In this document: positions 1-64,000 of the stretch, in pieces
Position numbering within the stretch: position 1 is the stretch's first letter
How the letters are laid out: the number at the start of each line of letters is the position of its first letter
Source: Halolamina sediminis
GTDB lineage: Archaea; Halobacteriota; Halobacteria; Halobacteriales; Haloferacaceae
Length of the DNA stretch: 64,000 nucleotides
Direction of reading: 5' to 3'
Assembly: GCF_001282785.1 (NCBI RefSeq)
Contig: NZ_CVUA01000001.1
Span: forward strand, 2,666,001 to 2,730,000
Program-made: the position numbers and the translations under genes
Notes under the pieces: model-generated
Database searches by the model: none
What the model saw: only the letters and a program-made list of their open reading frames with translations
What the model was told of the DNA's origin: nothing

Positions 1-144
1 GGCGTTCACGCGCCCGACCCAGAACATGTCCGCGAGGTTGTACAGCGTCTGGACGAGGTTGCCCAGCACCAGCGGCCACGAGAGCGCGAACAGTTTGGGC
101 GTGATCGCGCCGGTCGTCATGTCGACGCGGGCGTCGTCGCTCAC
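1..144 (-). CDS. MATE-family efflux transporter, N-terminal fragment
   Basis: Only the first 48 codons lie in the window; the gene continues past position 1. The start used is a GTG at 144-142; an ATG eight codons further in is an alternative. The visible peptide has a short charged N-terminus followed by a hydrophobic stretch with the segments LFALSWPLVLGNLVQTLYNL and ADMFWVGRVN, which is the typical first transmembrane helix and loop of MATE (multidrug and toxic compound extrusion) sodium- or proton-driven exporters. The plasma membrane is therefore the expected location. A second, complete MATE gene lies at 53175-54572 and has a comparable opening. Substrate cannot be inferred from this fragment. 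Confidence 0.75.
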   Translation of the reverse strand, partial: MSDDARVDMTTGAITPKLFALSWPLVLGNLVQTLYNLADMFWVGRVNA

Positions 145-522
145 GGGGGTTCGGTGGTGACGGGAGCCGATAAATCCCGCCGTTGCGGACGAACTGGTGG
201 GGTTCTCTCGTTCCGAGATGGGTGTGCGGTGGCGCGAGACGGGCGCGGCCCTGTGCCGCGCCTCAGCGCGAGGGACGAACGAGCGAACGGAGTGAGCGAG
301 TGAGTCGGTTGGGGAGGCGTGTGGACTGTCCGGTCGGGTGGGACTGAAAGGGGCTGTCGGCTCGACGAACCCGGACGACGCAAGCACCGCTGCGAAGCGA
401 GGAGCGCAGCGAGTCCCGGGAGTCGAGCCGACAGGGGCTTTCACCGTGTTGCTGTCCCGGAGATATCGGCCGTTTTAGATCGAACCGAAGACAAGCAAGG
501 CGGATTTGCCACCGAACTATGA
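145..522. other. Intergenic stretch without a credible gene
   Basis: I see no supported gene in these 378 bases. Open frames here have the low-complexity Arg/Ser/Pro composition of shadow frames. The stretch holds a minus-strand copy (about 243-319) of a dispersed intergenic sequence also seen near 2756-2990 and 33612-33760, recognisable by CGACTCACTCG followed by CTCGTTCGTCC. It also holds the long inverted repeat at 345-443, listed separately. Confidence 0.6.
345..443. repeat. Long imperfect inverted repeat (22-nt arms)
   Basis: Arms at 345-366 and 422-443 are reverse complements except for a central GGG facing GGG. The inner 13 bases, CTGTCGGCTCGAC and GTCGAGCCGACAG, match perfectly and the outer six, TGAAAG and CTTTCA, also match. 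The loop of 55 bases is purine-rich (GAAGCGAGGAGCGCAGCGAG). It could fold as a structured RNA or be a small mobile palindrome; its function is not evident. Confidence 0.7.
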
Positions 523-711
523 CTACTCGTACAGCACGTAGAACGTCTCGTCGCAGCCGTCACACGGGATACTCTCTTGCTCCCGGCTCTCGTAGAACGC
601 GCCCGCGGCGGCGGAGAAGTTCTTTTGTTTGTTTATGTCGGTGATCTCGCCGGCAACTGCCACCTGATTCACTTCCTTACAGTACGGGCACATGAGCTGC
701 TCGACAGTCAT
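523..711 (-). CDS. Small zinc-ribbon protein of unknown function
   Basis: A 62-residue acidic protein with one predicted zinc ribbon made by CPYC near the N-terminus (residues 8-11) and CDGC towards the C-terminus, separated by about 30 residues. I chose the ATG at 711 rather than a longer frame because the upstream extension is low-complexity Arg/Gly and because a TATA-like GCTTTAGTA (minus strand, about 738-746) lies 27-35 nt before this ATG, as expected for a leaderless haloarchaeal gene. It diverges from the S9 peptidase gene. No specific function can be assigned; such small ribbons often bind nucleic acids or partner proteins. Confidence 0.7.
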   Translation of the reverse strand: MTVEQLMCPYCKEVNQVAVAGEITDINKQKNFSAAAGAFYESREQESIPCDGCDETFYVLYE

Positions 712-827
712 TCGTCGTCTACGACGCTGACTGCGTACTAAAGCTTGTTCCGCAAGAACGACACAGAATCCCGGCACACACAGCCCCCGCCCGAACCCAT
801 TTCCCCCACCCCCCACCACACGTCCCC

Positions 828-2654
828 ATGAGCTACGACATCGCCCGCTACCTCGGCATCGACAGCACCGACACGCCCACTTTCACCGTCAACGACACAC
901 TCGCCTACCTCGGCGACACCACCGGCACCCCGCAGGTGTACCGCCTCGACGAACCCGGGGGCTACCCCGAGCGCCTGACCGCCCACGACGAGCGCGTCTC
1001 GTTCGTCGACGCCTCCCCGACCCGCGACGAGCTCATGTTCGGCATGGACGAGGGAAGCAACGAGCGCGATCAGCTCTACCGCTACGACCTCGAAACGGGC
1101 GAGGAGACCCAACTCACCAACGACCCCGAAGCCAAGCACCTCTGGGGCGGCTGGGGGCCCGAGGGCGACCGCTTCGCGTTCGCCGCGAACCGCCGGCAGG
1201 GCGACACGTTCGACGTGTACGTACAGGGCCGGGACGCGGAATCGGCCGACCTCGTCTGGGAGGGCCCCGGCGGCTTCGTCGGCGTCGCGGCGTGGCACCC
1301 CGCTGGCGACGCGCTGATCCTGCAGGAGTCGAACTCCAGCGCGGATCAGGTGCTCTACTGGCTCGGTATCGGGAGCGGCGAGGCCGAACGCCTCACCGAC
1401 GCCGGCGAGGAAGCCCGGTATCACCACGTGAATTTCGGTCCCGACGGCGACCTGTACACAGTCACCGACTACGGCGCAGAGACGGCGTACGTCGGCCGGA
1501 TCGACCCCGCCGGCCGCGGCCACGGGGGCGTCGACGAGATCGAGACGATCGAGCCGGGTCACGACGACTGGAACGTCGACTCGCTCCAGATCGACGCTGG
1601 GAGCGGCCGAGCGGCGTACACCGTCAACGTCGACGGCTACTCGGAGACCTACCTCGGCGCGCTCTCGGCTGAGGGCAGCGCGATCTGCGACACCGCCCGG
1701 CCGGACCTCCCGGCTGGCGTCGTCGCCGGCGTGGAACTCGGCCCCGACGGCGAGCGTGTGGCGATCGAGTTCAGCGCCGACGATCATCCACACTCGATCT
1801 ACGTGGCCGGAAGCGAATCCGGCGACACGGAGCGCTGGACCACCCCCGGGACGCTCGGGATCCCCGAAGATCGATTCCTGCGCTCGGAAACGATCCGCTA
1901 CGAGACGTTCGACGACCGGGAGATCCCCGCGTACTGGACGCTCCCCGAAGGCGTGAGCGAGGGCGGGAGTGACGGAGAAGTCCCGGTGATGGTCGACATC
2001 CACGGCGGGCCCGAACACCAGCGCCGGCCGTGGTTCTACCCGACGAAGCAGTACTTCCTCGATCAGGGGTACGCCGTGCTCGAACCCAACGTCCGGGGCT
2101 CCTCGGGCTACGGCAAGGCGTACACCCACCTCGACGATCAGGAGAAGCGCCTCGACTCGGTGCGGGATATCGAGTACGCCGTCGAGTGGCTCGAACGCCA
2201 GCCCGCGGCGGACACCGACCGGCTGATCGCCTACGGGCGCTCCTACGGCGGGTTCATGGTGCTCTCGGCGATCACGCAGTACCCCGACCTCTGGGCCGCC
2301 GCGGTCGACTTCGTCGGTATCGCGGACTTCCAGACGTTCCTCGAGAACACCGGTGAGTGGCGCCGCAGCCACCGCGCGGCGGAGTACGGGAGTCTGGACG
2401 ATCCCGAACTGCTCGAACGGATCTCGCCGATCCACGACGTGGACGAGATCCAGTGTCCACTCTTTATCCAGCACGGCGCGAACGACCCGCGCGTGCCCGT
2501 GAGCGAGGCCGAGCAGATCGCCGACGCCGTCGAGGCGCGCGGGATCCCGGTGGAGACCTGCATCTTCGAGGACGAGGGCCACCACACGACGGACCGGGCG
2601 AACCTGATCGAGGAGTTCGAACGGATCTCAGCGTTCCTAGACGAGCACGTCTGA
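828..2654 (+). CDS. S9 (prolyl oligopeptidase) family serine peptidase / acylaminoacyl-peptidase-like
   Basis: A 608-residue protein with the two-domain layout of the S9 family: an N-terminal beta-propeller (about residues 20-330) and a C-terminal alpha/beta hydrolase (about 350-608). The catalytic triad is visible as Ser472 in GRSYGG, Asp553 in HGANDPRVPV and His585 in EDEGHHT, all in the usual order and spacing. It should cleave short peptides or remove blocked N-terminal residues in the cytoplasm; there is no signal peptide. The ATG at 828 gives the expected propeller start (MSYDIARYLGI). Substrate preference (prolyl, dipeptidyl or acylaminoacyl) cannot be told from sequence. It stands alone, divergent from the zinc-ribbon gene. 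Confidence 0.9.
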   Translation: MSYDIARYLGIDSTDTPTFTVNDTLAYLGDTTGTPQVYRLDEPGGYPERLTAHDERVSFVDASPTRDELMFGMDEGSNERDQLYRYDLETGEETQLTNDPEAKHLWGGWGPEGDRFAFAANRRQGDTFDVYVQGRDAESADLVWEGPGGFVGVAAWHPAGDALILQESNSSADQVLYWLGIGSGEAERLTDAGEEARYHHVNFGPDGDLYTVTDYGAETAYVGRIDPAGRGHGGVDEIETIEPGHDDWNVDSLQIDAGSGRAAYTVNVDGYSETYLGALSAEGSAICDTARPDLPAGVVAGVELGPDGERVAIEFSADDHPHSIYVAGSESGDTERWTTPGTLGIPEDRFLRSETIRYETFDDREIPAYWTLPEGVSEGGSDGEVPVMVDIHGGPEHQRRPWFYPTKQYFLDQGYAVLEPNVRGSSGYGKAYTHLDDQEKRLDSVRDIEYAVEWLERQPAADTDRLIAYGRSYGGFMVLSAITQYPDLWAAAVDFVGIADFQTFLENTGEWRRSHRAAEYGSLDDPELLERISPIHDVDEIQCPLFIQHGANDPRVPVSEAEQIADAVEARGIPVETCIFEDEGHHTTDRANLIEEFERISAFLDEHV

Positions 2655-3048
2655 GAAGTCCGAGAGCGTGTCAGCAGAGGTTCGGCGGAGATTTTCGACC
2701 GAAGTGTGAGGTGGACCGACCGCACCGCGAACGGCGCCCGCAACTCGGTCGTTGACCACTTGCGACCGCAACCGCCCCGCACAGCCCTCACCGCTCGCGG
2801 GTCGCTCCGCTCCCCGCTCGCTTCGAGGCGGTTTGCCTCGCCTTCGGCGAGTTTTCCCGCCTCGCCTCCTCCCCAGCCGACTCACTCGGCCTTCGGCCTC
2901 GTTCGTCCTCCGAGAGAGCAAGCTCTCTCGTGCCCTCGTTCGCTCCGCTCACGAGGACCTCGCGCTCGGTCGGCGCACGGAGGCGCCGACGCTTCGCGCC
3001 ACCGCACAGCCTCGGCAGAAAACAAGCGTCTCGGTACTTCGTGTCGAT
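2655..3048. repeat. Intergenic region carrying a dispersed repeat related to 33612-33856
   Basis: No gene is supported in these 394 bases. From 2756 the sequence CCACTTGCGACCGCA and the following CCGCCCCGCACAGCCC match the left end of the element at 33612, and CCTCCCCAGCCGACTCACTC at about 2868 matches 33648. Between and after these the two copies diverge, this one holding extra short palindromes such as GAGAGAGCAAGCTCTCTC. It lies between the S9 peptidase and the convergent creatininase-family gene. A right-hand inverted terminus like that at 33842 is not evident here. Confidence 0.6.
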
Positions 3049-3792
3049 CTACCACCCGGCGTCGATATCGCTTTTGAGCGCCTCCAGAATCTGCTCGGTT
3101 CCGTGGTCGATCACCTCGGCGACCGCTTCGGGATCCGCGTTGGTCGGGTCGCCCAGCCCGCCGAGGTCGGTGACGCGGTCGAAGTAGCCGTAGCTGGCGG
3201 TCTCGGGCATCTCCTTCGCGTTCTGGGGCTGTTTCTTTCCCTCCTTCACCAGATCCGGGCGGTAGTGCTCGATCACGCTAGTCTCGTGGTCGCCGGCGTG
3301 GCCCCAGCCCTCGCCGAAGACCTCCTGCAGTCGCTCGCGGGCGAAGTCCGTCCAGTGAACGAAGTGGGTCGCGAGGTCGTACTCCCGGACGAGCCGGTCG
3401 GCGGCGTTCGACAGCGGCTCGCGGTTGCCGCCGTGACAGTTGACGATCACGAACCGCTCGACGCCGTGGCGGGCGAGGCTGGCGCCGATCTCGACGATCG
3501 CGTCCTCGTAGGTCAGCGGGTCGAGCGTGATCGTCCCGGGGAAGTTCATGTGGTGCTCGCTCATCCCGTACGGCATCGTCGGCAGGCGGACGAACCGGAG
3601 GCCGTGGTCGTCGGCCGCGTCGACGAGCTCCTCCGTCAGGTGCTCGGCGCGGAGCGTGTCCACCGAGACTGGCAGGTGGACGGAGTGCTGTTCGACGCTT
3701 CCCGTCCCCAAGAGCGCGGCGTCGGCGTCGGCGAAGGCGTCCCCGGCGTCCTCCCACGTCATCGTCGTCAGGTCGTCGTCGGTCTCGGGCAT
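3049..3792 (-). CDS. Creatininase-family metal-dependent amidohydrolase
   Basis: A 247-residue protein with creatininase-fold metal ligands in order: Glu34 and His36 in GSVEQHSVHLP, Asp45, His120 in NCHGGN and Glu170 in DHETS. Family members (creatininase, FAPy-type formamide hydrolases of archaeal flavin/F420 synthesis, mycofactocin-associated proteins) hydrolyse cyclic or formyl amides with two metal ions. Archaeal homologues of this length are often the ArfB-type 2-amino-5-formylamino-6-ribosylaminopyrimidinone hydrolase, which is a possibility but not shown. The start at 3792 follows the divergent beta-lactamase-fold gene by a 96-bp gap. Cytoplasmic. Confidence 0.8.
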   Translation of the reverse strand: MPETDDDLTTMTWEDAGDAFADADAALLGTGSVEQHSVHLPVSVDTLRAEHLTEELVDAADDHGLRFVRLPTMPYGMSEHHMNFPGTITLDPLTYEDAIVEIGASLARHGVERFVIVNCHGGNREPLSNAADRLVREYDLATHFVHWTDFARERLQEVFGEGWGHAGDHETSVIEHYRPDLVKEGKKQPQNAKEMPETASYGYFDRVTDLGGLGDPTNADPEAVAEVIDHGTEQILEALKSDIDAGW

Positions 3793-3888
3793 ACGCGCCC
3801 CTGGGTCGGGACGGGGCAAAGAGCTACGGGAACGGGCGACCCCCACGGCCGCCCGCACCTTCTTCGGGCCGGGCACCCGAGCGACGGT

Positions 3889-5301
3889 ATGTCCATCGAC
3901 GCCGACACCGAACGCGAGATCGGCCGGCTCTGTCGCCGGGTCGTCCGCGAGGAGAACCTCCCCGGGCTGAGCGTCGCGGTCACCGACGCCGACGAGACGC
4001 TGTTCGCCGAGGGGTTGGGCTCCCGTGATCTGACGGGGAACCGCCCCGCAACCCCGGAGACGCTGTACGGGATCGCCTCCTGCACCAAGTCGTTCGCCGG
4101 CGTGGCACTGCTCCAACTCGTCGAGAGCGGTATCTGCGACCTCGACGACCCCGTCTCCGCGTACACTCCAGTCGAGTTCGACGAGCCCGAGCCGACGCTG
4201 CACCACCTGCTGACGCACTCCTCGGGCCTCCCCTCGCTGGGCGTGAGCGAGACGCTGCTCGCCCGTCGACTGCGACTTCCGGACCCGAACGTCCCGCTGG
4301 GGGATATCGAGGACTTCTACGCCCACGTCGACGCCGCCGACGCCGAGCGCACCGACCCGCCGGGCGAGCGCTTCGCCTACTGTAACACCGGCTACGCGCT
4401 GCTGGGCGAGACCGTCGAGTCGCTCACGGGCAAGCCGTTCGAGGAGTACGTGACCGAGCACGTGTTCGAGCCGCTGGGGATGGAGCGCTCGACGTTCGAC
4501 GACCACGAGTTCTCGATGGCCGACGACCACATGACCCAGTACCGACAGACCGACGACGGGCTGATGGCGTCGTCGTTGCCGACCCGGGACATCGGCGCCG
4601 CCACAGGGGGCATCCTCACCTCCGTCTCGGAGATGGCTCAGTACCTCCGCCTCCACCTGAACGGCGGGGCGGCCGCGGGCGAGCGCCTGCTCGACGCGGA
4701 GACGCTCGCGCGAGCCCACGCCGGCCACGTCGACGTGCCCGGGCGCGCCGCGGGTCGGGAGGGGCCCGACCGAAGCTACGGCTACGGGTGGTTCCGCGAC
4801 GAGGGGTTCCTCGGCGACCGAACGCTACTGGGCCACTCGGGGTCGATCACGGTCTCGTCGGCGTATCAGGGCTTTCTCCCCGACGAGGAGGTCGGCGTCG
4901 CGCTGGCCGCGAACACCTCGCCGGCGTTCCCGCTGGGCGTCGTCGGCGAAGGCGTGCTCGCGACGCTGCTGGGCGAGGATCCGGCGGAGTCGGTGCCGTT
5001 CTTCCGCCTGCGCCGGCGCCACCGACGACTCGCCGGGGAGTACAGCGCGTACGAGGGCGTGATGAACGCGACCGTCGAACGCGACGGCGCCACGCTCCGC
5101 GTCGATTTCGATCACCCGCTGAAGGACGGGGAGACGGTACTGTTCCCGGCCGAACCGGACGAGAGCGAGGGCCGGGACGGCGACACAGTGTACCGGTACG
5201 AGACAGTCGATTCCGCGGGCCGGCGCGAGCCGGTAGAGTTCCGGGTCGAGGACGGCGAGGCGTCGCTGTTGATCGACCGGTGGCGGCTACGGGCGACGTG
5301 A
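3889..5301 (+). CDS. Serine beta-lactamase-fold hydrolase (class C / esterase-like)
   Basis: A 470-residue protein with the three motifs of the serine beta-lactamase/D-alanyl-D-alanine-peptidase fold: Ser64-x-x-Lys67 (SCTK), Tyr164-x-Asn166 (YCN) and His316-Ser-Gly318 (HSG). The last 100 residues form a separate beta-rich C-terminal domain common in such archaeal hydrolases. Archaea lack murein, so it more likely acts as an esterase or peptidase on small amides or D-peptides. No signal peptide is seen, so it is probably cytoplasmic. I used the ATG at 3889 rather than a much longer frame upstream, because the extra sequence runs antisense through the creatininase gene. Confidence 0.88.
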   Translation: MSIDADTEREIGRLCRRVVREENLPGLSVAVTDADETLFAEGLGSRDLTGNRPATPETLYGIASCTKSFAGVALLQLVESGICDLDDPVSAYTPVEFDEPEPTLHHLLTHSSGLPSLGVSETLLARRLRLPDPNVPLGDIEDFYAHVDAADAERTDPPGERFAYCNTGYALLGETVESLTGKPFEEYVTEHVFEPLGMERSTFDDHEFSMADDHMTQYRQTDDGLMASSLPTRDIGAATGGILTSVSEMAQYLRLHLNGGAAAGERLLDAETLARAHAGHVDVPGRAAGREGPDRSYGYGWFRDEGFLGDRTLLGHSGSITVSSAYQGFLPDEEVGVALAANTSPAFPLGVVGEGVLATLLGEDPAESVPFFRLRRRHRRLAGEYSAYEGVMNATVERDGATLRVDFDHPLKDGETVLFPAEPDESEGRDGDTVYRYETVDSAGRREPVEFRVEDGEASLLIDRWRLRAT

Positions 5302-5304
5302 CAG

Positions 5305-5694
5305 TCAGCCAACCGGCGGCAGGAGGCTCTGGCGGAACAGCAGGACGGAGACGTTGTTCAGGAGGACGAGGAAGCCGACAGCCGTCAGCAAAACGAGATA
5401 CGCTCGGCCCGCCTGAAGCATGACGCTACCGAACCGCGCCGACCGTCGGGAGATCGCCTCGTAGGCCGCAAAGCCCGCAACTGCGGTGACGCCAACGGCG
5501 AGGTGGACGCCGACGAGGACCGACGGCGGCTGCCCGAGCAGCCACGCCATCCACGGGTTCGACTCCGCGTCCGGGCCGACGATCGCCACACAGAGCAGCG
5601 TCGTGAACAGGTCTACCGGGAGCAGCAGGAACAGTGCCGTCCCGACCCAGCCCCAGTAGGACTCCCGGTCGACGGCGCCCACGGGCTGGTCCAT
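5305..5694 (-). CDS. Small integral membrane protein, unknown function
   Basis: A 129-residue protein with three or four hydrophobic segments, the clearest being TALFLLLPVDLFTTLLCVAI, VLVGVHLAVGVTAVAGFAAY and AYLVLLTAVGFLVLLNNVSV. The conserved-looking Asp and Thr at PVDLFTT and Asn-Pro at ESNPWMAWLL are the only marked polar features. It is convergent with the beta-lactamase-fold gene (3-bp gap) and divergent from the next gene. I do not recognise the family. The ATG at 5694 is preferred to one 27 bases upstream because the longer N-terminus adds only a polar low-complexity tail. Confidence 0.65.
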   Translation of the reverse strand: MDQPVGAVDRESYWGWVGTALFLLLPVDLFTTLLCVAIVGPDAESNPWMAWLLGQPPSVLVGVHLAVGVTAVAGFAAYEAISRRSARFGSVMLQAGRAYLVLLTAVGFLVLLNNVSVLLFRQSLLPPVG

Positions 5695-5837
5695 ACTGCA
5701 CGGGTGGGGAGCCGGAGACAAATCATCACCGGCGTGTCGAGGAGAGTTTCGTATCTCGGTATAAAGTTTATCGGTGGCCGATGCAGGGTCAACGAATGGG
5801 GGTATTGCTAAGTGACTCCTGGTCGAATCCGATAGCG

Positions 5838-6497
5838 ATGAGTCGGCGAACCCCCGCGATTCCCGGAAACAGCACGCTACGGGAGTTGGTCCTCTCGGTC
5901 GTCGGGCTCGCGCTGTTGCTCTGGCTGACCGACTTCTCGCTGGACGCCGCGATCCCGCTAGCCGTACTGTTCGGGTCGATCGCCCTCCACGACCTGCTCG
6001 ACGAGCGGTACGCCCTGCCCGACGGGACGAGGTGGATCGCCTACGGCGCCAGCGTCGCCGCCGTCGGCACGTATATCGCCGTCCGAGGTGCGGTCGGTCC
6101 GGGCGTCGTGGCCGCAGTCGTCGGGGGGTGGTTCGTCCTCGACGGTGCGGCGACCGTCCGTGCGGGAGCCAGTTCGGAGCCCCACGAGTACGCCGCCGCG
6201 CTAGACGAGACGAACAACGGGGAGGCGATGCTGCGAATCCAGACGCTCGGCTCGATCCACGAGGCGCTGCGCGAACACGACGATCCCCGAACCGTCAGCG
6301 AGATTGCCGACACGCTCGGTCTCGCGACCGACCGGGCGGCGTCGGCGCTCGACTACCTCGAGACGCGGGGACAGGTCGAGCGTGTCGACGGGAAACGCTA
6401 CCGGGCAGTCGAACCACGCTGGGGGAGCCTGCAGCCGGTCGTGTCGTTCGTGCAGTGGCTGCCGCGACGGCTGCTGCGGCCAATCCGACTACTCTGA
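5838..6497 (+). CDS. Membrane protein with C-terminal winged-helix domain
   Basis: A 219-residue protein. Residues 15-110 hold four hydrophobic segments (for example ELVLSVVGLALLLWLTDF and GVVAAVVGGWFVLDGAA). Residues 125-195 hold a winged helix-turn-helix: LGSIHEALREHDDPRTVSEI, DTLGLATDRAASALDYLET and GQVERVDGKRYRAVEP. This combination suggests a membrane-tethered DNA-binding regulator. The ATG at 5838 starts the protein just before the first helix; a possible ATG 42 bases earlier would add an unlikely hydrophilic leader. Its last 9 bases overlap the end of the convergent cupredoxin gene. Ligand and target are unknown. Confidence 0.65.
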   Translation: MSRRTPAIPGNSTLRELVLSVVGLALLLWLTDFSLDAAIPLAVLFGSIALHDLLDERYALPDGTRWIAYGASVAAVGTYIAVRGAVGPGVVAAVVGGWFVLDGAATVRAGASSEPHEYAAALDETNNGEAMLRIQTLGSIHEALREHDDPRTVSEIADTLGLATDRAASALDYLETRGQVERVDGKRYRAVEPRWGSLQPVVSFVQWLPRRLLRPIRLL

Positions 6498-6890
6498 GAC
6501 GATCACGTCCCCGACCATCCCCAACCGCTCGTGGGGTTCACAGACGTAGTGGTACTCGCCGGGCACCTCGAACGTGAACTCGTAGACGTGGCCGGAGTCG
6601 TGGATGTCGGGTTCGCCGCCCCAGTCGGCGTCGGCGGGCTGGTCACGGACGACGACGTTGTGGTTGACCGAGCGCCAGAGCCACCGAACGCGGGTGCCGG
6701 GTTCGATCCGGAGCGGTTCGTCCGTGCCCGGAGTGAACACGTTCTGCCCGCCCGGGCCGACCTCGACGACGGGGCCGTCGAAGCTGCTGGTCTCGGTCGC
6801 GTCGTCGCCGCCGGAACAGCCGGCGAGGAGGGTCGCGGACGCGATCGCTGCGGTGCCACGGCGGAGGAACGCACGGCGGGAGTTGCGCAT
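6489..6890 (-). CDS. Halocyanin/plastocyanin-type blue copper lipoprotein
   Basis: A 133-residue cupredoxin. It opens with a Tat-type signal (RRAFLRR) and a lipobox, LLAGC, placing the lipidated Cys at residue 25, so it is predicted to be exported folded and anchored outside the membrane. The type 1 copper ligands are present: His77 (SVNHNVV), Cys117 and His120 (YVCEPH) and Met125. Such proteins act as small electron carriers for respiratory complexes. The gene overlaps the end of the convergent membrane-winged-helix gene by 9 bases and is divergent from topA. No oxidase gene is adjacent, so its redox partner is not indicated here. Confidence 0.9.
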   Translation of the reverse strand: MRNSRRAFLRRGTAAIASATLLAGCSGGDDATETSSFDGPVVEVGPGGQNVFTPGTDEPLRIEPGTRVRWLWRSVNHNVVVRDQPADADWGGEPDIHDSGHVYEFTFEVPGEYHYVCEPHERLGMVGDVIVSE

Positions 6891-6943
6891 ACGCGAGCGT
6901 GAGCGCGCGCGAGGAACATGTCTTCCGATCCCGGAGCGCGAAA

Positions 6944-6951
6944 CGTTTAGG
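6944..6951 (+). promoter_or_regulatory. Putative topA TATA-box region
   Basis: CGTTTAGG sits 29-36 nt before the topA ATG in an otherwise GC-rich gap, matching the usual position of haloarchaeal TATA-like elements for short-leader transcripts. Confidence 0.45.
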
Positions 6952-6979
6952 CCCGGGAGCGGTGTACTGCCGGTAGCGA

Positions 6980-9900
6980 ATGGAACTCATCGTCACCGAG
7001 AAGGACAACGCGGCCCGTCGCATCGCGGAGATCCTCAGCGACGGTACCGCCGACGCCGAACGGGTCAACGGCGTCAACGTCTACGGCTGGGGGGGCACGC
7101 GGGTGATCGGCCTCTCGGGCCACGTCGTCGGCGTCGACTTCCCGCCGGAGTACGACGACTGGCGGGACGTCGAGCCCCACGAACTCATCGAGGCGCCGAT
7201 CGACACCGAACCCACGCAGGAGGCGATCGTCGCCGCGCTCCGGCGGCTCTCCCGGGACGCCGACCGCGTGATCATCGCGACCGACTACGACCGCGAGGGC
7301 GAACTCATCGGGAAGGAGGCGTTCGACATCGTCCGGGACGTGGACGAGTCGGTCCCCATCGAGCGCGCGCGGTTCTCCTCAATCACCGAAAACGAGGTAC
7401 AGGACGCCTTCGCGAACACGGGCGAACTCGACTTCGACCTCGCCGCGGCGGGCGAAGCGCGCCAGACCGTGGATCTGGTCTGGGGCGCCGCACTCACGCG
7501 CTTCCTCTCGCTCTCTGCGGGCCAACTGGGCGAGGACTTCATCTCCGTCGGCCGGGTGCAGGGACCGACGCTGAAGCTGCTCGTCGACCGCGAGCGCGAG
7601 ATTCAGGCGTTCGACCCCGACGACTACTGGGAGCTGTTTGCCGATCTCACGAAGGACGGCGGCGCCGGCTTCGAGGCGCAGTACTTCTACCTCGACGAGG
7701 ACGGCAACGAGGCCCGGCGCATCTGGGACGAGGTGGCCGCCGAGAACGCCCACGAGGCGCTCGCGTCGGCCGCCGACGCCGCCGTCGAGGAGGTGAACCG
7801 CCGGACCCGGACCGACGAGCCGCCGGCGCCGTTCAACACCACGCAGTTCATCCGCGCGGCGAGCTCGCTCGGCTACTCGGCCCAGCGCGCGATGAGCATC
7901 GCCGAGGACCTCTACACCGCGGGCTACATCACCTACCCGCGGACCGACAACACGGTCTACCCGGACGATCTCGACCCCGAGGAGCTACTGGAGGCGTTCT
8001 CGGAGACGTTCTTCGGCGACAGCGTCGCGGAACTGCTGGAGCAGGACGAGATCGAACCCACCGAGGGCGACGAGGAGACCACCGACCACCCGCCGATCCA
8101 CCCGACCGGCGAGATGCCGACGGATCTGGACGACGACGAGTGGGAGGTGTACGAACTGGTCGTCCGGCGCTTCTTCGCGACCTGTGCGCCCGCGGCGACG
8201 TGGGAGCACCTGCGCGTGGTCGCGGGGGTCGAAGGCGAAGTCTCGCTGCCCGCCGGCGGCGAGCGCGGCCTCTCGCTGAAGGCCAACGGGAAGCGCCTGC
8301 TGGAGGAGGGGTACCACTCCGTCTACCCGTACTCCTCGGCCGACGAGACCGTGGTGCCGGACGTGGAGCGCGGCGAGGCGCTGGCGGTCAGCGACGTGCG
8401 CCTCGACGCGAAGGAGACCCAGCCGCCGCGGCGCTACGGCCAGTCGCGGCTGATCGAGACGATGGAGGAGATGGGGGTGGGGACGAAATGTCTGACTGAG
8501 GATACAGAGGTGCTCGTTCGGAGCGGAAACGACATCGAGCGCCGGAAGATCAGTGCGGTTTTCGAGGACGAACAGGTCGTCCTCGCCGACGGTGATACGG
8601 AAATCGCAACGACCAGTGGTGCACCGAAAACCATCTCTGTCGAGGAGGCGACAGACCGAGCCATCGAAGCCGAGGGAACGCTTGTCAGCAAGCGTGAACT
8701 CGGTCCGGACGAAGAGGTGGTACGCCTCCGTACGGCGAACAGCTCGTTCTCGGTCACGTCGGACCACCCGCTGTACGTACGGAACGAAGGGACGCAGATC
8801 GTTCAAGCTGGGGAGGTAGAACCCGGTGACGAACTACTGAGCATCCGCCCCACGACCGACCAGACCGAATCTGACAACCTTGATCCGGTACTGACGTGGG
8901 AAACGTTCGCGACGGAGTCCGACCGGTGGACGAAGCTCTACGGGACGGACTCCAACAACGCTCTCGCGGAAACGCGAGCGAAAACGGGGCAGACCCAGCG
9001 AGAACTTGCGGACCAACTCGACATCGACAGGGCGGAGATCAGTGCATGGGAGAACAGCTACCGGGACGTTCCAGTGTGGGTTCTGGGCCGAACCGGGATT
9101 CGTCCCGACGAACTACACGGACTAAATGAGGGAGTGACCTTCGAGAATCCCTTCCCTATTCGCTGGTCCCCCAATCTCGCTCGGGTGCTCGCAAATCTCC
9201 TCGGAGACGGTTCGATCCACGTCGACGAATCCGAAAATGTCGTCGACGTGAGATACCACAACACCGATAAGCAACTCATCGAGCGGTTCGCTTCGGACAT
9301 CGAGGCGATATTCGGTGTACATCCGTCAGTGAGCGATCGACCGGGGCGTGAGTCTCATCACCAGATGAAGTATCAAGCGAACGTTCCCTCCAGTGTCAGC
9401 CGGATCCTTCATCACTTGCTCGAAACCGTCGAAGACTCTGGTTGTCCCGCCGTTCCTGACGAGTACGTCCCATCGTTCATTGGTGCACTGATGGACGACG
9501 AGGGTCACGTTTCTCGGGAACGAAAGGCGTTCATCTCGAACACGAACCATGAACTGCTCGCCGAAGTCGGAGAAATGCTCGAGGACCGGGGTATCGAGAC
9601 GAAACTTGCGGAATCCCAGCACAAGCTCCACATCCGAGGTCGAGAGAACTTAGAGCGCTTCTTCGACCAGATACCGGTGGCTATCGACGAAAAGTACCAT
9701 AGAGCGCTCGATGCACTCCGGAGTTATGACGTAACGCGGCACAAAGCACGAATACTCGAACTGACCGTTGAGCAGCCGAGGTCGACCAGCGAACTGGCTG
9801 CCGAACTCGGCCTTTCCGAAGGTCGGGTCGGGAGTATCGTCAGCGCACTTCGCAGAGAGAACTACCTCGAGAAACAAATCAGTGGAAGCAACCGGAGCCA

Positions 9901-11098
9901 CGACGGAAACAGAACGATTCGGTATGTTGCGAGCGCGTTCGAGGGGTCGATATACGGTGCAGTTCTCGGAAAAACGAGCGGGCAGACCGTTCTAGAGGTG
10001 ACGGAACGGGAGTACGACGGCCCTGTTTACGACCTCACAGTCGACGAAGACGCCCCGAATTTCGCCGTTGGGGGTGGAGTAGTCGTCCACAACTCCACCC
10101 GCCACAACACCATCGAGAAGCTGTACGACCGCAACTACGTCGAGGGCGACCCGCCCCGGCCGACGCAGCTGGCCCACGCGGTCGTCGAGGCCGCCGAGGA
10201 GTTCGCCGACCACATCGTCAGCGAGGAGATGACCGCCCAGCTGGAGGCGGACATGCGCGCCATCGCCGCCGGCGAGAAGGAGTTCGACGAGGTGACCGCG
10301 GAGTCCCGCGAGATGCTGGAGACGGTGTTCGAGGAGCTGCGGGAGTCCCGCGAGGAGGTCGGCGACCACCTGCGGAAGTCGATGAAGGCCGACAAGATCC
10401 TCGGCCCGTGTCCGGAGTGTGGCGAGGACCTGCTCGTCCGGAAATCGCGCTACGGCAGCTACTTCGTCGGCTGTGACGGCTACCCCGACTGCGAGTACAC
10501 GCTCCCGCTGCCCTCGACGGGGAAGCCGCTGATCCTCGACGAGAAGTGCGAGGAGCACGGACTCAACCGCGTGAAGATGCTCGCCGGGCGGAAGACGTTC
10601 GTCCACGGCTGCCCGCTCTGCAAGGCCGAGGAGGCCGACGCCGAGGCCGACCGCATCATCGGCGCCTGTCCCGAATGTGGGGAGGAACACGGCGGGGAGC
10701 TGGCGATCAAGCAACTGCGCTCGGGCTCGCGGCTCGTCGGCTGTACGCGGTATCCGGACTGCGACTACTCGCTGCCGCTGCCCCGCCGCGGCGAGATCGA
10801 GGTGACCGAGGAGACCTGCGAGGAGCACCACCTCCCGCACCTCGTGGTCCACGGCGACGACGACGAGCCGTGGGAGCTCGGCTGCCCGATCTGTAACTAC
10901 CGGGAGTTCCAGGCCCGCGAGGCCGACTCCGAACTGGAGACCGTCGAGGGGATCGGCGAGAAGACCGCCGAGAAGCTTGCGGAAGCGGGCGTCGAGGACG
11001 TGGAAGGGCTGAAGGACGCGGACCCGGACGAACTGGCGTCGAGCGTGGACGGGGTTAGTGCGGGGTCGGTGCGGGACTGGCAGGCCAAAGCCGACTGA
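6980..11098 (+). CDS. topA: DNA topoisomerase I (type IA) precursor containing an intein
   Basis: A 1372-residue precursor. The N-terminal Toprim domain begins MELIVTEKDNAARRIA and holds ATDYDREGELIG; the active-site Tyr319 lies in GYITYPRTD. An intein occupies residues 504-1038, so the spliced enzyme should have 837 residues. After the intein the extein resumes with STRHNTIEKLYDRNYV, then two Cys4 zinc fingers (from about residues 1143 and 1230, each CPECGE...CxxYPDC) and a C-terminal helix-hairpin-helix (about 1320-1372, VEGIGEKTAEKLAEAGVEDV). The enzyme relaxes negatively supercoiled DNA by single-strand passage. It is monocistronic, divergent from the cupredoxin gene and convergent with the toxin-antitoxin cluster that follows. 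Confidence 0.97.
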   Translation: MELIVTEKDNAARRIAEILSDGTADAERVNGVNVYGWGGTRVIGLSGHVVGVDFPPEYDDWRDVEPHELIEAPIDTEPTQEAIVAALRRLSRDADRVIIATDYDREGELIGKEAFDIVRDVDESVPIERARFSSITENEVQDAFANTGELDFDLAAAGEARQTVDLVWGAALTRFLSLSAGQLGEDFISVGRVQGPTLKLLVDREREIQAFDPDDYWELFADLTKDGGAGFEAQYFYLDEDGNEARRIWDEVAAENAHEALASAADAAVEEVNRRTRTDEPPAPFNTTQFIRAASSLGYSAQRAMSIAEDLYTAGYITYPRTDNTVYPDDLDPEELLEAFSETFFGDSVAELLEQDEIEPTEGDEETTDHPPIHPTGEMPTDLDDDEWEVYELVVRRFFATCAPAATWEHLRVVAGVEGEVSLPAGGERGLSLKANGKRLLEEGYHSVYPYSSADETVVPDVERGEALAVSDVRLDAKETQPPRRYGQSRLIETMEEMGVGTKCLTEDTEVLVRSGNDIERRKISAVFEDEQVVLADGDTEIATTSGAPKTISVEEATDRAIEAEGTLVSKRELGPDEEVVRLRTANSSFSVTSDHPLYVRNEGTQIVQAGEVEPGDELLSIRPTTDQTESDNLDPVLTWETFATESDRWTKLYGTDSNNALAETRAKTGQTQRELADQLDIDRAEISAWENSYRDVPVWVLGRTGIRPDELHGLNEGVTFENPFPIRWSPNLARVLANLLGDGSIHVDESENVVDVRYHNTDKQLIERFASDIEAIFGVHPSVSDRPGRESHHQMKYQANVPSSVSRILHHLLETVEDSGCPAVPDEYVPSFIGALMDDEGHVSRERKAFISNTNHELLAEVGEMLEDRGIETKLAESQHKLHIRGRENLERFFDQIPVAIDEKYHRALDALRSYDVTRHKARILELTVEQPRSTSELAAELGLSEGRVGSIVSALRRENYLEKQISGSNRSHDGNRTIRYVASAFEGSIYGAVLGKTSGQTVLEVTEREYDGPVYDLTVDEDAPNFAVGGGVVVHNSTRHNTIEKLYDRNYVEGDPPRPTQLAHAVVEAAEEFADHIVSEEMTAQLEADMRAIAAGEKEFDEVTAESREMLETVFEELRESREEVGDHLRKSMKADKILGPCPECGEDLLVRKSRYGSYFVGCDGYPDCEYTLPLPSTGKPLILDEKCEEHGLNRVKMLAGRKTFVHGCPLCKAEEADAEADRIIGACPECGEEHGGELAIKQLRSGSRLVGCTRYPDCDYSLPLPRRGEIEVTEETCEEHHLPHLVVHGDDDEPWELGCPICNYREFQAREADSELETVEGIGEKTAEKLAEAGVEDVEGLKDADPDELASSVDGVSAGSVRDWQAKAD
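8489..10093 (+). mobile_element. TopA intein with LAGLIDADG homing endonuclease and added DNA-binding domains
   Basis: A 535-residue in-frame intervening protein. It begins with Cys (CLTEDTEVLV) directly after extein MGVGTK and ends VVVHN directly before extein Ser, giving the usual Cys1, His-Asn end and +1 Ser. The splicing block B motif is VTSDHPLYV. Two LAGLIDADG-type motifs are visible, LANLLGDGS (about residues 735-749 of the precursor) and FIGALMDDEG (about 832-843). An XRE-like helix-turn-helix, TQRELADQLDIDRAEISAWE, precedes them and a winged helix, TSELAAELGLSEGRVGSIVS, follows them. The base composition is visibly less GC-rich than the flanking extein, which fits horizontal arrival. 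Splicing should be autocatalytic. The endonuclease may still be active, since both acidic motif residues are present. Confidence 0.95.
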
Positions 11099-11101
11099 GC
11101 G

Positions 11102-11431
11102 TCAGATCGCACCGATGTAGTCGGCCGTGGCGGTCGCGATCTCGTCCGTCGTTTCCTCGTCGAGTAGGCCCTCCCGTTCTTCGATATCCGCGTGTCGGAT
11201 CGAGACGACCGTCCACGGGTTCGCGTAGCTCTCCCGCGGGAGTCCACCGGCGACGAACGCCTCGTCGGAGAGTTGGATCGCATCCGGTCGTTCAATTGTC
11301 GTGACCGCAGCGTAGAGTGCTTCCTCGTCGCCGAACGGGTGGCTGTCGTCACTGAGTCGGACGTACGGTCGGTAGTTGTGGTCCGCGAACAGGTCGGGAC
11401 CTTTGACGACCGCGCCTCGGTCCGGCGTCAC
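11102..11431 (-). CDS. PemK/MazF-like toxin of a type II toxin-antitoxin module
   Basis: A 109-residue protein with features of the PemK/MazF fold: the opening RGAVVKGPDLF, the strand RPYVRLSD and the later ANPWTVVSIRHADI. MazF/PemK toxins are ribonucleases that cut mRNA; that activity is inferred here. It starts within the last codon of the upstream winged-helix gene (4-base overlap), so the two are translationally coupled and form a module. A paralogous pair lies at 42830-43509; the two toxins align at RGxVV, RPYxxLSD and PW positions. The partner antitoxin is probably the winged-helix protein rather than a classical MazE. Confidence 0.7.
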   Translation of the reverse strand: MTPDRGAVVKGPDLFADHNYRPYVRLSDDSHPFGDEEALYAAVTTIERPDAIQLSDEAFVAGGLPRESYANPWTVVSIRHADIEEREGLLDEETTDEIATATADYIGAI

Positions 11432-11727
11432 TCGTCGCCGTAGTAGTCGTCGGTCGTCGAGGCCGAACTCGCGCCGGCCTGCGCCGCGAAGGAAGCGAGC
11501 CGGTCGTCCTCGGCGATCGCCCAGTAGCGCCCGCGGTGGCGGACCAACCCGCGGTCCTCCAGCCGTGAGAGCACGGCGCCCACGCTGCCGCGCTTGATCT
11601 CGGTGGCCTCGTGGATCTCGGTCTGGGTGAACGCCTGGTCGTCGTTGCGCGCGAGGAACTGGAGGATTCGGTAGGGCTGCGTCCCTTTCTGTAGGTCGAG
11701 AGCGTTAGATGGCGTGTCCTCACTCAT
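11428..11727 (-). CDS. Winged-helix (MarR-like) antitoxin/regulator
   Basis: A 99-residue protein with a winged helix-turn-helix: FTQTEIHEATEIKRGSVGAV, LSRLEDRGLVRHRGRYWAIA. The C-terminal tail ends with an acidic segment, DDYYGDE, which could neutralise the PemK-like partner. The start ATG overlaps the stop of the DUF433 gene (4 bases) and its own stop overlaps the toxin start (4 bases), so all three are one transcript. The protein at 43144-43509 is clearly related (RGSVGxxLSRLxDRGLVRHxGxYWAI). Expected role: represses the module promoter and binds the toxin. Confidence 0.7.
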   Translation of the reverse strand: MSEDTPSNALDLQKGTQPYRILQFLARNDDQAFTQTEIHEATEIKRGSVGAVLSRLEDRGLVRHRGRYWAIAEDDRLASFAAQAGASSASTTDDYYGDE

Positions 11728-11969
11728 GTCGCTTCCTCGTCGTTGTTCCGAGCCTTCGGTAGTTGGTCGAACTCCTCCGAGTTTCCGTAGAAGTACGCGA
11801 GGGCAGCGTGTACGTCCTGCAGCGTCAGTGTCGGGTAGTGGTCCACGATCTCGTCCGGGGAGTAGCCGCTGTACTCGTAGGCGTCGGCGACGTTCTCGAC
11901 GCGGATCCCGGTACCGCCGACGGTCGGCGATCCGTCGCTGTGATTGTCGTCCCGAACGATCTCGGTCAT
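11724..11969 (-). CDS. DUF433-type (VapB-like) small protein
   Basis: An 81-residue protein with the DUF433 signature: SPTVGGTGIRVENVADAYEY, then SPDEIVDHYPTLTLQDVHAA and LAYFYGNSEEFD. DUF433 proteins have an antitoxin-like helix-turn-helix and are commonly found next to PIN-type toxins; no PIN gene follows here. It is instead the first gene of an overlapping set with the winged-helix and PemK-like genes. A TATA-like GAGTTAAGC (minus strand, about 11992-12000) lies roughly 27 nt before its ATG, consistent with a leaderless transcript for the operon. It may be an additional antitoxin or the operon repressor. Confidence 0.75.
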   Translation of the reverse strand: MTEIVRDDNHSDGSPTVGGTGIRVENVADAYEYSGYSPDEIVDHYPTLTLQDVHAALAYFYGNSEEFDQLPKARNNDEEAT

Positions 11970-12021
11970 ACCGGCGAGTTGGGCGGTTTCGTGCTTAACT
12001 CTCGGGTGTGGCGGTTAGCGG

Positions 12022-12351
12022 TTACCCAAGTCGTCCCCGAAGCTCAGTGAGATCGTACGTATCGTCGCCCTTGGGGAGCACTGCGACGACGGTCATCACA
12101 TCGTCGCTGATCTCGTATATCACGCGGTAGCCACTGTTTCCGACTCGTTCGCGATAGAAGTTGTACGCGTCCGAGCCGGTCAGATAGGTCAGGTGCTCCT
12201 GCGGGACGCGACCCCACTGGATCTTGTCCTTCCAGTCGTCGATCTTCCGCAGTATCCGCGCTGCATGATCAGGGTTGTGCTACTGAATCGAACTGAGATC
12301 GTCTTCGAGGACGATAGGGAGAATCCGAAGGGACGACGGCGCGTGTGGCAC
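12022..12351 (-). pseudogene. RelE/ParE-type toxin gene interrupted by an in-frame TAG
   Basis: Reading from a GTG at 12351, 109 sense-frame codons encode a RelE-like protein except that codon 24 is TAG (12282-12280). Upstream the frame reads LRILPIVLEDDLSSIQ; downstream it continues HNPDHAARILRKIDDWKDKI, GRVPQEHLTYLTGSDAYNFY, RVGNSGYRVIYEISDDVMTV. The HNPDHAARILRK and YNFYRxRVGxxxYRVIYEI segments are typical of archaeal RelE mRNA-cleaving toxins, and the part before the stop fits as the first strand and helix. The start overlaps no gene but lies 1 base beyond the antitoxin stop. The simplest reading is a nonsense mutation, for example CAG to TAG, that silenced the toxin. Confidence 0.75.
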
Positions 12352-12352
12352 G

Positions 12353-12523
12353 CTATTCGTCGTCGAGGTCGATACCGAACTTCTCGGCGACCTCGTCGGT
12401 CGTGAGGAGTTCATCGTCGTCGATTTCGTCGAGCGAACCGACTCGCTCGGCGATCACGGCCGCCTCGTCCGGAAGTAGCTCCTCGTCGTCGTCGGGGTCC
12501 GGAGAGCGCCCTTCGGTGGCCAT
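12353..12523 (-). CDS. RelB-like antitoxin
   Basis: A 56-residue, extremely acidic protein ending DELLTTDEVAEKFGIDLDDE, with ELLPDEAAVIAERVGSLDEI before it. Its size, acidity and position directly upstream of the broken RelE-type gene support an antitoxin role. The start ATG at 12523 is favoured over longer frames since a TATA-like CCCTTATTCC (minus strand, about 12548-12557) lies about 28 nt before it. With the toxin disrupted, the antitoxin may be a leftover or may still counter related toxins elsewhere. Confidence 0.65.
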   Translation of the reverse strand: MATEGRSPDPDDDEELLPDEAAVIAERVGSLDEIDDDELLTTDEVAEKFGIDLDDE

Positions 12524-12577
12524 ACGCGAAATAACGTCGTCACCCGGAATAAGGGTTCTGCACACCCACCTTCTGAC

Positions 12578-12638
12578 TCCCACCTTTTACTCGTCGGGTG
12601 GCTCGCTCCGCTCGCCACCGCTCCTCGCAAAAGCTGGA
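12578..12638. repeat. 61-bp direct repeat, copy 1
   Basis: Starts TCCCACCTTTTACTCGTCGG and ends CTCGCAAAAGCTGGA. It matches 12793-12853 over the whole length with only a few changes in the central GC-rich part. The pair lies after each of two methylase tail fragments when read on the minus strand. Confidence 0.85.
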
Positions 12639-12721
12639 GCAAAACTGGGCTCACCCGCTTCGCTCGTTCGCGAACGGCATCGGTGTCCACGACTGGCTAG
12701 CGGCTCGACCGCACCGCGACG

Positions 12722-12793
12722 CTACTGGACACTCTCCTCGACGATCTCGATCTCCTCGTCGGTCAGCCCGTACAGTTCGTACACGATCTCAGT
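12722..12793 (-). pseudogene. C-terminal remnant of a type II/IIG restriction methylase (fragment 1)
   Basis: The minus-strand frame reads TEIVYELYGLTDEEIEIVEE and SVQ then stop. The IVYELYGLTDEEIEIVE motif is, from memory, the characteristic C-terminus of haloarchaeal Eco57I/TaqI-type methylase-restriction proteins. There is no start codon and no upstream coding continuity, because copy 2 of the 61-bp repeat begins at its upstream edge. It is only about 23 codons, so it is a scar, not a gene. Confidence 0.6.
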
Positions 12794-12853
12794 CCCACCT
12801 TTTACTCGTCGGGTCGCTCGCTCCGCTCGCGACCACTCCTCGCAAAAGCTGGA
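12793..12853. repeat. 61-bp direct repeat, copy 2
   Basis: Matches 12578-12638: TCCCACCTTTTACTCGTCGG at the start, CTCGCAAAAGCTGGA at the end. It directly abuts the methylase fragment at 12722-12793. Confidence 0.85.
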
Positions 12854-12859
12854 CCATCA

Positions 12860-12909
12860 CCGGAACGCTTCGCGTTCCGGTTAGCAGCCAGAAATTTTCG
12901 ATTTCTGGC
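12860..12909. repeat. Two adjacent perfect hairpins
   Basis: The first is CCGGAACGC-TTC-GCGTTCCGG at 12860-12880; the second is GCCAGAAAT-TTTCG-ATTTCTGGC at 12887-12909. Both have 9-bp stems. They follow copy 2 of the 61-bp repeat and may be part of the same mobile or terminator-like unit. Confidence 0.75.
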
Positions 12910-12937
12910 GACAAAAGGGGCGCTCGCTTCGCTCGCG

Positions 12938-13074
12938 CTAGTAGATACTCTCGGAAATCAGGTCGTCGGTGCGCTGGATCTTCGCGTCCAGTTCGTCGGC
13001 GCGCTGCTTCGTCTCGCAGTACTGCGCCAGGCCGCCGGCCACGTCGTCGACGCGGGAGGGTGAGCGCGCGCAGT
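12938..13074 (-). pseudogene. C-terminal remnant of a restriction methylase (fragment 2)
   Basis: The minus-strand frame from about 13066 reads SPSRVDDVAGGLAQYCETKQ, RADELDAKIQRTDDLISESI and Y then stop (TAG at 12940-12938). The AKIQRTDDLI segment normally stands directly before the IVYELYGLTDEE segment found in fragment 1, so the two pieces fit as parts of one methylase tail split at ISE/EIV by a roughly 145-bp insert, or as two separately truncated tails. It begins just after the mcrC stop and has no start codon. Confidence 0.6.
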
Positions 13075-14415
13075 TCAGAGCACTTCCGCCAACACCCGCA
13101 TGAGTCGTTCCTCGACTTCCGACGCCTGCAGGATCCGGATCGACTCCTGATCGTCGAGATCAGCCGTTTCCTCGCCTTCGAGATCCTGAATCACGAGCAC
13201 GCCGTTCCAGCCCGAACCGAACGGCTGGTCGTCGTCGTACACCAGATCTCGGTCCTGCCGGAGGAACGCGAGGTACTCCAGCGTCTCCTTGATTCCCGAG
13301 CGGACGGTGTCGTAGTTGGTCGAGTTCTTCACTTCGGTCACGAGATACTCACGGCGGTCCTCCTCCCGAATCTCCAGTACGATCACGTCCGGGCGACCCG
13401 TCGACTGCCGGAGTTCCCGATCCTCGAAGTACGCCTCCGCGACGGACTGCGTCTCGCGCTGGACGAGCCCAGCCCGGGAGAGGTCCTCGCGGGAGCGTTC
13501 GAACTCCTCGGGGACGAACGAGAGCCCGCGGTCGCGGGCAGAACTGTCATGATAGAGCAGGAGCTCCCGGCTGTCGTGTTCCAGCCGAGCGATCTCCTGC
13601 GAGCCCGACTCGATGGTCCGGATGGTGAACGCTGACTCGTCCAGCGACTCGACGGCCGAGACGTACCGGAACAGCACGTACAGTTCCAGCAGCGTCTCCT
13701 CGTCGTCGGGCGTGATGGTCGTCTCCCGGAGCAGTTCGGCGACGGCGTCCTCCTCGGCCGCAAGACTCTCGCGGTACTGTCGGAGCAATCGGGCCGACTC
13801 CCGATAGAGGTCGCTCCGGGCGCTCTCGGCACGCTGGAGCATTCGGTCGGTCGGCTCGTACTCGGTGGGGTCGCGAATTCGGGAGACGTGGACGTTCCGC
13901 TCGAACACGTTCCGCAGCACGTCGACGAGATCGAGGCTCTCCCGCCAGCGGTCGGTCACCCAGTCGTACTCCCGGTCGAACAGGTGTGCACAGTCGTCGA
14001 GCGTCTCGTAGATCAGCGCGAGCAGCCGCTTCAGGACGACGTTCTCGTCGGTGTCGTAGTTCTCGGCGCGGTTGTCACAGACGAACAGCGACCGGTCCTT
14101 GGGGTTGCGCGAGTAGCGCTCCCGGACGGTCCGGTTCCAGTCGATCCGGCCGTCGACCCGTCCACGCGACGTGTTCGAGACGCTCTCGGTCTCGGTCCGG
14201 ATACTCCGCAGGCGGCGAGGGAGCCGTTCGACGAAGTCGACGACGTCGGGGCGGAGGACGAAATGCAGTCGGACCAGACTCTCGTAGTCGTCGAAGCGAC
14301 TGTCCAGCGCGTCGGGACGGAGTTCCTCGACTACCTGCTGCTCCGGGAACGAGCCGTGCATCACGTACGCGAGCACGTCCTGCGAGAGCCCCTCGATCAG
14401 TTCGTCGCGCCTCAT
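13075..14415 (-). CDS. mcrC: McrC-type restriction endonuclease subunit
   Basis: A 446-residue protein encoded directly after mcrB with a 4-base ATGA overlap. A PD-(D/E)xK nuclease core is visible in the C-terminal third: Asp343 in GRPDVIVLEI and Glu361-Val-Lys363 in YLVTEVKNSTN. The N-terminal two thirds are helical and resemble McrC/DUF2357-type proteins. In McrBC systems this subunit cuts DNA that carries modified bases, driven by the McrB motor. The start ATG at 14415 was chosen for the coupling with mcrB; a longer frame upstream runs inside mcrB. The downstream side ends in methylase remnants. Confidence 0.8.
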   Translation of the reverse strand: MRRDELIEGLSQDVLAYVMHGSFPEQQVVEELRPDALDSRFDDYESLVRLHFVLRPDVVDFVERLPRRLRSIRTETESVSNTSRGRVDGRIDWNRTVRERYSRNPKDRSLFVCDNRAENYDTDENVVLKRLLALIYETLDDCAHLFDREYDWVTDRWRESLDLVDVLRNVFERNVHVSRIRDPTEYEPTDRMLQRAESARSDLYRESARLLRQYRESLAAEEDAVAELLRETTITPDDEETLLELYVLFRYVSAVESLDESAFTIRTIESGSQEIARLEHDSRELLLYHDSSARDRGLSFVPEEFERSREDLSRAGLVQRETQSVAEAYFEDRELRQSTGRPDVIVLEIREEDRREYLVTEVKNSTNYDTVRSGIKETLEYLAFLRQDRDLVYDDDQPFGSGWNGVLVIQDLEGEETADLDDQESIRILQASEVEERLMRVLAEVL

Positions 14416-15947
14416 CGGGCGTCGGCGAGCCTGACCTGCAGAATGTCTCTCGCGAGTGCGACGAGTCGGTCCCCATCGAGACAGTTGAGGTCGGCGAGCT
14501 CCGAGACGATCGCTTCCCGGCGGGCAACGCCCTCCAACTGCGGGAAGACGTAGTCCGCGACCGCCCGGGTGAGGGCCCCGTTCCGGGGAAGGCCCGAGTG
14601 AGTGACGTGGGAGAGCATGTCCTTGACGATGGCCGGCCCCAGTTTCCGCTCCTCGATCGTGGTGTTCGCGATCCGCCACACCTCACCCACGTCGGCCAGC
14701 AGGTCCTCGTCGGCGTCGATGCCCCAAACGGACGCGTACTCGGCGACGAGTCCCCCCGGATCGTCCTCCGGAATCTCGGGCGCGTCGACGTGAATGAACG
14801 CGAACCGACGCATGAACGCGTAGGACATCTCGTAGAGGGCGGTCTTGTCGTAGCTGTTCATCGTCGCGAACAGCCGCCACGACTCGGGCATGACGTACTC
14901 GTTGGGGCTCAGTTCTCCGTCGAACTCGTCGCCCGGGAGGATCTCGATCTCCTCGCCGTCACGAGTGAACGGGAGTTGGACCCCCTGCCCCGAAAGCAGC
15001 GTGAACAGTTGCCCGAACGACTTGTCGATGTCGGCGCGGTTGATCTCGTCGATCACCAGCGGTTCGTTCCGTTGGACCCCGTCGCGCTTGAACCGCCTGA
15101 GCACCTGCCCGGCCACGAACGAGAGGTCGCCCTCGCCCCCCTCTTCGGGCATGTAGCCGCCGACAGTCTCGAACGTCGACCAGTCCGCCGTCGCGGTCGT
15201 CATCTGGTGTCCGGAGTACACGTCGTCGTGAGCGCCAGCGAGGTGTCGGGAGACGCGGCGGGCAATCTCGGTTTTCCCGGTTCCCGGCGGGCCAGTGAAC
15301 ACGATGTGCTTGCCGGCGTTGAGTGCTGCGTTCACTTGGTCGACGATCTCGGCGGGCTGCTCGCCCGGGAAGTAAAGGCCGTCCAGCGTCGATTCCGGCA
15401 CGTCGACGGTCGGGGTCGCTCGCACGTCGATTTCGGGTTCGTCACCGCCACCGCTCGATCCGTAGACGAACTCCTCGACCGACCCCCAACGGCCACGGAT
15501 GCCGCCGATCCCCATCTCGTTGAGCGGGCTGAACCCCATCGTGTGCTCGATCTCGTAGCCGGCCAAGTCGTGGACCTCCGCCGACGCGACGCCCAGTTCG
15601 ACTGGCTCCTTCAGGTAGAGAATACAGACCCACGGGCTCCCGTCCTCGTGATTCGGCCATATCTCCCTTCCGAGTTCCTCGTTCCGCTCGGTCTCGAGCA
15701 CCTCGGCAGCGTATTCGTACTCGCCGTCGCGGTAGAAGATGAGGAAGTCGCCCGCCTCGACGTGGCGCCACGAGCCTTCGACCGACTCTTTCGTCCCCCA
15801 CAGCCGAACGGTGCCGCCCAGTTCGCGTTCCGTCGACGCGTCGATATCGTCGGCGTCGACACCCGAGAGCACGGTTCGGTCGAAGTTCGCTCGTGCCTCG
15901 TCGCTACCGAACGGTGCTCGGTAGATCTCCGGCCCGTCGTAACCCAT
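14412..15947 (-). CDS. mcrB: McrB-type AAA+ motor with N-terminal EVE-like modified-base reader
   Basis: A 511-residue protein. Residues 1-150 resemble an EVE/PUA-like domain (VEAGDFLIFYRDGEYEYAAE, then GREIWPNHEDGSPWVCILYL and EIEHTMGFSPLN), which in other systems reads 5-methyl- or hypermodified cytosine. A short linker follows, then an AAA+ module: Walker A GPPGTGKT at 219-226, Walker B LVIDEINRAD with Asp300-Glu301, and the sensor MNSYDKTALYEMSYAFMRRF. McrB proteins hydrolyse GTP to translocate DNA; nucleotide choice cannot be told here. It forms a two-gene operon with mcrC and anchors the defence island between topA and the GGGP synthase gene. Confidence 0.85.
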   Translation of the reverse strand: MGYDGPEIYRAPFGSDEARANFDRTVLSGVDADDIDASTERELGGTVRLWGTKESVEGSWRHVEAGDFLIFYRDGEYEYAAEVLETERNEELGREIWPNHEDGSPWVCILYLKEPVELGVASAEVHDLAGYEIEHTMGFSPLNEMGIGGIRGRWGSVEEFVYGSSGGGDEPEIDVRATPTVDVPESTLDGLYFPGEQPAEIVDQVNAALNAGKHIVFTGPPGTGKTEIARRVSRHLAGAHDDVYSGHQMTTATADWSTFETVGGYMPEEGGEGDLSFVAGQVLRRFKRDGVQRNEPLVIDEINRADIDKSFGQLFTLLSGQGVQLPFTRDGEEIEILPGDEFDGELSPNEYVMPESWRLFATMNSYDKTALYEMSYAFMRRFAFIHVDAPEIPEDDPGGLVAEYASVWGIDADEDLLADVGEVWRIANTTIEERKLGPAIVKDMLSHVTHSGLPRNGALTRAVADYVFPQLEGVARREAIVSELADLNCLDGDRLVALARDILQVRLADAR

Positions 15948-16038
15948 TACTCACGCCTCTCGCTGGAGGACACAAAAACCCACGCGCTGTTCCCACCCCG
16001 GAACTCAGGTAGGAAGGCGGGAGCAGGACCCACGACCG

Positions 16039-16248
16039 ATGCAGATGGTGAAACACGACACGGCGGCGTGTCCTGCCTGTGGTTCGGCGCTGTGGTTCGG
16101 GACGAAATCGGAGGGAACCGGCTGGAAAGTCTACTACGAGTGCACGGCGTGTGAGTTCGAGCGGCAGCCGGGGAGAGTACCGGTGGGTGAGGTCGAGAGT
16201 CGGGACGAGGTGATGAATCGAGCCGAGTCGATGGGACGACGGTTCTGA
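16039..16248 (+). CDS. Small zinc-ribbon protein
   Basis: A 69-residue protein with one zinc ribbon, CPAC (residues 11-14) and CTAC about 21 residues later, with aromatic residues between ([19 protein letters not shown]) and a charged C-terminal helix. The gene diverges from mcrB with a 91-bp gap. It is not clearly a member of the restriction system, and its function is unknown. An ATG two codons further in (MVKHD) is an equally possible start. Confidence 0.65.
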
Positions 16249-16280
16249 ACTGTCCACGGCTCGAACCACGGTCCGCGCAC

Positions 16281-16288
16281 TTTTTAGC
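16281..16288 (+). promoter_or_regulatory. Putative TATA box of the GGGP synthase gene
   Basis: TTTTTAGC lies 23-30 nt before the ATG at 16311 in a GC-rich gap, the usual place for a leaderless haloarchaeal promoter. Confidence 0.5.
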
Positions 16289-16310
16289 CACAGACCGAAC
16301 ATCGGACTCC

Positions 16311-17012
16311 ATGACCGGCCCGTGGGCAGCGTGGGACCACGTCCTGAAGGTGGACCCCGACAAGGAACTGGCAGCAGGCGAGACGTTCGACGACGTCGCC
16401 GCGACGGGCACCGACGCGCTCGAGATCGGCGGCACCATGGACGTGACCAGCGAGAAGATGCAGCGGGTCGTCGACGCCTGCGCGGCCCACGACGTGCCGA
16501 TCTACCAGGAACCCTCCAACCCCGGCGTCGTGATCGAGCACGACGCGCTCGACGGCTACCTCGTCCCCACCGTCCTGAACGCGGGCGACCCGTTCTGGAT
16601 CACCGGCGCCCACAAGGAGTGGGCCCGGATGGACGATGAGCTCGACTGGCCCAACACCCACACCGAGGCGTACGTGGTGCTCAACCCCGACGCCGCAGTC
16701 GCCGAGTACACCGACGCCGACTGCGACCTGACCGCCGCGGACGTGGCCGCCTACGCCGGCGTCGCCGAGCGCATGTTCGGCCAGGATATCGTCTACCTCG
16801 AGTACTCCGGCACGTACGGCGACCCCGAAACCGTCGCCGCGGCGGCCGAGGAACTCGACGACGCGACGCTGTTCTACGGCGGCGGGATCCACGACTACGA
16901 GAGCGCCCGCGAGATGGGCGAACACGCCGACACGGTCGTCGTCGGCGACCTGCTTCACGACGAGGGCGTCGACGCGGTGGCCGAGACCGTCGACGGCGCG
17001 AAGGACCCCTGA
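16311..17012 (+). CDS. Phosphoglycerol geranylgeranyltransferase (GGGP synthase)
   Basis: A 233-residue TIM-barrel protein of the PcrB/GGGPS family. It makes the first ether bond of archaeal membrane lipids from sn-glycerol-1-phosphate and geranylgeranyl diphosphate. Recognisable segments are [11 protein letters not shown] at the N-terminus, [46 protein letters not shown] (the phosphate/glycerol site) and [16 protein letters not shown] near the C-terminal phosphate loop. The length matches the haloarchaeal type. The last 58 bases overlap, antisense, the 3' end of the lipoprotein gene on the other strand. Confidence 0.93.
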
Positions 17013-17899
17013 TCGGTCCACGCCTCCACTGAGAGCCGGAAGCGCTCGTCGTCGAACGCGACGTACAGCTCTTCGGGGTACGGTGCCGGGAGGGCGGGTG
17101 CGTCCTCCAACCGATCGCGCAGCGCCGCCAGCGCGTCCGACTGCGGGTTGCACTCCTCGTAGATGTCGTCGCCGCGTGCGTCCCGGAGGATCTCCAACTG
17201 GGCCTCTGGAATGTCGCGCAGATCGACGAGGTACTCTTCGCCGAGGTGTGATCGGAACGCCGCCTCGTCCTCGGCGACACGCTCGGTCGTGACCTCGTAG
17301 GTCTTCCGCCGGATCGTGCGAGTCCGCTCACCCAGAACCTCGACGCGGACCGGCCGGTCCGCCCACTCGACCCACGTCGTGTTCCCGATCAGCACCGAGC
17401 CGTCGCCGCCGTCGGGGTACGGCACCGAGTGGTTCCGGACGGTGAACTTCTTCACGGGGAGACCGGCCTCCGGCCGATCGGAGACCGCCATCCGGAACGC
17501 CCGGCGGTCGTTCGCGGGCAGCGCCTCGAACGGGACGAGCTCGGCGTCGATGGGGGTATGCCCCGAGCGCCACTTCGCGGAGAGTTCGAACGCCGGAATG
17601 TCGGTCGTGTCGACCTGCTCGCTGCGGGCCCGGTAGAACGCGCCGTCGTGGCGGACGATCGTCGGCTCGCGGAACGGCGACGGCTCGTAGGTGGTCAGTC
17701 GTGTGCCGCCGTTCTCGACGGCGTCGGCCGCGGCGGCCTGCTGCCGTTCGACCAGCCAGCCGTCGAGCTCGGCGATCGGATCGAACTGCTGGGTGTCGAC
17801 GTTGGTTCCCGACTCACAGCCGCCACCGGCGAAGCCGAGACAGCCGCCAGTCACGAGCGAGGCCGCAAGCGCCAACACACCGCGCCGGTGGAGGGACAT
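16955..17899 (-). CDS. Predicted secreted lipoprotein, unknown function
   Basis: A 314-residue protein beginning [20 protein letters not shown]. The twin Arg and hydrophobic stretch followed by TGGC suggest a Tat-type signal with a lipid-anchored Cys at residue 20. The mature part is beta-rich with repeated Tyr/Arg/Glu motifs and no recognised catalytic site. The C-terminal 20 or so residues ([16 protein letters not shown]) are compositionally unlike the rest and are encoded in the overlap with the GGGP synthase gene, so the original stop may have been lost. It is divergent from aspS. Confidence 0.7.
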
Positions 17900-17984
17900 G
17901 GCGGTGGAACGACACGCCGCCGCTATACCTCTTTCGTCAGCGCCGGGCGAGGACGCTGAGCCGGCTCCGCCCCCGAAACGCGGT

Positions 17985-17992
17985 GTTTAAAG
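17985..17992 (+). promoter_or_regulatory. Putative TATA box of aspS
   Basis: GTTTAAAG, centred about 28 nt before the aspS ATG at 18016, fits a leaderless haloarchaeal promoter. Confidence 0.5.
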
Positions 17993-18015
17993 ACGCCCCG
18001 AGCGAACGCTCGCCC

Positions 18016-19317
18016 ATGCAGGACCGAACCTACGCGGCGGACGTGGACGCCGGCGAGTCGGCCACGGTGGCCGGCTGGGTCCACGAGATCCGCGACCTCG
18101 GCGGCATCGCCTTCCTCATCCTCCGGGACAAGAGCGGCAAGCTCCAGATCAAGCTGGAGAAAGACGAGATGGACGACGAGCTGGTCGAGACCGGCCTGAA
18201 CGTCCACCGCGAGTCGGTGCTCGAAGTCGTCGGCGACGTGAAGGAGGAGCCCCGCGCGCCGACCGGCTTCGAGCTCGTGCCCGAGTCGATCGAGGTCGTC
18301 GCCGAGGCCGACCCCGAGCTCCCGCTCGACCCCTCCGGGAAGGTCGACGCCGAGCTCCCGACCCGACTCGACAACCGCACGCTCGACCTCCGGAAGCCGG
18401 AGGTCAAGGCGATCTTCGAGATCCGCGCGGAGGTCATGCGCGCCGCCCGCGAGACGTTCCGTGACCTGAACGCCACCGAGATCAACACGCCGAAGATCGT
18501 CGCCACCGGCACGGAGGGCGGCACGGAGCTGTTCCCGATCACCTACTTCGGCGAGGAGGCCTTCATGAACCAGAGCCCCCAGCTGTTCAAGCAGCTGATG
18601 GCCGGCTCCGGCCTCGAGACGGTGTTCGAGATCGGCCCGATCTTCCGCGCCGAGGAGCACAACACGCCGCGACACCTCAACGAGGCGACCTCGATCGACT
18701 TCGAGTCCGCCTTCGCGGACCACCACGAGGCGATGGACGCCGCCGAGGAGATCGTCGTCTCCGTCTACGAGGCCGTCGCCGAGAACTGCGCGGAGCAGCT
18801 CGACCTCCTCGGGTACGACGACTTCGACGTGCCCGAGGGCGACTTCCCGCGCCTGAGCTACGAGGAGGCGATCGAGCGGATCAACGCCACCGGCGAGCTC
18901 GACGAGCAGCTCGTGTTCGGCGACGACCTCTCGACGGAGGCCGAACGCGCGCTTGGCGAGGACGTGGGGACGTTCTACTTCATCACCGGCTGGCCCAGCG
19001 AGATCAAGCCGTTCTACATCAAGGACCAGGACGACGACGACTCGCTCTCGACGGGGTTCGACATGATGCACCCCCGGATGGAGCTCGTCTCGGGTGGACA
19101 GCGCGAGCACCGCCACGAGAAGCTGGTCGAAGGGTTCGAGCAGCAGGGGCTCGACCCCGAGCAGTTCGAGTACTACACGAAGATGTTCAAGTACGGCATG
19201 CCGCCCCACGCCGGCTGGGGGATGGGCGGCGAGCGACTCGTGATGACGATGCTCGGGCTGGAGAACATCCGTGAAGCGGTTCTCTTCCCGCGCGACCGGC
19301 AGCGCCTCTCGCCCTGA
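18016..19317 (+). CDS. aspS: Aspartyl-tRNA synthetase, archaeal type
   Basis: A 433-residue class IIb synthetase. The N-terminal OB-fold anticodon-binding domain covers about residues 1-105 ([20 protein letters not shown]). The catalytic core carries motif 1, motif 2 ([20 protein letters not shown]) and motif 3 ([15 protein letters not shown]). It charges tRNA-Asp in the cytoplasm. Archaea of this group often use a non-discriminating form that also charges tRNA-Asn for the GatCAB pathway; the sequence alone cannot decide, though this is likely. The stop codon lies in the loop of a hairpin (19301-19325). Confidence 0.96.
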
Positions 19318-19325
19318 GAGGCGCT
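19301..19325. repeat. Hairpin spanning the aspS stop codon
   Basis: AGCGCCTCT-CGCCCTG-AGAGGCGCT: a perfect 9-bp stem whose 7-base loop ends with the first two bases of the TGA. It could act as a transcript 3' end or processing structure; no T-tract follows. Confidence 0.6.
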
Positions 19326-19589
19326 CCGGCGAGCGGGAACCAGAGAGACGAGCGGAGCGAGTCTTCTCGCGTTCCCGCGAGATCGCCAGCGTCTGAGTCC
19401 CTACGGGCGACGGCGGAGGGATTCCCGTTTTCCCGCGTGTCACTGTCCCCGTGTACCGACGGCCGATAGCACGGACCTTGGCCACGGCGTCGATCCCGGG
19501 AGGTCCGACGCGTCGAGTTACTCTCGCTCGGTCACGCTGAATCTCGTTTGTTCGGTGAAACGTTGACGAATCCATATACTCGGGTGTCG

Positions 19590-20060
19590 ATGCTCCCCGG
19601 GATGGTGATCGTGGTCCCGTTCGACGGCACTGATCTCGCGACGACTGCGCTCCTCCACGCCGAGAACGCCTCGAAGCTGTACGCTGACCCCGTCGTGGCC
19701 CTCACCGCGATACCGCGAGGGAACGTGAAGTACGCCAGAGACCGGAGGTGGCTCTCGGCCGACGAGCCCTTCGACATGGAGACCATCGTCGCTCGTCTGC
19801 GGGGTCAAGTCGCAGAGGCCGTTCCCGAGTCCGAGTTCAGACACCTCTCCGTCCCACGGTACTCCTCGACCGGGGCGATCTCCAGTCAACTCCGTCGGTT
19901 CGCGAAGGATCTCGACGCGTCGGCGGTGTTCATCGGGAGTGAGAACGCGGGCCGGATCGTCGTCGGGATGGGGAGCGTCGGCGGCCGAGTCGCTGCCGAT
20001 CTGGAGTACGACGTCGCGATTATCAGGCAGTCGCTCTCGGAGGCCGATTTCGCCTCGTAG
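19590..20060 (+). CDS. UspA-like universal stress protein
   Basis: A 156-residue protein with a UspA-type alpha/beta fold: VIVVPFDGTDLATTALLHAE at the N-terminus, a middle helix region, and AVFIGSENAGRIVVGMGSVG, RVAADLEYDVAIIRQS at the C-terminus. The usual nucleotide-loop signature GxxGxxxxxxxGS is partly preserved, so ATP binding is uncertain. Starts at 19590 or 19602 are both plausible; a TATATACT-like sequence (about 19573-19580) precedes them closely. It stands alone after a 270-bp gap downstream of aspS. Role: general stress response, inferred from family only. Confidence 0.7.
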   Translation: MLPGMVIVVPFDGTDLATTALLHAENASKLYADPVVALTAIPRGNVKYARDRRWLSADEPFDMETIVARLRGQVAEAVPESEFRHLSVPRYSSTGAISSQLRRFAKDLDASAVFIGSENAGRIVVGMGSVGGRVAADLEYDVAIIRQSLSEADFAS

Positions 20061-20099
20061 TGGTCGCCGCCGACTCCCTCACCCGTCGACGGATACCGA

Positions 20100-20753
20100 C
20101 TACGATTCCGCTTCGGTTCTCCCCAACGCCGACGCCACAAGCGCCGCCTCCGCGTGCCGCAGGTGTTCGGCGACGGTGCTTCCCGAGACCCCGAGCGTCG
20201 ACGCCACCTCGGCCTGCGTCGCCCGTCGTGGGTAGTCGTAGTAGCCGGCCTCGTACGCCGCCGCCAGCACCTCGCGCTGGCGGTCAGTCAGCGAGTCGGG
20301 AGAGGCGGACCAGCTCTCCCGCACCGAAAGCACCGTCACGTCGGCGACCTCCCGAACCACCGACAGCGCCTCCCGTAGGTTCGCTCCGGCACCGAGAACC
20401 GTGAGGTCGACGGCCCCGTCGGCACGGAAACGGATCGGCAGGGTCACGACCAGCGTCCCGGTCGTAAGCACGTCGGCGATCGCCCGCTCGTCGCCCTGCT
20501 CCCGGACGTAGACGTACGTCTCGCCCTCGGCTGTCGAGAGCACATCGACCGAGCGAACCCCGGACTCGGCTTCGAGCGCCGAGCGGACCACCGCGGCCGG
20601 CCCCTCGATCGAGAACAGTTCCGTCGGGTCCGCGAGGTCGGCACCACCGGAGAGCAACACGGCGTCGCCGATCCGCCCGGCGGACTGGATCGCTCGGTGG
20701 ACCGGGATCGTCTCCCCTGCCGGCGGCGTGATGCGGAGTCGCGCCTGCTTCAT
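20100..20753 (-). CDS. Bat-type HTH transcriptional regulator (HTH_10)
   Basis: A 217-residue protein. The N-terminal two thirds resemble the bacterio-opsin-activator-type sensor region (beta-rich, with LFSIEGPAAVVRSALEAESG and VDVLSTAEGETYVYVREQGD). The C-terminal domain, SLTDRQREVLAAAYEAGYYD, YPRRATQAEVASTLGVSGST, VAEHLRHAEAAL, is the HTH_10 domain that is abundant in haloarchaea. It is probably a DNA-binding regulator responding to an unknown cue. It diverges from the P450 gene (83-bp gap), which is the obvious candidate target. Confidence 0.85.
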   Translation of the reverse strand: MKQARLRITPPAGETIPVHRAIQSAGRIGDAVLLSGGADLADPTELFSIEGPAAVVRSALEAESGVRSVDVLSTAEGETYVYVREQGDERAIADVLTTGTLVVTLPIRFRADGAVDLTVLGAGANLREALSVVREVADVTVLSVRESWSASPDSLTDRQREVLAAAYEAGYYDYPRRATQAEVASTLGVSGSTVAEHLRHAEAALVASALGRTEAES

Positions 20754-20836
20754 ACGGCCCCGATTCGTGCCCTCCGTGATAAACGACCGTCCATAGGTGG
20801 GGAAGAGCCTGGGAGAACCGTCCCGGAACCACGAAT

Positions 20837-22180
20837 ATGGGCGAGTCACCGGACGCGACGACATCTGTCGATGCCACAGCAGCGCCAGCACCCGACGCAC
20901 CGCCGCTCGTCGGCCACGCGTTGCCGTACGCCCGCGACCCGTTGGGGTTCGTCGAGCGGGCCGTCGCCGACCACGGGCCGATCGTCTCACTCAGCCTCCC
21001 GCGTCGGGAGGGGCTGTTGCTCGCCGACCCGGACGCGATCGGTCGGGTACTGGCGGGCAACGCCGACAACTACCGGAAAGGCGAGTTCCAGCGCCGGGAA
21101 CTGGGCGGCCTGCTCGGCGACGGTCTGCTCATCAGCGAGGGCGAGTCGTGGGAGTCGGCCCGGCGGGCGATCCAGCCCGCGTTCGACCCGGGGCGCATCG
21201 CCGACCACGCGTCGACGATCGTCGACTGCGCCGACGACCGGATCGCCGAGTGGGAAGCCGGCGAGACGGCCGACCTGCTCGAAGCGACGAGTGAGATCAC
21301 CCTGACGGTGCTCGGGGAGGCGCTGTTCGATACCGACCTCCGGGACGCCACCGAGGTCCGAGACGCCGCCCGTGCGGTGACCGATCGGTTCAGCCCGCGG
21401 GGGAGCCTGCCGTTCCACGTGCCCGACTGGGTGCCGCTGCCGCGTAATCTGCGGTACCGCCGCGCGGTCGACCGACTCGACACGTTCGTAGAGTGTCTCC
21501 TCGCCGAGCGACGGGCAGAAGTGGGGATGGACGGGGAGACGGACGGCGGCTCGGACCTGCTCTCGGTCCTGCTCGCCGCCGGGATGGACGACACCGAGGT
21601 CCGGGACCACCTCGTGACGTTCCTGCTCGCGGGTCAGGAGACGACTGCGCTCGCGCTGACCTACACGCTCCACTGTCTCGCGACTCACCCCAACGAGCAG
21701 GCGGCCGTCGCGGCGGAAGTGGCCGACATCGACGGCCGGCCCGAGATGGCCGACTCGCTTCCCCGGACCGACCGCGCGATTCGGGAGGCGATGCGACTCT
21801 ACCCGCCGGTCCACCTCGTGATGCGGGAAGCGGTCGCCGACGATACCGTCGGGGGCTACCACGTCCCAGCGGGGAGTCTGGTGCTCTGCTCGCAGTGGGC
21901 GACCCACCGCCGGTCCGAACTCTACGACGACCCAGAGTCGTTCCGACCAGGTCGGTGGGAGACGGCCGACCACGCGCAGTACGCCTACTTCCCGTTCGGC
22001 GCCGGCCAGCGAATCTGTATCGGCCGGCGGTTCGCGCTGCTCGAAGCGCGGCTAGTGCTCGCACGGCTACTGCAGGCGTTCCGGGTCGAACCGGTCACCG
22101 AAGAACTGGATCTCGCGGCGTCGATGACGCTCGCGCCGACGAGTCCGGTCGAGGTGCGACGACGCGAGCGGGAGTCGTGA
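20837..22180 (+). CDS. Cytochrome P450 monooxygenase
   Basis: A 447-residue P450. The I-helix oxygen-binding motif is LLAGQETTA (about residues 263-271), the ExxR motif is EAMR in AIREAMRLYPP (about 316-319), and the haem ligand is Cys394 in FPFGAGQRICIGRRFALLEA. No membrane anchor or signal is present, so it should be a soluble cytoplasmic enzyme needing ferredoxin or another reductase. The substrate is unknown; haloarchaeal members related to the CYP174/CYP109-like groups are implicated in lipid or terpenoid oxidation. The divergent HTH_10 regulator gene is adjacent. Confidence 0.95.
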   Translation: MGESPDATTSVDATAAPAPDAPPLVGHALPYARDPLGFVERAVADHGPIVSLSLPRREGLLLADPDAIGRVLAGNADNYRKGEFQRRELGGLLGDGLLISEGESWESARRAIQPAFDPGRIADHASTIVDCADDRIAEWEAGETADLLEATSEITLTVLGEALFDTDLRDATEVRDAARAVTDRFSPRGSLPFHVPDWVPLPRNLRYRRAVDRLDTFVECLLAERRAEVGMDGETDGGSDLLSVLLAAGMDDTEVRDHLVTFLLAGQETTALALTYTLHCLATHPNEQAAVAAEVADIDGRPEMADSLPRTDRAIREAMRLYPPVHLVMREAVADDTVGGYHVPAGSLVLCSQWATHRRSELYDDPESFRPGRWETADHAQYAYFPFGAGQRICIGRRFALLEARLVLARLLQAFRVEPVTEELDLAASMTLAPTSPVEVRRRERES

Positions 22181-22196
22181 GGAGAGAGCGGGGCGG

Positions 22197-23591
22197 CTAC
22201 TCCGCGTCGGCGGTGTCCGGGTCGGGCGACTGCTCCTCCTCCTCGGACTCGCCGGCGTCGTCGGTGTAGTACTCTTCGGTCACCGTCACCCGCGCCTGCT
22301 TGATCCGCGTGGTGTCGACCTCCTCGACACGGATGCGGATGCCGTCGTACTCGATCGTCTCGCCCTCTTCGACCAGCCGGCCCGCGCGGTTGAAGATGAA
22401 GCCGGCGAGGGTCTCGAACTCCTCGCCCTCGGGGAGATCGACGCCAAGTACTTCGTTCACCTCGTCGATGTTGACCTCGCCGCGGATCAGCGCGGTGTCG
22501 TCGTCGACGAACTCGATGGCCTGCTCCTCGTCGCCCTCGAGGATGTCGCCGACGATCTCCTCGACCATGTCCTCCATGGTGAGCAGCCCTTCGGTGGTGC
22601 CGAACTCGTCGATGACGATCACCATCCGGAGGCGGTTGTCCTGCATCTCCTCCAGTAGCTCGTCGACGTTCTTCGACTCGGGGACGTGTAGCGTCGGCTG
22701 GACGAGGTCCTCGAGTTCGGGTTCGCCCTCGCCGTAGTGGGCCGCCCGCACCAGATCGCGGATGTTCACGACGCCGATGATGTTGTCGAGGTTCCCCTCG
22801 TAGACGGGGATGCGCTCGTGGTCGGACTGGATGCACTCCTCGATCGCCTCCTCGACGGTGGCGTCTTTCGGCACCGCGGTCATGTCCAGCCGCGGGGTCA
22901 TCACCTCCTTGGCGATCGTCTGATTGAACCGGAAGATGCGCTGGAGCATCTCCCGTTCCTCCTCGTCGATGACCCCCTCGCGCTCCCCGGTCTGGATCAT
23001 ATTCTGGATCTCGTCACGGGTGACGTAGGAGTCCTCGATCGCCGAGCCGCCGCCGGTGACGCGGTTGATCACCTGCGTGAGGTAGTCGAAGACGACGATC
23101 AGCGGGAGCAGCAGGCGCTCGGCCCACTTCAGCGGGCGGGCGATGCGCAGCGACCACGACTCGGTGTTCTCGACGGCGTAGGACTTCGGCGCGCTCTCGC
23201 CGAACAGCAGTACGACCGTCGTGATGCCGAACGTCGCTGCCAGCACGGCCTGTCCCTCCGAGAGGTAGAAACCGAACAGCCACGTCGCGATCGAGGACAT
23301 CGCGACGTTGGCGATGTTGTTACCGACGAGGATCGTCACCAGCAGCCGGTGGGGGTCCGAGAGGAGGTCCTGGACCAGGTTCGCGCCGGGGACGCCGTCC
23401 TCGACGAGCGACTCGACGCGGTGGCTCTCGAGGCCGAACATCGCGATCTCCGAGGAGGAGAAGAATGCGGAGAACCCGATGAGGACGACCAGCATGGCGA
23501 CGCCGAACGCCGTTTTGGCCTCCTGTCCGAGCGCCGGTAGCTGCAGAACGCCCCTGCTAAGGGCGAGGGTGACCGTGGGAAGCAAGCCCAT
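22197..23591 (-). CDS. CNNM/CorC-type membrane protein (DUF21 + CBS pair + CorC_HlyC domain)
   Basis: A 464-residue protein. Residues 20-190 form the DUF21 transmembrane region (GVAMLVVLIGFSAFFSSSEI, LLVTILVGNNIANVAMSSIA, LPLIVVFDYLTQVINRV). A CBS pair follows (about 205-325; MTPRLDMTAVPKDATVEEAI and NVDELLEEMQDNRLRMVIVI), then the CorC/HlyC transporter-associated domain (about 345-430) and an acidic tail. Relatives of this architecture are Mg2+/Co2+ efflux or metal-transport proteins, often called hemolysin-like. It is convergent with the P450 gene (16-bp gap). Confidence 0.93.
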   Translation of the reverse strand: MGLLPTVTLALSRGVLQLPALGQEAKTAFGVAMLVVLIGFSAFFSSSEIAMFGLESHRVESLVEDGVPGANLVQDLLSDPHRLLVTILVGNNIANVAMSSIATWLFGFYLSEGQAVLAATFGITTVVLLFGESAPKSYAVENTESWSLRIARPLKWAERLLLPLIVVFDYLTQVINRVTGGGSAIEDSYVTRDEIQNMIQTGEREGVIDEEEREMLQRIFRFNQTIAKEVMTPRLDMTAVPKDATVEEAIEECIQSDHERIPVYEGNLDNIIGVVNIRDLVRAAHYGEGEPELEDLVQPTLHVPESKNVDELLEEMQDNRLRMVIVIDEFGTTEGLLTMEDMVEEIVGDILEGDEEQAIEFVDDDTALIRGEVNIDEVNEVLGVDLPEGEEFETLAGFIFNRAGRLVEEGETIEYDGIRIRVEEVDTTRIKQARVTVTEEYYTDDAGESEEEEQSPDPDTADAE

Positions 23592-23728
23592 TTCCCATCG
23601 TGATTACTGGGCATCGGGATTAAGCGTTCCCCTCCCGGCCGAGAGCCGCCGGTTCTCGGCCGGCGCCGGCGCGTACGACCCGTGCCGTCGCCGACGACTT
23701 TAGGCGCTGGGCCTCCGTATCGGCGGGT

Positions 23729-23989
23729 ATGACCGAGGTTCCACCGATCACGCTCTACCGACTCCAGGCCTGCCCGTTCTGTGAACGGGTCGTCCGGAAG
23801 CTCGACGAGTACGGCCTCGACTACCAGTCCCGGTTCGTCGAGCCGATGCACTCCGACCGGAACGTGGTCAAGCGCATCAGCGGCAAGCGCTCGGTGCCCG
23901 CCATCGTCGACGAGAACACCGGGCTCACCATGTCCGAGTCGGGCAACATCGTCGAGTACCTCGAGAAGACCTACGGGGGTGAGGCCTGA
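23729..23989 (+). CDS. Glutaredoxin / GST N-terminal-type thioredoxin-fold protein
   Basis: An 86-residue thioredoxin-fold protein with an active-site CPFC (Cys15, Cys18) in YRLQACPFCERVVRKL. The cis-Pro segment is KRSVPAIVDENTG and it ends with SGNIVEYLEKTYGG, as in the N-terminal domain of glutathione transferases and in glutaredoxins. Haloarchaea use gamma-glutamylcysteine instead of glutathione, so the thiol partner is probably that or a protein. A TTTAGG element (about 23699-23704) lies 25-30 nt upstream. Its stop overlaps the start of the next gene (TGATG), so the two are translationally coupled. Confidence 0.85.
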   Translation: MTEVPPITLYRLQACPFCERVVRKLDEYGLDYQSRFVEPMHSDRNVVKRISGKRSVPAIVDENTGLTMSESGNIVEYLEKTYGGEA

Positions 23990-24504
23990 TGGCGATGGGA
24001 CTCGACTTCGAGGTCGTCGACCTGCCCGCCGCCGACCACCCCGAAGTCGGCGAGCAGGCACCCGACTTCACCCGCCCGCTGGTGAACGAGGAGTTCTGGG
24101 AGGACCGCTCGCTTTCCTCGCTCGTGGACGACGGCCCCGTGCTGCTGGTCGCCCACTCGATGGACGGCGCGTTCCCGGCCACCTACGTTTGGAACGAGAT
24201 CGACGACCGCGAGTGGACCGACGAGGTCGACGTGGTCGGGCTCTCGATCTCCTCGCCGTACGAGCACAAGGAGCTGCTCGCCGAGCGCGGCGACGGCGCC
24301 CGGCTGTTCTCCGACCCCGACGCCGGCGTCGCCGAGACGTACGGCATCGAACACGACCTCGACGGCATGACCGGGATCACCGAGCACCGACCCGCCGTGT
24401 TCCTGATCGACGGCGACCGAACGATCGAGTACGCGTGGGTCGCCGAGCAGTGGCCCGACTTCCCCGACTACGACGCGGTCGAGGCCGCGATCGACTCGCT
24501 GTAG
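23989..24504 (+). CDS. Peroxiredoxin-fold (AhpC/TSA-like) protein lacking any cysteine
   Basis: A 171-residue protein with the AhpC/TSA redoxin frame: VGEQAPDFTRPLVNEEFW, PVLLVAHSMDGAFPATYVWN, VVGLSISSPYEHKELL, GITEHRPAVFLIDGDRTIEY. Where peroxiredoxins have the peroxidatic Cys (in FTxxCT), this protein reads AHSMDGAFPATY and no Cys occurs anywhere in the sequence. A peroxidase reaction of the usual kind is thus not possible. Being coupled to a CPFC partner suggests a role in binding or presenting a substrate to that redox protein. Confidence 0.85.
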   Translation: MAMGLDFEVVDLPAADHPEVGEQAPDFTRPLVNEEFWEDRSLSSLVDDGPVLLVAHSMDGAFPATYVWNEIDDREWTDEVDVVGLSISSPYEHKELLAERGDGARLFSDPDAGVAETYGIEHDLDGMTGITEHRPAVFLIDGDRTIEYAWVAEQWPDFPDYDAVEAAIDSL

Positions 24505-24547
24505 GCGGTATCGCTCGCTTTTTTCCCGCCGATGCCCCAGGACGGGT

Positions 24548-25132
24548 ATGCGCGACGACCTCGTTCAGGCCACCAGCATGCTCGCGATGGGCGAGCTGGC
24601 GGTCTACCCGACCGACACCGTCTACGGGCTGGGCGCCGACGCGATCGCCGCCGACGCCGTCGAGCGCGTCTACGAGCTCAAGGGCCGCTCCCGGGACGAC
24701 CCGCTCTCGATGGCGGTGCCCGACGTGGACGAAGCGCTCGAACACGTCACCGCGACCGAGCGCGAGGAGGCGTTCATGCGCGAGTTCCTCCCGGGCCCCG
24801 TCACGGTCGTGCTCGAACGACAGGGCCACGTGCCGGACGCGCTGACCGCCGGTCGTGACCGCGTCGGGATCCGTATCCCGGACCACGAGCTCGCGCTCGA
24901 ACTGCTCGAGGAGTTCGCGCCGATCACCGCCACCAGCGCGAACCGCAGCGGCGAGGCCAACGCGACCCACCCCGACGACCTCGACGACGCGATCCGCGAG
25001 GGCGTCGGCGCCGTCGTCGACGGCGGCGAGCTCCCGGGCGGCGAGAGCACGGTCGTCGACCCCGGGACCGGCAAGATCCACCGCCGCGGCCGGGGCGCCG
25101 ACGAGGTCGAGCAGTGGCTGGCCGAGCACTGA
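24548..25132 (+). CDS. sua5: L-threonylcarbamoyladenylate synthase (Sua5/YrdC family)
   Basis: A 194-residue YrdC-fold protein without the extra C-terminal Sua5 domain. It makes threonylcarbamoyl-AMP from threonine, bicarbonate and ATP for the universal t6A37 tRNA modification. Typical segments are ELAVYPTDTVYGLGADAIAA, the KxR-type motif ELKGRSRDDPLSMAV, LPGPVTVVLERQGHVPDAL, RVGIRIPDH and APITATSANRSGEANATH. It stands 43 bp after the redoxin pair and convergent with the Cas4-like gene. Confidence 0.93.
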   Translation: MRDDLVQATSMLAMGELAVYPTDTVYGLGADAIAADAVERVYELKGRSRDDPLSMAVPDVDEALEHVTATEREEAFMREFLPGPVTVVLERQGHVPDALTAGRDRVGIRIPDHELALELLEEFAPITATSANRSGEANATHPDDLDDAIREGVGAVVDGGELPGGESTVVDPGTGKIHRRGRGADEVEQWLAEH

Positions 25133-25151
25133 ACGCTCGTCCCCTCGGCGC

Positions 25152-25832
25152 TCAGAGCCCCAGCAGCGACCGGAGCGACCGCGTTTTCACCCCACACGCC
25201 TCCCGATAGTCGCAGGACTCGCACTTCGCGTCGTCGTCGAGCCGCGGCGGCGGGCCGTCGAGCGTCTCGACCGTGCGGACCAGCTCCCGGTAGCGGGCCT
25301 TCTTGCGTGTGGTGAGCCGGACCGGCCGGACGACGCCCGCGGCGGGGTACTCCACGAGCGCACGCGGAACCGCACGTTCGCGCTGCCACGCGAGCGCCTT
25401 CGCGAGCGCGACCGCGCGGACCGACTGTGGCTCCCAGACGCCCGCGGGCGGCGGGACGCCCCCGGAGACGAGGACGGGCATCGGCGGCGTGGGATCGTCG
25501 CCGTCGCCGGCAGCGAGCAGTTTGTGGGCGACGCCGCGGCAGTCCTTCCCGGTCAGGAACGTGTCACGCTCTGCTGGGTCGACGAGGCGGTCCCAGAACG
25601 GTTCGGCGGCGAGGGCGTCGAGGTTTTCGCGGTACTCCGCGGGCGCGACGGTCAGCGGGAGGTCAGCGAGCGTCGCGTCGCTCGCCGTCCGGAGTTCGGG
25701 ATAGCGGAAGGCCAGTTCACGGCGGCGCTCGACCTCTGCCGGCGGGTCGCGGTCGTCGGACCGGCGGGCGTAGTAGAGCTGGCGCGGGCAGTACGCGGCG
25801 CGGCCGAGGTCGCTTGCGGCGACGAGGGACAC
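25152..25832 (-). CDS. Cas4/DUF83-like iron-sulfur protein (solo, degenerate nuclease motifs)
   Basis: A 226-residue protein with the four-cysteine pattern of Cas4/AddB-type nucleases: Cys15 in YCPRQLYYARR and a C-terminal cluster Cys204, Cys207, Cys213 (CESCDYREACG). The usual PD-(D/E)xK residues are hard to find: the central region reads PMPVLVSGGVPPPAGVWEPQ where an acidic-x-Lys motif is expected. It therefore probably holds a [4Fe-4S] cluster but may not cut DNA. No cas genes or CRISPR array occur in the window. The gene is convergent with sua5 and codirectional with the next minus-strand gene at 25870. Confidence 0.7.
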   Translation of the reverse strand: MSLVAASDLGRAAYCPRQLYYARRSDDRDPPAEVERRRELAFRYPELRTASDATLADLPLTVAPAEYRENLDALAAEPFWDRLVDPAERDTFLTGKDCRGVAHKLLAAGDGDDPTPPMPVLVSGGVPPPAGVWEPQSVRAVALAKALAWQRERAVPRALVEYPAAGVVRPVRLTTRKKARYRELVRTVETLDGPPPRLDDDAKCESCDYREACGVKTRSLRSLLGL

Positions 25833-25869
25833 GGGAACGGTGGTCCCGTCATCCCACTTGAAAAGCGGG

Positions 25870-26475
25870 CTACAGCTGGGTGTTCGTCTCGATGTCCTCG
25901 GCGGCCTCCTCCAGCCCCGACTCGCGGGCGTCGGCGGCGTGGCTGTCCCGGAGGTCCGCGTCGGTGAGGAGTTCGGCGAACTCGTCGACGAAACGGCCGT
26001 TCGCGCGGGTCGAGCGCCGGTCGGCCGCGATCACCTGCGAGTAGTGCTCGACCGTCTCGCGGTCCACGTCCAGCCGCTCGGCGCGCTCCTCGAGGGGCAC
26101 GTCCGCGACGATCAGCTCCCGGAGCTCGTCCATCGGGAGCGGGGCATCGCGGTCGCTTTCGCGGACGAGGTGGAGATCCATCCGTGCCCGGAACACGGTC
26201 GCCTCGTCGGTCCCCAGCGCGTCGGCGATCTGGCTATCGCCCTCGCCGGCGAAAAAGTGCGTCACGGCCCGGACCAGCGCGTCGTCGTCGAGCCCAGACT
26301 CGAACGCGTACCGCTCTCGCATCCGCCCGACCAGCTCCAAGATCCGTGCCTCGGCGTCCTCGGCGGCGACCGTGTCGGCGAGATCGCCCCGATCCTCCGC
26401 CTGATCCTCGGTCACCTCCTCGGCGCCCGTGGTCTCGACGAACAGGTCCCGGAGCTCCTCGGTTTGTTCGTCCAT
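25870..26475 (-). CDS. Haloarchaeal acidic helix-turn-helix protein (conditioned-medium-induced protein 4-like)
   Basis: A 201-residue very acidic protein. It opens MDEQTEELRDLFVETTGAEE, which resembles from memory the haloarchaeal family named conditioned medium-induced protein 4. Two helix-turn-helix-like segments can be seen: EGDSQIADALGTDEATVFRA and VPLEERAERLDVDRETVEHY. It may be a regulator responding to cell density, but this is only a family-name inference. The ATG at 26475 begins the recognised N-terminus and the gene diverges from bioY by a 102-bp gap that contains the BirA-type operator. Confidence 0.6.
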   Translation of the reverse strand: MDEQTEELRDLFVETTGAEEVTEDQAEDRGDLADTVAAEDAEARILELVGRMRERYAFESGLDDDALVRAVTHFFAGEGDSQIADALGTDEATVFRARMDLHLVRESDRDAPLPMDELRELIVADVPLEERAERLDVDRETVEHYSQVIAADRRSTRANGRFVDEFAELLTDADLRDSHAADARESGLEEAAEDIETNTQL

Positions 26476-26532
26476 AGGGGTGAACGGACGTGCCACGAGC
26501 GAATAAGGGTTGGGTAGCGCCCGGGCCACGCG

Positions 26533-26566
26533 CTCGTAAACCGTAGCGTTAAGGTGGGTTTACGAG
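26533..26566. promoter_or_regulatory. BirA-type operator overlapping the bioY TATA box
   Basis: CTCGTAAACC at 26533-26542 and GGTTTACGAG at 26557-26566 are perfect inverted arms separated by 14 bases. The published biotin-repressor consensus, as I recall it, is TTGTAAACC-N14/15-GGTTTACAA, differing by one base per arm. The spacer contains GCGTTAAGG, a TATA-like element 27-33 nt before the bioY GTG start. Binding of a BirA-type repressor here would block TBP/TFB access, giving biotin-dependent shut-off of the bioYMN genes. Confidence 0.85.
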
Positions 26567-26577
26567 AACCGTCGGGC

Positions 26578-27162
26578 GTGTCAACCGCAACCGACTCCGT
26601 CGACCTCGTCGGCGACGACGTCGTCGTCAACCTCGTCCGCGCCGCGCTGCTGGCGGCGCTGATGGGTGCGTTCGCGTTCGTCTCGTTCCCCAACCCACTC
26701 AGCCCGGGCGTCCCCGTCACCGCGCAGGTGCTGGGCGTGTTCCTCGCGGGGATCTACCTCGGCCCCGCGTGGGGTGGGTTCGCGATGGCCCTGTACGTAC
26801 TGGCCGGCGTGCTGGGCGCGCCCGTCTTCTCGGGCGCCAGCGCCGGACTTGGAGAGATATTCGGGCCGACCGGCGGCTACCTGCTCTCCTACCCGTTCGC
26901 GGCCGCGCTGATCGGCGCGATCGTCCACGGCGCCGACGGGCTGGTCGATCCCGAGACGGTCTCGCTGCCGCGGCTGGTGGCCGCGATGGCTGGCGGCGTG
27001 CTCGTCATCTACGGGTTCGGCATCCCCGTCTACTGGTACTACCTCGACACGAGCTTCGTCGCCGCCGTCTTCGCCGCGGGCGTCGCGTTCGTCCCCGCCG
27101 AGCTGGTGAAGATGGCCGCCGCCGTCGGGATCGTCCGCTCCGACGAGGTCCAGGCGACCTGA
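26578..27162 (+). CDS. bioY: BioY, biotin-binding S component of an ECF transporter
   Basis: A 194-residue membrane protein with about six transmembrane helices. Typical BioY segments are ALMGAFAFVSFPNPLSPGVP, VTAQVLGVFLAGIYLGPAWG, GAPVFSGASAGLGEIFGPTG and YLLSYPFAAALIGAI. It captures biotin from outside and works with the BioM ATPase and BioN transmembrane coupling protein encoded just downstream. The GTG at 26578 is chosen as start because it is placed correctly relative to the TATA box inside the BirA-type operator; a GTG 24 bases upstream lies within the operator. The stop is 1 base before the bioM GTG. Confidence 0.95.
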   Translation: MSTATDSVDLVGDDVVVNLVRAALLAALMGAFAFVSFPNPLSPGVPVTAQVLGVFLAGIYLGPAWGGFAMALYVLAGVLGAPVFSGASAGLGEIFGPTGGYLLSYPFAAALIGAIVHGADGLVDPETVSLPRLVAAMAGGVLVIYGFGIPVYWYYLDTSFVAAVFAAGVAFVPAELVKMAAAVGIVRSDEVQAT

Positions 27163-27163
27163 C

Positions 27164-27883
27164 GTGCTCGAACTCGACGGACTGGTCCACGAGTACGACG
27201 ACGCCCGCGCGGTCGACGGCATCTCGCTGACGATCCCCGACGGGCAGTTCCTCGTGCTCTGCGGGGCGAACGGCTCCGGGAAGTCGACGCTCGTCCGCCA
27301 CCTGAACGGGCTGCTCGAACCCGACGCGGGCCGCGTACTCGTGAACGGGACCGGGGCGACGGAGGACCCAGTCGCCGCCCGAACAGCGGTGGGGATGGCG
27401 TTTCAGGAGCCCCGCGACCAGTTCGTCGCCGCGACGGTCGGCGGCGACGTGCGATTCGGCCCGGAGAACCTCGGCCTCGACCACGACGAGATCGACCGCC
27501 GGGCCGAAGAAGCACTCGCCGCGGTGGGGCTCGACGGCCGGGGAGACGACCGGATCGAGACGCTCTCGGGCGGCGAGCGCGAGCGCCTCGCTGTCGCGGG
27601 CGCGCTCGCGATGGAGCCCGACCACCTCGTGCTCGACGAGCCGTTCACGGGGCTCGATTCGCCCGCACGCGACCGCCTGCTCGGCCACCTGCGCGACCTC
27701 CACGCCGACGGCACGGGGCTGATCGTCGTGACCCACGACCTCCGGGACCTGCTCGGCGACGCCGAGCGCGTGGTCTGTCTCGTCGACGGGCGGGTCGTCG
27801 TGGACGCGCCCCCGAACGGGGCAGTCGCGGAGCTCCCCGACTACGGCGTTCGCGTCCCCGAAACCGAGGCAGCGACCGACTGA
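27164..27883 (+). CDS. bioM: BioM, ATPase of the biotin ECF transporter
   Basis: A 239-residue ABC ATPase: Walker A GANGSGKST (about residues 38-46), Q-loop FQEPRDQFVAATV, signature LSGGERERLAVAGAL, Walker B HLVLDEPFTGLD and switch His in VVTHD. The Q-loop PxxQ pattern and the close relation to cobalt/ECF A components fit BioM. It starts with GTG one base after bioY and its stop overlaps the bioN start (TGATG), so the three genes form one coupled operon. It powers biotin uptake at the inner face of the membrane. Confidence 0.93.
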   Translation: MLELDGLVHEYDDARAVDGISLTIPDGQFLVLCGANGSGKSTLVRHLNGLLEPDAGRVLVNGTGATEDPVAARTAVGMAFQEPRDQFVAATVGGDVRFGPENLGLDHDEIDRRAEEALAAVGLDGRGDDRIETLSGGERERLAVAGALAMEPDHLVLDEPFTGLDSPARDRLLGHLRDLHADGTGLIVVTHDLRDLLGDAERVVCLVDGRVVVDAPPNGAVAELPDYGVRVPETEAATD

Positions 27884-28587
27884 TGCTCCGCTACGCGCCC
27901 GGCGACTCGTTCGCTCACCGACTCGACCCGCGGACGAAGCTGGCGGTCCAGCTCGCGTTCGCCGCCGCCGCGTTCGCCCACACCGACCCGCGGGGGCTAG
28001 CGGTGCTGACCGTCGTGACCGGCGTCGCGCTCGCGAGCGCGCGGCTCTCCCCCGTTTCGGTGCTGTGGGGTTACCGCTTCCTGCTCCCGCTGCTCGCGGC
28101 CGCGGTGCTGTTCGAGCTGGTGACGCTTGGCCCACCGTGGATCGAGCCGGCGGCGGCGGTCGACCCGCTGCTCGCGAGCTACCGGACACTGCTGATCGTC
28201 GCCGTCGCGGCGGGCTACGTCCGGACGACCGCGGCCCGGGAGTCCCGCGCTGCGGTACAGTGGGCGATCCCCGGGAAGCCGGGGCGGCTGCTGGCTGCGG
28301 GCGTGGGGCTCGTCTTCCGCTTTCTGCCTCTGTTGCGGCGTGACGTGGCGGCGATCCAAGACGCCGAGCGGGCGCGGCTGGGCGACGAGCGCCCGACCCG
28401 CGAGCGGCTGGGGACCGTCGGCGCGGCCGGGCTGAACCGAGCGTTCGCGCGGGCGGACCGGCTGGCGGCGGCGCTCTCGGCGCGGTGTTTCTCCTGGAAC
28501 GCGACGCTGCCGCGGCTCCGGTTCGGGCGCGTCGACGTGCCGGCGCTGGTGGTGGTGGCGGCGCTGGTGGCGTACGTGTTCGGGTGA
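27883..28587 (+). CDS. bioN: BioN, transmembrane coupling (T) component of the biotin ECF transporter
   Basis: A 234-residue EcfT-type protein: five or so membrane helices (FLLPLLAAAVLFELVTLGPP, LLIVAVAAGYVRTT) followed by the cytoplasmic coupling helices with Ala-Arg-Gly-like motifs, here ERARLGDER and FARADRLAAALSARCF, that contact the ATPase. The opening LDPRTKLAVQLAFAAAAFAH is the usual EcfT N-terminus. Last gene of the bioYMN set; the next gene has its own TATA-like element. Confidence 0.9.
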   Translation: MLRYAPGDSFAHRLDPRTKLAVQLAFAAAAFAHTDPRGLAVLTVVTGVALASARLSPVSVLWGYRFLLPLLAAAVLFELVTLGPPWIEPAAAVDPLLASYRTLLIVAVAAGYVRTTAARESRAAVQWAIPGKPGRLLAAGVGLVFRFLPLLRRDVAAIQDAERARLGDERPTRERLGTVGAAGLNRAFARADRLAAALSARCFSWNATLPRLRFGRVDVPALVVVAALVAYVFG

Positions 28588-28617
28588 GCCGGCGGGAGCG
28601 GCCGCTCGCAGTCGGCA

Positions 28618-28626
28618 CCATTTAGG
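28618..28626 (+). promoter_or_regulatory. Putative TATA box of the iron-sulfur oxidoreductase gene
   Basis: CCATTTAGG ends 24 nt before the ATG at 28651 and follows the bioN stop, suggesting an independent promoter after the biotin operon. Confidence 0.45.
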
Positions 28627-28650
28627 TGACGGCAGCGCAGTATACAGGGT

Positions 28651-30813
28651 ATGCTTGCACAGACGCGCGAGACGTTCTGGACGATTTCGCCGACGGGGAA
28701 GGCGGCCTTTTACTTCCTCGCGGCGGCGGCGATCCTGGTGTTCGCCGTCGGCGTCTACGAGCGGTTCCGGCGCTACGCGCGGGCGAAGGAGGACCCGTTC
28801 CCGCGGCTCGACGACCTGCCCGGCCGCGTCGTCGACGCCGCCGGCACCGTGCTCTCGAACCGGAAGCAGTTCGATCGGGACACCTACGCCGGGGTGATGC
28901 ACGCGTTCATCCTCTGGGGGTTCCTGACGCTGCTGATCGGGACGACGATCCTCGGGTTCGACATCGACGTGTACCGCGTCGTCACCGGCACGTCGTTCTT
29001 CACGGGCGACTTCTACCTCGCGTACTCGCTGGTGATGGACGCGATGGGCCTCCTGTTCGTCGTCGGCGTCGGGATGGCGATCTACAAGCGCTACGCCCGG
29101 CGTGACGGCCGACTCTGGGGGAAGCACACGAGTCTCGAGGACGACGCGTTCGTCTGGACGCTGTTCGCGCTGGGCGCCGGCGGCTACCTGCTCGAAGGGC
29201 TGCGCATCCGCGCGACGGGGTTCCCCGACTTCGAGACGGTCAGCTTCGTCGGCTACTTCGTCGCGATGGTGATCGAAGGTGCGGGCGTCGACGCCGGCGG
29301 CGCCGAGGCGCTGTACTGGTGGGGCTGGTGGTCCCACTCGCTGATCGCGTTCGGCTTCGTCGCCTTCGTCCCCTACGCGAAGCCGTTCCACATGATCTCC
29401 AGCTTCGCGAACGTCGTCGTCAGCGACGACAAAGCGGGCGCGCGGCTGCCCTCCGTCCCCGCCGATCTCGACGCCGACACGGGCGCGGAGTCCATCGACT
29501 CCTTCACCTGGAGCGAGACGCTGGATCAGGACGCCTGCACCAAGTGCGGCCGCTGCTCCTCGGTCTGTCCGGCGAACGCCTCCGGCCGGGATTTGGACCC
29601 GCGGGACGTGATCCTCGACCTGAAGAGCTACCGCGAGGAGGTCGACGCCGGCGGCGAGGAGGTCGACATCGTCGCCGACGGCGGCGAGAGCGTCATCGAC
29701 GCGAGCACGATGGAGTCCTGTCTCTCCTGTATGGCGTGTATGGACGCCTGCCCGGTCGACATCGAGCACCTCACCAGCTTCACGAAGATGAACCGACAGC
29801 TCGTCGACACGGGGCAAGTCAACAGTGAGATGCAGGACGTGTTCCAGGACGTGATGCAGAAGGGCAACACGTTCGGCGACCCGAACCGCACGCGCGGCGA
29901 CTGGTCCGACGAATTGGCGTTCGACGTGACCGACGCCCGCGAGCAGGAGGTCGACTACCTCTGGTACGTCGGCGACTACCCGAGCTTCGACGACCGGAAC
30001 AAGAAGGTCGCCCGCGCGCTGGCCCGGGTGTTCGAGGCCGCCGACGTGAGCTACGGGATCCTGTTCGACGACGAGAAGTACGACGGCAACGACATCCGCC
30101 GGGCGGGCGAGGAGTTCCTCTACATGGAGCTGGCGGGGCACCACGTCGAGACGTTCGACGAGGTGGAGTTCGACCACATCGTCTGCACGGACCCTCACTC
30201 GTTCAACACGATCAAAAACGAGTACCCCGAAGTCGACTACGCCGAGTTCGCTGACGACCCCGTGATGCCGTTCGACTACGACGAGGAGTGGAACGCCGAC
30301 GGCGAGATCGGCGTGTTCCACTGGACGCAGGTCGTCTCGGATCTGGTCGACGCCGGCCGACTGGACCTCACGGGCGCCGACCTCGACTACACCGTCACCT
30401 ACCACGATCCCTGTCACCTCGGGCGGTACAACGGCGAGTACGAGGCGCCCCGTCAGCTGATCGAGGCGACGGGCTGTGAGCTCCACGAGATGCCCCGCAG
30501 TCACGACGACTCGTTCTGCTGTGGCGGCGGCGGCGGCGGGCTCTGGATGGAGTTCGACGACGAGCCCAAACCCAGCGAGGAGCGCCTGCGCGAGGGGATC
30601 GAGGACACCGACGCCGGGAGCGAGATCGAGAAGTTCGTCGTCGCCTGCCCGATGTGTACGACGATGTTCGAGGACGGCCGCAAGACCGGCGGGTTCGAGG
30701 ACGACCTCGAGATCGTCGACGTGGCCGAACTGCTGGAGGAGGCGCTGGACTCACAGGGCGCGCTGGCGTCGGTCGGCGCCGACGACGGGACGACCGCGGC
30801 GAGCGCGGACTGA
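28651..30813 (+). CDS. Membrane-bound heterodisulfide-reductase-like iron-sulfur oxidoreductase (EMO-like)
   Basis: A 720-residue protein. Residues 15-260 form a haem-b-type NarI-like membrane domain with several helices and candidate His ligands (MHAFILWGF, WWSHSLIAFGF, KPFHMISSF). Two [4Fe-4S] motifs follow: CTKCGRCSSVCP from Cys296 and CLSCMACMDACP from Cys357. The C-terminal half has the CCG-type repeats of heterodisulfide reductase subunit D/GlpC (CTDPHS at 512, HDPCHLGRY, CCGGGGGG at 623, CPMC at 667). This layout matches the proteins proposed to pass electrons from electron-transfer flavoprotein to menaquinone, linking acyl-CoA oxidation to respiration. No ETF gene is adjacent. Confidence 0.85.
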   Translation: MLAQTRETFWTISPTGKAAFYFLAAAAILVFAVGVYERFRRYARAKEDPFPRLDDLPGRVVDAAGTVLSNRKQFDRDTYAGVMHAFILWGFLTLLIGTTILGFDIDVYRVVTGTSFFTGDFYLAYSLVMDAMGLLFVVGVGMAIYKRYARRDGRLWGKHTSLEDDAFVWTLFALGAGGYLLEGLRIRATGFPDFETVSFVGYFVAMVIEGAGVDAGGAEALYWWGWWSHSLIAFGFVAFVPYAKPFHMISSFANVVVSDDKAGARLPSVPADLDADTGAESIDSFTWSETLDQDACTKCGRCSSVCPANASGRDLDPRDVILDLKSYREEVDAGGEEVDIVADGGESVIDASTMESCLSCMACMDACPVDIEHLTSFTKMNRQLVDTGQVNSEMQDVFQDVMQKGNTFGDPNRTRGDWSDELAFDVTDAREQEVDYLWYVGDYPSFDDRNKKVARALARVFEAADVSYGILFDDEKYDGNDIRRAGEEFLYMELAGHHVETFDEVEFDHIVCTDPHSFNTIKNEYPEVDYAEFADDPVMPFDYDEEWNADGEIGVFHWTQVVSDLVDAGRLDLTGADLDYTVTYHDPCHLGRYNGEYEAPRQLIEATGCELHEMPRSHDDSFCCGGGGGGLWMEFDDEPKPSEERLREGIEDTDAGSEIEKFVVACPMCTTMFEDGRKTGGFEDDLEIVDVAELLEEALDSQGALASVGADDGTTAASAD

Positions 30814-30849
30814 CGCGAGCGGTACGCCTTTTCGGCTGTCGGGTGAGCG

Positions 30850-31713
30850 ATGAGTATGGATCCTGAGAGGGTGTACGGCGTCGACTTCAGCGGGGCGCAG
30901 GACGCCGAGCGGAACGTCTGGATCGCCGGCGGCCCGCTGAAGGACGACGGTGTCCAGATCGAGACGCTCGGCTCGGGCCGGGAGCTACTCAGCGACGCCT
31001 CGGGGCGGGAAGCGACCCACGATGCGCTCGTCGACTGGCTCCGCGAGCGGGAATCGGCCGCCGTCGGGCTAGACTTCTCGTTCGGCCTGCCGTCGACGCT
31101 GCTGGACGCGATGGAGGACTCGCCGGGCCACTGGACGGTGTTCCTCGACGCCTTCCCGCCCGCAGGCTGTGCGGATCCCGGCGCTTTCGAGGAGTGGGGA
31201 AAGGAGCGAACCCGGAGGGCGACCGACGGCGACCGGGCGTTCCTGAAACGTGAAACCGATACGCCGGTCGGCGCCAGTTCCCCGTACGGCTTCATCGGGA
31301 GCACGATCACGTTCTACGGGATCCGCGACGTTCTCGCACCGTTGGTCCGTGGGAGCGACGGCGGCGAGGCTGTCGCAACCGTGGCACCGATGCAGACGAG
31401 CACGTTCGAGCCGCCGCTGACGCTGCTGGAGACGTACCCCGCGGGCGTACTGGACGATCTCGGTCTGCAGCGACGCAACTACAAGGGCGCAAGCGACGCC
31501 GAGCGCGCCGCACGCCGGGAGAACCTCGAGGGGCTCACGTCGTCGGTCGACGTCTCCGTGTACGACGACGACCGTACGACCATCGTCGACGATACCGGCG
31601 GCGACGCGTTGGACGCCGTCGTCGCCGCAGCCGCGACCTATCGAGCCGTAGACGGCGACTTCGCCCACGACGAGAACCACTACGACGAACGGGAGGGCGA
31701 CATCTACGTCTGA
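30850..31713 (+). CDS. DUF429-family protein
   Basis: A 287-residue protein with the DUF429 hallmark opening YGVDFSGAQDAERNVWIAGG, which resembles an RNase H-like/actin-like first strand with a conserved Asp, and a second acidic strand SAAVGLDFSFGLP. Near the end GGDALDAVVAAAATYRAV holds a third Asp. These three acidic positions suggest an RNase H-fold enzyme, though the activity of the family is not established. The N-terminal ATG at 30850 is used; one at 30856 is equally possible. It lies 36 bp after the iron-sulfur oxidoreductase and could share its transcript. Confidence 0.75.
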   Translation: MSMDPERVYGVDFSGAQDAERNVWIAGGPLKDDGVQIETLGSGRELLSDASGREATHDALVDWLRERESAAVGLDFSFGLPSTLLDAMEDSPGHWTVFLDAFPPAGCADPGAFEEWGKERTRRATDGDRAFLKRETDTPVGASSPYGFIGSTITFYGIRDVLAPLVRGSDGGEAVATVAPMQTSTFEPPLTLLETYPAGVLDDLGLQRRNYKGASDAERAARRENLEGLTSSVDVSVYDDDRTTIVDDTGGDALDAVVAAAATYRAVDGDFAHDENHYDEREGDIYV

Positions 31714-31776
31714 CCCACGAGAGCGGCTCACACGCCGCACCACACGCGTTTTACCCCTCGGCCGACAAGCCGAGGT

Positions 31777-33498
31777 ATGACCGACCCCGGTTCGCTCTCC
31801 GTCACCATCGTCGACGGCTACGTCGACGAGCCGGCCCACTTCGGGGTGCCGCCGTACATCTCCACCTACCCCCGGTTCACCGCGGGCGCGCTCGTCGACG
31901 CGGGCGTCCCCCGCGAGCAGATCACCTACCACACGATCGACGAGCTCCGCGAGGACCGGATGAAGTGGGGCGACGTGTCGACCGCCGACCTGTTCATCTA
32001 CGTCGGCGGGATGACCGTCCCCGGGAAGTACGTCGGCGGCACGCCCGCCGAGCCCGACGAGGTAAAGGAGTTGGCGTGGACCGCCAACGGCACCACGCTG
32101 CTGGGCGGCCCCGTCCGCTTCGGCGTCGGCGAAGAGAACGCCGGCGCACAGGATATGGAGCGCAAGGACCTCGACTACGAGTTCGTCGCGAAAGGCGACA
32201 TCGAGGCCGCGGCGTACGATCTCGTCGACGCCGGGCTGGAGGGGTTCAACGATCGGATGCGCGACAACGAGGAGCTCGATCGGTGGGCCGCCAAGGGCGC
32301 GTTCGTCGTCGAGCAGCACCCCAACCACCCCGAGTACCTGATCGCGGAGATGGAGACCTCCCGGGGCTGTGCGTACCGCTGCTCGTTCTGTACCGAACCG
32401 CTGTACGGCAACCCCGCGTTCCGGACGCCCGCGTCGGTCGTCGACGAGGTCGACCGGCTCTCGGACCACGGGGTCGAACACTTCCGGCTCGGCCGGCAGG
32501 CCGACATCCTCGCGTTCGGCGGCGACGGCGAGGCGCCCAACCCCGACGCGATCCACGAACTGTACAGCGGGATTCGCGAGGTAGCGCCGGAGCTGCAGAC
32601 GCTGCACCTCGACAACATGAACCCCGTGACGATCACGGACTACCCCGAGGCGTCGCGGGAGGCCATCGAGATCATCGCCGAGCACAACACGCCCGGGGAC
32701 ACGGCCGCCTTCGGCCTCGAGAGTGCAGATCCAGTCGTGCAGGAGCAGAACAACCTCCTCGTCACCGCCGAGGAGTGTCTAGAGGCGGTACGGGTGGTGA
32801 ACGAGGCCGGCGGCTGGCGGCCCGCGGAGAACCGCCTGCCGAAGCTGCTGCCGGGGATCAACCTCGTCCACGGGCTGGCGGGCGAGCGCCCGGAGACGTA
32901 CGACCACAACCGCCGGTTCCTCCGGCAGGTGTACGACGAGGGGCTGATGCTCCGCCGGATCAACATCCGGCAGGTGATGGCGTTCTCCGGGACGGAGATG
33001 AGCGACACCGGGGCAGACATCGCCAAGGAGCACAAAGCGCAGTTCCAGGAGTACAAACGTGAGGTGCGCGAGCAGGTCGACAACCCCATGCTCCAGCGCG
33101 TGGTGCCACCCGGGACGGTGCTGCCGGACGTGTATCTGGAGTACCACGAGAACGGGACGACGTTCGGCCGCCAGCTCGGGACGTACCCGCTGCTCGTGGG
33201 GATCCCCGGCGAGCGCGAACTCGACCGCACCATCGACGTGGCGATCGTCGATCACGGCTACCGCTCGGTGACGGGGGTGCCGTACCCGCTGGACGTGAAC
33301 GGGGCGTCGATGGACGAACTCGCCGCGGTGCCGGGCGTCAGCGACAGCCGCGCCGGGGACATCGTCGTCTCGCGACCGTACGACTCGGTCGCGGCGGTCG
33401 ACGAGATCGCGGACGTGGATCTCTCGCCCTTTGCGACTGTGGGTGACGTGGATATCGACGTGACGCGGACGCCGGATCTGGGCGGGCAGGCGGACTGA
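31777..33498 (+). CDS. Radical SAM protein with C-terminal helix-hairpin-helix
   Basis: A 573-residue radical SAM protein. The cluster-binding CxxxCxxC is Cys198, Cys202 and Cys205 (RGCAYRCSFC). The N-terminal 180 residues resemble a cobalamin-binding-like Rossmann domain (DLFIYVGGMTVPGKYVGG), though the usual DxHxxG motif is not evident. Residues 430-505 look like a TRAM-like beta domain, and the last 70 residues form helix-hairpin-helix repeats (MDELAAVPGVSDSRAGDIVV), which suggests nucleic-acid contact. The family is widespread in archaea but its reaction is not known to me; RNA or nucleotide modification is a reasonable guess. A TTTTACC element lies 23-29 nt upstream. Confidence 0.85.
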   Translation: MTDPGSLSVTIVDGYVDEPAHFGVPPYISTYPRFTAGALVDAGVPREQITYHTIDELREDRMKWGDVSTADLFIYVGGMTVPGKYVGGTPAEPDEVKELAWTANGTTLLGGPVRFGVGEENAGAQDMERKDLDYEFVAKGDIEAAAYDLVDAGLEGFNDRMRDNEELDRWAAKGAFVVEQHPNHPEYLIAEMETSRGCAYRCSFCTEPLYGNPAFRTPASVVDEVDRLSDHGVEHFRLGRQADILAFGGDGEAPNPDAIHELYSGIREVAPELQTLHLDNMNPVTITDYPEASREAIEIIAEHNTPGDTAAFGLESADPVVQEQNNLLVTAEECLEAVRVVNEAGGWRPAENRLPKLLPGINLVHGLAGERPETYDHNRRFLRQVYDEGLMLRRINIRQVMAFSGTEMSDTGADIAKEHKAQFQEYKREVREQVDNPMLQRVVPPGTVLPDVYLEYHENGTTFGRQLGTYPLLVGIPGERELDRTIDVAIVDHGYRSVTGVPYPLDVNGASMDELAAVPGVSDSRAGDIVVSRPYDSVAAVDEIADVDLSPFATVGDVDIDVTRTPDLGGQAD

Positions 33499-33611
33499 GT
33501 TTTCTGGTTCTTTGGATGGGGCTCAGTCATCGAGGGCAGAGGTAGCGACCGCAACGGTAGCTCGGTCGGCGATAGCTTGAACGGCCACAGCAACAGCAAC
33601 TCGATCGTTGG

Positions 33612-33856
33612 CCACTTGCGACCGCACCGCCCCGCACAGCCCACGAGCCTCCCCAGCCGACTCACTCGCTTCGCTCGTTCGTCCCTCGCGCTCGGCTCGC
33701 GCACGGAGGCGCGACCGCTTCGCGCCGACAGCGACCGCGGTGCGGTAGCGGGGCGGTGGACGCCGCGGGCCGGCAACCGTCGCCGGCCCGCGGGGGAGGG
33801 GTGGGGACTCGGTGCTGCGCCGAACCTCGTGTTCGGCGCACTGCGGTCGCAAGTGG
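33612..33856. repeat. MITE-like element with 15-bp perfect terminal inverted repeats
   Basis: CCACTTGCGACCGCA at 33612-33626 and its exact reverse complement TGCGGTCGCAAGTGG at 33842-33856 bound a 245-bp segment with no coding capacity. The left 150 bases are related to a copy near 2756-3010 and, in the reverse direction, to about 243-319. The sequence just outside the left arm (CAGCAACTCGATCGTTGG) resembles the reverse complement of the tandem unit on the right side, so the inverted symmetry extends beyond the arms. Confidence 0.75.
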
Positions 33857-33862
33857 TCTAGC

Positions 33863-34200
33863 AACGAGATGCTGTCGCGGTTGCTGTCCCAGTTGCCAAC
33901 GAACGAGATGCTGTCGCGGTTGCTGTCCCAGTTGCCAACGAACGAGATGCTGTCGCGGTTGCTGTCCCAGTTGCCAACGAACGAGATGCTGTCGCGGTTG
34001 CTGTCCCAGTTGCCAACGAACGAGATGCTGTCGCGGTTGCTGTCCCAGTTGCCAACGAACGAGATGCTGTCGCGGTTGCTGTCCCAGTTGCCAACGAACG
34101 AGATGCTGTCGCGGTTGCTGTCCCAGTTGCCAACGAACGAGATGCTGTCGCGGTTGCTGTCCCAGTAGCCAACGATCGAACTGCTGTCGCGGTTGCTGAC
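33863..34200. repeat. 39-bp tandem repeat array, eight near-identical units plus a degenerate ninth
   Basis: Units start at 33863, 33902, 33941, 33980, 34019, 34058, 34097 and 34136, with the core ATGCTGTCGCGGTTGCTGTC followed by CCAGTTGCCAACGAACGAG. The eighth unit has GTAGCC for GTTGCC, and the ninth (34175-34200) is truncated and diverged. There are no spacers, so this is not a CRISPR array. The near identity of units suggests recent expansion by slippage or unequal recombination. Confidence 0.97.
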
Positions 34201-34272
34201 TAGCAAAATCCACAACGAACACCGACCAACCTACCCCGCCGAACATTTACCCCCGCCCGCGAAACCCCGCCT

Positions 34273-35061
34273 ATGCACGTCGAACGCGTCTCGATCCCGG
34301 TCGAGACCCGCGCACCGACGGGTACGACCAACGCATTCCTCGTCGGCGAGTCGCCGGCGCTCCTCGTCGACCCCGCGGGACGAACCGACGAACTCGGCGC
34401 GCTCGTCGACGAACAGGAGATCGACACCATCGCCGTCACCCACACCCACCCGGACCACGTCGGCGCCGTCGGCGACTACGCCGCCGAGACCGACGCCGAA
34501 CTGCTGGCCCGCCGTCCCGAGCGCTTCGCCGCTGCGACGGGCGTCGAGCCGGACCGACAGATCCGGGAAGGCTCGGTGATCCTGACCGGCGCCGGGCCGG
34601 TGACGGTGCTCGACACGCCGGGCCACGCCGTCGATCACGTCGCGTTCGATCTCGGCGACGGAACCGTCGTGTCGGGCGACCTCGCGGTCGCGGAAGGCAG
34701 CGTCGTCGTCGGCGCGCCGGAAGGTGACCTCCGGGCGTACCTCACCGCGCTCCGCCGGCTGTGGGCACACGATCCCGACCGACTGCTGCCGGGCCACGGC
34801 CCCGTGATCGACGGTGATCCGACTCCCCGCGAGACGCTCGAACGCCTGATCGCCCACCGACTCGACCGCGAGCGGGCCGTCCTCGACGCGGTTCGAGGTG
34901 GCGCGACCGATCTCGGTTCGGTCGTCGACGCCGCCTACGAGAAGGACATCTCGGGCGTTCGCGACCTCGCGCGGGCGACCGTCCGCGCCCACGTCGAGAA
35001 ACTGGCCGTGGAGGGCGCAGTGCGGTGGCACCCCGAGACGGGGCGGGTCGCGCTCGCGTGA
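34273..35061 (+). CDS. Metallo-beta-lactamase-fold hydrolase
   Basis: A 262-residue protein with the metal motif HTHPDH (His57, His59, Asp61, His62), further ligands in TPGHAVDHVAF and DLAVAEG and a final His in LLPGHGPVI. The last 75 residues form the winged-helix-like C-terminal domain found in LACTB2/glyoxalase-II-like enzymes (RERAVLDAVRGGATDLGSVV). It should hydrolyse a thioester, phosphodiester or RNA substrate using two zinc ions; RNA or thioester cannot be separated by sequence. It is probably cotranscribed with the YkgJ-type gene 48 bp downstream. Confidence 0.88.
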   Translation: MHVERVSIPVETRAPTGTTNAFLVGESPALLVDPAGRTDELGALVDEQEIDTIAVTHTHPDHVGAVGDYAAETDAELLARRPERFAAATGVEPDRQIREGSVILTGAGPVTVLDTPGHAVDHVAFDLGDGTVVSGDLAVAEGSVVVGAPEGDLRAYLTALRRLWAHDPDRLLPGHGPVIDGDPTPRETLERLIAHRLDRERAVLDAVRGGATDLGSVVDAAYEKDISGVRDLARATVRAHVEKLAVEGAVRWHPETGRVALA

Positions 35062-35109
35062 CCACGCTCGCGGCGACGGCGTTTTCCCGCCCGCCCGCCG
35101 AGAGCCCCC

Positions 35110-35778
35110 GTGTCCCTGACCGACGAGCTCGACCGTGCCCGTGAGCTCGACACCGACGTGCTCGCCGACGCCATCGAGTCGATCGGCTTCGAGTGCACGC
35201 GCTGTGGCGCCTGCTGTACCCGGGAGGAAGCGCCCGAGGGCGATACTGAACCCCACACCGCGACGGTGTTCCCCGACGAGATCCGGACGCTGCAGGAAAC
35301 GGACAATGGCGACCGCGAGTGGCGCGACGTGGCCCGGCCGATGCCGTACGGGCTCGACGACGACGGCGGCGAGACGTTCGAGTGGGCGCTGCAGGCCGAC
35401 GCCTGCGGCGACTGCGTGTTCTACGAGGAGCAGGACGGCCTCGGCGCGTGTACGGTCCACGCGGACCGGCCGCTGATCTGCGAGACCTATCCGTTCAGCG
35501 TCGCGCTCGACGGTACCGCCGAACCGGCCGGCGACCCGGTCGACTCCGAGGGGATCGTCCGCGCCCACGAGTGCGAGGGGCTGGGGCGGGATATTTCCCG
35601 GGAGGAGGCCGAGACGCTGGCCGAGTCGCTGAAGGAGCGTGCGATCCGGGAGCTCGAGGAAGCCATCTCACTCCGGGAGAGCTACGAACCCGTCGCGGCC
35701 GATGACGGAGAAGTCGTCGTCCACGACTCCGAGGGCGCGAAACGCCCGGACGGCACGCCGGTCGAGCGGACCGAGTGA
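35110..35778 (+). CDS. YkgJ-family cysteine cluster protein
   Basis: A 222-residue protein with the YkgJ/Fli-type cluster: CTRCGACCT (about residues 32-40), then CGDCVFYEEQDGLGACTVHA and RPLICETYPF. These Cys residues are expected to hold zinc or an iron-sulfur cluster; the biochemical role of the family is unsettled. GTG start at 35110, after a short gap from the metallo-hydrolase gene. The C-terminal 60 residues are acidic and probably flexible. Confidence 0.82.
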   Translation: MSLTDELDRARELDTDVLADAIESIGFECTRCGACCTREEAPEGDTEPHTATVFPDEIRTLQETDNGDREWRDVARPMPYGLDDDGGETFEWALQADACGDCVFYEEQDGLGACTVHADRPLICETYPFSVALDGTAEPAGDPVDSEGIVRAHECEGLGRDISREEAETLAESLKERAIRELEEAISLRESYEPVAADDGEVVVHDSEGAKRPDGTPVERTE

Positions 35779-35852
35779 CCGGGCGCCGAGAGGGACCGTG
35801 AGAGCGGTACACATATTACGCAGGGGGGACTGGTGGTAGCCGAGTCTCAGCT

Positions 35853-36260
35853 ATGGAAATCTCCGACGAACTCCTCTGTCTGTTCAGTGCGACGGTGCGT
35901 GAGGAAGGCGAACGGTACGTCGTCGAAGTGCCCAAACGTGAGATCGAGCGCGGCTCGCTCTCAGCCGGCGACACCTACCGCGTCGCCCTGATCGACGGCG
36001 AGGGCGGCGCGAGCGACGGCGGCACGACCACCACCTCGACGGACACGGCGACGGGCGAGGGCGAACCCCAGCCGCCCGTCGAGAAAGGCGAGGTCCGCTA
36101 CGTCGAGGTCGAGGACATCGGCAAGCAGGGCGACGGGATCGCGCGGGTCGAGCGTGGCTACGTGATCATCGTCCCCGGCGCCGACGTGGGCGAACGGGTG
36201 AAGATCGAGGTGACCGAGGTGAAGTCGAACTTCGCGGTCGGCGAGATAATCGAGGAGTAG
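35853..36260 (+). CDS. TRAM-domain RNA-binding protein
   Basis: A 135-residue protein. The C-terminal half is a TRAM domain: RYVEVEDIGKQGDGIARVER, GYVIIVPGADVGERVKIEVT, EVKSNFAVGEIIEE. Stand-alone TRAM proteins are abundant in archaea and act as RNA chaperones comparable to bacterial cold-shock proteins. The N-terminal part (CLFSATVREEGERYVVEVPK) is a small beta domain, joined by a Gly/Ser/Thr-rich linker. Its stop is directly next to the convergent methyltransferase stop (no gap). A second TRAM protein lies at 50308-50784. Confidence 0.88.
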   Translation: MEISDELLCLFSATVREEGERYVVEVPKREIERGSLSAGDTYRVALIDGEGGASDGGTTTTSTDTATGEGEPQPPVEKGEVRYVEVEDIGKQGDGIARVERGYVIIVPGADVGERVKIEVTEVKSNFAVGEIIEE

Positions 36261-36980
36261 CTACACCTCGGCGTTCCACCAGGTGACCGAACAGAGCGTC
36301 TCGCCCAGCGACGAGCTTCCGATCGCGGTGTCGAGCTTCCGGAACTGCCCCGCCATCGCGTCGGGGATCTTCCGGTAGAAGCCGTAGGGCAGCACGAAGT
36401 CGTGTTCGGCGTCGGCGAGTTCGAGGTCCGCGGAGTCCAGCAGGTCGTGGACCTCGTCACGGCCGTAGAGGTGTGAGCCCATCGGGAGCAGTCGGTTGTA
36501 CAGCACCCGCGTGCTGAAGTCGTTGAACGTGTCGAAGAACACCTGTTCCTTCGAGACGCGGGCCATCTCCGCCATGAACTTCCGGGGGGTGGGCGCGAGG
36601 TGGAAAAAGCGCATCGCGACCACCGCGTCGAAATGGTCGTCGGGGAAGGGGAGCCGCGCGGCGTCGCCGCGCATGAACTCCACGCGGTCGTCGACGCCGG
36701 CCTGTCGGGCCTTCTCCCGACCTTGGGCCAGCATCGCGTCCGAGATGTCCAGCCCGACGATGTCCGCGCCGCGTTCGGCCAGCATCACCGTAAAGCGGCC
36801 GGTGCCGCAGGCGATCTCGAGCACGTCCCGGTCCTCGACGGGGCCGACCGCGTCGAGGACCGCCTGCTTCTCCCGGCGATCGATCAGGCGGCCGCCACGG
36901 GAGAACCGCTTTGCGTCGTACTCCTCGGCGACGTCGTCGGCCTGGTACCACTCCTTTCCCTTCACGCTATCGGGAGTCAC
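36261..36980 (-). CDS. Class I SAM-dependent methyltransferase
   Basis: A 239-residue Rossmann-fold methyltransferase. Motif I is VLEIACGTGRFTVMLAERGA, the acidic end of strand 2 is VGLDISDAML, motif II is DAARLPFPDDHFDAVVAMRF and it continues FHLAPTPRKFMAEMARVSKE. It resembles UbiE/MenG-like enzymes of quinone or small-molecule methylation, but the substrate is unknown. The start is a GTG at 36980. It is convergent with the TRAM gene without any gap. Confidence 0.87.
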   Translation of the reverse strand: MTPDSVKGKEWYQADDVAEEYDAKRFSRGGRLIDRREKQAVLDAVGPVEDRDVLEIACGTGRFTVMLAERGADIVGLDISDAMLAQGREKARQAGVDDRVEFMRGDAARLPFPDDHFDAVVAMRFFHLAPTPRKFMAEMARVSKEQVFFDTFNDFSTRVLYNRLLPMGSHLYGRDEVHDLLDSADLELADAEHDFVLPYGFYRKIPDAMAGQFRKLDTAIGSSSLGETLCSVTWWNAEV

Positions 36981-37040
36981 GTGCCGAACACTAAAACCGT
37001 ACTGCTTGGCGGACCGCGAGCGGGGGCGACGGCGGGCCGA

Positions 37041-37436
37041 TCACGGGACGTGCTGGCGGCGCCGGTAGACGTAGGCGGCCAACAGCGAGGTCGAAAGCAG
37101 GCTCAGCGGGAGGAGCTGGGTCGCGGCGAGGTGGCAGAGGCCGACCGCGCCGAGGGCGTACTGGTTCGGCGACCACGACCCCCGCTCGGCGAGCGCGCGC
37201 GCGTCCATGACCGACGAGACGGCGACGGCGAGCGCGAAGAGGATCGCGAGCCACGAGGCGACGACGGTCAAGAGGAACGCGCCGAGCGCGATCAGCGCGT
37301 CGGCGTCGGAGAACGACCCCGACGACGTGAGGGAGACGAACCCCCCTATCCCTCCGGCGGCGAGGAGCGAGAGAAGCGGGGGCAGCGGGAAGAGGTAGAC
37401 GCCGTATCGCCAGTCCGTGTCGGAGGGCTCGGACAT
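37041..37436 (-). CDS. Small membrane protein, unknown function
   Basis: A 131-residue protein with four predicted membrane helices (PLPPLLSLLAAGGIGGFVSL, ALIALGAFLLTVVASWLAIL, ALGAVGLCHLAATQLLPLSL among them) and a short basic C-terminus (YRRRQHVP). I do not recognise the family; small four-helix proteins of this kind are common in haloarchaea. It is codirectional with the genes on both sides, with a 60-bp gap to the methyltransferase gene. Confidence 0.6.
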   Translation of the reverse strand: MSEPSDTDWRYGVYLFPLPPLLSLLAAGGIGGFVSLTSSGSFSDADALIALGAFLLTVVASWLAILFALAVAVSSVMDARALAERGSWSPNQYALGAVGLCHLAATQLLPLSLLSTSLLAAYVYRRRQHVP

Positions 37437-37495
37437 GGCACCGGGAACGACCCGTCACAGCAACAACGTTTCGGTGTCAACGGCGAGTGGCCCGA

Positions 37496-37678
37496 CTACT
37501 CGTTGCGCTCCCGTCCGTCGAAAAACTCGTTTACGAGCGTCGGGAGGAGGACGCCGACGCCGAGGATCAGCCCCGCTGACTGCCACTGTTGCAGCGTCGT
37601 GAGCGTGTTCGCGACGTACAGCGACGCGATCGCGAGGGCGATGCAGGCGGCGATGACCGTGTTCTCGCGGGAGACCAT
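37496..37678 (-). CDS. 60-residue two-helix membrane protein
   Basis: A 60-residue protein with two hydrophobic helices, VIAACIALAIASLYVANTLT and AGLILGVGVLLPTLVNEFFD, and a charged tail. Length, composition and position in line with the neighbouring small membrane protein gene support a real gene. The function is unknown. Confidence 0.5.
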   Translation of the reverse strand: MVSRENTVIAACIALAIASLYVANTLTTLQQWQSAGLILGVGVLLPTLVNEFFDGRERNE

Positions 37679-37717
37679 GGTCGGCGTTGGCGGGGCGAGC
37701 GGAAAGAACCAACGGGG

Positions 37718-38110
37718 CTACCCGGAGGTCATGATCCGCTCGGTCGGGATCTTGATCAGCACGCGCGGGCCGGACTCCTCGCCGTGGTGTGGGTACTCCT
37801 CCACGTCGAAGTAGCGCTGTGCGAGCTCGTCGATATGCTCCTTCGCCCCCTCCTCGGTGAGCTCGGCCTCCCCCCGGACCGCGACGTAGCGGTAGGGATC
37901 CTCCGGATCACAGACAGAGACCCCGACCTTGGGGTTGTGCCGGACGTTCTTCTCCTTCCGGCGGCCGCGAGCGGTGTTGATCAGCACGTACTCCCGGTCC
38001 TCGTGATCGACCCAGACCGGCGTCGTATGCGGGACGCCGTCGGGGCCGACCGTCGAGAAGTGGGCGAACGACTCGGACTCGAAGATGTCGACGTGGGAGT
38101 CAGGAATCAC
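37718..38110 (-). CDS. PPOX-class (F420/FMN-binding split-barrel) oxidoreductase
   Basis: A 130-residue protein of the pyridoxamine 5'-phosphate-oxidase-like split barrel. Typical parts are FAHFSTVGPDGVPHTTPVWV, EYVLINTARGRRKEKNVRHN, PKVGVSVCDPEDPYRYVAVR, GEAELTEEGAKEHIDELA. Such short actinobacterial and haloarchaeal proteins bind FMN or F420; F420 use is likely because haloarchaea make it. Substrate unknown. It diverges from the glycosyltransferase gene by 86 bp. Confidence 0.87.
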   Translation of the reverse strand: MIPDSHVDIFESESFAHFSTVGPDGVPHTTPVWVDHEDREYVLINTARGRRKEKNVRHNPKVGVSVCDPEDPYRYVAVRGEAELTEEGAKEHIDELAQRYFDVEEYPHHGEESGPRVLIKIPTERIMTSG

Positions 38111-38196
38111 GTTCCGGCGGTGGCGCGGGGCCGACGTAAGCGTTCGCCCGGTCTCGGCCGACCACGTTTTAAGGCTCGCCCGGATGAGGGTGGAGC

Positions 38197-39111
38197 ATGG
38201 AACTCTCGGTCGTGGTCCCGACGCTCAACGGTCGGGACCGCCTCGCGGCCAGCCTCGACTCGTTGGCCGCGCGTGCGCCCGGCGCGGAGGTGGTCGTCGT
38301 CAACGGCCCCTCCGCCGACGGCACCACCGGGATGGTGCGGGAACGCGACGACGTGGAGGTGCTCGTCGAGGTGGCCGACCGCTGTATCAACGTCGCTCGC
38401 AACGCCGGCATCGCCGCCGCCAGCGGCGACGCGATCGCGCTGCTGGGGTTCGATCTGCAGGTCGCGGCGGGGTGGATCGACGCGATTCGGGACGGGCTTG
38501 CGGCCGCGAGCGTCGTCACCGGGCCGACCAGCCGCGGCGACGACGCCCCCGACGGGCCCGAGCGCCGGACGATCGCCGGCCGGGACGTGACGTACTTCGC
38601 CGGCGACAACGTCGCGTTCCGCGCCTCGACGCTCCGGGAGACGCTGGACGGGTTCGACGAGTACCTCCGGACCGGCGGCGCGCGCGACGCCGCCCACCGC
38701 CTCGCCGGCACGGGGTACGAGGTGACGTGGCGCGACGGGATGGCCGCGACGGGGAACGACGACGACGCCGGCGACGGGCCGGGACCACACGGCCCGGACG
38801 AGGAGCAGCGGAACTGGAAGTACCGATCGCTCAGCTACCGACTGACGAAGAACTACGGGCCGCGGCCGACCGTTGCGCGGCGGACGCTCGCACACGCCGC
38901 CAGCGACGCCGCCGCGGCCGCCCGCGCCGTGCTCGGCGGCGAGGGGAGCCCCTCTTCGTGGTTCGGGAGCGGTCGGGACGTGATCTCCGGGATCGCCCGC
39001 GGGAGCGCCGACGGGCTGGTCGCTCGGGCCCGGGATCGGAGCGACAGGCGCAACCCCCGCGGGCTCTCCGTCGAGCGGGAGCGGGCGGTCGCGACGTACG
39101 ATCGCAGGTAG
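38197..39111 (+). CDS. Family 2-type glycosyltransferase
   Basis: A 304-residue GT-A-fold protein: LSVVVPTLNGRDRLAASLDS at the N-terminus, VVVVNGPSADGTTGMVRE, then NVARNAGIAAASGDAIALLG and FDLQVAAGWIDAIRDGL, where FDL replaces the common DDD/DxD metal motif. The C-terminal half is variable and charged. It transfers a sugar from a nucleotide-sugar to an unknown acceptor. A TTTTAAGG element 24-31 nt upstream of the ATG fits a leaderless promoter. It is convergent with the amidohydrolase gene (3-bp gap). Confidence 0.82.
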   Translation: MELSVVVPTLNGRDRLAASLDSLAARAPGAEVVVVNGPSADGTTGMVRERDDVEVLVEVADRCINVARNAGIAAASGDAIALLGFDLQVAAGWIDAIRDGLAAASVVTGPTSRGDDAPDGPERRTIAGRDVTYFAGDNVAFRASTLRETLDGFDEYLRTGGARDAAHRLAGTGYEVTWRDGMAATGNDDDAGDGPGPHGPDEEQRNWKYRSLSYRLTKNYGPRPTVARRTLAHAASDAAAAARAVLGGEGSPSSWFGSGRDVISGIARGSADGLVARARDRSDRRNPRGLSVERERAVATYDRR

Positions 39112-39114
39112 CGT

Positions 39115-39936
39115 TCAGAGGTCCGGCAACAGGCCCGGCACCACCCGCGCGGGGTTCTTGGTGAACGCGCGGCGCATCGCGTCCTCGGAGACGTCCAGCG
39201 TGAGGACGGTCATGACGCCGACGTTGGGGTGGACCGAGGGTGCGCCGCTGCCGAACAGGATCCGGTCGGGGTGTTCGAGCAGCCCCCGCTCCAAGATGTC
39301 GCGATCGGGGACGTACGCGGTGTCGAGGTAGAGCTCGTCGTACGTCTCGAGCAGATCCAGCGCCGACCGCATCAGCGCCTCCGCCAGCGGGTAGCCGCCG
39401 AAGGAGGTGAGCACGACCGGGAAGCCGCGGCCGAGCAGCGTGTCGGCGACGGCGCGGGGCGGGCAGTTCTCGCCCGCGTGGACGAGCACGGGATCGCCGA
39501 CGGCGGCGAGCTCGTCGACGACCGCCTCGGTGGGGAGGCCGTCGTGAGCGGGGTCGAGCGTGAACCCGTGGTAGCGGTCGTCGTAGGCGTACTGCTCCAC
39601 GTCGCCGGCGGTAGTGTGGTGTGACTTCGGCCGCACGATGGGGTTGACCAGCGGGCCGACCACGCGGTGGACGCTCCGCGGGCCACCGAGGCGGGCGAAC
39701 GCCAGCAGCGGGCGATCGACGCTCAGCCGCGCGACCGCGTTGTTCGCCCGGAGGTACCCCTCGCCGGCGGGCGTGCGGCCGGGCGAGGCCGCCGCGCGCT
39801 CGACGCCGGCCTGGTGCATCTCCCGCTCTAACCGCTCGGGGGACACCTGCCGGCCGCGGACCGCGACGGCCTCCTCGTCCGGGTCGAGTCGGGTGTGCAC
39901 GTCGGCGACCCGGAAGCCGTGTTCCAACTCCAGCAT
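39115..39936 (-). CDS. Amidohydrolase-superfamily protein (PF04909-like)
   Basis: A 273-residue TIM-barrel hydrolase. The first-strand metal motif is VADVHTRLD, in which the usual HxH is replaced by HTR; later elements are YHGFTLDPAHDGL, PVLVHAGENCPPRAV, YLDTAYVPDRDIL and ILFGSGAPSVHPN. The altered first motif raises doubt about metal-dependent catalysis. The fragment at the right edge of the window (63800) belongs to the same superfamily but keeps HVH. Substrate unknown. Confidence 0.75.
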   Translation of the reverse strand: MLELEHGFRVADVHTRLDPDEEAVAVRGRQVSPERLEREMHQAGVERAAASPGRTPAGEGYLRANNAVARLSVDRPLLAFARLGGPRSVHRVVGPLVNPIVRPKSHHTTAGDVEQYAYDDRYHGFTLDPAHDGLPTEAVVDELAAVGDPVLVHAGENCPPRAVADTLLGRGFPVVLTSFGGYPLAEALMRSALDLLETYDELYLDTAYVPDRDILERGLLEHPDRILFGSGAPSVHPNVGVMTVLTLDVSEDAMRRAFTKNPARVVPGLLPDL

Positions 39937-40044
39937 CCGTTTGCCTGTTCCCTCGGTGACGCAAAAAGGGATGGGTCGGGGTGTGGGGGTCGGCCCGTTC
40001 GGGGTTCTGAACCCTTAACTGCCGGCCGTCCGACGTACGGACCG

Positions 40045-40755
40045 ATGAGCGACCTCCCCGAGGACTTCGACTGCACGATCACCGACTGGGAGTACATCTA
40101 CGGGCTCTGCCGCGACGTGGCCGAGGAAGTCCGCGACGACGAGTTCGAGCCCGACATCGTCGTCGCGCTGGCCCGCGGGGGCTGGTTCGCGGGGCGAAGT
40201 CTCTGTGACTTCCTCGGGCTCGACGACCTCGCGAGCCTGAAGATGGAACACTACGTCGGGACCGCCGAGAAATCCGACAGCGCGGAGGTTCGCTACCCGA
40301 TGCCGGAGGGGAGCGTCGAGGGGAAGGACGTGCTGATCATCGACGACATCGCCGACACCGGCGGCTCGATCGAGCGCGCCGACGAGTACGTCCGCGACCG
40401 GAACCCGGGGACGGTGCGGACCGCGACGCTCCAGCTGCTGGGCACCTCCGAGTTCGAGCCCGACTACGTCGGCGAGCACCTCTCGGAGTGGACGTGGATG
40501 GTCTACCCCTGGAACTTCATCGAGGACATGGTCGACCTGATCTCCGGCGCGATGGCCCAGGAGGACGGCGACGAGGCGTTCGACGAGGCGGCGATCCGCG
40601 GGCTGCTCGCCGAGCACCACGGGATCGACCGGATCGAGATGGAGATCGCCCAGCCCGACCGGCTGGAGGAGGTGCTGTCGGAGATGGTCCACCGCGGCTA
40701 CCTCGAACGCGACGGCGAGCAGTGGCGGCTGATCTCCGAGGACGGCGAGGCCTGA
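40045..40755 (+). CDS. Phosphoribosyltransferase with C-terminal winged helix
   Basis: A 236-residue type I phosphoribosyltransferase. The PRPP-binding motif is VLIIDDIADTGGS (about residues 96-108), and the N-terminal part has PDIVVALARGGWFAGRSLCD. This resembles the archaeal hypoxanthine/xanthine-guanine type (Gpt/HptA-like). The C-terminal 60 residues read as a winged helix (AIRGLLAEHHGIDRIEMEIA, EVLSEMVHRGYLERDGEQWR), an addition that suggests an autoregulatory or RNA/DNA-binding role. A TTAACT-like element lies 25-30 nt upstream. Purine or pyrimidine base specificity is not settled. Confidence 0.82.
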   Translation: MSDLPEDFDCTITDWEYIYGLCRDVAEEVRDDEFEPDIVVALARGGWFAGRSLCDFLGLDDLASLKMEHYVGTAEKSDSAEVRYPMPEGSVEGKDVLIIDDIADTGGSIERADEYVRDRNPGTVRTATLQLLGTSEFEPDYVGEHLSEWTWMVYPWNFIEDMVDLISGAMAQEDGDEAFDEAAIRGLLAEHHGIDRIEMEIAQPDRLEEVLSEMVHRGYLERDGEQWRLISEDGEA

Positions 40756-40804
40756 GTCACACACCCCCGAAAGCGTCTTTCCGCGGCACCGCTCACGAGT
40801 ACGT

Positions 40805-41527
40805 ATGAGCAGGCTCCGCTTCGCGCTGTTGAACGCCGCCCACGAGGGCGAGAACACCCGGCGGAACTTCCGGCGGGAGCTCCCCGCGGATCTCGCGGAG
40901 TTCGACGTGACCGCGGGCGAACTTCCCGCGGATCACACGTTCGACGGCGTCGTCGTCACGGGTTCGCGGTCCTCGGTGTACTGGGACGAGGCGTGGATCC
41001 CGCCGCTGATCGACTGGGTTGCCGAGGCCCACGAGCACGGCGTGCCGATCCTCGGTGTCTGTTACGGCCACCAGGTGCTCGCCGAGGCGCTGGGTGGCCG
41101 CGTCGCCGGGATGGACGATTTCGAGATCGGCTACAACGAGATCGAGCGCCGCCCCGAGGCCGACGACGACGAGCTGCTCGGGGGGCTCGGCGACGCGTTC
41201 ACGGCGTTCACCACCCACGGCGACGCCGTCGTGGACCTCCCCGCCGAGGCCGAACTGCTCGCGGAGAACGAGTACGGGGTCCACGCGTTCCGCGCGGGCC
41301 ACGCCTGGGGCGTCCAGTTCCACCCCGAGTACGACGCCGCGACCGCTCGGGAGGTAACCGAGGGGAAGCGCGACCAGATCGGCGACGAGCGCGTCGACAG
41401 CGTGCTCGAGGAGATCACGCCCGCGAACTACGAGGCGGCGTGTGAGGCCAAGCGGCTGTTCGAGAACTTCGCGCGGTACGCCGAGCGCGTCGCGAAGGCG
41501 GACGTCGACGCCGAAGCCAGCGCGTAG
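40805..41527 (+). CDS. Class I glutamine amidotransferase (GuaA-like domain protein)
   Basis: A 240-residue stand-alone amidotransferase domain with nucleophile Cys86 in ILGVCYGHQVLAEALGG and the His173-Pro-Glu175 pair in GVQFHPEYD. It hydrolyses glutamine or a gamma-glutamyl compound; stand-alone GATase1 proteins of this length act on varied substrates. In haloarchaea, gamma-glutamylcysteine or gamma-glutamyl-polyamine turnover is conceivable, but nothing here proves it. The gene starts 49 bp after the phosphoribosyltransferase gene. Confidence 0.85.
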   Translation: MSRLRFALLNAAHEGENTRRNFRRELPADLAEFDVTAGELPADHTFDGVVVTGSRSSVYWDEAWIPPLIDWVAEAHEHGVPILGVCYGHQVLAEALGGRVAGMDDFEIGYNEIERRPEADDDELLGGLGDAFTAFTTHGDAVVDLPAEAELLAENEYGVHAFRAGHAWGVQFHPEYDAATAREVTEGKRDQIGDERVDSVLEEITPANYEAACEAKRLFENFARYAERVAKADVDAEASA

Positions 41528-41581
41528 CCCCGGGTCCCCGGATAGCGAACTGCTTTTGCCGACGCCCGCCCGACTTCGACC

Positions 41582-42745
41582 ATGCTCGACTACGTCGGAC
41601 TGGAGGGCGACCTCGACGAGGAGGAGCGGCTGATCCGGGACACCGCGCGCCGCTTCGTCGAGGAGGAGGTGCGCGACGACATCGGCCAGCACTGGCTCGA
41701 CGGCACGTTCCCGACCGACCTGATCGAGGAGATGGGCGAGCTCGGCTTCTACGCGCCCAACCTCGAGGGGTACGGCTCGCCAAACGTCTCCGAGACGGCG
41801 TACGGCCTGCTGATGCAGGAGTTGGAGGCGTGTGACTCCGGGCTCCGCTCGATGGCCTCCGTCCAGGGCGCGCTGGTGATGTACCCCATCCACGCGTTCG
41901 GCAGCGAAGAACAGAAGGAGCGCTGGCTGCCCGACCTCGGCGCCGGCGAAGCGGTCGGCTGCTTCGGCCTCACCGAGCCCGAACACGGCTCGAACCCCAG
42001 CGCGATGGAGACCCACGCGGTGAAAGACGGCGGGGAGTACGTGCTCAACGGGGCGAAGACGTGGATCACCAACTCCCCGATCGCCGACGTGGCGGTCGTC
42101 TGGGCCAAGGACCGCTCCGCCGACGGAAATCCCGTCCGTGGGTTCCTCGTCGAGACGGATCTCGACGGCGTGACAACCAACAAGATCGACGAGAAGCTGT
42201 CGCTGCGGGCGTCGATCACCGGCGAGATCAGCTTACAGGACGTGCGCGTCCCCGAGGACGCCGTGCTGCCGGGCGTCGAGGGGATGAAGGGGCCGCTGTC
42301 CTGTCTGACGCAGGCGCGGTACGGCATTGCGTGGGGCGCCGTCGGCGCCGCGCGGGACTGCTTCGAGACCGCGCGGCAGTACGCGACCGACCGCGAGCAG
42401 TTCGGCGGCCCGATCGGGCGGTTCCAGCTCCAGCAGGGGAAGCTCGCAGAGATGGCGACCCAGATCACCACGGCACAGCTGCTGGCCTACCGCCTCGCGG
42501 AGCTGAAAGAGCGTGGCGACCTGCGGCCTCAGCACGTCTCGATGGCTAAGCGCAACAACGTCCGGATGGCCCGCGAGCAGGCGCCGATCGCCCGAGAGAT
42601 ACTCGGCGGCAACGGGATCACGGCCGACCACTCGCCGATGCGGCACATGGCGAACATGGAGACGGTGTACACGTACGAGGGCACCCACGATATCCACACC
42701 CTGATCCTCGGCGAGGATCTCACGGGGATTCCGGCGTTCGAGTAG
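41582..42745 (+). CDS. Acyl-CoA dehydrogenase, glutaryl-CoA-dehydrogenase-like
   Basis: A 387-residue flavoprotein. The sequence follows glutaryl-CoA dehydrogenases closely: SGLRSMASVQGALVMYPIHA with Arg89 (the glutaryl-carboxylate-binding Arg in that subfamily), VGCFGLTEPEHGSNPSAMET, NGAKTWITNSPIADVAVVWA, and the catalytic Glu366 in TYEGTHDIHTLILG. The expected reaction is oxidative decarboxylation of glutaryl-CoA to crotonyl-CoA in lysine/tryptophan breakdown, passing electrons to ETF. The iron-sulfur oxidoreductase at 28651 is a candidate next carrier. A 21-bp piece of the gene's 3' end is repeated downstream. Confidence 0.88.
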   Translation: MLDYVGLEGDLDEEERLIRDTARRFVEEEVRDDIGQHWLDGTFPTDLIEEMGELGFYAPNLEGYGSPNVSETAYGLLMQELEACDSGLRSMASVQGALVMYPIHAFGSEEQKERWLPDLGAGEAVGCFGLTEPEHGSNPSAMETHAVKDGGEYVLNGAKTWITNSPIADVAVVWAKDRSADGNPVRGFLVETDLDGVTTNKIDEKLSLRASITGEISLQDVRVPEDAVLPGVEGMKGPLSCLTQARYGIAWGAVGAARDCFETARQYATDREQFGGPIGRFQLQQGKLAEMATQITTAQLLAYRLAELKERGDLRPQHVSMAKRNNVRMAREQAPIAREILGGNGITADHSPMRHMANMETVYTYEGTHDIHTLILGEDLTGIPAFE

Positions 42746-42801
42746 TCGTTCGAGTTACTGCCGGAATCACAGTCAGCGATGGGGATTCCGGCCTTCGAGT
42801 A
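42724..42801. repeat. Duplicated 3' end of the acyl-CoA dehydrogenase gene with inverted core
   Basis: GGGGATTCCGGCGTTCGAGT at 42724-42743 recurs at 42781-42800 with one change, each followed by a stop (TAG, TAA). Between them GCCGGAATC at 42760-42768 is the reverse complement of the GATTCCGGC in both copies. The RNA could thus form either of two alternative hairpins after the stop codon. Confidence 0.85.
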
Positions 42802-42829
42802 AACGTGGTCGGTTCCCGTTGGCGTAGAG

Positions 42830-43147
42830 CTACACGTACTCGACGAGGCGGTCGGAACACTCGTCTGTGAACGACGGTGTGAGGCGGGCAACGGACCGGT
42901 CAACGTTGGTCGCCGAAAGCGGGACCGCGGCCCACGGGGAAACGAACGACGGCCGGGAGAGTTCGCCGCGCTCGAACGACCCCTCGATCGGGAAGCTCTC
43001 GTCGTACTCCTTCGTGGAGATTCCGAGCGCAATGTACTGCTCGCCAGCGAAAGGGTGGTCGTCGTCACTGAGGACCAGATACGGTCGCCGGGGCGTCTGC
43101 CCGAAGGGGTCGGTCGCGACGACGACGGTTCCGCGAGGATGCGTCAC
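42830..43147 (-). CDS. PemK/MazF-like toxin, second module
   Basis: A 105-residue protein related to the toxin at 11102-11431: RGTVVVATDPFGQTPRRPYL with VLSDDDHPFAG, then RPSFVSPWAAVPLSATNVDR. The shared RGxVV, RPYxxLSD and PW positions support the same PemK/MazF-type fold. It overlaps the upstream winged-helix gene by 4 bases. An mRNA-cutting toxin activity is inferred. The gene is intact and lies just after the duplicated acyl-CoA dehydrogenase tail. Confidence 0.72.
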   Translation of the reverse strand: MTHPRGTVVVATDPFGQTPRRPYLVLSDDDHPFAGEQYIALGISTKEYDESFPIEGSFERGELSRPSFVSPWAAVPLSATNVDRSVARLTPSFTDECSDRLVEYV

Positions 43148-43509
43148 TGCTCGTCCCCGCCGGCGTCGTCGATATCGGGCAGATCGGCGTCCCAGTCGGG
43201 GTTCTCGTCGTAGTAGTCGCCCTCGAACTGCTCGGCGACGGTCGCGAGTCCGACGAGGCTCGCCGTTCTCGCGTCGTACGCCTCGGGGTTGATCGCCCAG
43301 TACTCTCCCTTGTGTCGGACGAGACCGCGGTCGTGGAGTCGCGAGAGCGTCGTCCCGACGCTTCCGCGGGGGATCCCCAGTTCCGCGGCGAGTTCGCTCG
43401 GCCGGTACCCCGTCTCCGGGTTCGCTGCGAGGAACTCCAGGATGTCACGGCCGTTGGTCCCCTCGTCGGGGAGGTCCGTGGGGTAGTAGCTCTCGAAGTC
43501 GACGGGCAT
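43144..43509 (-). CDS. Winged-helix antitoxin/repressor of the second PemK-like module
   Basis: A 121-residue protein. The winged helix reads YRPSELAAELGIPRGSVGTT, LSRLHDRGLVRHKGEYWAIN; the acidic C-terminal tail (EQFEGDYYDENPDWDADLPD) is longer than in its paralogue at 11428-11727. The ATG at 43509 is preferred over the longer frame because a TATA-like CTTTTACAC is placed 22-30 nt before it and a repeated TTACGTA operator lies in between. The stop overlaps the toxin start. Role: repressor of its own promoter and toxin neutraliser, by analogy with MarR-type antitoxins. Confidence 0.72.
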   Translation of the reverse strand: MPVDFESYYPTDLPDEGTNGRDILEFLAANPETGYRPSELAAELGIPRGSVGTTLSRLHDRGLVRHKGEYWAINPEAYDARTASLVGLATVAEQFEGDYYDENPDWDADLPDIDDAGGDEQ

Positions 43510-43539
43510 ACGTAACCGTACGTAATTGAGTGTAAAAGT
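43509..43539 (-). promoter_or_regulatory. Promoter and TTACGTA operator of the second toxin-antitoxin module
   Basis: On the minus strand CTTTTACAC (43539-43531) is a TATA-like box, followed by TTACGTACGGTTACGTA (43525-43509), in which TTACGTA occurs twice and which touches the ATG. TACGTA is itself a palindrome. The arrangement is what is expected for autorepression at the transcription start. Confidence 0.6.
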
Positions 43540-43653
43540 AGTTCCGTCGCGGGAAGGTCGTCCGCGGGTGGTGCCGAGTGCGACGAAACGAAAAACCTCG
43601 TCGAACCGATGCGTAACTATACCCGTCTGGACGACAGAGCACCGACAAGGCCG

Positions 43654-43992
43654 ATGGCCGATCCGAGACACGACGACGGTGCCCGCCTCGATCTCGGCGA
43701 CGAGGAACAGTGGGTACTCCACGCCGCCCTCCTGGACTACCTCGACCGGCGCGCCGGCGAGCCGACCGGCGACGCCGGCTCCTCGCCCGCGCCGCTCGAC
43801 CGCGAGACGGACACGGACGACGAAGCCGCCCTCGAACTGCTCGACGCGCTGGAGGACGACGAGCCGCTGCGGCTCGACCGTGAGGGGCTGTTGCTCGTCC
43901 GGGAGCTGCTCTCGGAGTACCTCGCCGGCGCGCCGTTACGCGATCGGGCGACCTGCCGGAGCGTGCTGGCGGACGTCCGCGACGAGCTATAG
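43654..43992 (+). CDS. Acidic helical haloarchaeal protein of unknown function
   Basis: A 112-residue protein without Cys. It consists of helical segments (EEQWVLHAALLDYLDRRAGE, AALELLDALEDDEPLRLDRE, LLLVRELLSEYLAGAPL) connected by an acidic linker. The ATG at 43654 is used since the AACTATACCCG sequence about 30-40 nt upstream looks like a promoter element, not coding sequence. It overlaps the end of the convergent thiol-disulfide protein gene by 6 bases. I do not recognise a characterised family. Confidence 0.6.
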   Translation: MADPRHDDGARLDLGDEEQWVLHAALLDYLDRRAGEPTGDAGSSPAPLDRETDTDDEAALELLDALEDDEPLRLDREGLLLVRELLSEYLAGAPLRDRATCRSVLADVRDEL

Positions 43993-44343
43993 CGCGTCGC
44001 GGCTGACGATCTTCCCCCACCAGTCCCGGTGGTCGGCGCCCCAGCGGTAGAGTCGCTCCCGCAGGCGGTCGTACCCCGGAACCTTCTCCAGCAGCCAGAA
44101 CAGCGCGACGAAGACGACGCTCATCCGGACCAGCACACCCTGAACCGCGGCGCCGCCGGAGTACACCGCATCGTCGGTCAGCAGGTGGGCCGAGTCGCGC
44201 CAGCCATCCGGGAGTCGGGCTTTCTGGTCGGGCGAGAGCGACGCGAACCCGACCGCCGTCACGTCGCCGAGCCGCTGACCGACGGCCGCACACCACGTAC
44301 AGAACCCGCAGTCGTCGTCGTACACCAGCCGCGGTTTGGCCAT
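43987..44343 (-). CDS. DCC-family (DUF393) thiol-disulfide protein
   Basis: A 118-residue protein with the DCC signature YDDDCGFCTWCAAVGQRLGD at the N-terminus (CxxC plus an extra Cys), which is the thioredoxin-like redox motif of DUF393. The middle has LTDDAVYSGGAAVQGVLVRM and a hydrophobic stretch, VVFVALFWLLEKVPGYD, that may contact membrane. Its redox partner and role are unknown. ATG at 44343 directly starts the DCC motif; it diverges from the zinc-ribbon gene at 44431. Confidence 0.85.
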   Translation of the reverse strand: MAKPRLVYDDDCGFCTWCAAVGQRLGDVTAVGFASLSPDQKARLPDGWRDSAHLLTDDAVYSGGAAVQGVLVRMSVVFVALFWLLEKVPGYDRLRERLYRWGADHRDWWGKIVSRDAL

Positions 44344-44430
44344 ACGCTTCTTTCGGCGGGCAGCGGCTTCGGCTTTGGGGGGCCGGTGCCCGCCCCGTTT
44401 AAGCCCGCGGCGCCCCAATCGTAGAGTACG

Positions 44431-44589
44431 ATGCCCGCCACGAAGGAGGTCAAGTGCACGAGCGACGACTGCGAGTTGGACATGTTCGAGAACCACTACA
44501 CGTACGACATCGCCGACGACCACTCCGTCACGGACCTCTCTTGCCCGCTCTGCGGCGGGACCGACTGTCTGGAGGAGATAGAGCTATGA
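44431..44589 (+). CDS. 52-residue zinc-ribbon protein coupled to the Hsp20 gene
   Basis: A short gene encoding 52 residues. It has Cys pairs KCTSDDCELDMFENHYTYDI and LSCPLCGGTDCLEE, so a zinc ribbon is likely. The ATG starts in a clean leaderless context after GTAGAGTACG, and the stop overlaps the Hsp20 start by ATGA, so both should be translated from one transcript. Reading through the alternate frames gives only basic low-complexity peptides, supporting this frame. Function unknown; perhaps a chaperone partner. Confidence 0.7.
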   Translation: MPATKEVKCTSDDCELDMFENHYTYDIADDHSVTDLSCPLCGGTDCLEEIEL

Positions 44590-45059
44590 CGAAACTCGGC
44601 GAGATCGGCGGCTCGGCCGTCGACGCGGTGCTGGAGCGGGTCGGGCGGGGCGTGAGCCGCGTCCAGGAGCGCAAGCCGCTCTCCTACGACCTGCTGGAGA
44701 GCGAGGACGCCTACCTCGTCGTGTTCGACGCGCCGGGCGTCGAGCCGACCGACGTGCAGGTGCGCTTCGTCGACGGCGAGGTGCAGGTGCGGGCCGACCG
44801 CTTCCGCGCGTTCCACGAGGGGTTCGAGACGCGGTTCCCCGGCCGCGGGCTGGCGCTCTCCGGGCGCGCGAGTCTCCCACCGGACGCCGTCGTCGACGCC
44901 GGGGGCGCCGACGCGACGCTGACGGAGAACGGAACGCTCGAAGTCCGCATCCCCAAGGAGGCCGACTCGACGGACGTGCCCCTCGCCGAGGAGGAAACGG
45001 GCGAGGACGACGAGCAAGAGGGCGACGAGACTCCCGAGTCGGCCGAGACCGACGAGTAG
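44586..45059 (+). CDS. Hsp20/alpha-crystallin-family small heat-shock protein
   Basis: A 157-residue protein. The alpha-crystallin domain runs from about residue 35 to 125: YDLLESEDAYLVVFDAPGVE, PTDVQVRFVDGEVQVRADRF, LALSGRASLPPDAVVDAGGA, and the typical ending TLTENGTLEVRIPKEA, followed by a very acidic tail of about 30 residues instead of the usual IxI motif. It should hold unfolding proteins in the cytoplasm. The gene is translationally coupled to the small zinc-ribbon gene upstream and ends 1 base before the convergent oxidoreductase gene. Confidence 0.85.
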   Translation: MTKLGEIGGSAVDAVLERVGRGVSRVQERKPLSYDLLESEDAYLVVFDAPGVEPTDVQVRFVDGEVQVRADRFRAFHEGFETRFPGRGLALSGRASLPPDAVVDAGGADATLTENGTLEVRIPKEADSTDVPLAEEETGEDDEQEGDETPESAETDE

Positions 45060-45060
45060 C

Positions 45061-46200
45061 TCAGAGCGACATCCCTTCTTCGACGGCGAACTCGGGGGGC
45101 CCGTCGAACCGCCCGGGGTCGTACGCCGGGATCGCGTCACGCTCCCCGAGCACCTGTTCGGCCAGCGCCTCGCCCGTCGCCGGCGCCCGGAGGAACCCGT
45201 GGCCGTGCCAGCCCGTCGCGACGTAGAGCCCCGACTCCACCTCGCCCAGCAGCGGCTCGCCGTCGGGCGTCGCAGTCGCGAGCCCCGCCCACGCTGCGTC
45301 AGCATCGGCGTCGAATCCGGTCCGGTTCGCGACCGCGTCGAGTGCGCCGTCGACGAACCAGTCGTCGCCCGCGGGCTCCCAACGGTCCGGATCGCACTCC
45401 TCGGGGACGGTCCCGTCGCCCGCCAGCAGCCCCGCGGGGTGGGGTCGGAAGTACACCCCGGCGCCGGCGTCGTGGACCATCGGACCGTCGTAATCGGCGC
45501 CGGAGACGAGCGCCTGCACGCGGTAGGGTTTGAGCGGGAGCCGGATTCCCGTCGGCGCCAGCACGCGCTTGGTCCAGCCGCCGGCCGCGACGACGACCGC
45601 GTCGAAGCGCTCGCCGTCGACTCTGGGGCCGTCGCCGCGGTGGGAGACGTCCGCGTCGACGCCGGTCCAGCAGTCCACGCCGGCCTCACGCGCGCGATCG
45701 CCCATGGCTGCGACGTACGCCCCCGGGCCGGGCGTCGCGTACGCCGCGCGCTCGGTCACGGCCGCGAGCCCGACGCCCGCGAGGTCGAGTTCGGGGAAGC
45801 GGTCCGCGATCGACTCGGGGTCGTGACACGCCACGTCGACGCCGTGCTCGCGGGCAGCCGCGACCGTCTCGCGGAGCGCCGACTGCTTCTCCGGCGCGTC
45901 CTCGGCGACGACGGTGACATGCGGCGTGGGTTCGACCGAGAAACGGTGGTCGCGGTCGGCCAGCCACTCGAAGCGATCCATCGCGCGGCTGGCGATCTCG
46001 GCGCCGATCGCGTCCGTGGGGCGGGGCGCGAGCACGCCCGCCGCGCGGTGGGAGCTCCCCTCGATCTGATATCGGGGGGACGTTCGGTCGTCGCCCAGTT
46101 CTGAGTCACGCTCGTAGAGGCGCACGTCGGCGCCGCCGTCCGCGAGATCGTGGGCCGCAGTGACGCCGACGGCGCCGCCGCCGACGACGGCTACGCGCAT
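45061..46200 (-). CDS. FAD-dependent oxidoreductase of the D-amino-acid oxidase family
   Basis: A 379-residue flavoprotein. The FAD-binding GxGxxG motif is VAVVGGGAVGVTAAHDLADG at the N-terminus, followed by the acidic strand end VRLYERD; the second FAD contact is FDAVVVAAGGWTKRVL, and the C-terminal GLYVATGWHGHGFLRAPATG closes the FAD site as in DAO/glycine oxidase/sarcosine oxidase enzymes. It oxidises an amine or amino acid; which one is not clear. It is monocistronic, with a 131-bp gap to the rpap3-like gene. Confidence 0.87.
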   Translation of the reverse strand: MRVAVVGGGAVGVTAAHDLADGGADVRLYERDSELGDDRTSPRYQIEGSSHRAAGVLAPRPTDAIGAEIASRAMDRFEWLADRDHRFSVEPTPHVTVVAEDAPEKQSALRETVAAAREHGVDVACHDPESIADRFPELDLAGVGLAAVTERAAYATPGPGAYVAAMGDRAREAGVDCWTGVDADVSHRGDGPRVDGERFDAVVVAAGGWTKRVLAPTGIRLPLKPYRVQALVSGADYDGPMVHDAGAGVYFRPHPAGLLAGDGTVPEECDPDRWEPAGDDWFVDGALDAVANRTGFDADADAAWAGLATATPDGEPLLGEVESGLYVATGWHGHGFLRAPATGEALAEQVLGERDAIPAYDPGRFDGPPEFAVEEGMSL

Positions 46201-46331
46201 CGCCCTCCTCGGCGTCGCTGGTCGGCGAGCGGTCGGGAGTGTGGGTTGATCATACTCGTCGTCTCCCGCGCGCTGCTACTTAGCGCCTCGGTCGAACAGC
46301 GAAAAGTGGGTCCGGGTCGGTCGGGGCCGAA

Positions 46332-46934
46332 CTACGGCGTCGGTTCGGCCTGCTCGTCGGCCTCGCCCTCGTCCATCCCACGGAGCGCCTCGACGGCTGC
46401 TTCGCGGTAGCGGTCGGGGTCGGCGTCGTAGCGGTCCGCGGCCATCCGGGCGTACTCGTTCCCTTCGTCCTCGAAAGCGGCGACGCGTTCGACCGTGCGT
46501 TCGGCGGTCTCGACGACCCAGCGGTCCCGGGTCGCGGCGTCGACGACGGTGATCGACTCGGGGCGGACCGAGACGTTCACCGACCCGTCGTCGGTCTCGT
46601 ACGTTCGCGGCTTGCCGACGACGGCGACGTAGGCGGGCGGTTCGAGGTCACGCAGCGTGGAGGCGGCTTCGGGCTGGTACTGGCCGGCGTACACGAAGAA
46701 CGTGCCCGTCGGGTCGACGATGCGACCGCGCCAGTACTCGTTGTCCTCGCCGATGTCCTCCTTCTCGGTCAGGGTGCCGACGAAGAACACGCGGTTGGCC
46801 TTCTCCCCCGTCGGGAGCAGCTGGTAGGCCGGGGCGCGCTCGTCGTCGGACTCCTTGAACGTGTGGCTGGCGTCGTTGAACTCGGTGGCGAAGGCGCGGC
46901 GGGCGACTTCGCGCATGGGGGCGTTGTTGGACAT
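46332..46934 (-). CDS. RPA-associated protein (Rpap3-like, OB fold)
   Basis: A 200-residue protein with an OB-fold (KANRVFFVGTLTEKEDIGED, RGRIVDPTGTFFVYAGQYQP, PAYVAVVGKPRTYETDDGSV) and a helical C-terminal half. It belongs to the COG3390-type proteins that haloarchaea encode just after an RPA gene and that co-operate with it. The gene directly abuts the upstream RPA stop without spacing, so both belong to one operon. Role: assists single-stranded DNA protection in replication and repair, from knowledge of Haloferax Rpa3/Rpap3. Confidence 0.82.
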   Translation of the reverse strand: MSNNAPMREVARRAFATEFNDASHTFKESDDERAPAYQLLPTGEKANRVFFVGTLTEKEDIGEDNEYWRGRIVDPTGTFFVYAGQYQPEAASTLRDLEPPAYVAVVGKPRTYETDDGSVNVSVRPESITVVDAATRDRWVVETAERTVERVAAFEDEGNEYARMAADRYDADPDRYREAAVEALRGMDEGEADEQAEPTP

Positions 46935-47864
46935 CTAGATCGACCTCGCTTTGATCAGCGCGCTCTCGGGATCGACCGGCCCGTCGAGGCGCTCGAACTC
47001 GTCGACGAGCACGTAGCGCCCGAACACGGGGCCGGACACCTCGAAGTAGTGGCCCAGCAGGTCGCCCTGCATCTCCTCGACGACCACGGTGGTGTCGAGA
47101 GCGTCGGTGGCCATCTGCTTCGCTTCTTCGAGGTCGATCCCGGTCAGTTCCTCGGTCGTCTCCTTGTCGAAGATGACCTCGTGGACCTCCTGCCCGTCGT
47201 CGAGGACGGCCTTGATCCGGAGGTCGAACTCGCCGTCGACCTGTCCGTGCTCCGAACAGCGACCGTTCTGGAGCACGCGCGTACAGTCGTCCTCGGGGCA
47301 GCGCTTGATCAGCCCCGAGCCGGACTGCACGTCGACTAACGCGCCCTCGACAGTGACGGCGTCGTCGCCGACTTCGATCTCCTCGTCGAGCTCGGTGATC
47401 GTGGTGGTCTTGTTGAGCTTGACCGAGTAGTTGCCCTCGTACTCGTCGGTGACGACGTTCGAGAGCGCGTAGCTCGTCCCCTCCGCCAGTTCGGGGAGGT
47501 CGGAGGTGTCGAACGCGACGAACTTCTTCGTCCCGCTCTCGTCGCCCAGCAGCCCCACCTGCGCGATGGACTCGTGGCCGGGCTCCCAGAGGTCGGCGAC
47601 CTTCACGCGAAGGTCGATCCACTGTTCGTCCTCGTCGATCTCGCCCAGTTGGGTGAGCTCGCTGTCGGCGCTGCCGAGTTCGTCCCGTTCGAGGTCGGCC
47701 TCGTCGAGGTACTGGCTCTCGACGCTGCGCCGCGCCTCGTCGAGGGGGACGCGGTACTCGTTCACGAGGGTCTCGAGGCGCTCCTCGACGTCCTCCTGTT
47801 CGATATCCAAGTGGTCCGAGAACTGTTCGGCGATCTCCGCTGCGTGACTCTCTAACTCGCTCAT
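46935..47864 (-). CDS. rpa3: Replication protein A, Rpa3-like single-stranded DNA-binding protein
   Basis: A 309-residue protein. An OB fold covers about residues 80-180 (WIDLRVKVADLWEPGHESIA, GLLGDESGTKKFVAFDTSDL), a zinc motif follows with Cys189, Cys194, Cys203 and His206 (CPEDDCTRVLQNGRCSEH), and a C-terminal beta domain continues (GEFDLRIKAVLDDGQEVHEV). It coats single-stranded DNA. The layout with a directly following Rpap gene matches the haloarchaeal rpa3-rpap3 operon rather than rpa1, which has more OB folds; the number 3 is an inference. The strong TATA box at 47922-47933 serves the operon. Confidence 0.88.
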   Translation of the reverse strand: MSELESHAAEIAEQFSDHLDIEQEDVEERLETLVNEYRVPLDEARRSVESQYLDEADLERDELGSADSELTQLGEIDEDEQWIDLRVKVADLWEPGHESIAQVGLLGDESGTKKFVAFDTSDLPELAEGTSYALSNVVTDEYEGNYSVKLNKTTTITELDEEIEVGDDAVTVEGALVDVQSGSGLIKRCPEDDCTRVLQNGRCSEHGQVDGEFDLRIKAVLDDGQEVHEVIFDKETTEELTGIDLEEAKQMATDALDTTVVVEEMQGDLLGHYFEVSGPVFGRYVLVDEFERLDGPVDPESALIKARSI

Positions 47865-47921
47865 GGTTGCCTGCCTCCGCCTGTGTTTCGTCGGGAGGCG
47901 TACCGGGCTTGGTGCCTAATA

Positions 47922-47933
47922 GTATTTAAACTT
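47922..47933 (-). promoter_or_regulatory. Strong TATA box of the rpa operon
   Basis: AGTTTAAATACT on the minus strand is an almost ideal archaeal TATA box, about 58 nt before the rpa ATG, so the transcript probably has a short 5' leader of 30 nt. It is symmetrical enough that it might also fire towards 48064. Confidence 0.65.
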
Positions 47934-48063
47934 CCGTCGCCGGGGTGGAAGTAGAATCGTCGGTTGGGGCCGGCGAACGGCCCGTTTCGAACACCCCTCG
48001 ACGGCGAGTACGGTCCCGTCGGCGCGCCGACGGCTCTTTGCGCACGGGCCCCGAGTTTCGGCC

Positions 48064-48342
48064 ATGGACGAGCGCCTCGAACGGTTCATCCGGACCAAAC
48101 TCCGGCGCGCAGGCGAGCAGTTCGAGGAGGCCCGCGAGGCCTACCACGAGGGGAAGGCGCCGGGGGAGTTCGACCTGGCGAGCGACGACGAGGGGCGGGC
48201 GAAGATCGTCTGCCGGCGTCACGCCGACCGCCGCGCGGTGATCGTCGACGGCGAGGGGCGGCCGGCCTGTTTCGACGCCGACCACCCCGACTGCCGGGGC
48301 TGTGCGGAGGACGTCCGCGAGGGGATCGTCGAGACGTGGTAG
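48064..48342 (+). CDS. Small haloarchaeal protein with Cys motif, unknown function
   Basis: A 92-residue protein: a basic-acidic N-terminal helix (LERFIRTKLRRAGEQFEEAR), a strand region (GRAKIVCRRHADRRAVIVDG) and a Cys-containing end (ACFDADHPDCRGCAEDVREG). The three or four Cys may bind zinc. It occurs next to rpa and a sugar-nucleotide gene with no obvious link. I recognise it only as a conserved haloarchaeal hypothetical. Confidence 0.65.
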   Translation: MDERLERFIRTKLRRAGEQFEEAREAYHEGKAPGEFDLASDDEGRAKIVCRRHADRRAVIVDGEGRPACFDADHPDCRGCAEDVREGIVETW

Positions 48343-48402
48343 CCTCGACAGCCGCCCCGCCGAACCCCGAGGGTTGAACACGCTCGGCGGTAACCGACAC
48401 CT

Positions 48403-49428
48403 GTGAAAACCGTCGCACTCGTCCTCGCGGGCGGGATCGGCTCCCGACTCTACCCCGCGAGCCGCGAGGACCGCCCGAAACAGTTCCTCCCCATCGGCGG
48501 CGAGCGGTCGCTGCTCGCCCGGACCGTCGACCGCGCCGGATTCGCCGAGGAAATCGTCGTCGCGACCCGCCCGCGCTTCGCCGACGAGATTGACGACCAC
48601 GCGCCCGACGCCGAGGTGCTGGTCGAGCCCGACGGGAAGGACACGGGGCCGGCGCTGACGTACGCCACCCACCGGATCCGGGAGCAGTACGGGAGCGACG
48701 ACGAGCGACTCGTGATCGTCGCGCTCCCCAGCGACCACTACGTCGGCGACGACGGGGCGTTCCGGCAGACGATGACCGCCGGCGCCCGCGTCGCCGCCGA
48801 AAGCGGCCGGCTCGTCACGTTCGGCGTCACGCCCGAGCGCCCCGAGACCGGCTACGGCTACGTCGAGCCCGGCGCCGGGGAGACGGCCGACGGCGTCGCG
48901 TTCCACGAGGTCGAGCAGTTCCACGAGAAGCCCGACGCCGAGACCGCCCGGGAGTACGTCGCGGCGGGCTACCGCTGGAACAGCGGCATGTTCGCGTGGA
49001 CGCCCGAGCGCTTTCTCGACGCCGCGGCGGAGTCGGCACTGGCGCCGCTGGTGTCGGCACTCGCGGACGGCGACCCCGAGGGCGGCTTCGAGGCTGTCGA
49101 CCCAGTCTCCGTGGACTATGCGGTGTTCGAGGGCGCCGAGAACGTCGCCGTCGTCGACGCCGCGTTCGCGTGGGACGATCTGGGGACGTGGGACGCGCTC
49201 GACCGCGTGCTCGACCCCGACGGCGACGGCAACGTCGCGATCGGCGACCACGCGACCGTCGACGCCGCGGACAACGTCGTCGTCAGCGACGACAAACACG
49301 TCTCGCTGGTCGGCGTCTCGGGGCTCGCGGTCGTGGCCTACGACGACCGCGTGTTGGTCGTGCCGAAAGACAAGGCCGGGCGCGTTCGGGAGCTCGTTTC
49401 GCTGCTCGACGAACGGGGGGCGTTCTAA
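48403..49428 (+). CDS. Mannose-1-phosphate guanylyltransferase
   Basis: A 341-residue nucleotidyltransferase. The signature loop is ALVLAGGIGSRLYPASREDR with PKQFLPIGG (residues 7-34), and further motifs are ALPSDHYVGDD, RPETGYGYVEPG, FHEKPDAETAREYVAAGYRW with NSGMFAW, and the C-terminal FAWDDLGTWDAL. This matches ManC-type enzymes that make GDP-mannose from mannose-1-phosphate and GTP for glycan synthesis. There is no C-terminal isomerase domain. The start is a GTG at 48403. The gene is convergent with the Tfx-like gene. Confidence 0.93.
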   Translation: MKTVALVLAGGIGSRLYPASREDRPKQFLPIGGERSLLARTVDRAGFAEEIVVATRPRFADEIDDHAPDAEVLVEPDGKDTGPALTYATHRIREQYGSDDERLVIVALPSDHYVGDDGAFRQTMTAGARVAAESGRLVTFGVTPERPETGYGYVEPGAGETADGVAFHEVEQFHEKPDAETAREYVAAGYRWNSGMFAWTPERFLDAAAESALAPLVSALADGDPEGGFEAVDPVSVDYAVFEGAENVAVVDAAFAWDDLGTWDALDRVLDPDGDGNVAIGDHATVDAADNVVVSDDKHVSLVGVSGLAVVAYDDRVLVVPKDKAGRVRELVSLLDERGAF

Positions 49429-49450
49429 CGATCGAAACCGCGGCGAGAAG

Positions 49451-49960
49451 CTACTCCTCGTACGCCCGGCGTACGCGGACCTGTCCGTCGCTCGTGACGC
49501 CCACGAGCAGTTCCGCGCGTACCTCCCGGCCGTGGACGGCGTCGCCGGCGGCGTCGCTGACGACCTTCATCAGTTCGGGCGCCGCGTACCCCACCTTCAC
49601 CCCCGCGTCGTCGCAGGCCTCGTACACCAGATCCGGGACGTCGTAGAGGTCGGTCCCGTCCTCGACGCGGACGCGGACCGGCGCCGAGAGCGCGTCGGCG
49701 AAGGAGACGGTTTCGCGGGCTTTCTCGACGTTCGCCCGGGCGCTGGCCTCGACGCTCGAGACGTTCGCCCGCGAGGTGCCGAGCCGGTCGGCGATGTCGG
49801 CCTGCCGCAGGCCGTGCTCCCGGAGCGCGAGCACCTCGGCCTGTCGGCGCGTGAGGACGTTGCCGTCGGCCTCGAACCCCGCCTGCCCGAGTAGCTCCGC
49901 GGCGGTCGGAACGTCGCTCCCGCCGTCGGCATCCTCGCCCGGCGCGTCACCGTCGGTCAT
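49451..49960 (-). CDS. Tfx-family DNA-binding regulator
   Basis: A 169-residue protein. Residues about 36-85 are the Tfx helix-turn-helix: LTRRQAEVLALREHGLRQAD, IADRLGTSRANVSSVEASAR, ANVEKARETVSFA. The C-terminal half (VRVRVEDGTDLYDVPDLVYE and HGREVRAELLVGVTSDGQVR) is the beta-rich effector part. The founding member of the family controls molybdenum-related genes in a methanogen; no molybdate gene is adjacent here. It is codirectional with the amphi-Trp gene. Confidence 0.87.
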   Translation of the reverse strand: MTDGDAPGEDADGGSDVPTAAELLGQAGFEADGNVLTRRQAEVLALREHGLRQADIADRLGTSRANVSSVEASARANVEKARETVSFADALSAPVRVRVEDGTDLYDVPDLVYEACDDAGVKVGYAAPELMKVVSDAAGDAVHGREVRAELLVGVTSDGQVRVRRAYEE

Positions 49961-50008
49961 GGGCGTTCGTGAGCGCCGGCCGCTGAAAAAGCTACAGTTC
50001 GTGGCGAA

Positions 50009-50251
50009 CTACTCCGTCCACCGGATCTCGTACTCGAGCTCGTATCGCTGCTCGCCGGTCTCGGAGTCGGTGAGGCGTTCGAGTTCGACCTCGAGCCGGG
50101 GGTTCTCCGGGACGTCGACCGCCCGTGTCTCGGTCGCTCCCTCGAGGGCGACGGTCCCGTCCTCGAGCTGTTCGGCAGCCGTCGCGAGCACGTCGGCGAT
50201 CTCTGCACGTGAGTGGACCTCCTCGGTCTTGAAGAGTTGTTCCTCGGGCAT
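50009..50251 (-). CDS. Amphi-Trp domain protein
   Basis: An 80-residue protein: LFKTEEVHSRAEIADVLATA, AEQLEDGTVALEGATETRAV, and the beta-strand ending EQRYELEYEIRWTE, which is the hallmark amphipathic Trp-containing end of this small family. The family is found in haloarchaea and some bacteria and its role is unknown. It is separated by short gaps from codirectional genes. Confidence 0.75.
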   Translation of the reverse strand: MPEEQLFKTEEVHSRAEIADVLATAAEQLEDGTVALEGATETRAVDVPENPRLEVELERLTDSETGEQRYELEYEIRWTE

Positions 50252-50307
50252 CACCAAGAGGTTCCCGTCGCAGCAACTAAACAGTGGTTGCGGGTCGGCT
50301 GCTCGTC

Positions 50308-50784
50308 TCAGGCGCCGTCGCCGCCCCAGAAGTTGTCCCGGGAGCCGAGCCGTTCGCGGTCGGTGCGGTCGGGGCGACCGTCCTCGTCGTCGGGTTCGAC
50401 CCCCTCCCCGTCCAGCTCGTCGCCGTCGGCGTCCTCCGCCTCCTCGTCGAGTGGCATCTTCTCGAGGACTTTCTTCGCCGTGGCGTGGCTGGATTTCACC
50501 CGGTCGATGCGGACCCGTGCCCGGCAGTCGGGCAGCAGGCCGTCGATCAGGATGATGAACCCGTCCTCGGTTCGGCCGACACCGGCGCCGCTCTCGTGGA
50601 TGTCCGTCACGTCGACGACGACCTCCTCCCCCGGCTTCACGGGCTGCTCTTTGAGATCGTCGATGGGCATGTCGTAATGGTTGCACCACTCGGCACCCCC
50701 CCTGTCGCCGTAGTGCTGACAGCCCATGCCCTCGATCCGCTCGGAGAAGCTGGGGCAGTCGTCGGCTAACGGACAGTCCGGCAT
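50308..50784 (-). CDS. TRAM-domain protein with N-terminal cysteine cluster
   Basis: A 158-residue protein. The first 40 residues hold a Cys/His-rich cluster (MPDCPLADDCPSFSERIEGM, GCQHYGDRGGAEWCNHYD) that probably binds zinc or iron. A TRAM domain follows: PGEEVVVDVTDIHESGAGVG, RTEDGFIILIDGLLPDCRAR, VRIDRVKSSHATAKKVLE. The tail is highly acidic. It is likely to bind RNA. A TATA-like CGTTTAGAG (minus strand, about 50808-50816) supports the ATG at 50784 rather than one 15 bases upstream. Confidence 0.83.
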   Translation of the reverse strand: MPDCPLADDCPSFSERIEGMGCQHYGDRGGAEWCNHYDMPIDDLKEQPVKPGEEVVVDVTDIHESGAGVGRTEDGFIILIDGLLPDCRARVRIDRVKSSHATAKKVLEKMPLDEEAEDADGDELDGEGVEPDDEDGRPDRTDRERLGSRDNFWGGDGA

Positions 50785-50860
50785 ACAGGAGCGTAGCAAG
50801 CCGACGCTCTAAACGGTTTCGAGGGCGAGTTCTCCGACCCACCGAAGCCCGACGTCCGGC

Positions 50861-51180
50861 TTAGTGCTCTGTCTCCTCGATATACCGTCCAACCACTTCT
50901 TCCGACACCGCACCCGTCGTTCCCACATCGTATCCGACCTTCCAGAATCCTCCACCCCACAAATACGACTCCCGAATCTCGGGATACACCCCAGCAAGTG
51001 CTTGGCAGAGTACGACTTGAACTGCCGGGCGATGTCCGCCGGGCTGTGCTTTGGGTCCGTTTGCACGAACAGGTGTACGTGATTGTCCGCAATCTCCAAC
51101 GCCAGAATCTCGTGCCCAAAGTGGTCAGCAGCCTCACCAAACAACTCTAGCAGATCGTCTTCCACTACGTCGAGTACAGG
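50861..51180 (-). pseudogene. IS200-family Y1 transposase TnpA, frameshifted and 5'-truncated
   Basis: On the minus strand a frame reads PVLDVVEDDLLELFGEAADH, FGHEILALEIADNHVHLFVQ (with the HxH metal motif) and KSYSAKHLLG. The homology then shifts to another frame: YPEIRESYLWGGGFWKVGYD, VGTTGAVSEEVVGRYIEETE and H then stop (TAA at 50863-50861). A 1-base change near the GGGG at about 50995-51000 explains the shift. Upstream of PVLD an in-frame TAA replaces the expected N-terminal 20 residues. The HUH transposase is thus inactive here. Divergent from TnpB, as in many archaeal IS605-type elements. Confidence 0.85.
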
Positions 51181-51303
51181 GTTAGGGTAGTTGGGGCACT
51201 AGACGAAGTAAAACTTGCAGGAACTAACAGAATACGCATGAATGCGGTACTCCTCTACTCCCTAATCCCTACATTTATGATAGTAAGAGACAATTATCAA
51301 AGT

Positions 51304-52608
51304 ATGGGTGAGGAAGCCACAAAGACGATTCAGACGCGCCTTCACGTAGCGTCTGGTGAACGATCGTGGCTTCACGATGCCCGGCTCGCCTCACGCGAGA
51401 TCTTCAACGACAGCATCCGACTCAAACAACAAGGAGACAATCGCACCGAGATACAGCGGGAGGTTGATCGCGACGAACTCTTGCGAAACAACAAGTGCGC
51501 GGTCGTCGGCAAAGCCCTCCAAACGTGGGACTCCTACCAATCACTCAAAGAGTGGTGGGAGAATGAAGACGACCCTGATGGCGGCAAGCCGACGCCGCCG
51601 AGTACGGATAAATCTGGTGCGTACCCGCTTGTGATGGCGCACACGGAAGGCTACCGCCTCACCGTGGACGACGACACAGACCGCGTCCAAGTCCGCATCA
51701 GCCCGAAACCATACAAGAAGGTGAAAGGCCACCTGCGCGGCGAACCTGACGCAATGGGCGTGCTTCGAGACGCTATCACGTCGGATGAGGCGGATGTGGG
51801 GCAGGCCGAACTCCTGTACCGCGATGGCGTGTACTACCTACACGTCACGATCACACGCGAGTTCGACGTGCCCCAACCTGATACCGCCGATACTGTGGTC
51901 GGCGTGGACATCAACGAGCGTAACATCGCTCTCACTGCCCTTGACCGTGAGTCGATTCGGACGAAGGGCACGCTCGTCCTCGACTATGGACGAGTCAAAC
52001 AGGAACGCCAACGCTACCACACGATAACCACTCGCTGTCAGGAACACGGCAAGACGAGTATCCACCGGAAACACGGTGACAAGGAAGAGCGATTCACCGA
52101 GTGGGTGTTGCATCGAATCTCCCGTGCTGTCGTGGAGTTCGCAGAACAGTTCTCGAATCCGGTTATCGTGTTCGAAGATATGACCGGTATCCGCGACGAA
52201 ATCAAGTACGGGTCATATATGAACCGCCGATTGCACAAACTCCCGTTCCACAAGTTCGAGAGATTTGTATCGTACAAGGCGACGTGGCGGGAGATTCCGA
52301 CGGATACGGTGGACGCTTACTACAACTCGAAGACGTGTTCGTGCTGTGGCGAGCGTGGGTATCGGCAGGGACGGCGGTTCCGGTGTACGAACGACGAGTG
52401 TGACGTGGCGCAAGACCACGCCGACCGGAACGCGTCGGTGAACATCGCGTGGCGCGAGACGGCGAAACTCGACGGTAACGAATCGAATTACCGGACTCAC
52501 AAAACCCAACCGCAGGTTCGGTTGGTGCGTCTGTCCGGGTCGGGGCGTGTAAGCCGCCCAACCTCATCCCGATCCCTCGCGGAACAGGGAGTGCTAGTGC
52601 ACGGCTGA
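51304..52608 (+). CDS. tnpB: TnpB (IS1341/IS605-type) RNA-guided nuclease
   Basis: A 434-residue protein. The RuvC-like catalytic residues are all present: Asp202 (VVGVDINE), Glu291 (VIVFEDMTG) and Asp374 (DHADRNAS). A zinc finger lies between the last two, with CSCCGE from Cys345 and Cys361/Cys366 (RCTNDEC). TnpB uses an RNA made from the element's right end to cut DNA, which helps keep the element after excision. The ATG at 51304 is chosen because the usual N-terminus TKTIQTRLHVASG follows; a longer frame starting at 51238 runs through AT-rich promoter-like sequence. Base composition is less GC-rich than the neighbours, consistent with transfer. Confidence 0.92.
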   Translation: MGEEATKTIQTRLHVASGERSWLHDARLASREIFNDSIRLKQQGDNRTEIQREVDRDELLRNNKCAVVGKALQTWDSYQSLKEWWENEDDPDGGKPTPPSTDKSGAYPLVMAHTEGYRLTVDDDTDRVQVRISPKPYKKVKGHLRGEPDAMGVLRDAITSDEADVGQAELLYRDGVYYLHVTITREFDVPQPDTADTVVGVDINERNIALTALDRESIRTKGTLVLDYGRVKQERQRYHTITTRCQEHGKTSIHRKHGDKEERFTEWVLHRISRAVVEFAEQFSNPVIVFEDMTGIRDEIKYGSYMNRRLHKLPFHKFERFVSYKATWREIPTDTVDAYYNSKTCSCCGERGYRQGRRFRCTNDECDVAQDHADRNASVNIAWRETAKLDGNESNYRTHKTQPQVRLVRLSGSGRVSRPTSSRSLAEQGVLVHG

Positions 52609-52646
52609 GGGAACTACAAAAGCCTCGGGCGCGATGGCCCGAGGCT
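52450..52646 (+). ncRNA. Predicted right-end guide RNA (omega/sense-overlapping RNA) of the TnpB element
   Basis: In archaeal IS1341-type elements a sense non-coding RNA overlaps the tnpB 3' end and extends to the element's right end. Here the tnpB 3' end continues into GAACTACAAA and the hairpin described next. The left boundary given is a guess; only the right-end hairpin is seen directly. Confidence 0.4.
52621..52646. repeat. Right-end hairpin of the IS605-type element
   Basis: AGCCTCGGGC-GCGATG-GCCCGAGGCT: a perfect 10-bp stem with a 6-base loop just after tnpB. IS200/IS605 elements carry such subterminal hairpins as TnpA recognition sites, and the same structure typically ends the guide-RNA scaffold. 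Confidence 0.75.
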
Positions 52647-52675
52647 GTTTACACGTTCCCGGTTCGCGGGGCGGC

Positions 52676-53017
52676 TCAGATGAACTCCCGGACCTCGGAG
52701 TACCACATGTCGTGGTGGTCGACGGCGCCGACGCGTTCGGCGATGTCGACCGCGAGCGCGTGCCAGCAGCGCTCGCCCGCGTCCTCGTCGATGTTGTACG
52801 CCGAGTCAGCGCAGGTACAGCCGCCGTCCTCGACCACGTACTCGTCTTCGTGGCCGACGACGACGGTGAAGTCGCGGTACTCCTTCACTCGCCCCTCCGA
52901 GACTGCCTCGATGGCTCTGGAGCCGCGATCGCCGTGGGCGTCGAGGATGGCGCCGGCTACCTCGGGGGTGAGCTCACCCGCCTCGGCCAACCGCTCGCGC
53001 CAGTCCTCGTCAGTCAC
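52676..53017 (-). CDS. SWIM zinc-finger protein
   Basis: A 113-residue protein with the SWIM motif CxCx(n)CxH: Cys67, Cys69, Cys84 and His86 (CTCADSAYNIDEDAGERCWH). Before it lies FTVVVGHEDEYVVEDGG and a helical start. SWIM domains bind DNA or partner proteins. The start used is a GTG at 53017; no ATG fits in this frame. It is divergent from the MATE exporter gene and lies just beyond the TnpB element. Confidence 0.8.
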   Translation of the reverse strand: MTDEDWRERLAEAGELTPEVAGAILDAHGDRGSRAIEAVSEGRVKEYRDFTVVVGHEDEYVVEDGGCTCADSAYNIDEDAGERCWHALAVDIAERVGAVDHHDMWYSEVREFI

Positions 53018-53045
53018 GAACGGTGTTCGTGGGCCACAGGGCAAA

Positions 53046-53098
53046 ACGCCACCGACTGGCGGCGTCGTTTGCTCCTGACGACGCCACCGACTGGCGGC
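53046..53098. repeat. 18-bp direct repeat, two copies
   Basis: ACGCCACCGACTGGCGGC occurs at 53046-53063 and 53081-53098. Each copy contains the short hairpin CGCCA-CCGAC-TGGCG. They lie in the gap between the divergent SWIM and MATE genes, so they could be paired regulator sites. Confidence 0.8.
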
Positions 53099-53174
53099 CC
53101 TGGAGCCTGACTGTGACCCTCTCCGAGTGGCCGCTTCCGTCAGCGTCAAACCCCGCCCGCGAGAGCCACGAAGC

Positions 53175-54572
53175 ATGGACTGGCCCCGGATCCGTGCGGT
53201 GTGGAAGCGGGTCCTCTCGCTGGCGTGGCCGGTGATGGCCGAGCAGACGTTCCGGACGCTGATGCGGACTGTCGACATCGTCGTCACCGCGACGTTCAAC
53301 CCCGCGAGCGTTGTCGCGATCGGGCTAGCGGATCTGTACGCCCGGCTCCCCCTCCGGATCGGGCTCGGCCTCGGCGGCGGCACGATCGCGCTCTCCTCGC
53401 AGGACAGCGGCGCCGCCGCCGACGCAAACCGTGACGAGGCGATCACGCAGGGGATCCTGCTCGGCGCGCTGCTGGGCATCCCGTTCGTGCTCTTTGGCTT
53501 CTTCCTGAGCGAGTCGGCGATCCGCGTGTTCGGCGCCGGGCAGGACGTGGAGAACCTCGATCGCGTGGTGACACTGGGGTCGACCTACCTCGCGATCATC
53601 TTCGCGACCGCGCCGGCCCGCCACGTCGCGCTCATCGCCGCCCGGGCGCTGCAGGGCACCGGCGACACGCGGACGCCGATGTACGTCAACGTCGTCGCGA
53701 ACGCGCTGAACATCCTCGGCAGCGTCGCGTTCGGGCTGGGGTTCGCGCCGCTGGGCATCCCGCGACTCAAGATCGTCGGCGTCGGCCTCGCGACCGCGGC
53801 CGCGAACGTGTTCACCGCGTCGATGCTCTGTCTCGCGATCTGGACCGACTGGTCGGAGGCCGACTTCGCGCTGCCGGAGGACTGGATCATCGCCAAACAG
53901 CTGGTCGTCGTCAGCGCGCCGAAGGTCGCGGAGGGGTTCGCCTCGACGGCCGCGGAGTTCCCGTTCAACGCGATCCTCCTCGGCTTCGGCCAGCCGGTCA
54001 ACGCCGGCTTCCAGATCGGCCGCCGGATGTACCAGCAGGTGACGGGCCCGCTCTCTCGGGGGTACAACGTCGCCGCCAGCGTCGTCGTCGGCCAGCGGCT
54101 GGGCGAGGGCGACGCCGACGGCGCGCGCTTCGAGGGCTGGGCGGTCGCCGGGCTCGGCCTGCTCACAGTCGGCAGCGTCGGCGTCGGGCTGGTGTTCGCC
54201 GCCGACACGTTCGTCTCGCTATTCACGAACAACGCCGACACGGTCGGCTACGCGGTCGCGTTCGCGCAGGTGTACGGGATCTGTGGCGCCGCACTCGTCG
54301 TGTTCTCGGTGCTCTCCGGCGGGCTCCAGGGCGCGAGCGAGACCCGCATCCCCCTCGTCGCCCGCACCAGCGGCGTGTTCGGCCTCCAGCTCGGGCTCAC
54401 CTTCCTGCTGGGCGTCGTGCTCGGCTGGGGGCCGCTGGGCGCGTACGTCGGCATCGGCGCCACCTACGTCTGGATGGCGCTGGTCGTCGCCGCCGGCTTC
54501 CACTTCACGGGCTGGGCCGACCGCGCCGCCGAGATGATTGAAGAGCGCGGCTCGGACGTATCGACGTGGTGA
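53175..54572 (+). CDS. MATE-family efflux transporter
   Basis: A 465-residue protein with about 12 membrane helices in two similar halves. Typical segments are VLSLAWPVMAEQTFRTLMRT, GAGQDVENLDRVVTLGSTYL, GTGDTRTPMYVNVVANALNI with GLQGASETRIPLVARTSGVF as the matching site of the second half. It should export a drug or metabolite using an ion gradient. The ATG at 53175 gives the family-typical start; a longer frame adds a low-complexity leader. Divergent from the SWIM gene. A partial MATE gene is found at the left window edge. Confidence 0.92.
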   Translation: MDWPRIRAVWKRVLSLAWPVMAEQTFRTLMRTVDIVVTATFNPASVVAIGLADLYARLPLRIGLGLGGGTIALSSQDSGAAADANRDEAITQGILLGALLGIPFVLFGFFLSESAIRVFGAGQDVENLDRVVTLGSTYLAIIFATAPARHVALIAARALQGTGDTRTPMYVNVVANALNILGSVAFGLGFAPLGIPRLKIVGVGLATAAANVFTASMLCLAIWTDWSEADFALPEDWIIAKQLVVVSAPKVAEGFASTAAEFPFNAILLGFGQPVNAGFQIGRRMYQQVTGPLSRGYNVAASVVVGQRLGEGDADGARFEGWAVAGLGLLTVGSVGVGLVFAADTFVSLFTNNADTVGYAVAFAQVYGICGAALVVFSVLSGGLQGASETRIPLVARTSGVFGLQLGLTFLLGVVLGWGPLGAYVGIGATYVWMALVVAAGFHFTGWADRAAEMIEERGSDVSTW

Positions 54573-54622
54573 GAAGGAGCAGGCTATCGGACCGGTCGCC
54601 GGTGTCGAACCGGGCGGCGCGA

Positions 54623-54754
54623 TCAGTAGAGGTACTCGTCCTCGAGCGCCTTGTAGGCGGTCGCGGCTTCGATCTCCTCGTCCTCGGTTTCGAACCACGA
54701 GAGCACGCGCTCGAAGCCGGTCTTCCGCCGCAGGTCTTCGGCACTAATGGCCAT
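54623..54754 (-). CDS. 43-residue conserved-looking small protein
   Basis: A 43-residue protein: AISAEDLRRKTGFERVLSWF, ETEDEEIEAATAYKALEDEY. It is one or two acidic helices. The ATG at 54754 is used; the start has no coding upstream and the gap to mcm is the likely promoter region for both. Small but with clean haloarchaeal codon use; unknown role. Confidence 0.5.
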   Translation of the reverse strand: MAISAEDLRRKTGFERVLSWFETEDEEIEAATAYKALEDEYLY

Positions 54755-54887
54755 GACAGTCGTCACCACGCACCGTAGGGAGATAAGCGTTTCTCCGGAA
54801 CCCCAACGCTGAAAAGGAGAAATGGACCCCTCGGCGGGGCGGTGGAGGCGATACGTCTTAACCCATGAGGACAATACATCTCGTACG

Positions 54888-57536
54888 ATGGCTCAGACGG
54901 GGAACCAGGAACTCACGGAGCGGTTCATCCAGTTCTACCGGAACTACTACCGGGAGGAGGTGGGGCGGCTCGCACAGGAGTACCCCAACGAGCGCCGCTC
55001 GCTCTACGTCGACTACAACGACCTGTTCACGTTCGATCGCGATCTGGCGGAGGACTACCTCGCCAAGCCCGAACAGATGCAGGAGTACGCCGAGGAGGCG
55101 CTCCGGCTGTACGACCTGCCCGCGGACGTGAGCCTCGGGCAGGCCCACGTCCGCCTGCGCGCGCTCCCGTCTGAGCAGACCGTCGACATCCGCGATCTGC
55201 GGGTGCAGGACGACCACATCGGCTCGATGATCGCCGTCCAGGGGATCGTCCGCAAGGCGACCGACGTGCGGCCGAAAGTGACCGAGGCCGCCTTCGAGTG
55301 TCAGCGCTGCGGGACGATGAGCTACATCCCCCAGAGCGACGGCGGCTTTCAGGAGCCCCACGAGTGTCAGGGCTGTGAGCGACAGGGCCCGTTCTCGGTC
55401 AACCACGACCAGTCGGAGTTCGTCGACTCCCAGAAGCTCCGGGTCCAGGAGAGCCCCGAGGGGCTGCGCGGCGGCGAGACCCCCCAGAGCATCGACGTCG
55501 ACGTCGAGGACGACATCACCGGGAACGTGACTGCGGGGGATCACGTGACCGTGACAGGCGTCCTCCACATCGAACAGGTCACGCAGGGCCAGGAGAAGAC
55601 CGCCCTGTTCGACCTCTACATGGACGGGGTGACGATCGAGATCGAGGACGAGGAGTTCGAGGACATGGACATCACCGACGAGGACATCGCCGAGATCGTC
55701 GAACTCTCCAACGACCCCGAGATCTACGAGAAGATGGTCGGCTCCATCGCGCCGGCGATCTACGGCTACGACGAGGAGAAGCTCGCGATGGTGCTCCAGC
55801 TGTTCTCCGGCGTGACGAAGCATCTGCCGGACGGCTCGCGGATTCGCGGAGACCTGCACTTGCTGCTGATAGGCGATCCGGGTACCGGGAAGTGCCTCAA
55901 AGGTGACACAAAAGCGACACTATCTGATGGGCGCGAGCGGCCGATCCGTGAACTCGTCGAGGAGAACCTCGACGACCCCAAACCCGTCGACGATGGCGTC
56001 TGGGACGAGGTCGATTTCGAGGTACCGTCGATGCAGTCGGACGGACGTATCGAACAACAGCGTGCGACGAAAGTCTGGAAGCGTGAGGCGCCCGAGAAGC
56101 TCTACCGGATCAGTACTGCGAGCGGGCGTGAACTGGAAGTCACACCGTCACATCCGCTGTTCGTCCCCGGTGGCCGAGGTCCAAGCGCGGTTCGAGCAGC
56201 CGAACTGGAGACGGGACAGTTCGTCGCAACAGTCCAAGAGGGCCAGTCAGCACTGACCGACGGTGGTACGGCCACAGTTGGGACGCGATCCACGGGCCCG
56301 TCGACTGTCGAGGACATCGACTGGGACCGTATCGAGTCCATCGAGCCCGTCGAGCCCGAAGACGACTGGGTGTACGATCTGGAGGTCGAAGGGACCCACA
56401 ACTACCTCTCGAACGGTGTCGTCTCGCACAACTCCCAGATGATCTCCTACGTCGAACAGGTCGCCCCCCGCTCCGTCTACACCTCAGGCAAAGGATCGTC
56501 CGCTGCGGGCCTTACTGCGGCGGCTGTGAGGGACGACTTCGGCGACGGCCAGCAGTGGACGCTCGAAGCCGGCGCGCTCGTGCTCGCGGACAAGGGGATC
56601 GCCGCCATCGACGAGCTGGACAAGATGGATTCGGGGGACCGCTCGGCGATGCACGAGGGGCTCGAACAGCAGAAGATCTCCGTCTCCAAGGCGGGCATCA
56701 ACGCGACACTCAAGAGCCGGTGTTCGCTACTCGGCGCCGCGAACCCGAAGTACGGCCGGTTCGACCAGTACGAGCCCATCGGCGAGCAGATCGACCTCGA
56801 GCCGGCGCTGATCTCGCGGTTCGACCTGATCTTTACCGTCACCGACCAGCCCGACCCCGAGCACGACAGCCGGCTGGCCGAGCACATCCTCAAGACGAAC
56901 TACGCGGGGGAGCTCCACACCCAGCGCGAGGAGAACCCCAACTCGGAGTTCACCGAGGAGCAGGTCGAGAACGTCACCGAGGAGGTGGCGCCGGACATCG
57001 ACGCCGAGCTCCTGCGGAAGTACATCGCCTACGCCAAGCGCAACGTCTACCCGACGATGTCCGACGAGGCCAAAGACGCGATCGAGGAGTTCTACGTCGA
57101 CCTGCGCTCGAAGGGCGCCGACGAGGACGCCCCCGTCCCCGTCACCGCCCGGAAGCTGGAGGCACTGGTTCGGCTCGCTGAGGCCTCCGCGCGGGTCCGG
57201 CTCTCGGACACCGTCGAGGAGCAGGACGCGGACAAGGTGATCGAGATCGTCCGGGACAGCCTGGAGGATATCGGCGTCGATCCCGAGACCGGCGAGTTCG
57301 ACGCCGACGTGATCGAGACGGGGACGAGCAAGTCCCAGCGCGACCGGATCAAGAGCGTGAAGGCGCTGATCGGCGACATCGAAGAGGAGTACGACGAGGG
57401 TGCGCCGATCGAGGAAGTGCTCGACCGCGCCGGCGAGGTCGGGATGGACGAGGACAAAGCCGAGAAGGAGATCGAGAGCCTGCGCAAGAAGGGCGAGCTG
57501 TACGAGCCCGTACAGGGCCACCTCCGGACGACGTGA
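54888..57536 (+). CDS. mcm: MCM replicative DNA helicase precursor with a mini-intein
   Basis: An 882-residue precursor. The N-terminal MCM domain has a zinc motif CQRCGTMSYIPQ and ECQGC (from Cys138). The AAA+ domain has Walker A GDPGTGKS, which is split between Lys335 and Ser by an intein (residues 336-515), Walker B AAIDELDK (Asp575-Glu576) and the arginine finger Arg644 (LISRFDLIFTV). The C-terminal winged helix lies at about 810-882 (APIEEVLDRAGEVGMDEDKA). Spliced MCM should have 702 residues. It unwinds DNA at the replication fork as a hexamer. Without splicing, the P-loop is broken, so splicing is needed for life. Confidence 0.97.
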   Translation: MAQTGNQELTERFIQFYRNYYREEVGRLAQEYPNERRSLYVDYNDLFTFDRDLAEDYLAKPEQMQEYAEEALRLYDLPADVSLGQAHVRLRALPSEQTVDIRDLRVQDDHIGSMIAVQGIVRKATDVRPKVTEAAFECQRCGTMSYIPQSDGGFQEPHECQGCERQGPFSVNHDQSEFVDSQKLRVQESPEGLRGGETPQSIDVDVEDDITGNVTAGDHVTVTGVLHIEQVTQGQEKTALFDLYMDGVTIEIEDEEFEDMDITDEDIAEIVELSNDPEIYEKMVGSIAPAIYGYDEEKLAMVLQLFSGVTKHLPDGSRIRGDLHLLLIGDPGTGKCLKGDTKATLSDGRERPIRELVEENLDDPKPVDDGVWDEVDFEVPSMQSDGRIEQQRATKVWKREAPEKLYRISTASGRELEVTPSHPLFVPGGRGPSAVRAAELETGQFVATVQEGQSALTDGGTATVGTRSTGPSTVEDIDWDRIESIEPVEPEDDWVYDLEVEGTHNYLSNGVVSHNSQMISYVEQVAPRSVYTSGKGSSAAGLTAAAVRDDFGDGQQWTLEAGALVLADKGIAAIDELDKMDSGDRSAMHEGLEQQKISVSKAGINATLKSRCSLLGAANPKYGRFDQYEPIGEQIDLEPALISRFDLIFTVTDQPDPEHDSRLAEHILKTNYAGELHTQREENPNSEFTEEQVENVTEEVAPDIDAELLRKYIAYAKRNVYPTMSDEAKDAIEEFYVDLRSKGADEDAPVPVTARKLEALVRLAEASARVRLSDTVEEQDADKVIEIVRDSLEDIGVDPETGEFDADVIETGTSKSQRDRIKSVKALIGDIEEEYDEGAPIEEVLDRAGEVGMDEDKAEKEIESLRKKGELYEPVQGHLRTT
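55893..56432 (+). mobile_element. MCM mini-intein without homing endonuclease
   Basis: A 180-residue intein at the P-loop (GDPGTGK / CLKGDTKATL ... SNGVVSHN / SQMISY). Block B is VTPSHPLFV, and it ends VVSHN before a +1 Ser, so the splicing residues look complete. No LAGLIDADG motif is found; the centre is a short acidic linker (ATVQEGQSALTDGGTATVGT), so it seems to be a natural mini-intein after loss of the endonuclease. Insertion into a P-loop is a frequent choice of inteins because the site is conserved. Confidence 0.95.
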
Positions 57537-57548
57537 CACCAGTCACGG

Positions 57549-57690
57549 CTCGTGACCGGCGCCGAGCTTCGGCTCGGCGCTTGGAGCGTGTTGCCGTGAC
57601 TGTGTTGCACTGACTACCGCTCGTGACCGGCGCCGAGCTTCGGCTCGGCGCTCGGAGCGTGTTGCCGTGACTGTGTTACGCCGACTACCG
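57549..57690. repeat. Two tandem 71-bp copies each with a UUCG-loop hairpin
   Basis: Units begin CTCGTGACCGGCGCCGAGCT at 57549 and again at 57620, with only a few differences. Each contains GCGCCGAGC-TTCG-GCTCGGCGC (57559-57580 and 57630-57651), a perfect 9-bp stem closed by the extra-stable TTCG tetraloop. They lie just after the mcm stop and could form strong RNA 3' ends. Confidence 0.92.
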
Positions 57691-57732
57691 CTCGGGACGC
57701 TTATGGTCCCGGGGCCGCCACCACCGGGCGAC

Positions 57733-58008
57733 GTGGACCACATCTCCGCGCTGCGCAACGTCGAGGAGGCGTTGCGGGCGTTCGAGAACGGCGAGGCCGA
57801 CCTGGCGACCACCCAGCGGCGCGTCCAGTCCGTGCTTCAGAGCTACGCTACCGAGTTCGAGGCCGAGGAGCGCCGACCCTACCGAGCCCACGGCGAGGCG
57901 CCCGCCGACGGCGTCGTCGTCGTCGCGCCAGACGTGGAAACGGCAAAAACGCGAGTATTAGAACTCACAGACGCCGAAAGCTCGTCGTTCGACGTCGAAC
58001 CGCTCTGA
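57733..58008 (+). CDS. Small haloarchaeal protein of the mcm-minD cluster
   Basis: A 91-residue protein: HISALRNVEEALRAFENGEA, DLATTQRRVQSVLQSYATEF, and a strand-like end VVVVAPDVETAKTRVLELTD. I chose the GTG at 57733, because CGCTTATGG (57698-57706) sits 27-35 nt ahead as a TATA-like element, although an ATG at 57703 inside that element is in frame. No known domain. It opens the gene cluster that leads to the MinD-like ATPase. Confidence 0.65.
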   Translation: MDHISALRNVEEALRAFENGEADLATTQRRVQSVLQSYATEFEAEERRPYRAHGEAPADGVVVVAPDVETAKTRVLELTDAESSSFDVEPL

Positions 58009-58079
58009 CTGTTCTCACTATTGAGAAGTCGAAAAGGCTATGTTACCACCGTATGTACGTTAGGTAGAGAGGCACGCCC

Positions 58080-58730
58080 GTGACTGCACCGCAGACAGCC
58101 GAGACGATACCCGAACGCTTGACGGGCGCGAACAGCACCCTGCTCCTCACCTCGTCGTTCACCGACGAACGGCACTGTACGGAGCTCCTGCACCCCGACG
58201 ACCCCGCCGAGACGAACGTCCTCTGGGTGTCCTACACGAAATCCCCGGACCAGCAGCTCCGGCGATGGCGCGAGCACACCGACGAGCGGCCGGCGGAGAT
58301 GGGGATCGTAAGCGTCGAGGACTCGACGCGCTCGGTCGCCGCCGAGACAGGAGGCAGCAGCGGTCCCGGGGGCCCGTCGCTCCCGGAGACGAACGCGCCC
58401 ATCGAGACGGTGAACAGCCCCAACGACCTGACCGGGCTGGGCATCCGTATCACCGAGTTCCTCACCGACTGGGACGAAAAAAACGACAACCGAACCGTCG
58501 TCTGTTTCGACTCGCTGACCGCGCTCCTGCAGTACGTCGAACTCGAGACCGCCTACGAGTTCCTGCACATCATCACCGGCCGAATGGCGAACACCGACGC
58601 GTTCGCCCACTTTCACATGGATCCGGATGCGCACGACGATCAGACCGTCGAGATCATCACCAGCCTGATGGACGGGGTCGTCGAGGTCGATGCGAGCGGC
58701 GAAGAGCATATCCGGGCGCGCAAGTCTTAA
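58080..58730 (+). CDS. RecA/KaiC-fold protein without a Walker A motif
   Basis: A 216-residue protein that resembles the RecA/KaiC core: first strand TLLLTSSFTDERHC, second NVLWVSYTKSPDQQLRRWRE, a Walker B-like strand NRTVVCFDSLTALLQYVELE, and EFLHIITGRMANTDAFAHFH. The phosphate loop GxxxxGKT expected after the first strand is missing (it reads TSSFTDERH), so ATP hydrolysis is unlikely. Start GTG at 58080. Proteins of this kind (DUF7504 in some databases, from memory) recur next to haloarchaeal signal or division genes. It may act as a structural partner. Confidence 0.65.
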   Translation: MTAPQTAETIPERLTGANSTLLLTSSFTDERHCTELLHPDDPAETNVLWVSYTKSPDQQLRRWREHTDERPAEMGIVSVEDSTRSVAAETGGSSGPGGPSLPETNAPIETVNSPNDLTGLGIRITEFLTDWDEKNDNRTVVCFDSLTALLQYVELETAYEFLHIITGRMANTDAFAHFHMDPDAHDDQTVEIITSLMDGVVEVDASGEEHIRARKS

Positions 58731-58756
58731 TTTTCTACGAACACAGCAGCAACCAA

Positions 58757-59095
58757 ATGCTGCTGGTCGCGACGTACTCTCGCGAGGCACGGACGAGCCT
58801 GCGGAACGTCTGTCGGGGGCACGAGGAGGCCACGGTCCGGCAGTTCGGCCGGGCAGCGCTGCTGGCGGACACCGAGTTCGGGGCGTTTCTCGCCCTCCGC
58901 TTGCGGGAGAAACACGGCGCCGACGTCCAGATCGAGCGCACCGAGCCGCTGAACGAGTACGAGTCCGTCCCGGAACGGGTCCGCGAGGCCGCAGCGGCGT
59001 ACGAACAACGGGACCACCCGAGCACGCCGTACCCGAAGTTCGCATCCGGCACCGATCACCCCGAGCCAACGGCGATGCAGGGCCGGGAGCTCTGA
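58757..59095 (+). CDS. Cluster protein of unknown function
   Basis: A 112-residue protein: LLVATYSREARTSLRNVCRG, HEEATVRQFGRAALLADTEF, GAFLALRLREKHGADVQIER, LNEYESVPERVREAAAAYEQ. No known domain; alpha/beta composition. The stop overlaps the start of the next gene by one base (TGATG), indicating coupling. It begins 26 bp after the RecA-fold protein gene. Confidence 0.65.
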   Translation: MLLVATYSREARTSLRNVCRGHEEATVRQFGRAALLADTEFGAFLALRLREKHGADVQIERTEPLNEYESVPERVREAAAAYEQRDHPSTPYPKFASGTDHPEPTAMQGREL

Positions 59096-59919
59096 TGCGG
59101 GTCGTCGAGGACGGCCGAGTCGTCGGCGAGGGGCACGCGATCGATCTCCGCGGGGAGCCGTACTCGTCGGAGACGGTTCGGGCAGCGATACAGGGCGCGG
59201 AGACGGCGCTGTCGATCGACTGTCTCGCCCCGTCGCGGTGGTGGGAGCAGCTCGCCGTTCCCGACGACGGAACCAAGCCGCTCTGCCGGCTCGTCGCCGC
59301 CGCGCGGGCCCGAGGCTGCCGATCACCGACCGAGCGAGCGTTAGCGGCCGCCGAGCGTGAACTCCGCGAGCTCACGGTCGAGGCGGTGTCGACCGCCTCA
59401 ACGCGCCGACAGCTCGCCGACGCCGGGACCGAGGTGGAACGGCTTCGAGAGGAGGTCGCCGCCGCCCGTGGACGCCTCCAGAGCCGGCGGGAGACGGGCG
59501 CGGACACGGCTGAGGCCGAGGCGGCGCTCGAAGAAGCGACCCGACGGCTCTCCGAGGCCGAAACCGAGCGCGTCGCCGCCGAACAGGCCCACGAGGACGC
59601 GCAGCGACGGGTGCGCGAGGCTCGCGACGCTCGCGAACGACGGCTCCGACTGCAGGACCGCGTCGCGAACCGCCGGCGGGAAGCCCGACGCGCGCTCGCC
59701 GTATCGGTCGCCGACGAGTTCGCGGCCGCCGTGGACGCCGTCCCGGGCGAGGCGACGCTCTCGACGGAGCCGCTGAAAGTCGACGGCGGCGACGTGACGG
59801 CTGCGCTGGCGGCGGCCCGAGTTGCCGACCTCCACGCGCCCGTGCTCGACGCAACTGGGCGGTTCGACAGCGCCTCGGCGGCCGCGGACGCGCTCGGCGC
59901 GCCCGTGATCCGGCTCTGA
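59095..59919 (+). CDS. Coiled-coil cluster protein
   Basis: A 274-residue protein. Residues about 80-210 are a long charged coiled coil (TEVERLREEVAAARGRLQSR, AEAALEEATRRLSEAETERV, ARERRLRLQDRVANRRREAR). The N-terminal 70 residues form an alpha/beta part (GHAIDLRGEPYSSETVRAAI) and the C-terminal 65 residues another (DVTAALAAARVADLHAPVLD). Such architecture suits a scaffold between the RecA-fold protein and the ATPase. Overlapping start with the gene before supports an operon. Confidence 0.7.
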   Translation: MRVVEDGRVVGEGHAIDLRGEPYSSETVRAAIQGAETALSIDCLAPSRWWEQLAVPDDGTKPLCRLVAAARARGCRSPTERALAAAERELRELTVEAVSTASTRRQLADAGTEVERLREEVAAARGRLQSRRETGADTAEAEAALEEATRRLSEAETERVAAEQAHEDAQRRVREARDARERRLRLQDRVANRRREARRALAVSVADEFAAAVDAVPGEATLSTEPLKVDGGDVTAALAAARVADLHAPVLDATGRFDSASAAADALGAPVIRL

Positions 59920-59957
59920 CCCCGACCTTTTGAACGAGCGGGCGGGCACCCCCGCAG

Positions 59958-60689
59958 ATGGAGCTCGACTGGACACAGGAATCCGCCGCAGGGGTGACGC
60001 TGGTCCGCGTCCGCCTCAGGAACGAGCGTGCGACCGACCGTCGAGTCCGCCTCCGGAACCGGCTCGACGGCCCCGTCCTGCCGCCGCGACGCCACGGAGT
60101 GCCGGCGGCTGGCTGGGACCGCGACGGTGTGACGGAAGTCGTCCCCGCCAACCAAACCGTGGCGCTGGGGTACGCCTCGCCAGCACCGACGACGGCGCCG
60201 CCGGTGACTATCGACGAGGTCGGTCGCGTCGAAGAGGAGTCGGACCACAGCACGTCGGAGGCAGCCGTCAGGGAACTCGGCGATCACCGACCGCCGCGGG
60301 CAGTGCTCGGCGGGGAGAGCGAGAGCGACAGGGGCAAAACGGGCGGGGAGCGTTCGGTCGTCGATCGAACCGCGGACACGATCGACGATCAGCGAGACAC
60401 CACCGACGGGCGTTCCGCGCGACACGCGTCACTCCCCGACGAAGCCGGGGTGCTGCTCGCACCTTATCGAACGCGAATCCGGACCGCCGAAGCGCTAAAC
60501 ACCGCCGGGGTCGTCGAAGCGACCGCACTGCTCGACGCGAACGGCAGCCTCGCCGGCGTCGAGTCGCTCGCGGCCGACCTCGACGCCGACGCGCGGGAGC
60601 TCCGTGCGCTCGCCCGGGCCGCGGACGCGTTGGCCGCCCGCGCGGCGGCGACGGCGCCGCCGACGGACGCGCTCCGGAGGCTGTCGTGA
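59958..60689 (+). CDS. Cluster protein with disordered middle region
   Basis: A 243-residue protein. The N-terminal 90 residues look like a beta-sandwich (VTLVRVRLRNERATDRRVRL, GVTEVVPANQTVALGYASPA). A polar, disordered middle of about 70 residues follows (GGESESDRGKTGGERSVVDR), then a helical C-terminal region (RIRTAEALNTAGVVEATALL, ELRALARAADALAARAAATA). The stop overlaps the GTG of the MinD-like ATPase (GTGA). A membrane or partner interface is possible, but no function can be named. Confidence 0.65.
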   Translation: MELDWTQESAAGVTLVRVRLRNERATDRRVRLRNRLDGPVLPPRRHGVPAAGWDRDGVTEVVPANQTVALGYASPAPTTAPPVTIDEVGRVEEESDHSTSEAAVRELGDHRPPRAVLGGESESDRGKTGGERSVVDRTADTIDDQRDTTDGRSARHASLPDEAGVLLAPYRTRIRTAEALNTAGVVEATALLDANGSLAGVESLAADLDADARELRALARAADALAARAAATAPPTDALRRLS

Positions 60690-61342
60690 TCCTCGCCGTC
60701 GCGAGCGGGAAGGGCGGCGTCGGCAAGTCGACGGTCGCGTACAACCTCGCGGGCGCGCTGGAGGGCGTCGTCGTCGACGGCGACCTCGGAATGGCGGACC
60801 TCCCCGCCGACTGCGGACCCACGCTACACGACGTGCTGGCCGGGCGCGCCGGCGCCCGTGAGGCCATGCAGGCGGGCCCAGTGACGGTCCTCCCCTGCGG
60901 CCGGTCGCTCGCGGGTGCCCGCGCGGCCGACGTGACGGAGCTAGGCGACGCGCTCGAACCCATCGAGCGCGACCACGGGATCGTCGTGATCGACTGCCCA
61001 GCCGGACTCCGCGCGGACGTGGGTGTGCCGTTGGCCGTCGCCGACGCGGCCGTCGTGGTCGCTTCGCCGGAGCCGTTCGCGCTCGCGGACGCGCTCCGGA
61101 CTCGGGAGTTGGCTCGCGAACTCGACGCGCCGCTGTCGGCGGTGGTGCTGAACAGGGTCGTCGACGATCCGCCGACGCCGACGGTGCATTCGGCACTCGG
61201 CGCGCCCGTCACGTCGGTGCCGGCTGACCCACGGCTCAGCCGGTCGATCGAGGCCGAAGCGCCGGTCGTCGACGCCGCGCCGGAAAGCGAGCCGGCGGCC
61301 GCCTTCGCGTCGCTGGCCGAGCGAGTCGAGCGAAGCGAGTGA
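60686..61342 (+). CDS. MinD/ParA-family ATPase
   Basis: A 218-residue deviant Walker A ATPase. KGGVGKST (in AVASGKGGVGKSTVAYNLAG) keeps both lysines; switch I is VVDGDLGMADL and Walker B/switch II is IVVIDCPAGLRADVGVPL. It lacks the usual membrane-targeting amphipathic helix at the C-terminus (ends FASLAERVERSE). From memory, the Haloferax MinD1 homologue sits in a similar neighbourhood after mcm, and haloarchaeal MinD proteins place motility or other structures rather than FtsZ. Start GTG at 60686, translationally coupled to the preceding gene. No MinE or MinC gene is present. Confidence 0.85.
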   Translation: MILAVASGKGGVGKSTVAYNLAGALEGVVVDGDLGMADLPADCGPTLHDVLAGRAGAREAMQAGPVTVLPCGRSLAGARAADVTELGDALEPIERDHGIVVIDCPAGLRADVGVPLAVADAAVVVASPEPFALADALRTRELARELDAPLSAVVLNRVVDDPPTPTVHSALGAPVTSVPADPRLSRSIEAEAPVVDAAPESEPAAAFASLAERVERSE

Positions 61343-61356
61343 GGAAAGTGGTGTTC

Positions 61357-62211
61357 TCAGTCCTGTAGCGCCTGATACGTCGTCCGGACGGTGACCGCGG
61401 TCACGTCCGCCACGTCGGCCGCCTCGGCCTGCGTGACCGTCTGCCCCTCGCGGCGGGCGGCGAGGTAGAGCGCGCCCGCGGCGACGCCGCCGGGGTTGCG
61501 GCCGTTGGCGTGGCCCGAGTCGACCGCCGCCTCCGCGAGTTCGCGAGCGCGCCGGCGGACCGCCTGCCCCAGATCGAGCTCGCTGGCGAAGCGGGCGACG
61601 AACTCCGCGGGCTCGGCGGCCGAGACGGGCAGGCCGAGTTCGCGGTTCATCGCGTCGTAGGCCGCGCGGTGTTCCGCGGCGGTCGCTTTCGCGGCGTCGA
61701 GCACCTCCTCGGTCGTGCGCGAGACGCCCGCGACCCGGCAGGCGGCGTAGACGGCCGCGCTGGCGAACCCCTCGATCGAGCGCCCGCGCAGGAGGTCCTC
61801 GCTCTGTGCGGACTCGAACAGCGAGCAGGACTGATCGCGGATACGGTCGGGCAGTTCGAGCGCGCCCATCAGCCGCCGGATCTCGGTGAAGCCGTACACC
61901 TGATTGCGCTCACGCTTCGATCGGATCTGCGTCCGGCGGTGTTGGCGGCGCAGGCGGGACCACTTGCGGTTCTTCCCGCGGCCGTCGCGCCCGATCTCCG
62001 TCGAGAGCCCGCGGTCGTGCCGGGAGCGCGTCAGCGGTGCGCCACACCGGGCCGGGTTGCGGTCGTCGTCCTCGAAGCTGCGCCACTCGGGGCCACGGTC
62101 GAGCCGGTCGGTCGAGACGACCAGCCCACAGCCCTCACAGACCGTCTCGTCGCCGTCGGCGGTCAGTCGCCCGTCGCACTCGGGACAGCCGGTCGCACGC
62201 GTCGTGCTCAT
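61357..62211 (-). CDS. tfb: Transcription initiation factor B (TFB/TFIIB family)
   Basis: A 284-residue protein. The zinc ribbon is TGCPECDGRLTADGDETVCE with GCGLV at the N-terminus; the B-finger/linker region is DRGPEWRSFEDDDRNPARCG, APLTRSRHDRGLSTEIG. Two cyclin-like repeats follow (FTEIRRLMGALELPDRIRDQ, IEGFASAAVYAACRVAGVSR; then RRRARELAEAAVDSGHANGR, NPGGVAAGALYLAARREGQT). It recruits RNA polymerase to TBP-bound promoters. Haloarchaea have several TFBs with separate regulons; this one is shorter than the general ones and lies convergent with the MinD-like gene. It diverges from a helix-turn-helix gene through a palindrome-rich gap. Confidence 0.92.
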   Translation of the reverse strand: MSTTRATGCPECDGRLTADGDETVCEGCGLVVSTDRLDRGPEWRSFEDDDRNPARCGAPLTRSRHDRGLSTEIGRDGRGKNRKWSRLRRQHRRTQIRSKRERNQVYGFTEIRRLMGALELPDRIRDQSCSLFESAQSEDLLRGRSIEGFASAAVYAACRVAGVSRTTEEVLDAAKATAAEHRAAYDAMNRELGLPVSAAEPAEFVARFASELDLGQAVRRRARELAEAAVDSGHANGRNPGGVAAGALYLAARREGQTVTQAEAADVADVTAVTVRTTYQALQD

Positions 62212-62380
62212 ACTCGAAGATCGGTCCCGATCGGATACATAAACCCGGGTGGTTCCCGGGGTTTCGATCCCGCTCCCGTCGGTCGAACGTACCGATAACC
62301 GGTACGTTCTCTCACCGCTACTCTCTAGGTATAGTTCAATAGTGAAAACTATTAAACTATATCGCGAAGAACGCCCGCGT
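62212..62380. promoter_or_regulatory. Divergent promoter region with two palindromes
   Basis: Between the tfb and the HTH gene lie AACGTACCG-ATAAC-CGGTACGTT (62286-62308, perfect 9-bp arms) and AATAGT-GAAA-ACTATT (62338-62353). The latter runs into ATTAAACTATATCG (62351-62364), the TATA region 20-30 nt before the HTH gene's ATG. On the minus strand a TTTATGTATCC (about 62233-62243) lies 22-32 nt before the tfb ATG. The palindromes suit autoregulation by the HTH protein. Confidence 0.6.
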
Positions 62381-62878
62381 ATGACGCTCGAAGAGATCGC
62401 CGCCGGCATCGAGGTGACCGCGGAGCAGGAGGCCCGCGGCGTCGCCGCCGCCGACGAGACGGGCGAGGCGCTGGTCGAGCGTCTCCGTCCGCACGCGGGC
62501 GCGCTTCCCTGTACGCCCGAGGCCGCGGCGACCGTCGTCGAGACACACGCCGCGGGAACGAGCGTGGGCAAGAGCGCACGCGAGGCCGGGATCGCGCCCG
62601 TGACGGCCGCGAAGGCGCTGCACCGCTGTGGCGTCTCGGGCGTGACGCCGCTGTCGCCGATGGCTCGGGAGATCGTTCGGGACTGGCAGGCCGGCGAGCT
62701 CTCCCGGGCCGAAGCCGTCGAGCTGACGGGCGCAAGCGAGGCGGAGTTCGCGCTGGGGAGCTACATCGAGAGCCACGACGCCGACCCTGCGCTGTCGGCC
62801 GCGGTCGCGGACGTGGGCAGCCCCACGGACGAGGATCCGCTCACCGACGCGGTCGGCGACGTCGACGAGCTGTTCTAG
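62381..62878 (+). CDS. Helix-turn-helix-type cluster protein
   Basis: A 165-residue acidic protein. Two helix-turn-helix-like segments: VGKSAREAGIAPVTAAKALH and LSRAEAVELTGASEAEFALG. The first 40 residues are helical (LEEIAAGIEVTAEQEARGVA). It likely binds DNA, perhaps the palindromes just upstream of its own gene and of tfb. Its last 4 bases overlap the convergent ParA-like gene. I recognise it only as a conserved haloarchaeal protein. Confidence 0.7.
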   Translation: MTLEEIAAGIEVTAEQEARGVAAADETGEALVERLRPHAGALPCTPEAAATVVETHAAGTSVGKSAREAGIAPVTAAKALHRCGVSGVTPLSPMAREIVRDWQAGELSRAEAVELTGASEAEFALGSYIESHDADPALSAAVADVGSPTDEDPLTDAVGDVDELF

Positions 62879-63657
62879 TTTTCGCGCAGCGATTCGACTG
62901 CTGCCACGAGCCCGTCTTCCGCTAACGGGAAGTCGAGTTCGCGGCCGAGAACGACGTCGGCGGCGGCCGCGAGCGCGTCGACCCCGGCCTCCGTCTCGAG
63001 GCCGGCGGGCGCCTCCCCATCGAACTGCGGGAGGATCGCGTCGGCGTCGGCCTCGGGGAACGCCCCCGTCCCCGCGCGGTCGGTAGCGAGGACGGCGTCG
63101 GCGTTCGTCCCCACGTCCTGCAGGCGGCCGCGGATCGTCTGGACCGCGTCGACGCCGCGCTCCGTCGCGGGGGCGACGACGGCCACCCGTTCGGCGGCCG
63201 TCACCGCCGCGACCGCGGGGTTACTCCCGAGCGGCGGCGTGTCGATCAGTACGCGGTCGAACGCGGTCGCCGCCGCCGTGATCCGCTGCTCCAGTTCCTG
63301 TGCGGCCTCGGGGGCCTTCGCCCGTGCGAGGCGCTCGAACGGCGCCCGGGCGGGGAGGCAGACGATCCGGCCCGGTTCGGGCAGCGCCTCGGCGTCGAGC
63401 GCCGCACGGTCGGGGTCGGGGTCGTACTCGATCGTCCCCGCCGAGAGCGGCCTGTCGCTCCCGTCGGTGACGAGCGTCGTCGCGTCCGGGTCGATCCGGC
63501 CCGGGAGGTGCCGGGCGAGCCCTTGCGTGTCGTAGGCGGTGTCGAGCACCGCCACGTCGTCGCCGCCGGCGGCCAGCGCGTTGGCGAGTTCGAGACAGGT
63601 CCGGGTCGTGCCTGCGCCGCCGGTCGCGCCGACGAGCGCTGCAGTCGAGAGCGCCAT
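62875..63657 (-). CDS. ParA/MinD-like protein with altered P-loop (no lysines)
   Basis: A 260-residue protein with a ParA/MinD-like frame: GATGGAGTTRTCLELANALA in place of KGGxGKTT, VAVLDTAYDTQGLARHLPG, VLIDTPPLGSNPAVAAVTAA and VAVVAPATERGVDAVQTI. Both functional lysines, the signature Lys and the Walker Lys, are Thr. Nucleotide binding may remain, but normal hydrolysis is unlikely. ATG at 63657. It is convergent with the HTH gene and lies on the other strand from the MinD-like ATPase at 60686, which keeps both lysines. It may act as a regulator or decoy partner of that ATPase. Confidence 0.78.
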   Translation of the reverse strand: MALSTAALVGATGGAGTTRTCLELANALAAGGDDVAVLDTAYDTQGLARHLPGRIDPDATTLVTDGSDRPLSAGTIEYDPDPDRAALDAEALPEPGRIVCLPARAPFERLARAKAPEAAQELEQRITAAATAFDRVLIDTPPLGSNPAVAAVTAAERVAVVAPATERGVDAVQTIRGRLQDVGTNADAVLATDRAGTGAFPEADADAILPQFDGEAPAGLETEAGVDALAAAADVVLGRELDFPLAEDGLVAAVESLREN

Positions 63658-63799
63658 ACGCTTCTTTCCGTTCCTTATTTCAGAAAAATCTTCGGCACCG
63701 TTCGGGCACAGGCCGCTGTCGGTATTTTTACTATCCGCGTCAGCGACCCCCATACGGAACCAATGGGACGACCGAGTACGGACGGCGTCACGGTGAGCG

Positions 63800-64000
63800 A
63801 TGACGGCTGAGTTCCCGGTCGACAGCGTCGTCGACGCACACGTCCACCTGATGCCCGACCGGCTCATGCGGGCGATCCGGGACGCGCTCGGCGACGCTGC
63901 CGGCTGGACGTTCGACCACCCGACGGATCTGGCGGCGATGACCGAGATCCTCCGGGCGGCCGGCGTCGAGGAGTTCTTCGCGCTGCCGTACGCCCACCGG
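63800..64000 (+). CDS. Amidohydrolase-superfamily protein, N-terminal fragment
   Basis: The first 67 codons of a gene that runs past the right edge. It opens EFPVDSVVDAHVHLMPDRLM, with the HVH metal motif of the amidohydrolase superfamily at the end of strand 1, followed by AAMTEILRAAGVEEFFALPY as the second helix and strand. It probably belongs to the PF04909 metal-dependent hydrolase type. It is divergent from the ParA-like gene (142-bp gap). Substrate unknown. Confidence 0.82.
   Translation, partial: MTAEFPVDSVVDAHVHLMPDRLMRAIRDALGDAAGWTFDHPTDLAAMTEILRAAGVEEFFALPYAHR

Follow-up and report, generated by a model that had tools for sequence, protein, structure and literature searches.

A predicted BirA operator at the bioYMN promoter

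Positions 26533–26566 of the window, the 64,000-nucleotide stretch of Halolamina sediminis DNA analyzed here, are very probably the BirA operator of the bioYMN promoter, where a dimer of BirA carrying biotinyl-AMP would lie over the BRE and TATA box and block TBP and TFB. At this predicted operator, a bacterial-type vitamin repressor would meet a eukaryote-like TATA/TBP promoter. The element, which was assigned no strand and is conserved in relatives, consists of two 10-base arms around a 14-base spacer (26543–26556); the left arm CTCGTAAACC occupies 26533–26542 and the right arm GGTTTACGAG occupies 26557–26566, both read on the plus strand, and the full layout is CTCGTAAACC GTAGCGTTAAGGTG GGTTTACGAG. 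A sequence-only reading of this DNA had proposed the inverted repeat CTCGTAAACC-N14-GGTTTACGAG, one base per arm away from the biotin-repressor consensus and with a TATA-like GCGTTAAGG in its spacer. Sequence and coordinates of the repeat were exact, and GCGTTAAGG lies at 26546–26554, within the spacer. The consensus used in that reading was also correct; it matches TTGTAAACC-[N14/15]-GGTTTACAA, printed for delta-proteobacterial sites upstream of biotin genes in the cited passage (PMC545781), from which the operator differs by one mismatch in each 9-base arm. The spacing of 14 falls within the consensus range of 14–15.

The exact pattern occurred once in the window and never in 100 shuffles. 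When the 2,835,858-base genome was scanned for GTAAACC-N14-GGTTTAC, we found one perfect match, at bioY; no match had a single mismatch, one had two and 25 had three. The operator is the only copy with 0–1 mismatch in the genome, and it stands at a biotin-transport gene. The reversed control pattern with N14 gave seven matches, fewer than the 25 of the three-mismatch class. The N15 variant gave 16 matches compared with 11 for its control, the best having two mismatches. Open frames of at least 140 codons cross all 25 N14 three-mismatch matches, the N14 two-mismatch match (inside a frame of 607 codons) and the N15 two-mismatch match, which by itself does not prove coding. One three-mismatch site (L381:1001-1028; G000:C1:2587825-2587852) is intergenic, approximately 93 bases 5' of the ATG of a frame that appears tubulin-like by eye; this downstream gene is apparently unrelated. 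Perfect 10-bp inverted repeats are frequent in the GC-rich window (23 with spacers of 3–30, three of them N14); therefore, the distinctive feature of the operator is its sequence, not its palindrome.

The bioYMN locus and its divergent neighbor

The operator is followed by a compact run of three plus-strand genes. The first, bioY (26578–27162), encodes the biotin-specific ECF component (Pfam BioY, PF02632, E 1e-34) and starts with a GTG 11 bases downstream of the operator end. It is followed by bioM (27164–27883), the ECF ATPase, which matched ABC_tran and, below their cut-offs, the NCBIfam ECF ATPase models, and by bioN (27883–28587), the ECF transmembrane coupling protein or T component (PF02361, CbiQ). 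The nearest named BioY proteins are those of Halolamina, with 86–90% identity, among the matches listed (80 of 176 relatives). A longer bioY frame from 26554 would have its start inside the operator, and the N-termini of relatives fit 26578.

On the minus strand, a divergent neighbor (25870–26475) was matched by neither Pfam nor NCBIfam models at E 0.001. The TATA-like element of this neighbor, located by eye at 26502–26507 on the minus strand, is 25 bases outside the operator, and control of this gene by the operator was rejected on that basis. The N-terminus of its product is MDEQTEELRDLF; a similar N-terminus, judged by eye, adjoins bioY at three further loci (L016, L017 and L274), and the pairing of this gene with bioY may be conserved.

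No bioB over the cut-off was found in the host genome, where the one match scored 34.5 bits against a cut-off of 225; the host should therefore depend on biotin import. A single operator at the importer would fit the need of a biotin auxotroph, which the host is likely to be; the regulon probably comprises one site and one operon.

An N-terminal HTH in the host BirA

The sequence-only reading had named a BirA with an N-terminal HTH as the check on its proposal, and such a protein is present (Pfam HTH_11, 36.1 bits; cut-off 25). HTH_11 is followed by BPL and BPL_C, all over the Pfam cut-offs, which is the domain set of group II. The group II ligase-repressor is defined by an N-terminal DNA-binding domain in the cited passage (PMC4016012). 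The genome encodes one HTH-BirA (G000:C1:2080311-2081342), and a second BPL_LplA_LipB match belongs to a lipoyl-ligase-type protein (PF21948).

In phmmer comparisons with solved repressors, the alignments covered the HTH (1bia, query 18–173; 6apw, query 17–174), and the top solved matches of the host BirA were archaeal ligases without HTH. The host HTH alone gave weak matches to solved BirAs (E 0.027 and 0.25), ranked behind NiaR and designed TIM barrels. Among the NCBIfam models, the general birA_ligase was exceeded (175.1 bits; cut-off 83.1), and birA_repr_reg (43; cut-off 70) and the BirA equivalog (139.6; cut-off 362) scored below their cut-offs. These repressor and equivalog models may be tuned to bacteria.

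The operator is conserved across relatives

PF02632 was found in 167 of the 170 genomes of the family. From the 167 genomes with bioY, we sampled 71 bioY upstreams in 71 genomes, comprising the 30 best-scoring loci, 40 genus-covering regions and the window. Of these upstreams, 67 (65 with N14 and two with N13) had a site with at most three mismatches of 14 where it was expected, compared with 0/71 at a control place and 8/1420 shuffled windows. The four upstreams without a site came from two genera, one containing G004 and G005 and the other G159 and G160. In the wider class, we examined another 57 upstreams, that of G161 and 56 from beyond the family, and 53 of these had a site with three mismatches or fewer (shuffled, 16/1140). 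As exceptions, G242 and G197 had four-mismatch sites, and G255 and G161 had none. BirA was detected in 61 of 65 genomes chosen from the class; the other four (G170, G171, G202 and G214) were also without BioY.

When both samples were pooled (128 upstreams, 11 families), the site was present in 120 of 123 upstreams from genomes with an HTH-BirA and in none of the five from genomes with an HTH-less BirA. The Fisher p for this association was 2e-7, a value that ignores kinship; the independent events number two. Three of the 120 sites had a spacer of 13 bases, and the other 117 had one of 14. The presence of the HTH was defined as an alignment to the host BirA starting within its first eight residues, which held for 122 of the 123; the HTH was checked in the genomes of 119 site-bearing upstreams, that of G095 being masked by Ns. 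In G013 and G092, the HTH is in a different frame from the remainder of BirA. Because the site tracks the BirA HTH (including the two independent losses described below), these counts support the reading of the repeat as a BirA operator.

In G255, which has a BirA with HTH, the bioY without an operator (L272) is flanked by dnaK and dnaJ and may have been acquired separately. In G172, G177, G213 and Halobacterium salinarum (G430), a second BirA-like ligase, which matches from residue 72–79 only, was found beside the HTH-BirA.

We also examined 80 named genomes of 176 relatives, many of which overlap with the genomes of the 128-upstream survey. Of these loci, 75 had a site with at most three mismatches within 130 bases of the match start; Halobacterium salinarum had two mismatches and Haloferax species had none. 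In L336, the site lies further upstream. No site was found in L349, which is probably the same record as G161. L342 had only a five-mismatch site although its BirA has an HTH, and Halorientalis marina (L295) and Haloglomus halophilum (L334) had no site although their BirAs carry the HTH. BirA was examined in six of the named genomes. That is, in the cases checked, the site goes with the HTH, but the HTH does not always go with the site.

The HTH and the operator were lost together twice

Among the matches listed, at least six HTH-less BirAs were found in the family, in at least two genera. These proteins align to the host BirA only from residue 64, or from residues 48–62 (in G161, from 94 or, weakly, 57). 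At Pfam E 0.1, no HTH was detected in the BirAs of G004, G005 and G158–G161, and BPL and BPL_C were found in all six. The five upstreams from genomes with an HTH-less BirA (G004, G005, G159, G160 and G161) had no site, and no bioY was seen in G158. In a catalytic-domain tree of 45 rows, the HTH-less rows require two separate losses, and a single loss appeared in 0 of 200 bootstrap trees. The HTH and the operator were thus lost together twice, independently, and the two HTH-less genera represent natural controls. The nearest relatives of the HTH-less groups (g2; G022) have kept the HTH, with an operator that is weaker (three mismatches) or has N13 spacing. In four promoters without a site, TTCAA, TCTAA or TTAAT was kept approximately 27–28 bases 5' of the start, as judged by eye.

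A repressor with an HTH other than BirA could in principle read the site, as other HTH proteins exist in haloarchaeal genomes and weak matches to the BirA HTH occur elsewhere. However, the site sequence fits the BirA consensus, and the site disappeared along with the BirA HTH on both occasions, making a different repressor very improbable.

A TATA-like element lies inside the operator spacer

In haloarchaeal leaderless promoters, the TATA box is about 27 bases 5' of the start codon, which is also the transcript start. The TATA-like TTAAG of the window (26549–26553, plus strand) occupies spacer positions 7–11, and its center is 27 bases 5' of the GTG. To define the register, we used 111 distinct N14 spacers from 117 sites in 70 genera and 11 families. 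The motif [TC]TNA[AT] occurred at register 7 in 66 of the 111 spacers, whereas no other register had it in more than two, and shuffles gave no more than 12; 45 spacers, and the TTAAG of the window itself, do not fit this strict form. Of the 63 sites for which a start was assigned, 52 had the center of the TATA-like motif 27–28 bases 5' of the start codon and the other 11 had it at 17–22 or 31 bases; two N14 sites received no start under the start-assigning rule. The placement of the TATA box inside the operator spacer is well supported by these counts. In the position table of 65 sites, the final C of the left arm is followed by R-A-A, which resembles the haloarchaeal BRE; the last C of the left arm and the bases after it may therefore overlap the BRE. 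For Haloferax volcanii, 72% of protein-coding transcripts are reported to be leaderless, and 'CGAAA' and 'TTWT' have been proposed as the haloarchaeal BRE and TATA elements, respectively, in the cited passages (PMC4983044).

The frequency of perfect inverted repeats in the window would agree with a chance repeat, or with an RNA hairpin or attenuator. However, conservation was specific to the sequence and occurred at a fixed place and spacing, and the site is 5' of the expected leaderless start and so would not be transcribed. Because the repeat lies upstream of that start and is conserved by sequence, we rejected the attenuator or hairpin, and we regard chance or an RNA structure as extremely improbable.

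Operators at bioB and the mode of repression

We scanned 391 genomes of the class with the exact pattern, which matched in 93 genomes; the control matched in one. Among 17 exact-match loci that were read, 11 were at bioY and six at bioB, and the identity of bioB was indicated by TIGR00433 over the cut-off in all six. In these bioB loci (L146, L147, L148, L159, L177 and L179), the operator is found where the coding frame begins, and its right arm encodes VVY(E) in or close to the first codons; the longest bioB frame of L146 starts four codons further upstream. One of the genomes (G252, L148) has the bioB site and an HTH-BirA and gave no bioY match. Thus, the two haloarchaeal arrangements differ: the site at bioB is downstream of the likely TATA box (by eye, 6/6), whereas the site at bioY encloses it.

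The BirA proteins of E. coli and B. subtilis are the paradigm of control by a biotin ligase that is also a repressor. From this paradigm and from haloarchaeal promoters, we infer BirA binding, the corepressor, steric exclusion and the transcript start. When biotin is plentiful and the carrier proteins are biotinylated, BirA with biotinyl-AMP would dimerize, and each HTH of the dimer would read one operator arm. The dimer over the BRE and TATA box would prevent TBP and TFB from loading, and the importer would not be made. When biotin is scarce, BirA would be used as a ligase and the operator would be free, allowing a leaderless bioYMN transcript from, or a few bases off, the GTG at 26578.

Alternatively, BirA may bind without excluding TBP and may block a later step, such as polymerase recruitment or clearance, or act from the flank of the TATA box. 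The bioB operators downstream of the likely TATA box imply that BirA can act without enclosing it. However, at bioY the TATA-like motif keeps a fixed operator register in sites from 11 families, and we consider this alternative unlikely. Exclusion of TBP and TFB by the BirA dimer is the reading that we prefer for bioY. In haloarchaea more generally, bioY probably has a single element in which operator and basal promoter are interleaved, with the left arm extending into the BRE, and for which BirA and TBP/TFB compete. Selection would maintain the arms only in the presence of the BirA HTH; after loss of the HTH, the arms would decay and a constitutive TATA promoter would persist.

Relation to known systems

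The haloarchaeal operator is similar to bacterial BirA operators, as described in the cited passage, in its consensus arms, N14/15 spacing and position before biotin genes (PMC545781). It differs in that an archaeal TATA/BRE promoter lies inside the operator. In addition, the haloarchaeal arms mostly begin TCGTAAACC, whereas the bacterial consensus arm printed in that passage is TTGTAAACC (PMC545781).

BirA sites in Archaea had been proposed in earlier work. The study by Rodionov, Mironov and Gelfand in 2002 reportedly includes bioY as a member of the regulon and describes a strict link of the HTH to the sites. According to its title and to papers that cite it, the BirA signal is conserved in Eubacteria and Archaea (gr.314502). 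As such control was already proposed in 2002, the archaeal setting is not new as an idea, and the Halolamina operator belongs to a known type of biotin control. The bioYMN locus has been named for Natrialba magadii (PMC3403918); the Halolamina locus has the same three genes, and the cited passage is silent on regulation. In the titles and abstract openings of open-licence literature, among the matches listed, we saw no BirA-binding experiments in haloarchaea; nor did we see, in these titles and abstract openings, a set to which the 2002 study does not belong, the TATA-enclosing geometry or the joint losses of HTH and operator. The added value of the present analysis is this geometry together with the paired losses.

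The sites of Haloferax massiliensis (L316) and H. gibbonsii (L329) match GTAAACC-N14-GGTTTAC perfectly and have TTAAA as the TATA-like spacer sequence, so the model in which BirA would exclude TBP is testable in a tractable genus.

Follow-up and report, generated by a model that had tools for sequence, protein, structure and literature searches.

Organisation of the locus

Beside mcm in Halolamina sediminis, within the 64,000-nucleotide stretch of DNA analysed here (the window), lies a compact set of genes for P-loop-type proteins, a coiled-coil protein and transcription factors (Table 1). The gene set and its coordinates were checked from open reading frames, sequence and Pfam matches, and agree with a preliminary description of the locus once some corrections are made. 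That description counted five plus-strand genes where we find six before TFB (DUF7854, DUF7504, DUF7855, DUF7856, DUF7857 and MinD1). The overlaps that it placed at 59095 (DUF7855/DUF7856, TGATG) and at 60686 (60686-60689, DUF7857/MinD1, GTGA) are both present. It also held that the convergent and divergent pairs overlap or share a palindromic promoter, which applies to DUF7858 and pseudo-ParA (4-nt overlap, 62875-62878) and to TFB and DUF7858, with a palindrome between them, and not to MinD1 and TFB, which converge with a 14-nt gap. The protein that it called RecA-fold is DUF7504, whose similarity to ArlH/KaiC-type proteins is weak. As had been proposed, one of the P-loop-type proteins encoded here is active and two are degenerate, and the locus has transcription-factor genes of its own together with a palindromic promoter.

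Table 1. Genes and promoter element of the locus (positions in the window)
Feature	Position	Strand	Remarks
DUF7854	57733..58008	+	Small protein directly 3' of mcm; Pfam PF25252, E 5e-34
DUF7504	58080..58730	+	RecA-fold type, without P-loop; optional member; PF24336, E 1e-41
DUF7855	58757..59095	+	PF25253, E 4e-58
DUF7856	59095..59919	+	Coiled coil; PF25254, E 4e-82
DUF7857	59958..60689	+	PF25256, E 4e-37
MinD1	60686..61342	+	MinD-family ATPase; TIGR01969, E 3e-44
TFB transcription initiation factor	61357..62211	-	PF00382, E 2e-38; HVO_0226 position in Haloferax
25-bp palindrome GAACGTACCGATAACCGGTACGTTC	62285..62309	n/a	73 nt from TFB ATG, 71 nt from DUF7858 ATG
DUF7858	62381..62878	+	HTH-like; PF25257, E 3e-64
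Pseudo-ParA	62875..63657	-	ParA/MinD-type by family match

Encoded proteins

MinD1 had been called an intact ATPase, and its deviant Walker A motif (GKGGVGKS in the window) is conserved as GKGGVGK[ST], including the signature and the P-loop lysine, in all 41 aligned sequences. The match to TIGR01969 (151 bits) falls under the curated cut-off of 202 bits, and the archaeal MinD structures 1hyq/1g3q are matched with an E-value of 4e-25; FleN structures are also among the PDB matches. The C-terminus, where MinD ATPases carry an amphipathic membrane-targeting helix, is short, the TIGR01969 match stopping at position 232 of 251 in proteins of 216-243 amino acids. Among the locus proteins, no Pfam or NCBIfam match was found to MinC or MinE, the partners in the bacterial Min system. 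In Haloferax, deletion of minD1 (HVO_0225) with other minD genes caused no motility defect beyond that of minD2/4, and no division or growth phenotype was reported for minD1 deletions (PMC11621097, PMC11588486).

The second ParA-like protein had been described as lysine-less, correctly so. Pseudo-ParA carries GATGGAGTTR in place of KGGxGKT in the window, and both Walker-A lysines are replaced throughout, GxxGGxGxTR being conserved at the 95% level over 41 homologues (one of them a 69-aa fragment). The Walker-B aspartate and a TQGL motif are retained. Judging from these motifs, pseudo-ParA should not hydrolyse ATP, and it is a strong further example of a ParA-type pseudo-ATPase retained during haloarchaeal evolution. 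Its top PDB sequence matches are Soj (E 1.6e-4) and McdA (E 6e-4).

DUF7855, the most conserved DUF protein of the locus, is predicted to adopt a compact ferredoxin-like beta-alpha-beta-beta-alpha-beta fold followed by C-terminal helices, and DUF7856 to form two small lobes linked by a coiled-coil hairpin at about residues 101-204 (AlphaFold2, mean pLDDT 96 for each). In the alignment, DUF7857 comprises an N-terminal domain (PPRxxGxPxxGWD), a variable linker and a helical C-terminus. PDB sequence searches with the profiles of these three families returned nothing meaningful, DUF7855 having no significant match. Foldseek ranks of SMC/Rad50 heads in the PDB, themselves not significant (best E 0.014), and a weak match to ASRP prompted us to consider DUF7856 as a degenerate SMC/Rad50 head. 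We rejected this assignment: profile comparison with hhalign aligned the coiled coil alone, the lobes matching ASRP with E-values of 0.4-0.9.

Conservation and co-inheritance

The preliminary description expected the gene order to be conserved across haloarchaea. In 48 loci with DUF7855-DUF7856, the window included, the adjoining genes are DUF7854 (43 loci), mcm (41), DUF7857 (41), MinD1 (40), TFB (36), DUF7858 (35) and pseudo-ParA (32). Relative orientation is identical, with the exception of one pseudo-ParA, and the 4-nt overlap of DUF7857 and MinD1 is retained in 38 of 40 loci. In one genome (L062), DUF7856 and DUF7857 are fused into one protein. The comparison thus came out the opposite way to the rare adjacency that had been named as grounds for giving up the idea, and for this reason we regard the locus as a real unit. 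The eight genes do not form one inseparable block: DUF7504 occurs in only 18 of the 48 loci, and there are two separable modules (DUF7854-DUF7855-DUF7856-DUF7857-MinD1 and TFB/DUF7858/pseudo-ParA), which still co-occur.

This co-occurrence is evident among 145 haloarchaeal genomes, of which 87 carry all of DUF7855, DUF7856, DUF7858 and pseudo-ParA and 51 carry none, leaving 7 exceptions (pairwise Jaccard 0.93-0.99). DUF7858 and pseudo-ParA are found together in 88 genomes. A distance of more than 8 kb, or a different contig, separates DUF7858 from DUF7855 in 31 of 88 genomes, and for pseudo-ParA the same is true in 42 genomes. The all-or-none pattern holds even when the two halves are far apart. 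Losses affect scattered genera of several families, and where one marker is absent all are nearly always absent, unlinked ones too. TFB or pseudo-ParA is occasionally kept alone (G055, G123, G029, G046). The locus is, in sum, a haloarchaeal gene set of eight or nine beside mcm, gained and lost jointly. Several loci that are otherwise kept lack MinD1. MinD1 may therefore be accessory, which weakens the view of it as the heart of a machine.

The palindrome and its candidate binder

The 25-bp palindrome between TFB and DUF7858 (consensus GAACGTACCGGTNACCGGTACGTTC) is new. Some 72 nt separate it from each of the two start codons, and it is present in all 42 intergenic regions of loci with adjacent TFB and DUF7858, with 0-8 mismatches of 24 in 41 of them (7-14 in shuffles) and at a near constant distance from DUF7858. 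At three mismatches or fewer, it was found in 31 of the 145 genomes, all carrying DUF7858, and never in a genome devoid of DUF7858. A single copy is present in 28 of these 31 genomes, and we rejected a multi-copy parS on this ground. We also rejected it as an operator of mcm, DUF7854, DUF7855, MinD1 or pseudo-ParA, since no match above background was found upstream of these genes. Two sister genomes (G033 and G140) have six copies, the extra ones dispersed over the chromosome; at least two shared extra copies are intergenic and precede other genes, which is where sites of a transcription regulator would be expected. Relaxing the search to the palindrome core yielded weak matches at scattered positions, including one that recurs in many genomes and is presumably ribosomal.

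DUF7858, with two HTH-like segments judged by eye, is a candidate binder of the palindrome; it has no Pfam match to ribbon-helix-helix families. Another protein could be the binder, because the palindrome stays beside TFB, and not DUF7858, where the two genes are apart (G128), and because at least one genome that lacks DUF7858 retains a degenerate form upstream of TFB, TFB remaining there without the rest. TFB itself contains a PF08271 zinc ribbon and two PF00382 stretches (TFIIB repeats). The identifiable control site of this TFB bears on the specialisation of the many haloarchaeal TFBs.

Possible functions

The preliminary description knew of no function for the set; the papers searched assign none, and we found no literature on DUF7854-7858. 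Tentatively, we propose one ancestral haloarchaeal functional unit of two modules, a MinD1/coiled-coil assembly and a transcription branch of DUF7858, pseudo-ParA and TFB. We infer that DUF7855, DUF7857, MinD1 and the rod-like coiled-coil protein DUF7856, with its small globular ends, would form a cytoplasmic complex, in which ATP-dependent dimerisation of MinD1 would switch its binding to a DUF7857/DUF7856 partner. In the divergent promoter, DUF7858 would bind the single palindrome upstream of both TATA-like boxes and set the level of the TFB variant and of DUF7858 itself. Pseudo-ParA would report the assembly state to DUF7858, as a sensor or anti-activator acting on it, as FleN/FlhG does for FleQ. 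The cargo would not obligately be the archaellum or a chemotaxis array. Co-occurrence despite distance, conserved order and overlaps, the fusion of DUF7856 with DUF7857 and the palindrome pattern argue for such a unit; MinD1 loss from some loci, the uncoupling of palindrome and DUF7858 in G128, TFB kept alone and the minD1 deletion with no reported phenotype argue against it.

The modules could instead be unrelated neighbours by inherited synteny, lost in parallel since both are dispensable in certain lifestyles. Their frequent separation and the solitary retention of TFB or pseudo-ParA agree with this, but unrelated modules would be expected to disappear independently, and the near all-or-none absence, also where the genes are unlinked, makes it unlikely. 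The preliminary description suggested a positioning or assembly machine. Read as one that positions the motility apparatus (archaellum or chemotaxis), the idea has partial support, and a motility or archaellum role as the general function is weakened. MinD2 and MinD4 affect Haloferax motility (PMC11621097, PMC11588486), the TFB variant HVO_0226 is named in the CsmR motility network (PMC13286277), and the locus is positively associated with CheF (odds ratio 3.6 and p 4e-4 without phylogenetic correction). However, 22 of 88 carrier genomes, the window's among them, lack this chemotaxis adaptor, at least nine carriers lack archaellins, 26 genomes have CheF and no locus, and minD1 deletion adds nothing to the minD2/4 defect. 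We rejected the locus as part of chemotaxis or the archaellum because this distribution does not fit, and a role in positioning the apparatus appears decidedly improbable.

A system for chromosome partition or origin-region organisation, in which DUF7858 bound to the palindrome would form a parS/SegB-like centromere complex, MinD1 and pseudo-ParA would be its ParA-type partners and DUF7856 would act as an SMC-like bridge, is rather unlikely but has a positional argument. The Orc1 gene of the presumed main origin is close to both modules, and to pseudo-ParA genes even where these have been relocated. Its median distance from DUF7858 is 144 kb over 36 genomes (a KS test over 22 genera gives p 1e-12; of the two candidate Orc1 genes of G135, the nearer was taken), and the CheF control has no bias towards Orc1 over genera. 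The ParA fold, palindrome and DNA-binding protein recall SegAB, SegB binding palindromes upstream of segAB (PMC12284271). Against this, origin proximity can be explained by inherited synteny with mcm and by symmetrical inversions around the origin; the palindrome occurs once per genome, at a fixed place in a promoter, versus 39 enrichment peaks for SegB (PMC12284271), and the extra copies in the sister genomes are scattered over the chromosome. Moreover, pseudo-ParA should not serve as a normal ATPase motor, hhalign found no SMC homology in the DUF7856 lobes, and DUF7858 has no ribbon-helix-helix match. A further version, which we consider improbable, is an undescribed machine organising or segregating the origin region of the polyploid chromosome, in which a non-hydrolysing ParA would read a centromere-like DUF7858-palindrome complex, MinD1 and the DUF7855/7856/7857 coiled-coil assembly would be the mechanical part, and the dedicated TFB would couple transcription.

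Under our tentative two-module proposal, Haloferax MinD1, a phenotype-less orphan, gains defined partners that are inherited with it, together with a likely regulator and a specific candidate operator of 25 bp, and its function thereby becomes directly testable.

Relation to known systems

With SegAB of Sulfolobales, the locus shares a ParA-family protein, a small DNA-binding protein and a palindromic promoter site, and it displays one SegAB/ParABS trait, a putative specific DNA site beside the operon. Another, several sites clustered near the origin, is absent, 28 of the 31 genomes with a match having one site. It further differs from SegAB by the lack of a ribbon-helix-helix match, by separate MinD1 and coiled-coil genes and by a neighbouring ParA inactive by motif: the ParA ATPase next to DUF7858 is the one without lysines, the intact MinD1 belonging to the other module. 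Similarity of pseudo-ParA to the ParA-type Soj and McdA is confined to the Walker-B region. SMC, Rad50 and ASRP combine an ABC-type head bearing Walker A/B motifs with a coiled coil; DUF7856 shares the coiled-coil hairpin and has no Walker motifs.

As in FleN/FlhG-FleQ, where a MinD-like protein binds and restrains the adjacent transcription factor, a MinD/ParA-type protein is encoded beside a putative DNA-binding regulator. The locus differs in that no FleQ-type family is matched by DUF7858, the Walker lysines are missing from the ParA-like protein, and there is no strict link to motility genes. Among Haloferax MinD1-4, the locus MinD1, also a MinD-family ATPase, matches HVO_0225 by position. 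MinD4 oscillates and positions the motility machinery. MinD1 of the locus differs by its putative partners DUF7855-7857, of no described role, by a short C-terminus and by having no reported phenotype.

Gene order and conservation

In the window, mcm is followed by genes for DUF7854, DUF7504, DUF7855, DUF7856, DUF7857 and MinD1 on the plus strand (module A), then by those for a TFB (minus), DUF7858 (plus) and a ParA-like protein without Walker-A lysines, here pseudo-ParA (minus), which make up module B. The starts of DUF7856 and MinD1 overlap the stop codons of the genes directly upstream. By position, the region matches minD1 (HVO_0225) and the TFB gene (HVO_0226) of Haloferax volcanii, as numbered in the literature (PMC11621097, PMC11588486, PMC13286277), and DUF7855, DUF7856 and DUF7858 are all found in the H. 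volcanii control genome. Halolamina species are the named relatives with 85-88% identity in DUF7855.

Features of the mcm-pseudo-ParA region (window coordinates)
Feature	Position	Remarks
mcm	54822-57536	Precedes the gene set; from ORFs, sequence and Pfam
Intein-like insert in mcm	55893-56432	~180 residues, interrupting Walker A (GDPGTGK/CLKGDTK...VVSHN/S)
Tandem repeat	57545-57686	Between mcm and DUF7854; two 71-nt units, 93% identical, with hairpin GCGCCGAGCTTCGGCTCGGCGC
Stretch after mcm	57733-63657	
Palindrome	62285-62309	73 nt to TFB ATG, 71 nt to DUF7858 ATG
Second inverted repeat	62330-62361	TATAGTTCAATAGT/ACTATTAAACTATA; covers the DUF7858 TATA-like region; by eye, partly kept in locus L032, absent from distant relatives

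The preliminary description proposed that this order is conserved across haloarchaea, and the survey of 60 regions from other genomes, in which genes were identified with profiles built up from the window proteins, bears this out. Among 48 loci with DUF7855-DUF7856, the window counted in, mcm adjoins in 41 and MinD1 in 40, alongside DUF7854 (43), DUF7857 (41), TFB (36), DUF7858 (35), pseudo-ParA (32) and DUF7504 (18). Relative orientation is uniform, one pseudo-ParA excepted, and the 4-nt DUF7857/MinD1 overlap is retained in 38 of 40 loci. The locus is split into its two modules in several genera, where the detached module B mostly retains its own arrangement at another genome site (loci L084-L091). 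One region (L067, G085) places about 8 kb between DUF7854, DUF7504 and a DUF7855 fragment on one side and an intact DUF7855-to-TFB block on the other, as if by insertion with partial duplication.

Joint inheritance

Across 145 evenly drawn genomes of Halobacteria, DUF7855 occurs in 92, DUF7856 in 88, and DUF7858 and pseudo-ParA in 89 each (one DUF7858 being a remnant); all four are present in 87 and none in 51. The seven exceptions comprise three genomes of one family that keep DUF7855 and TFB (G029, G046 and G136, the last also with DUF7857 and MinD1), G124 with a DUF7855 fragment, G055 and G123, which keep pseudo-ParA (G055 also the DUF7858 remnant), and G053, without pseudo-ParA. Decaying loci are seen in G055 (L083), where DUF7504 and pseudo-ParA alone remain beside mcm, and, among the 87, in G099 (L043), where a deletion has left half of DUF7856 fused to the DUF7858 tail. 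DUF7855 and DUF7858 are over 8 kb from each other or on separate contigs in 31 genomes, and pseudo-ParA is apart from DUF7855 in 42 (at least one apparent separation, in G120, being a draft contig end), so that simple hitch-hiking does not explain their joint presence. As the genomes are not independent, the case for co-inheritance rests on repeated joint loss, which recurs in scattered genera (e.g. g9, g10, g11, g12, g20 and g21).

Encoded proteins

The GKGGVGK[ST] motif is conserved in 41 MinD1 sequences, and the nearest solved structures to MinD1 are archaeal MinD proteins; in G018, G053, G098, G135 and others, MinD1 was not found in the vicinity of DUF7855 and DUF7856. Pseudo-ParA was correctly described as lacking P-loop lysines: its conserved P-loop pattern contains none, while the Walker-B aspartate and a TQGL motif are retained. 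DUF7855 has the highest mean column identity (71%) of the three DUF proteins aligned. AlphaFold2 models (pLDDT 96 for both) give DUF7855 a ferredoxin-like strand-helix-strand-strand-helix-strand order with C-terminal helices, and DUF7856 a coiled-coil hairpin with two lobes; neither has a significant PDB match. DUF7856 ranks heads of SMC, cohesin, Rad50 and RecN proteins highest (best E 0.014), but we do not claim an SMC-type protein, since its profile, set against those of archaea-specific SMC-related proteins, aligned in the coiled coil alone. DUF7856 and DUF7857 are fused in a single ORF at L062:7871-9529, a hint of direct contact.

A putative operator

A 25-bp palindrome (consensus GAACGTACCGGTNACCGGTACGTTC) is present in 42/42 intergenic regions between the divergent TFB and DUF7858 genes, with 0-8 mismatches of 24 in 41 regions and 10 in one (shuffled sequences, 7-14). 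Of the arm positions departing from consensus, 46 of 120 are still complementary between arms, as would be expected if a symmetrical dimer recognised the site. By eye, TATA-like stretches flank it in the window, so placed that it lies upstream of each. Genome-wide, at three mismatches or fewer, it was found in 31 genomes, each of which has DUF7858 (hypergeometric p 2e-8, kinship among genomes ignored); the reversed control pattern gave zero matches. It was not found in the promoters of mcm, DUF7854, DUF7855, MinD1 or pseudo-ParA.

Where TFB and DUF7858 lie apart (G128), the palindrome stays with TFB, and of three genomes with TFB and without DUF7858, G136 has a clear degenerate copy at the same distance, while the matches there in the other two are no better than chance. 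The copies in G128 and G136 point to a predicted control element primarily of TFB, for which DUF7858 is the natural candidate binder.

At the three-mismatch limit, copies are single except in G031 (two) and in G033 and G140 (six each), two species of one genus with four extra sites at corresponding positions (L092-L101). At least two shared extra sites are intergenic, in front of other genes, and another, lying in or close to a coding region, may owe its match by chance to the protein encoded there. The genes near the four sites, named by eye, are copper-ATPase-like, uracil-DNA-glycosylase-like, MBL-fold-like and thiL-like. An expanded regulon is possible.

Possible roles

There is very firm support for a conserved gene set of two modules, strongly inherited together, and for a conserved putative operator undescribed in the literature searched. 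A role in partition, which we consider unlikely, would fit the origin proximity of DUF7858, whose median distance from the presumed main origin, as marked by its Orc1 gene, is 144 kb in 36 genomes. This amounts to 0.11 of the half chromosome (KS test on 22 genus means, p 1e-12; some contig sizes estimated, and in G135, with two Orc1 candidates, the closer one used). CheF shows no departure from uniform over genera, and relocated module B genes lie 43-224 kb from Orc1 in 10/11 genomes. However, mcm synteny by inheritance, with inversions about the origin, would yield an identical picture. Slightly less probable again are two modules that are merely co-dispensable.

Motility, raised by the preliminary description, may be a role in certain species; as the general function it is excluded, CheF being absent from 22 of the 88 genomes with the locus (66/88 carriers vs 26/57 non-carriers have it). 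The window genome has archaellin family matches, CheF not being found; in its sister genomes G073 and G089 neither was found, and all three carry the locus. Motility positioning is improbable: HVO_0226, a reference transcript in other work, is named as a member of the CsmR motility and shape network (PMC13286277), yet minD1 deleted along with the other minD genes had no growth or division effect and a motility defect no greater than that of minD2/minD4 (PMC11621097, PMC11588486). The best single reading, still tentative, is an assembly of MinD1 and the coiled-coil protein that has a transcription branch.
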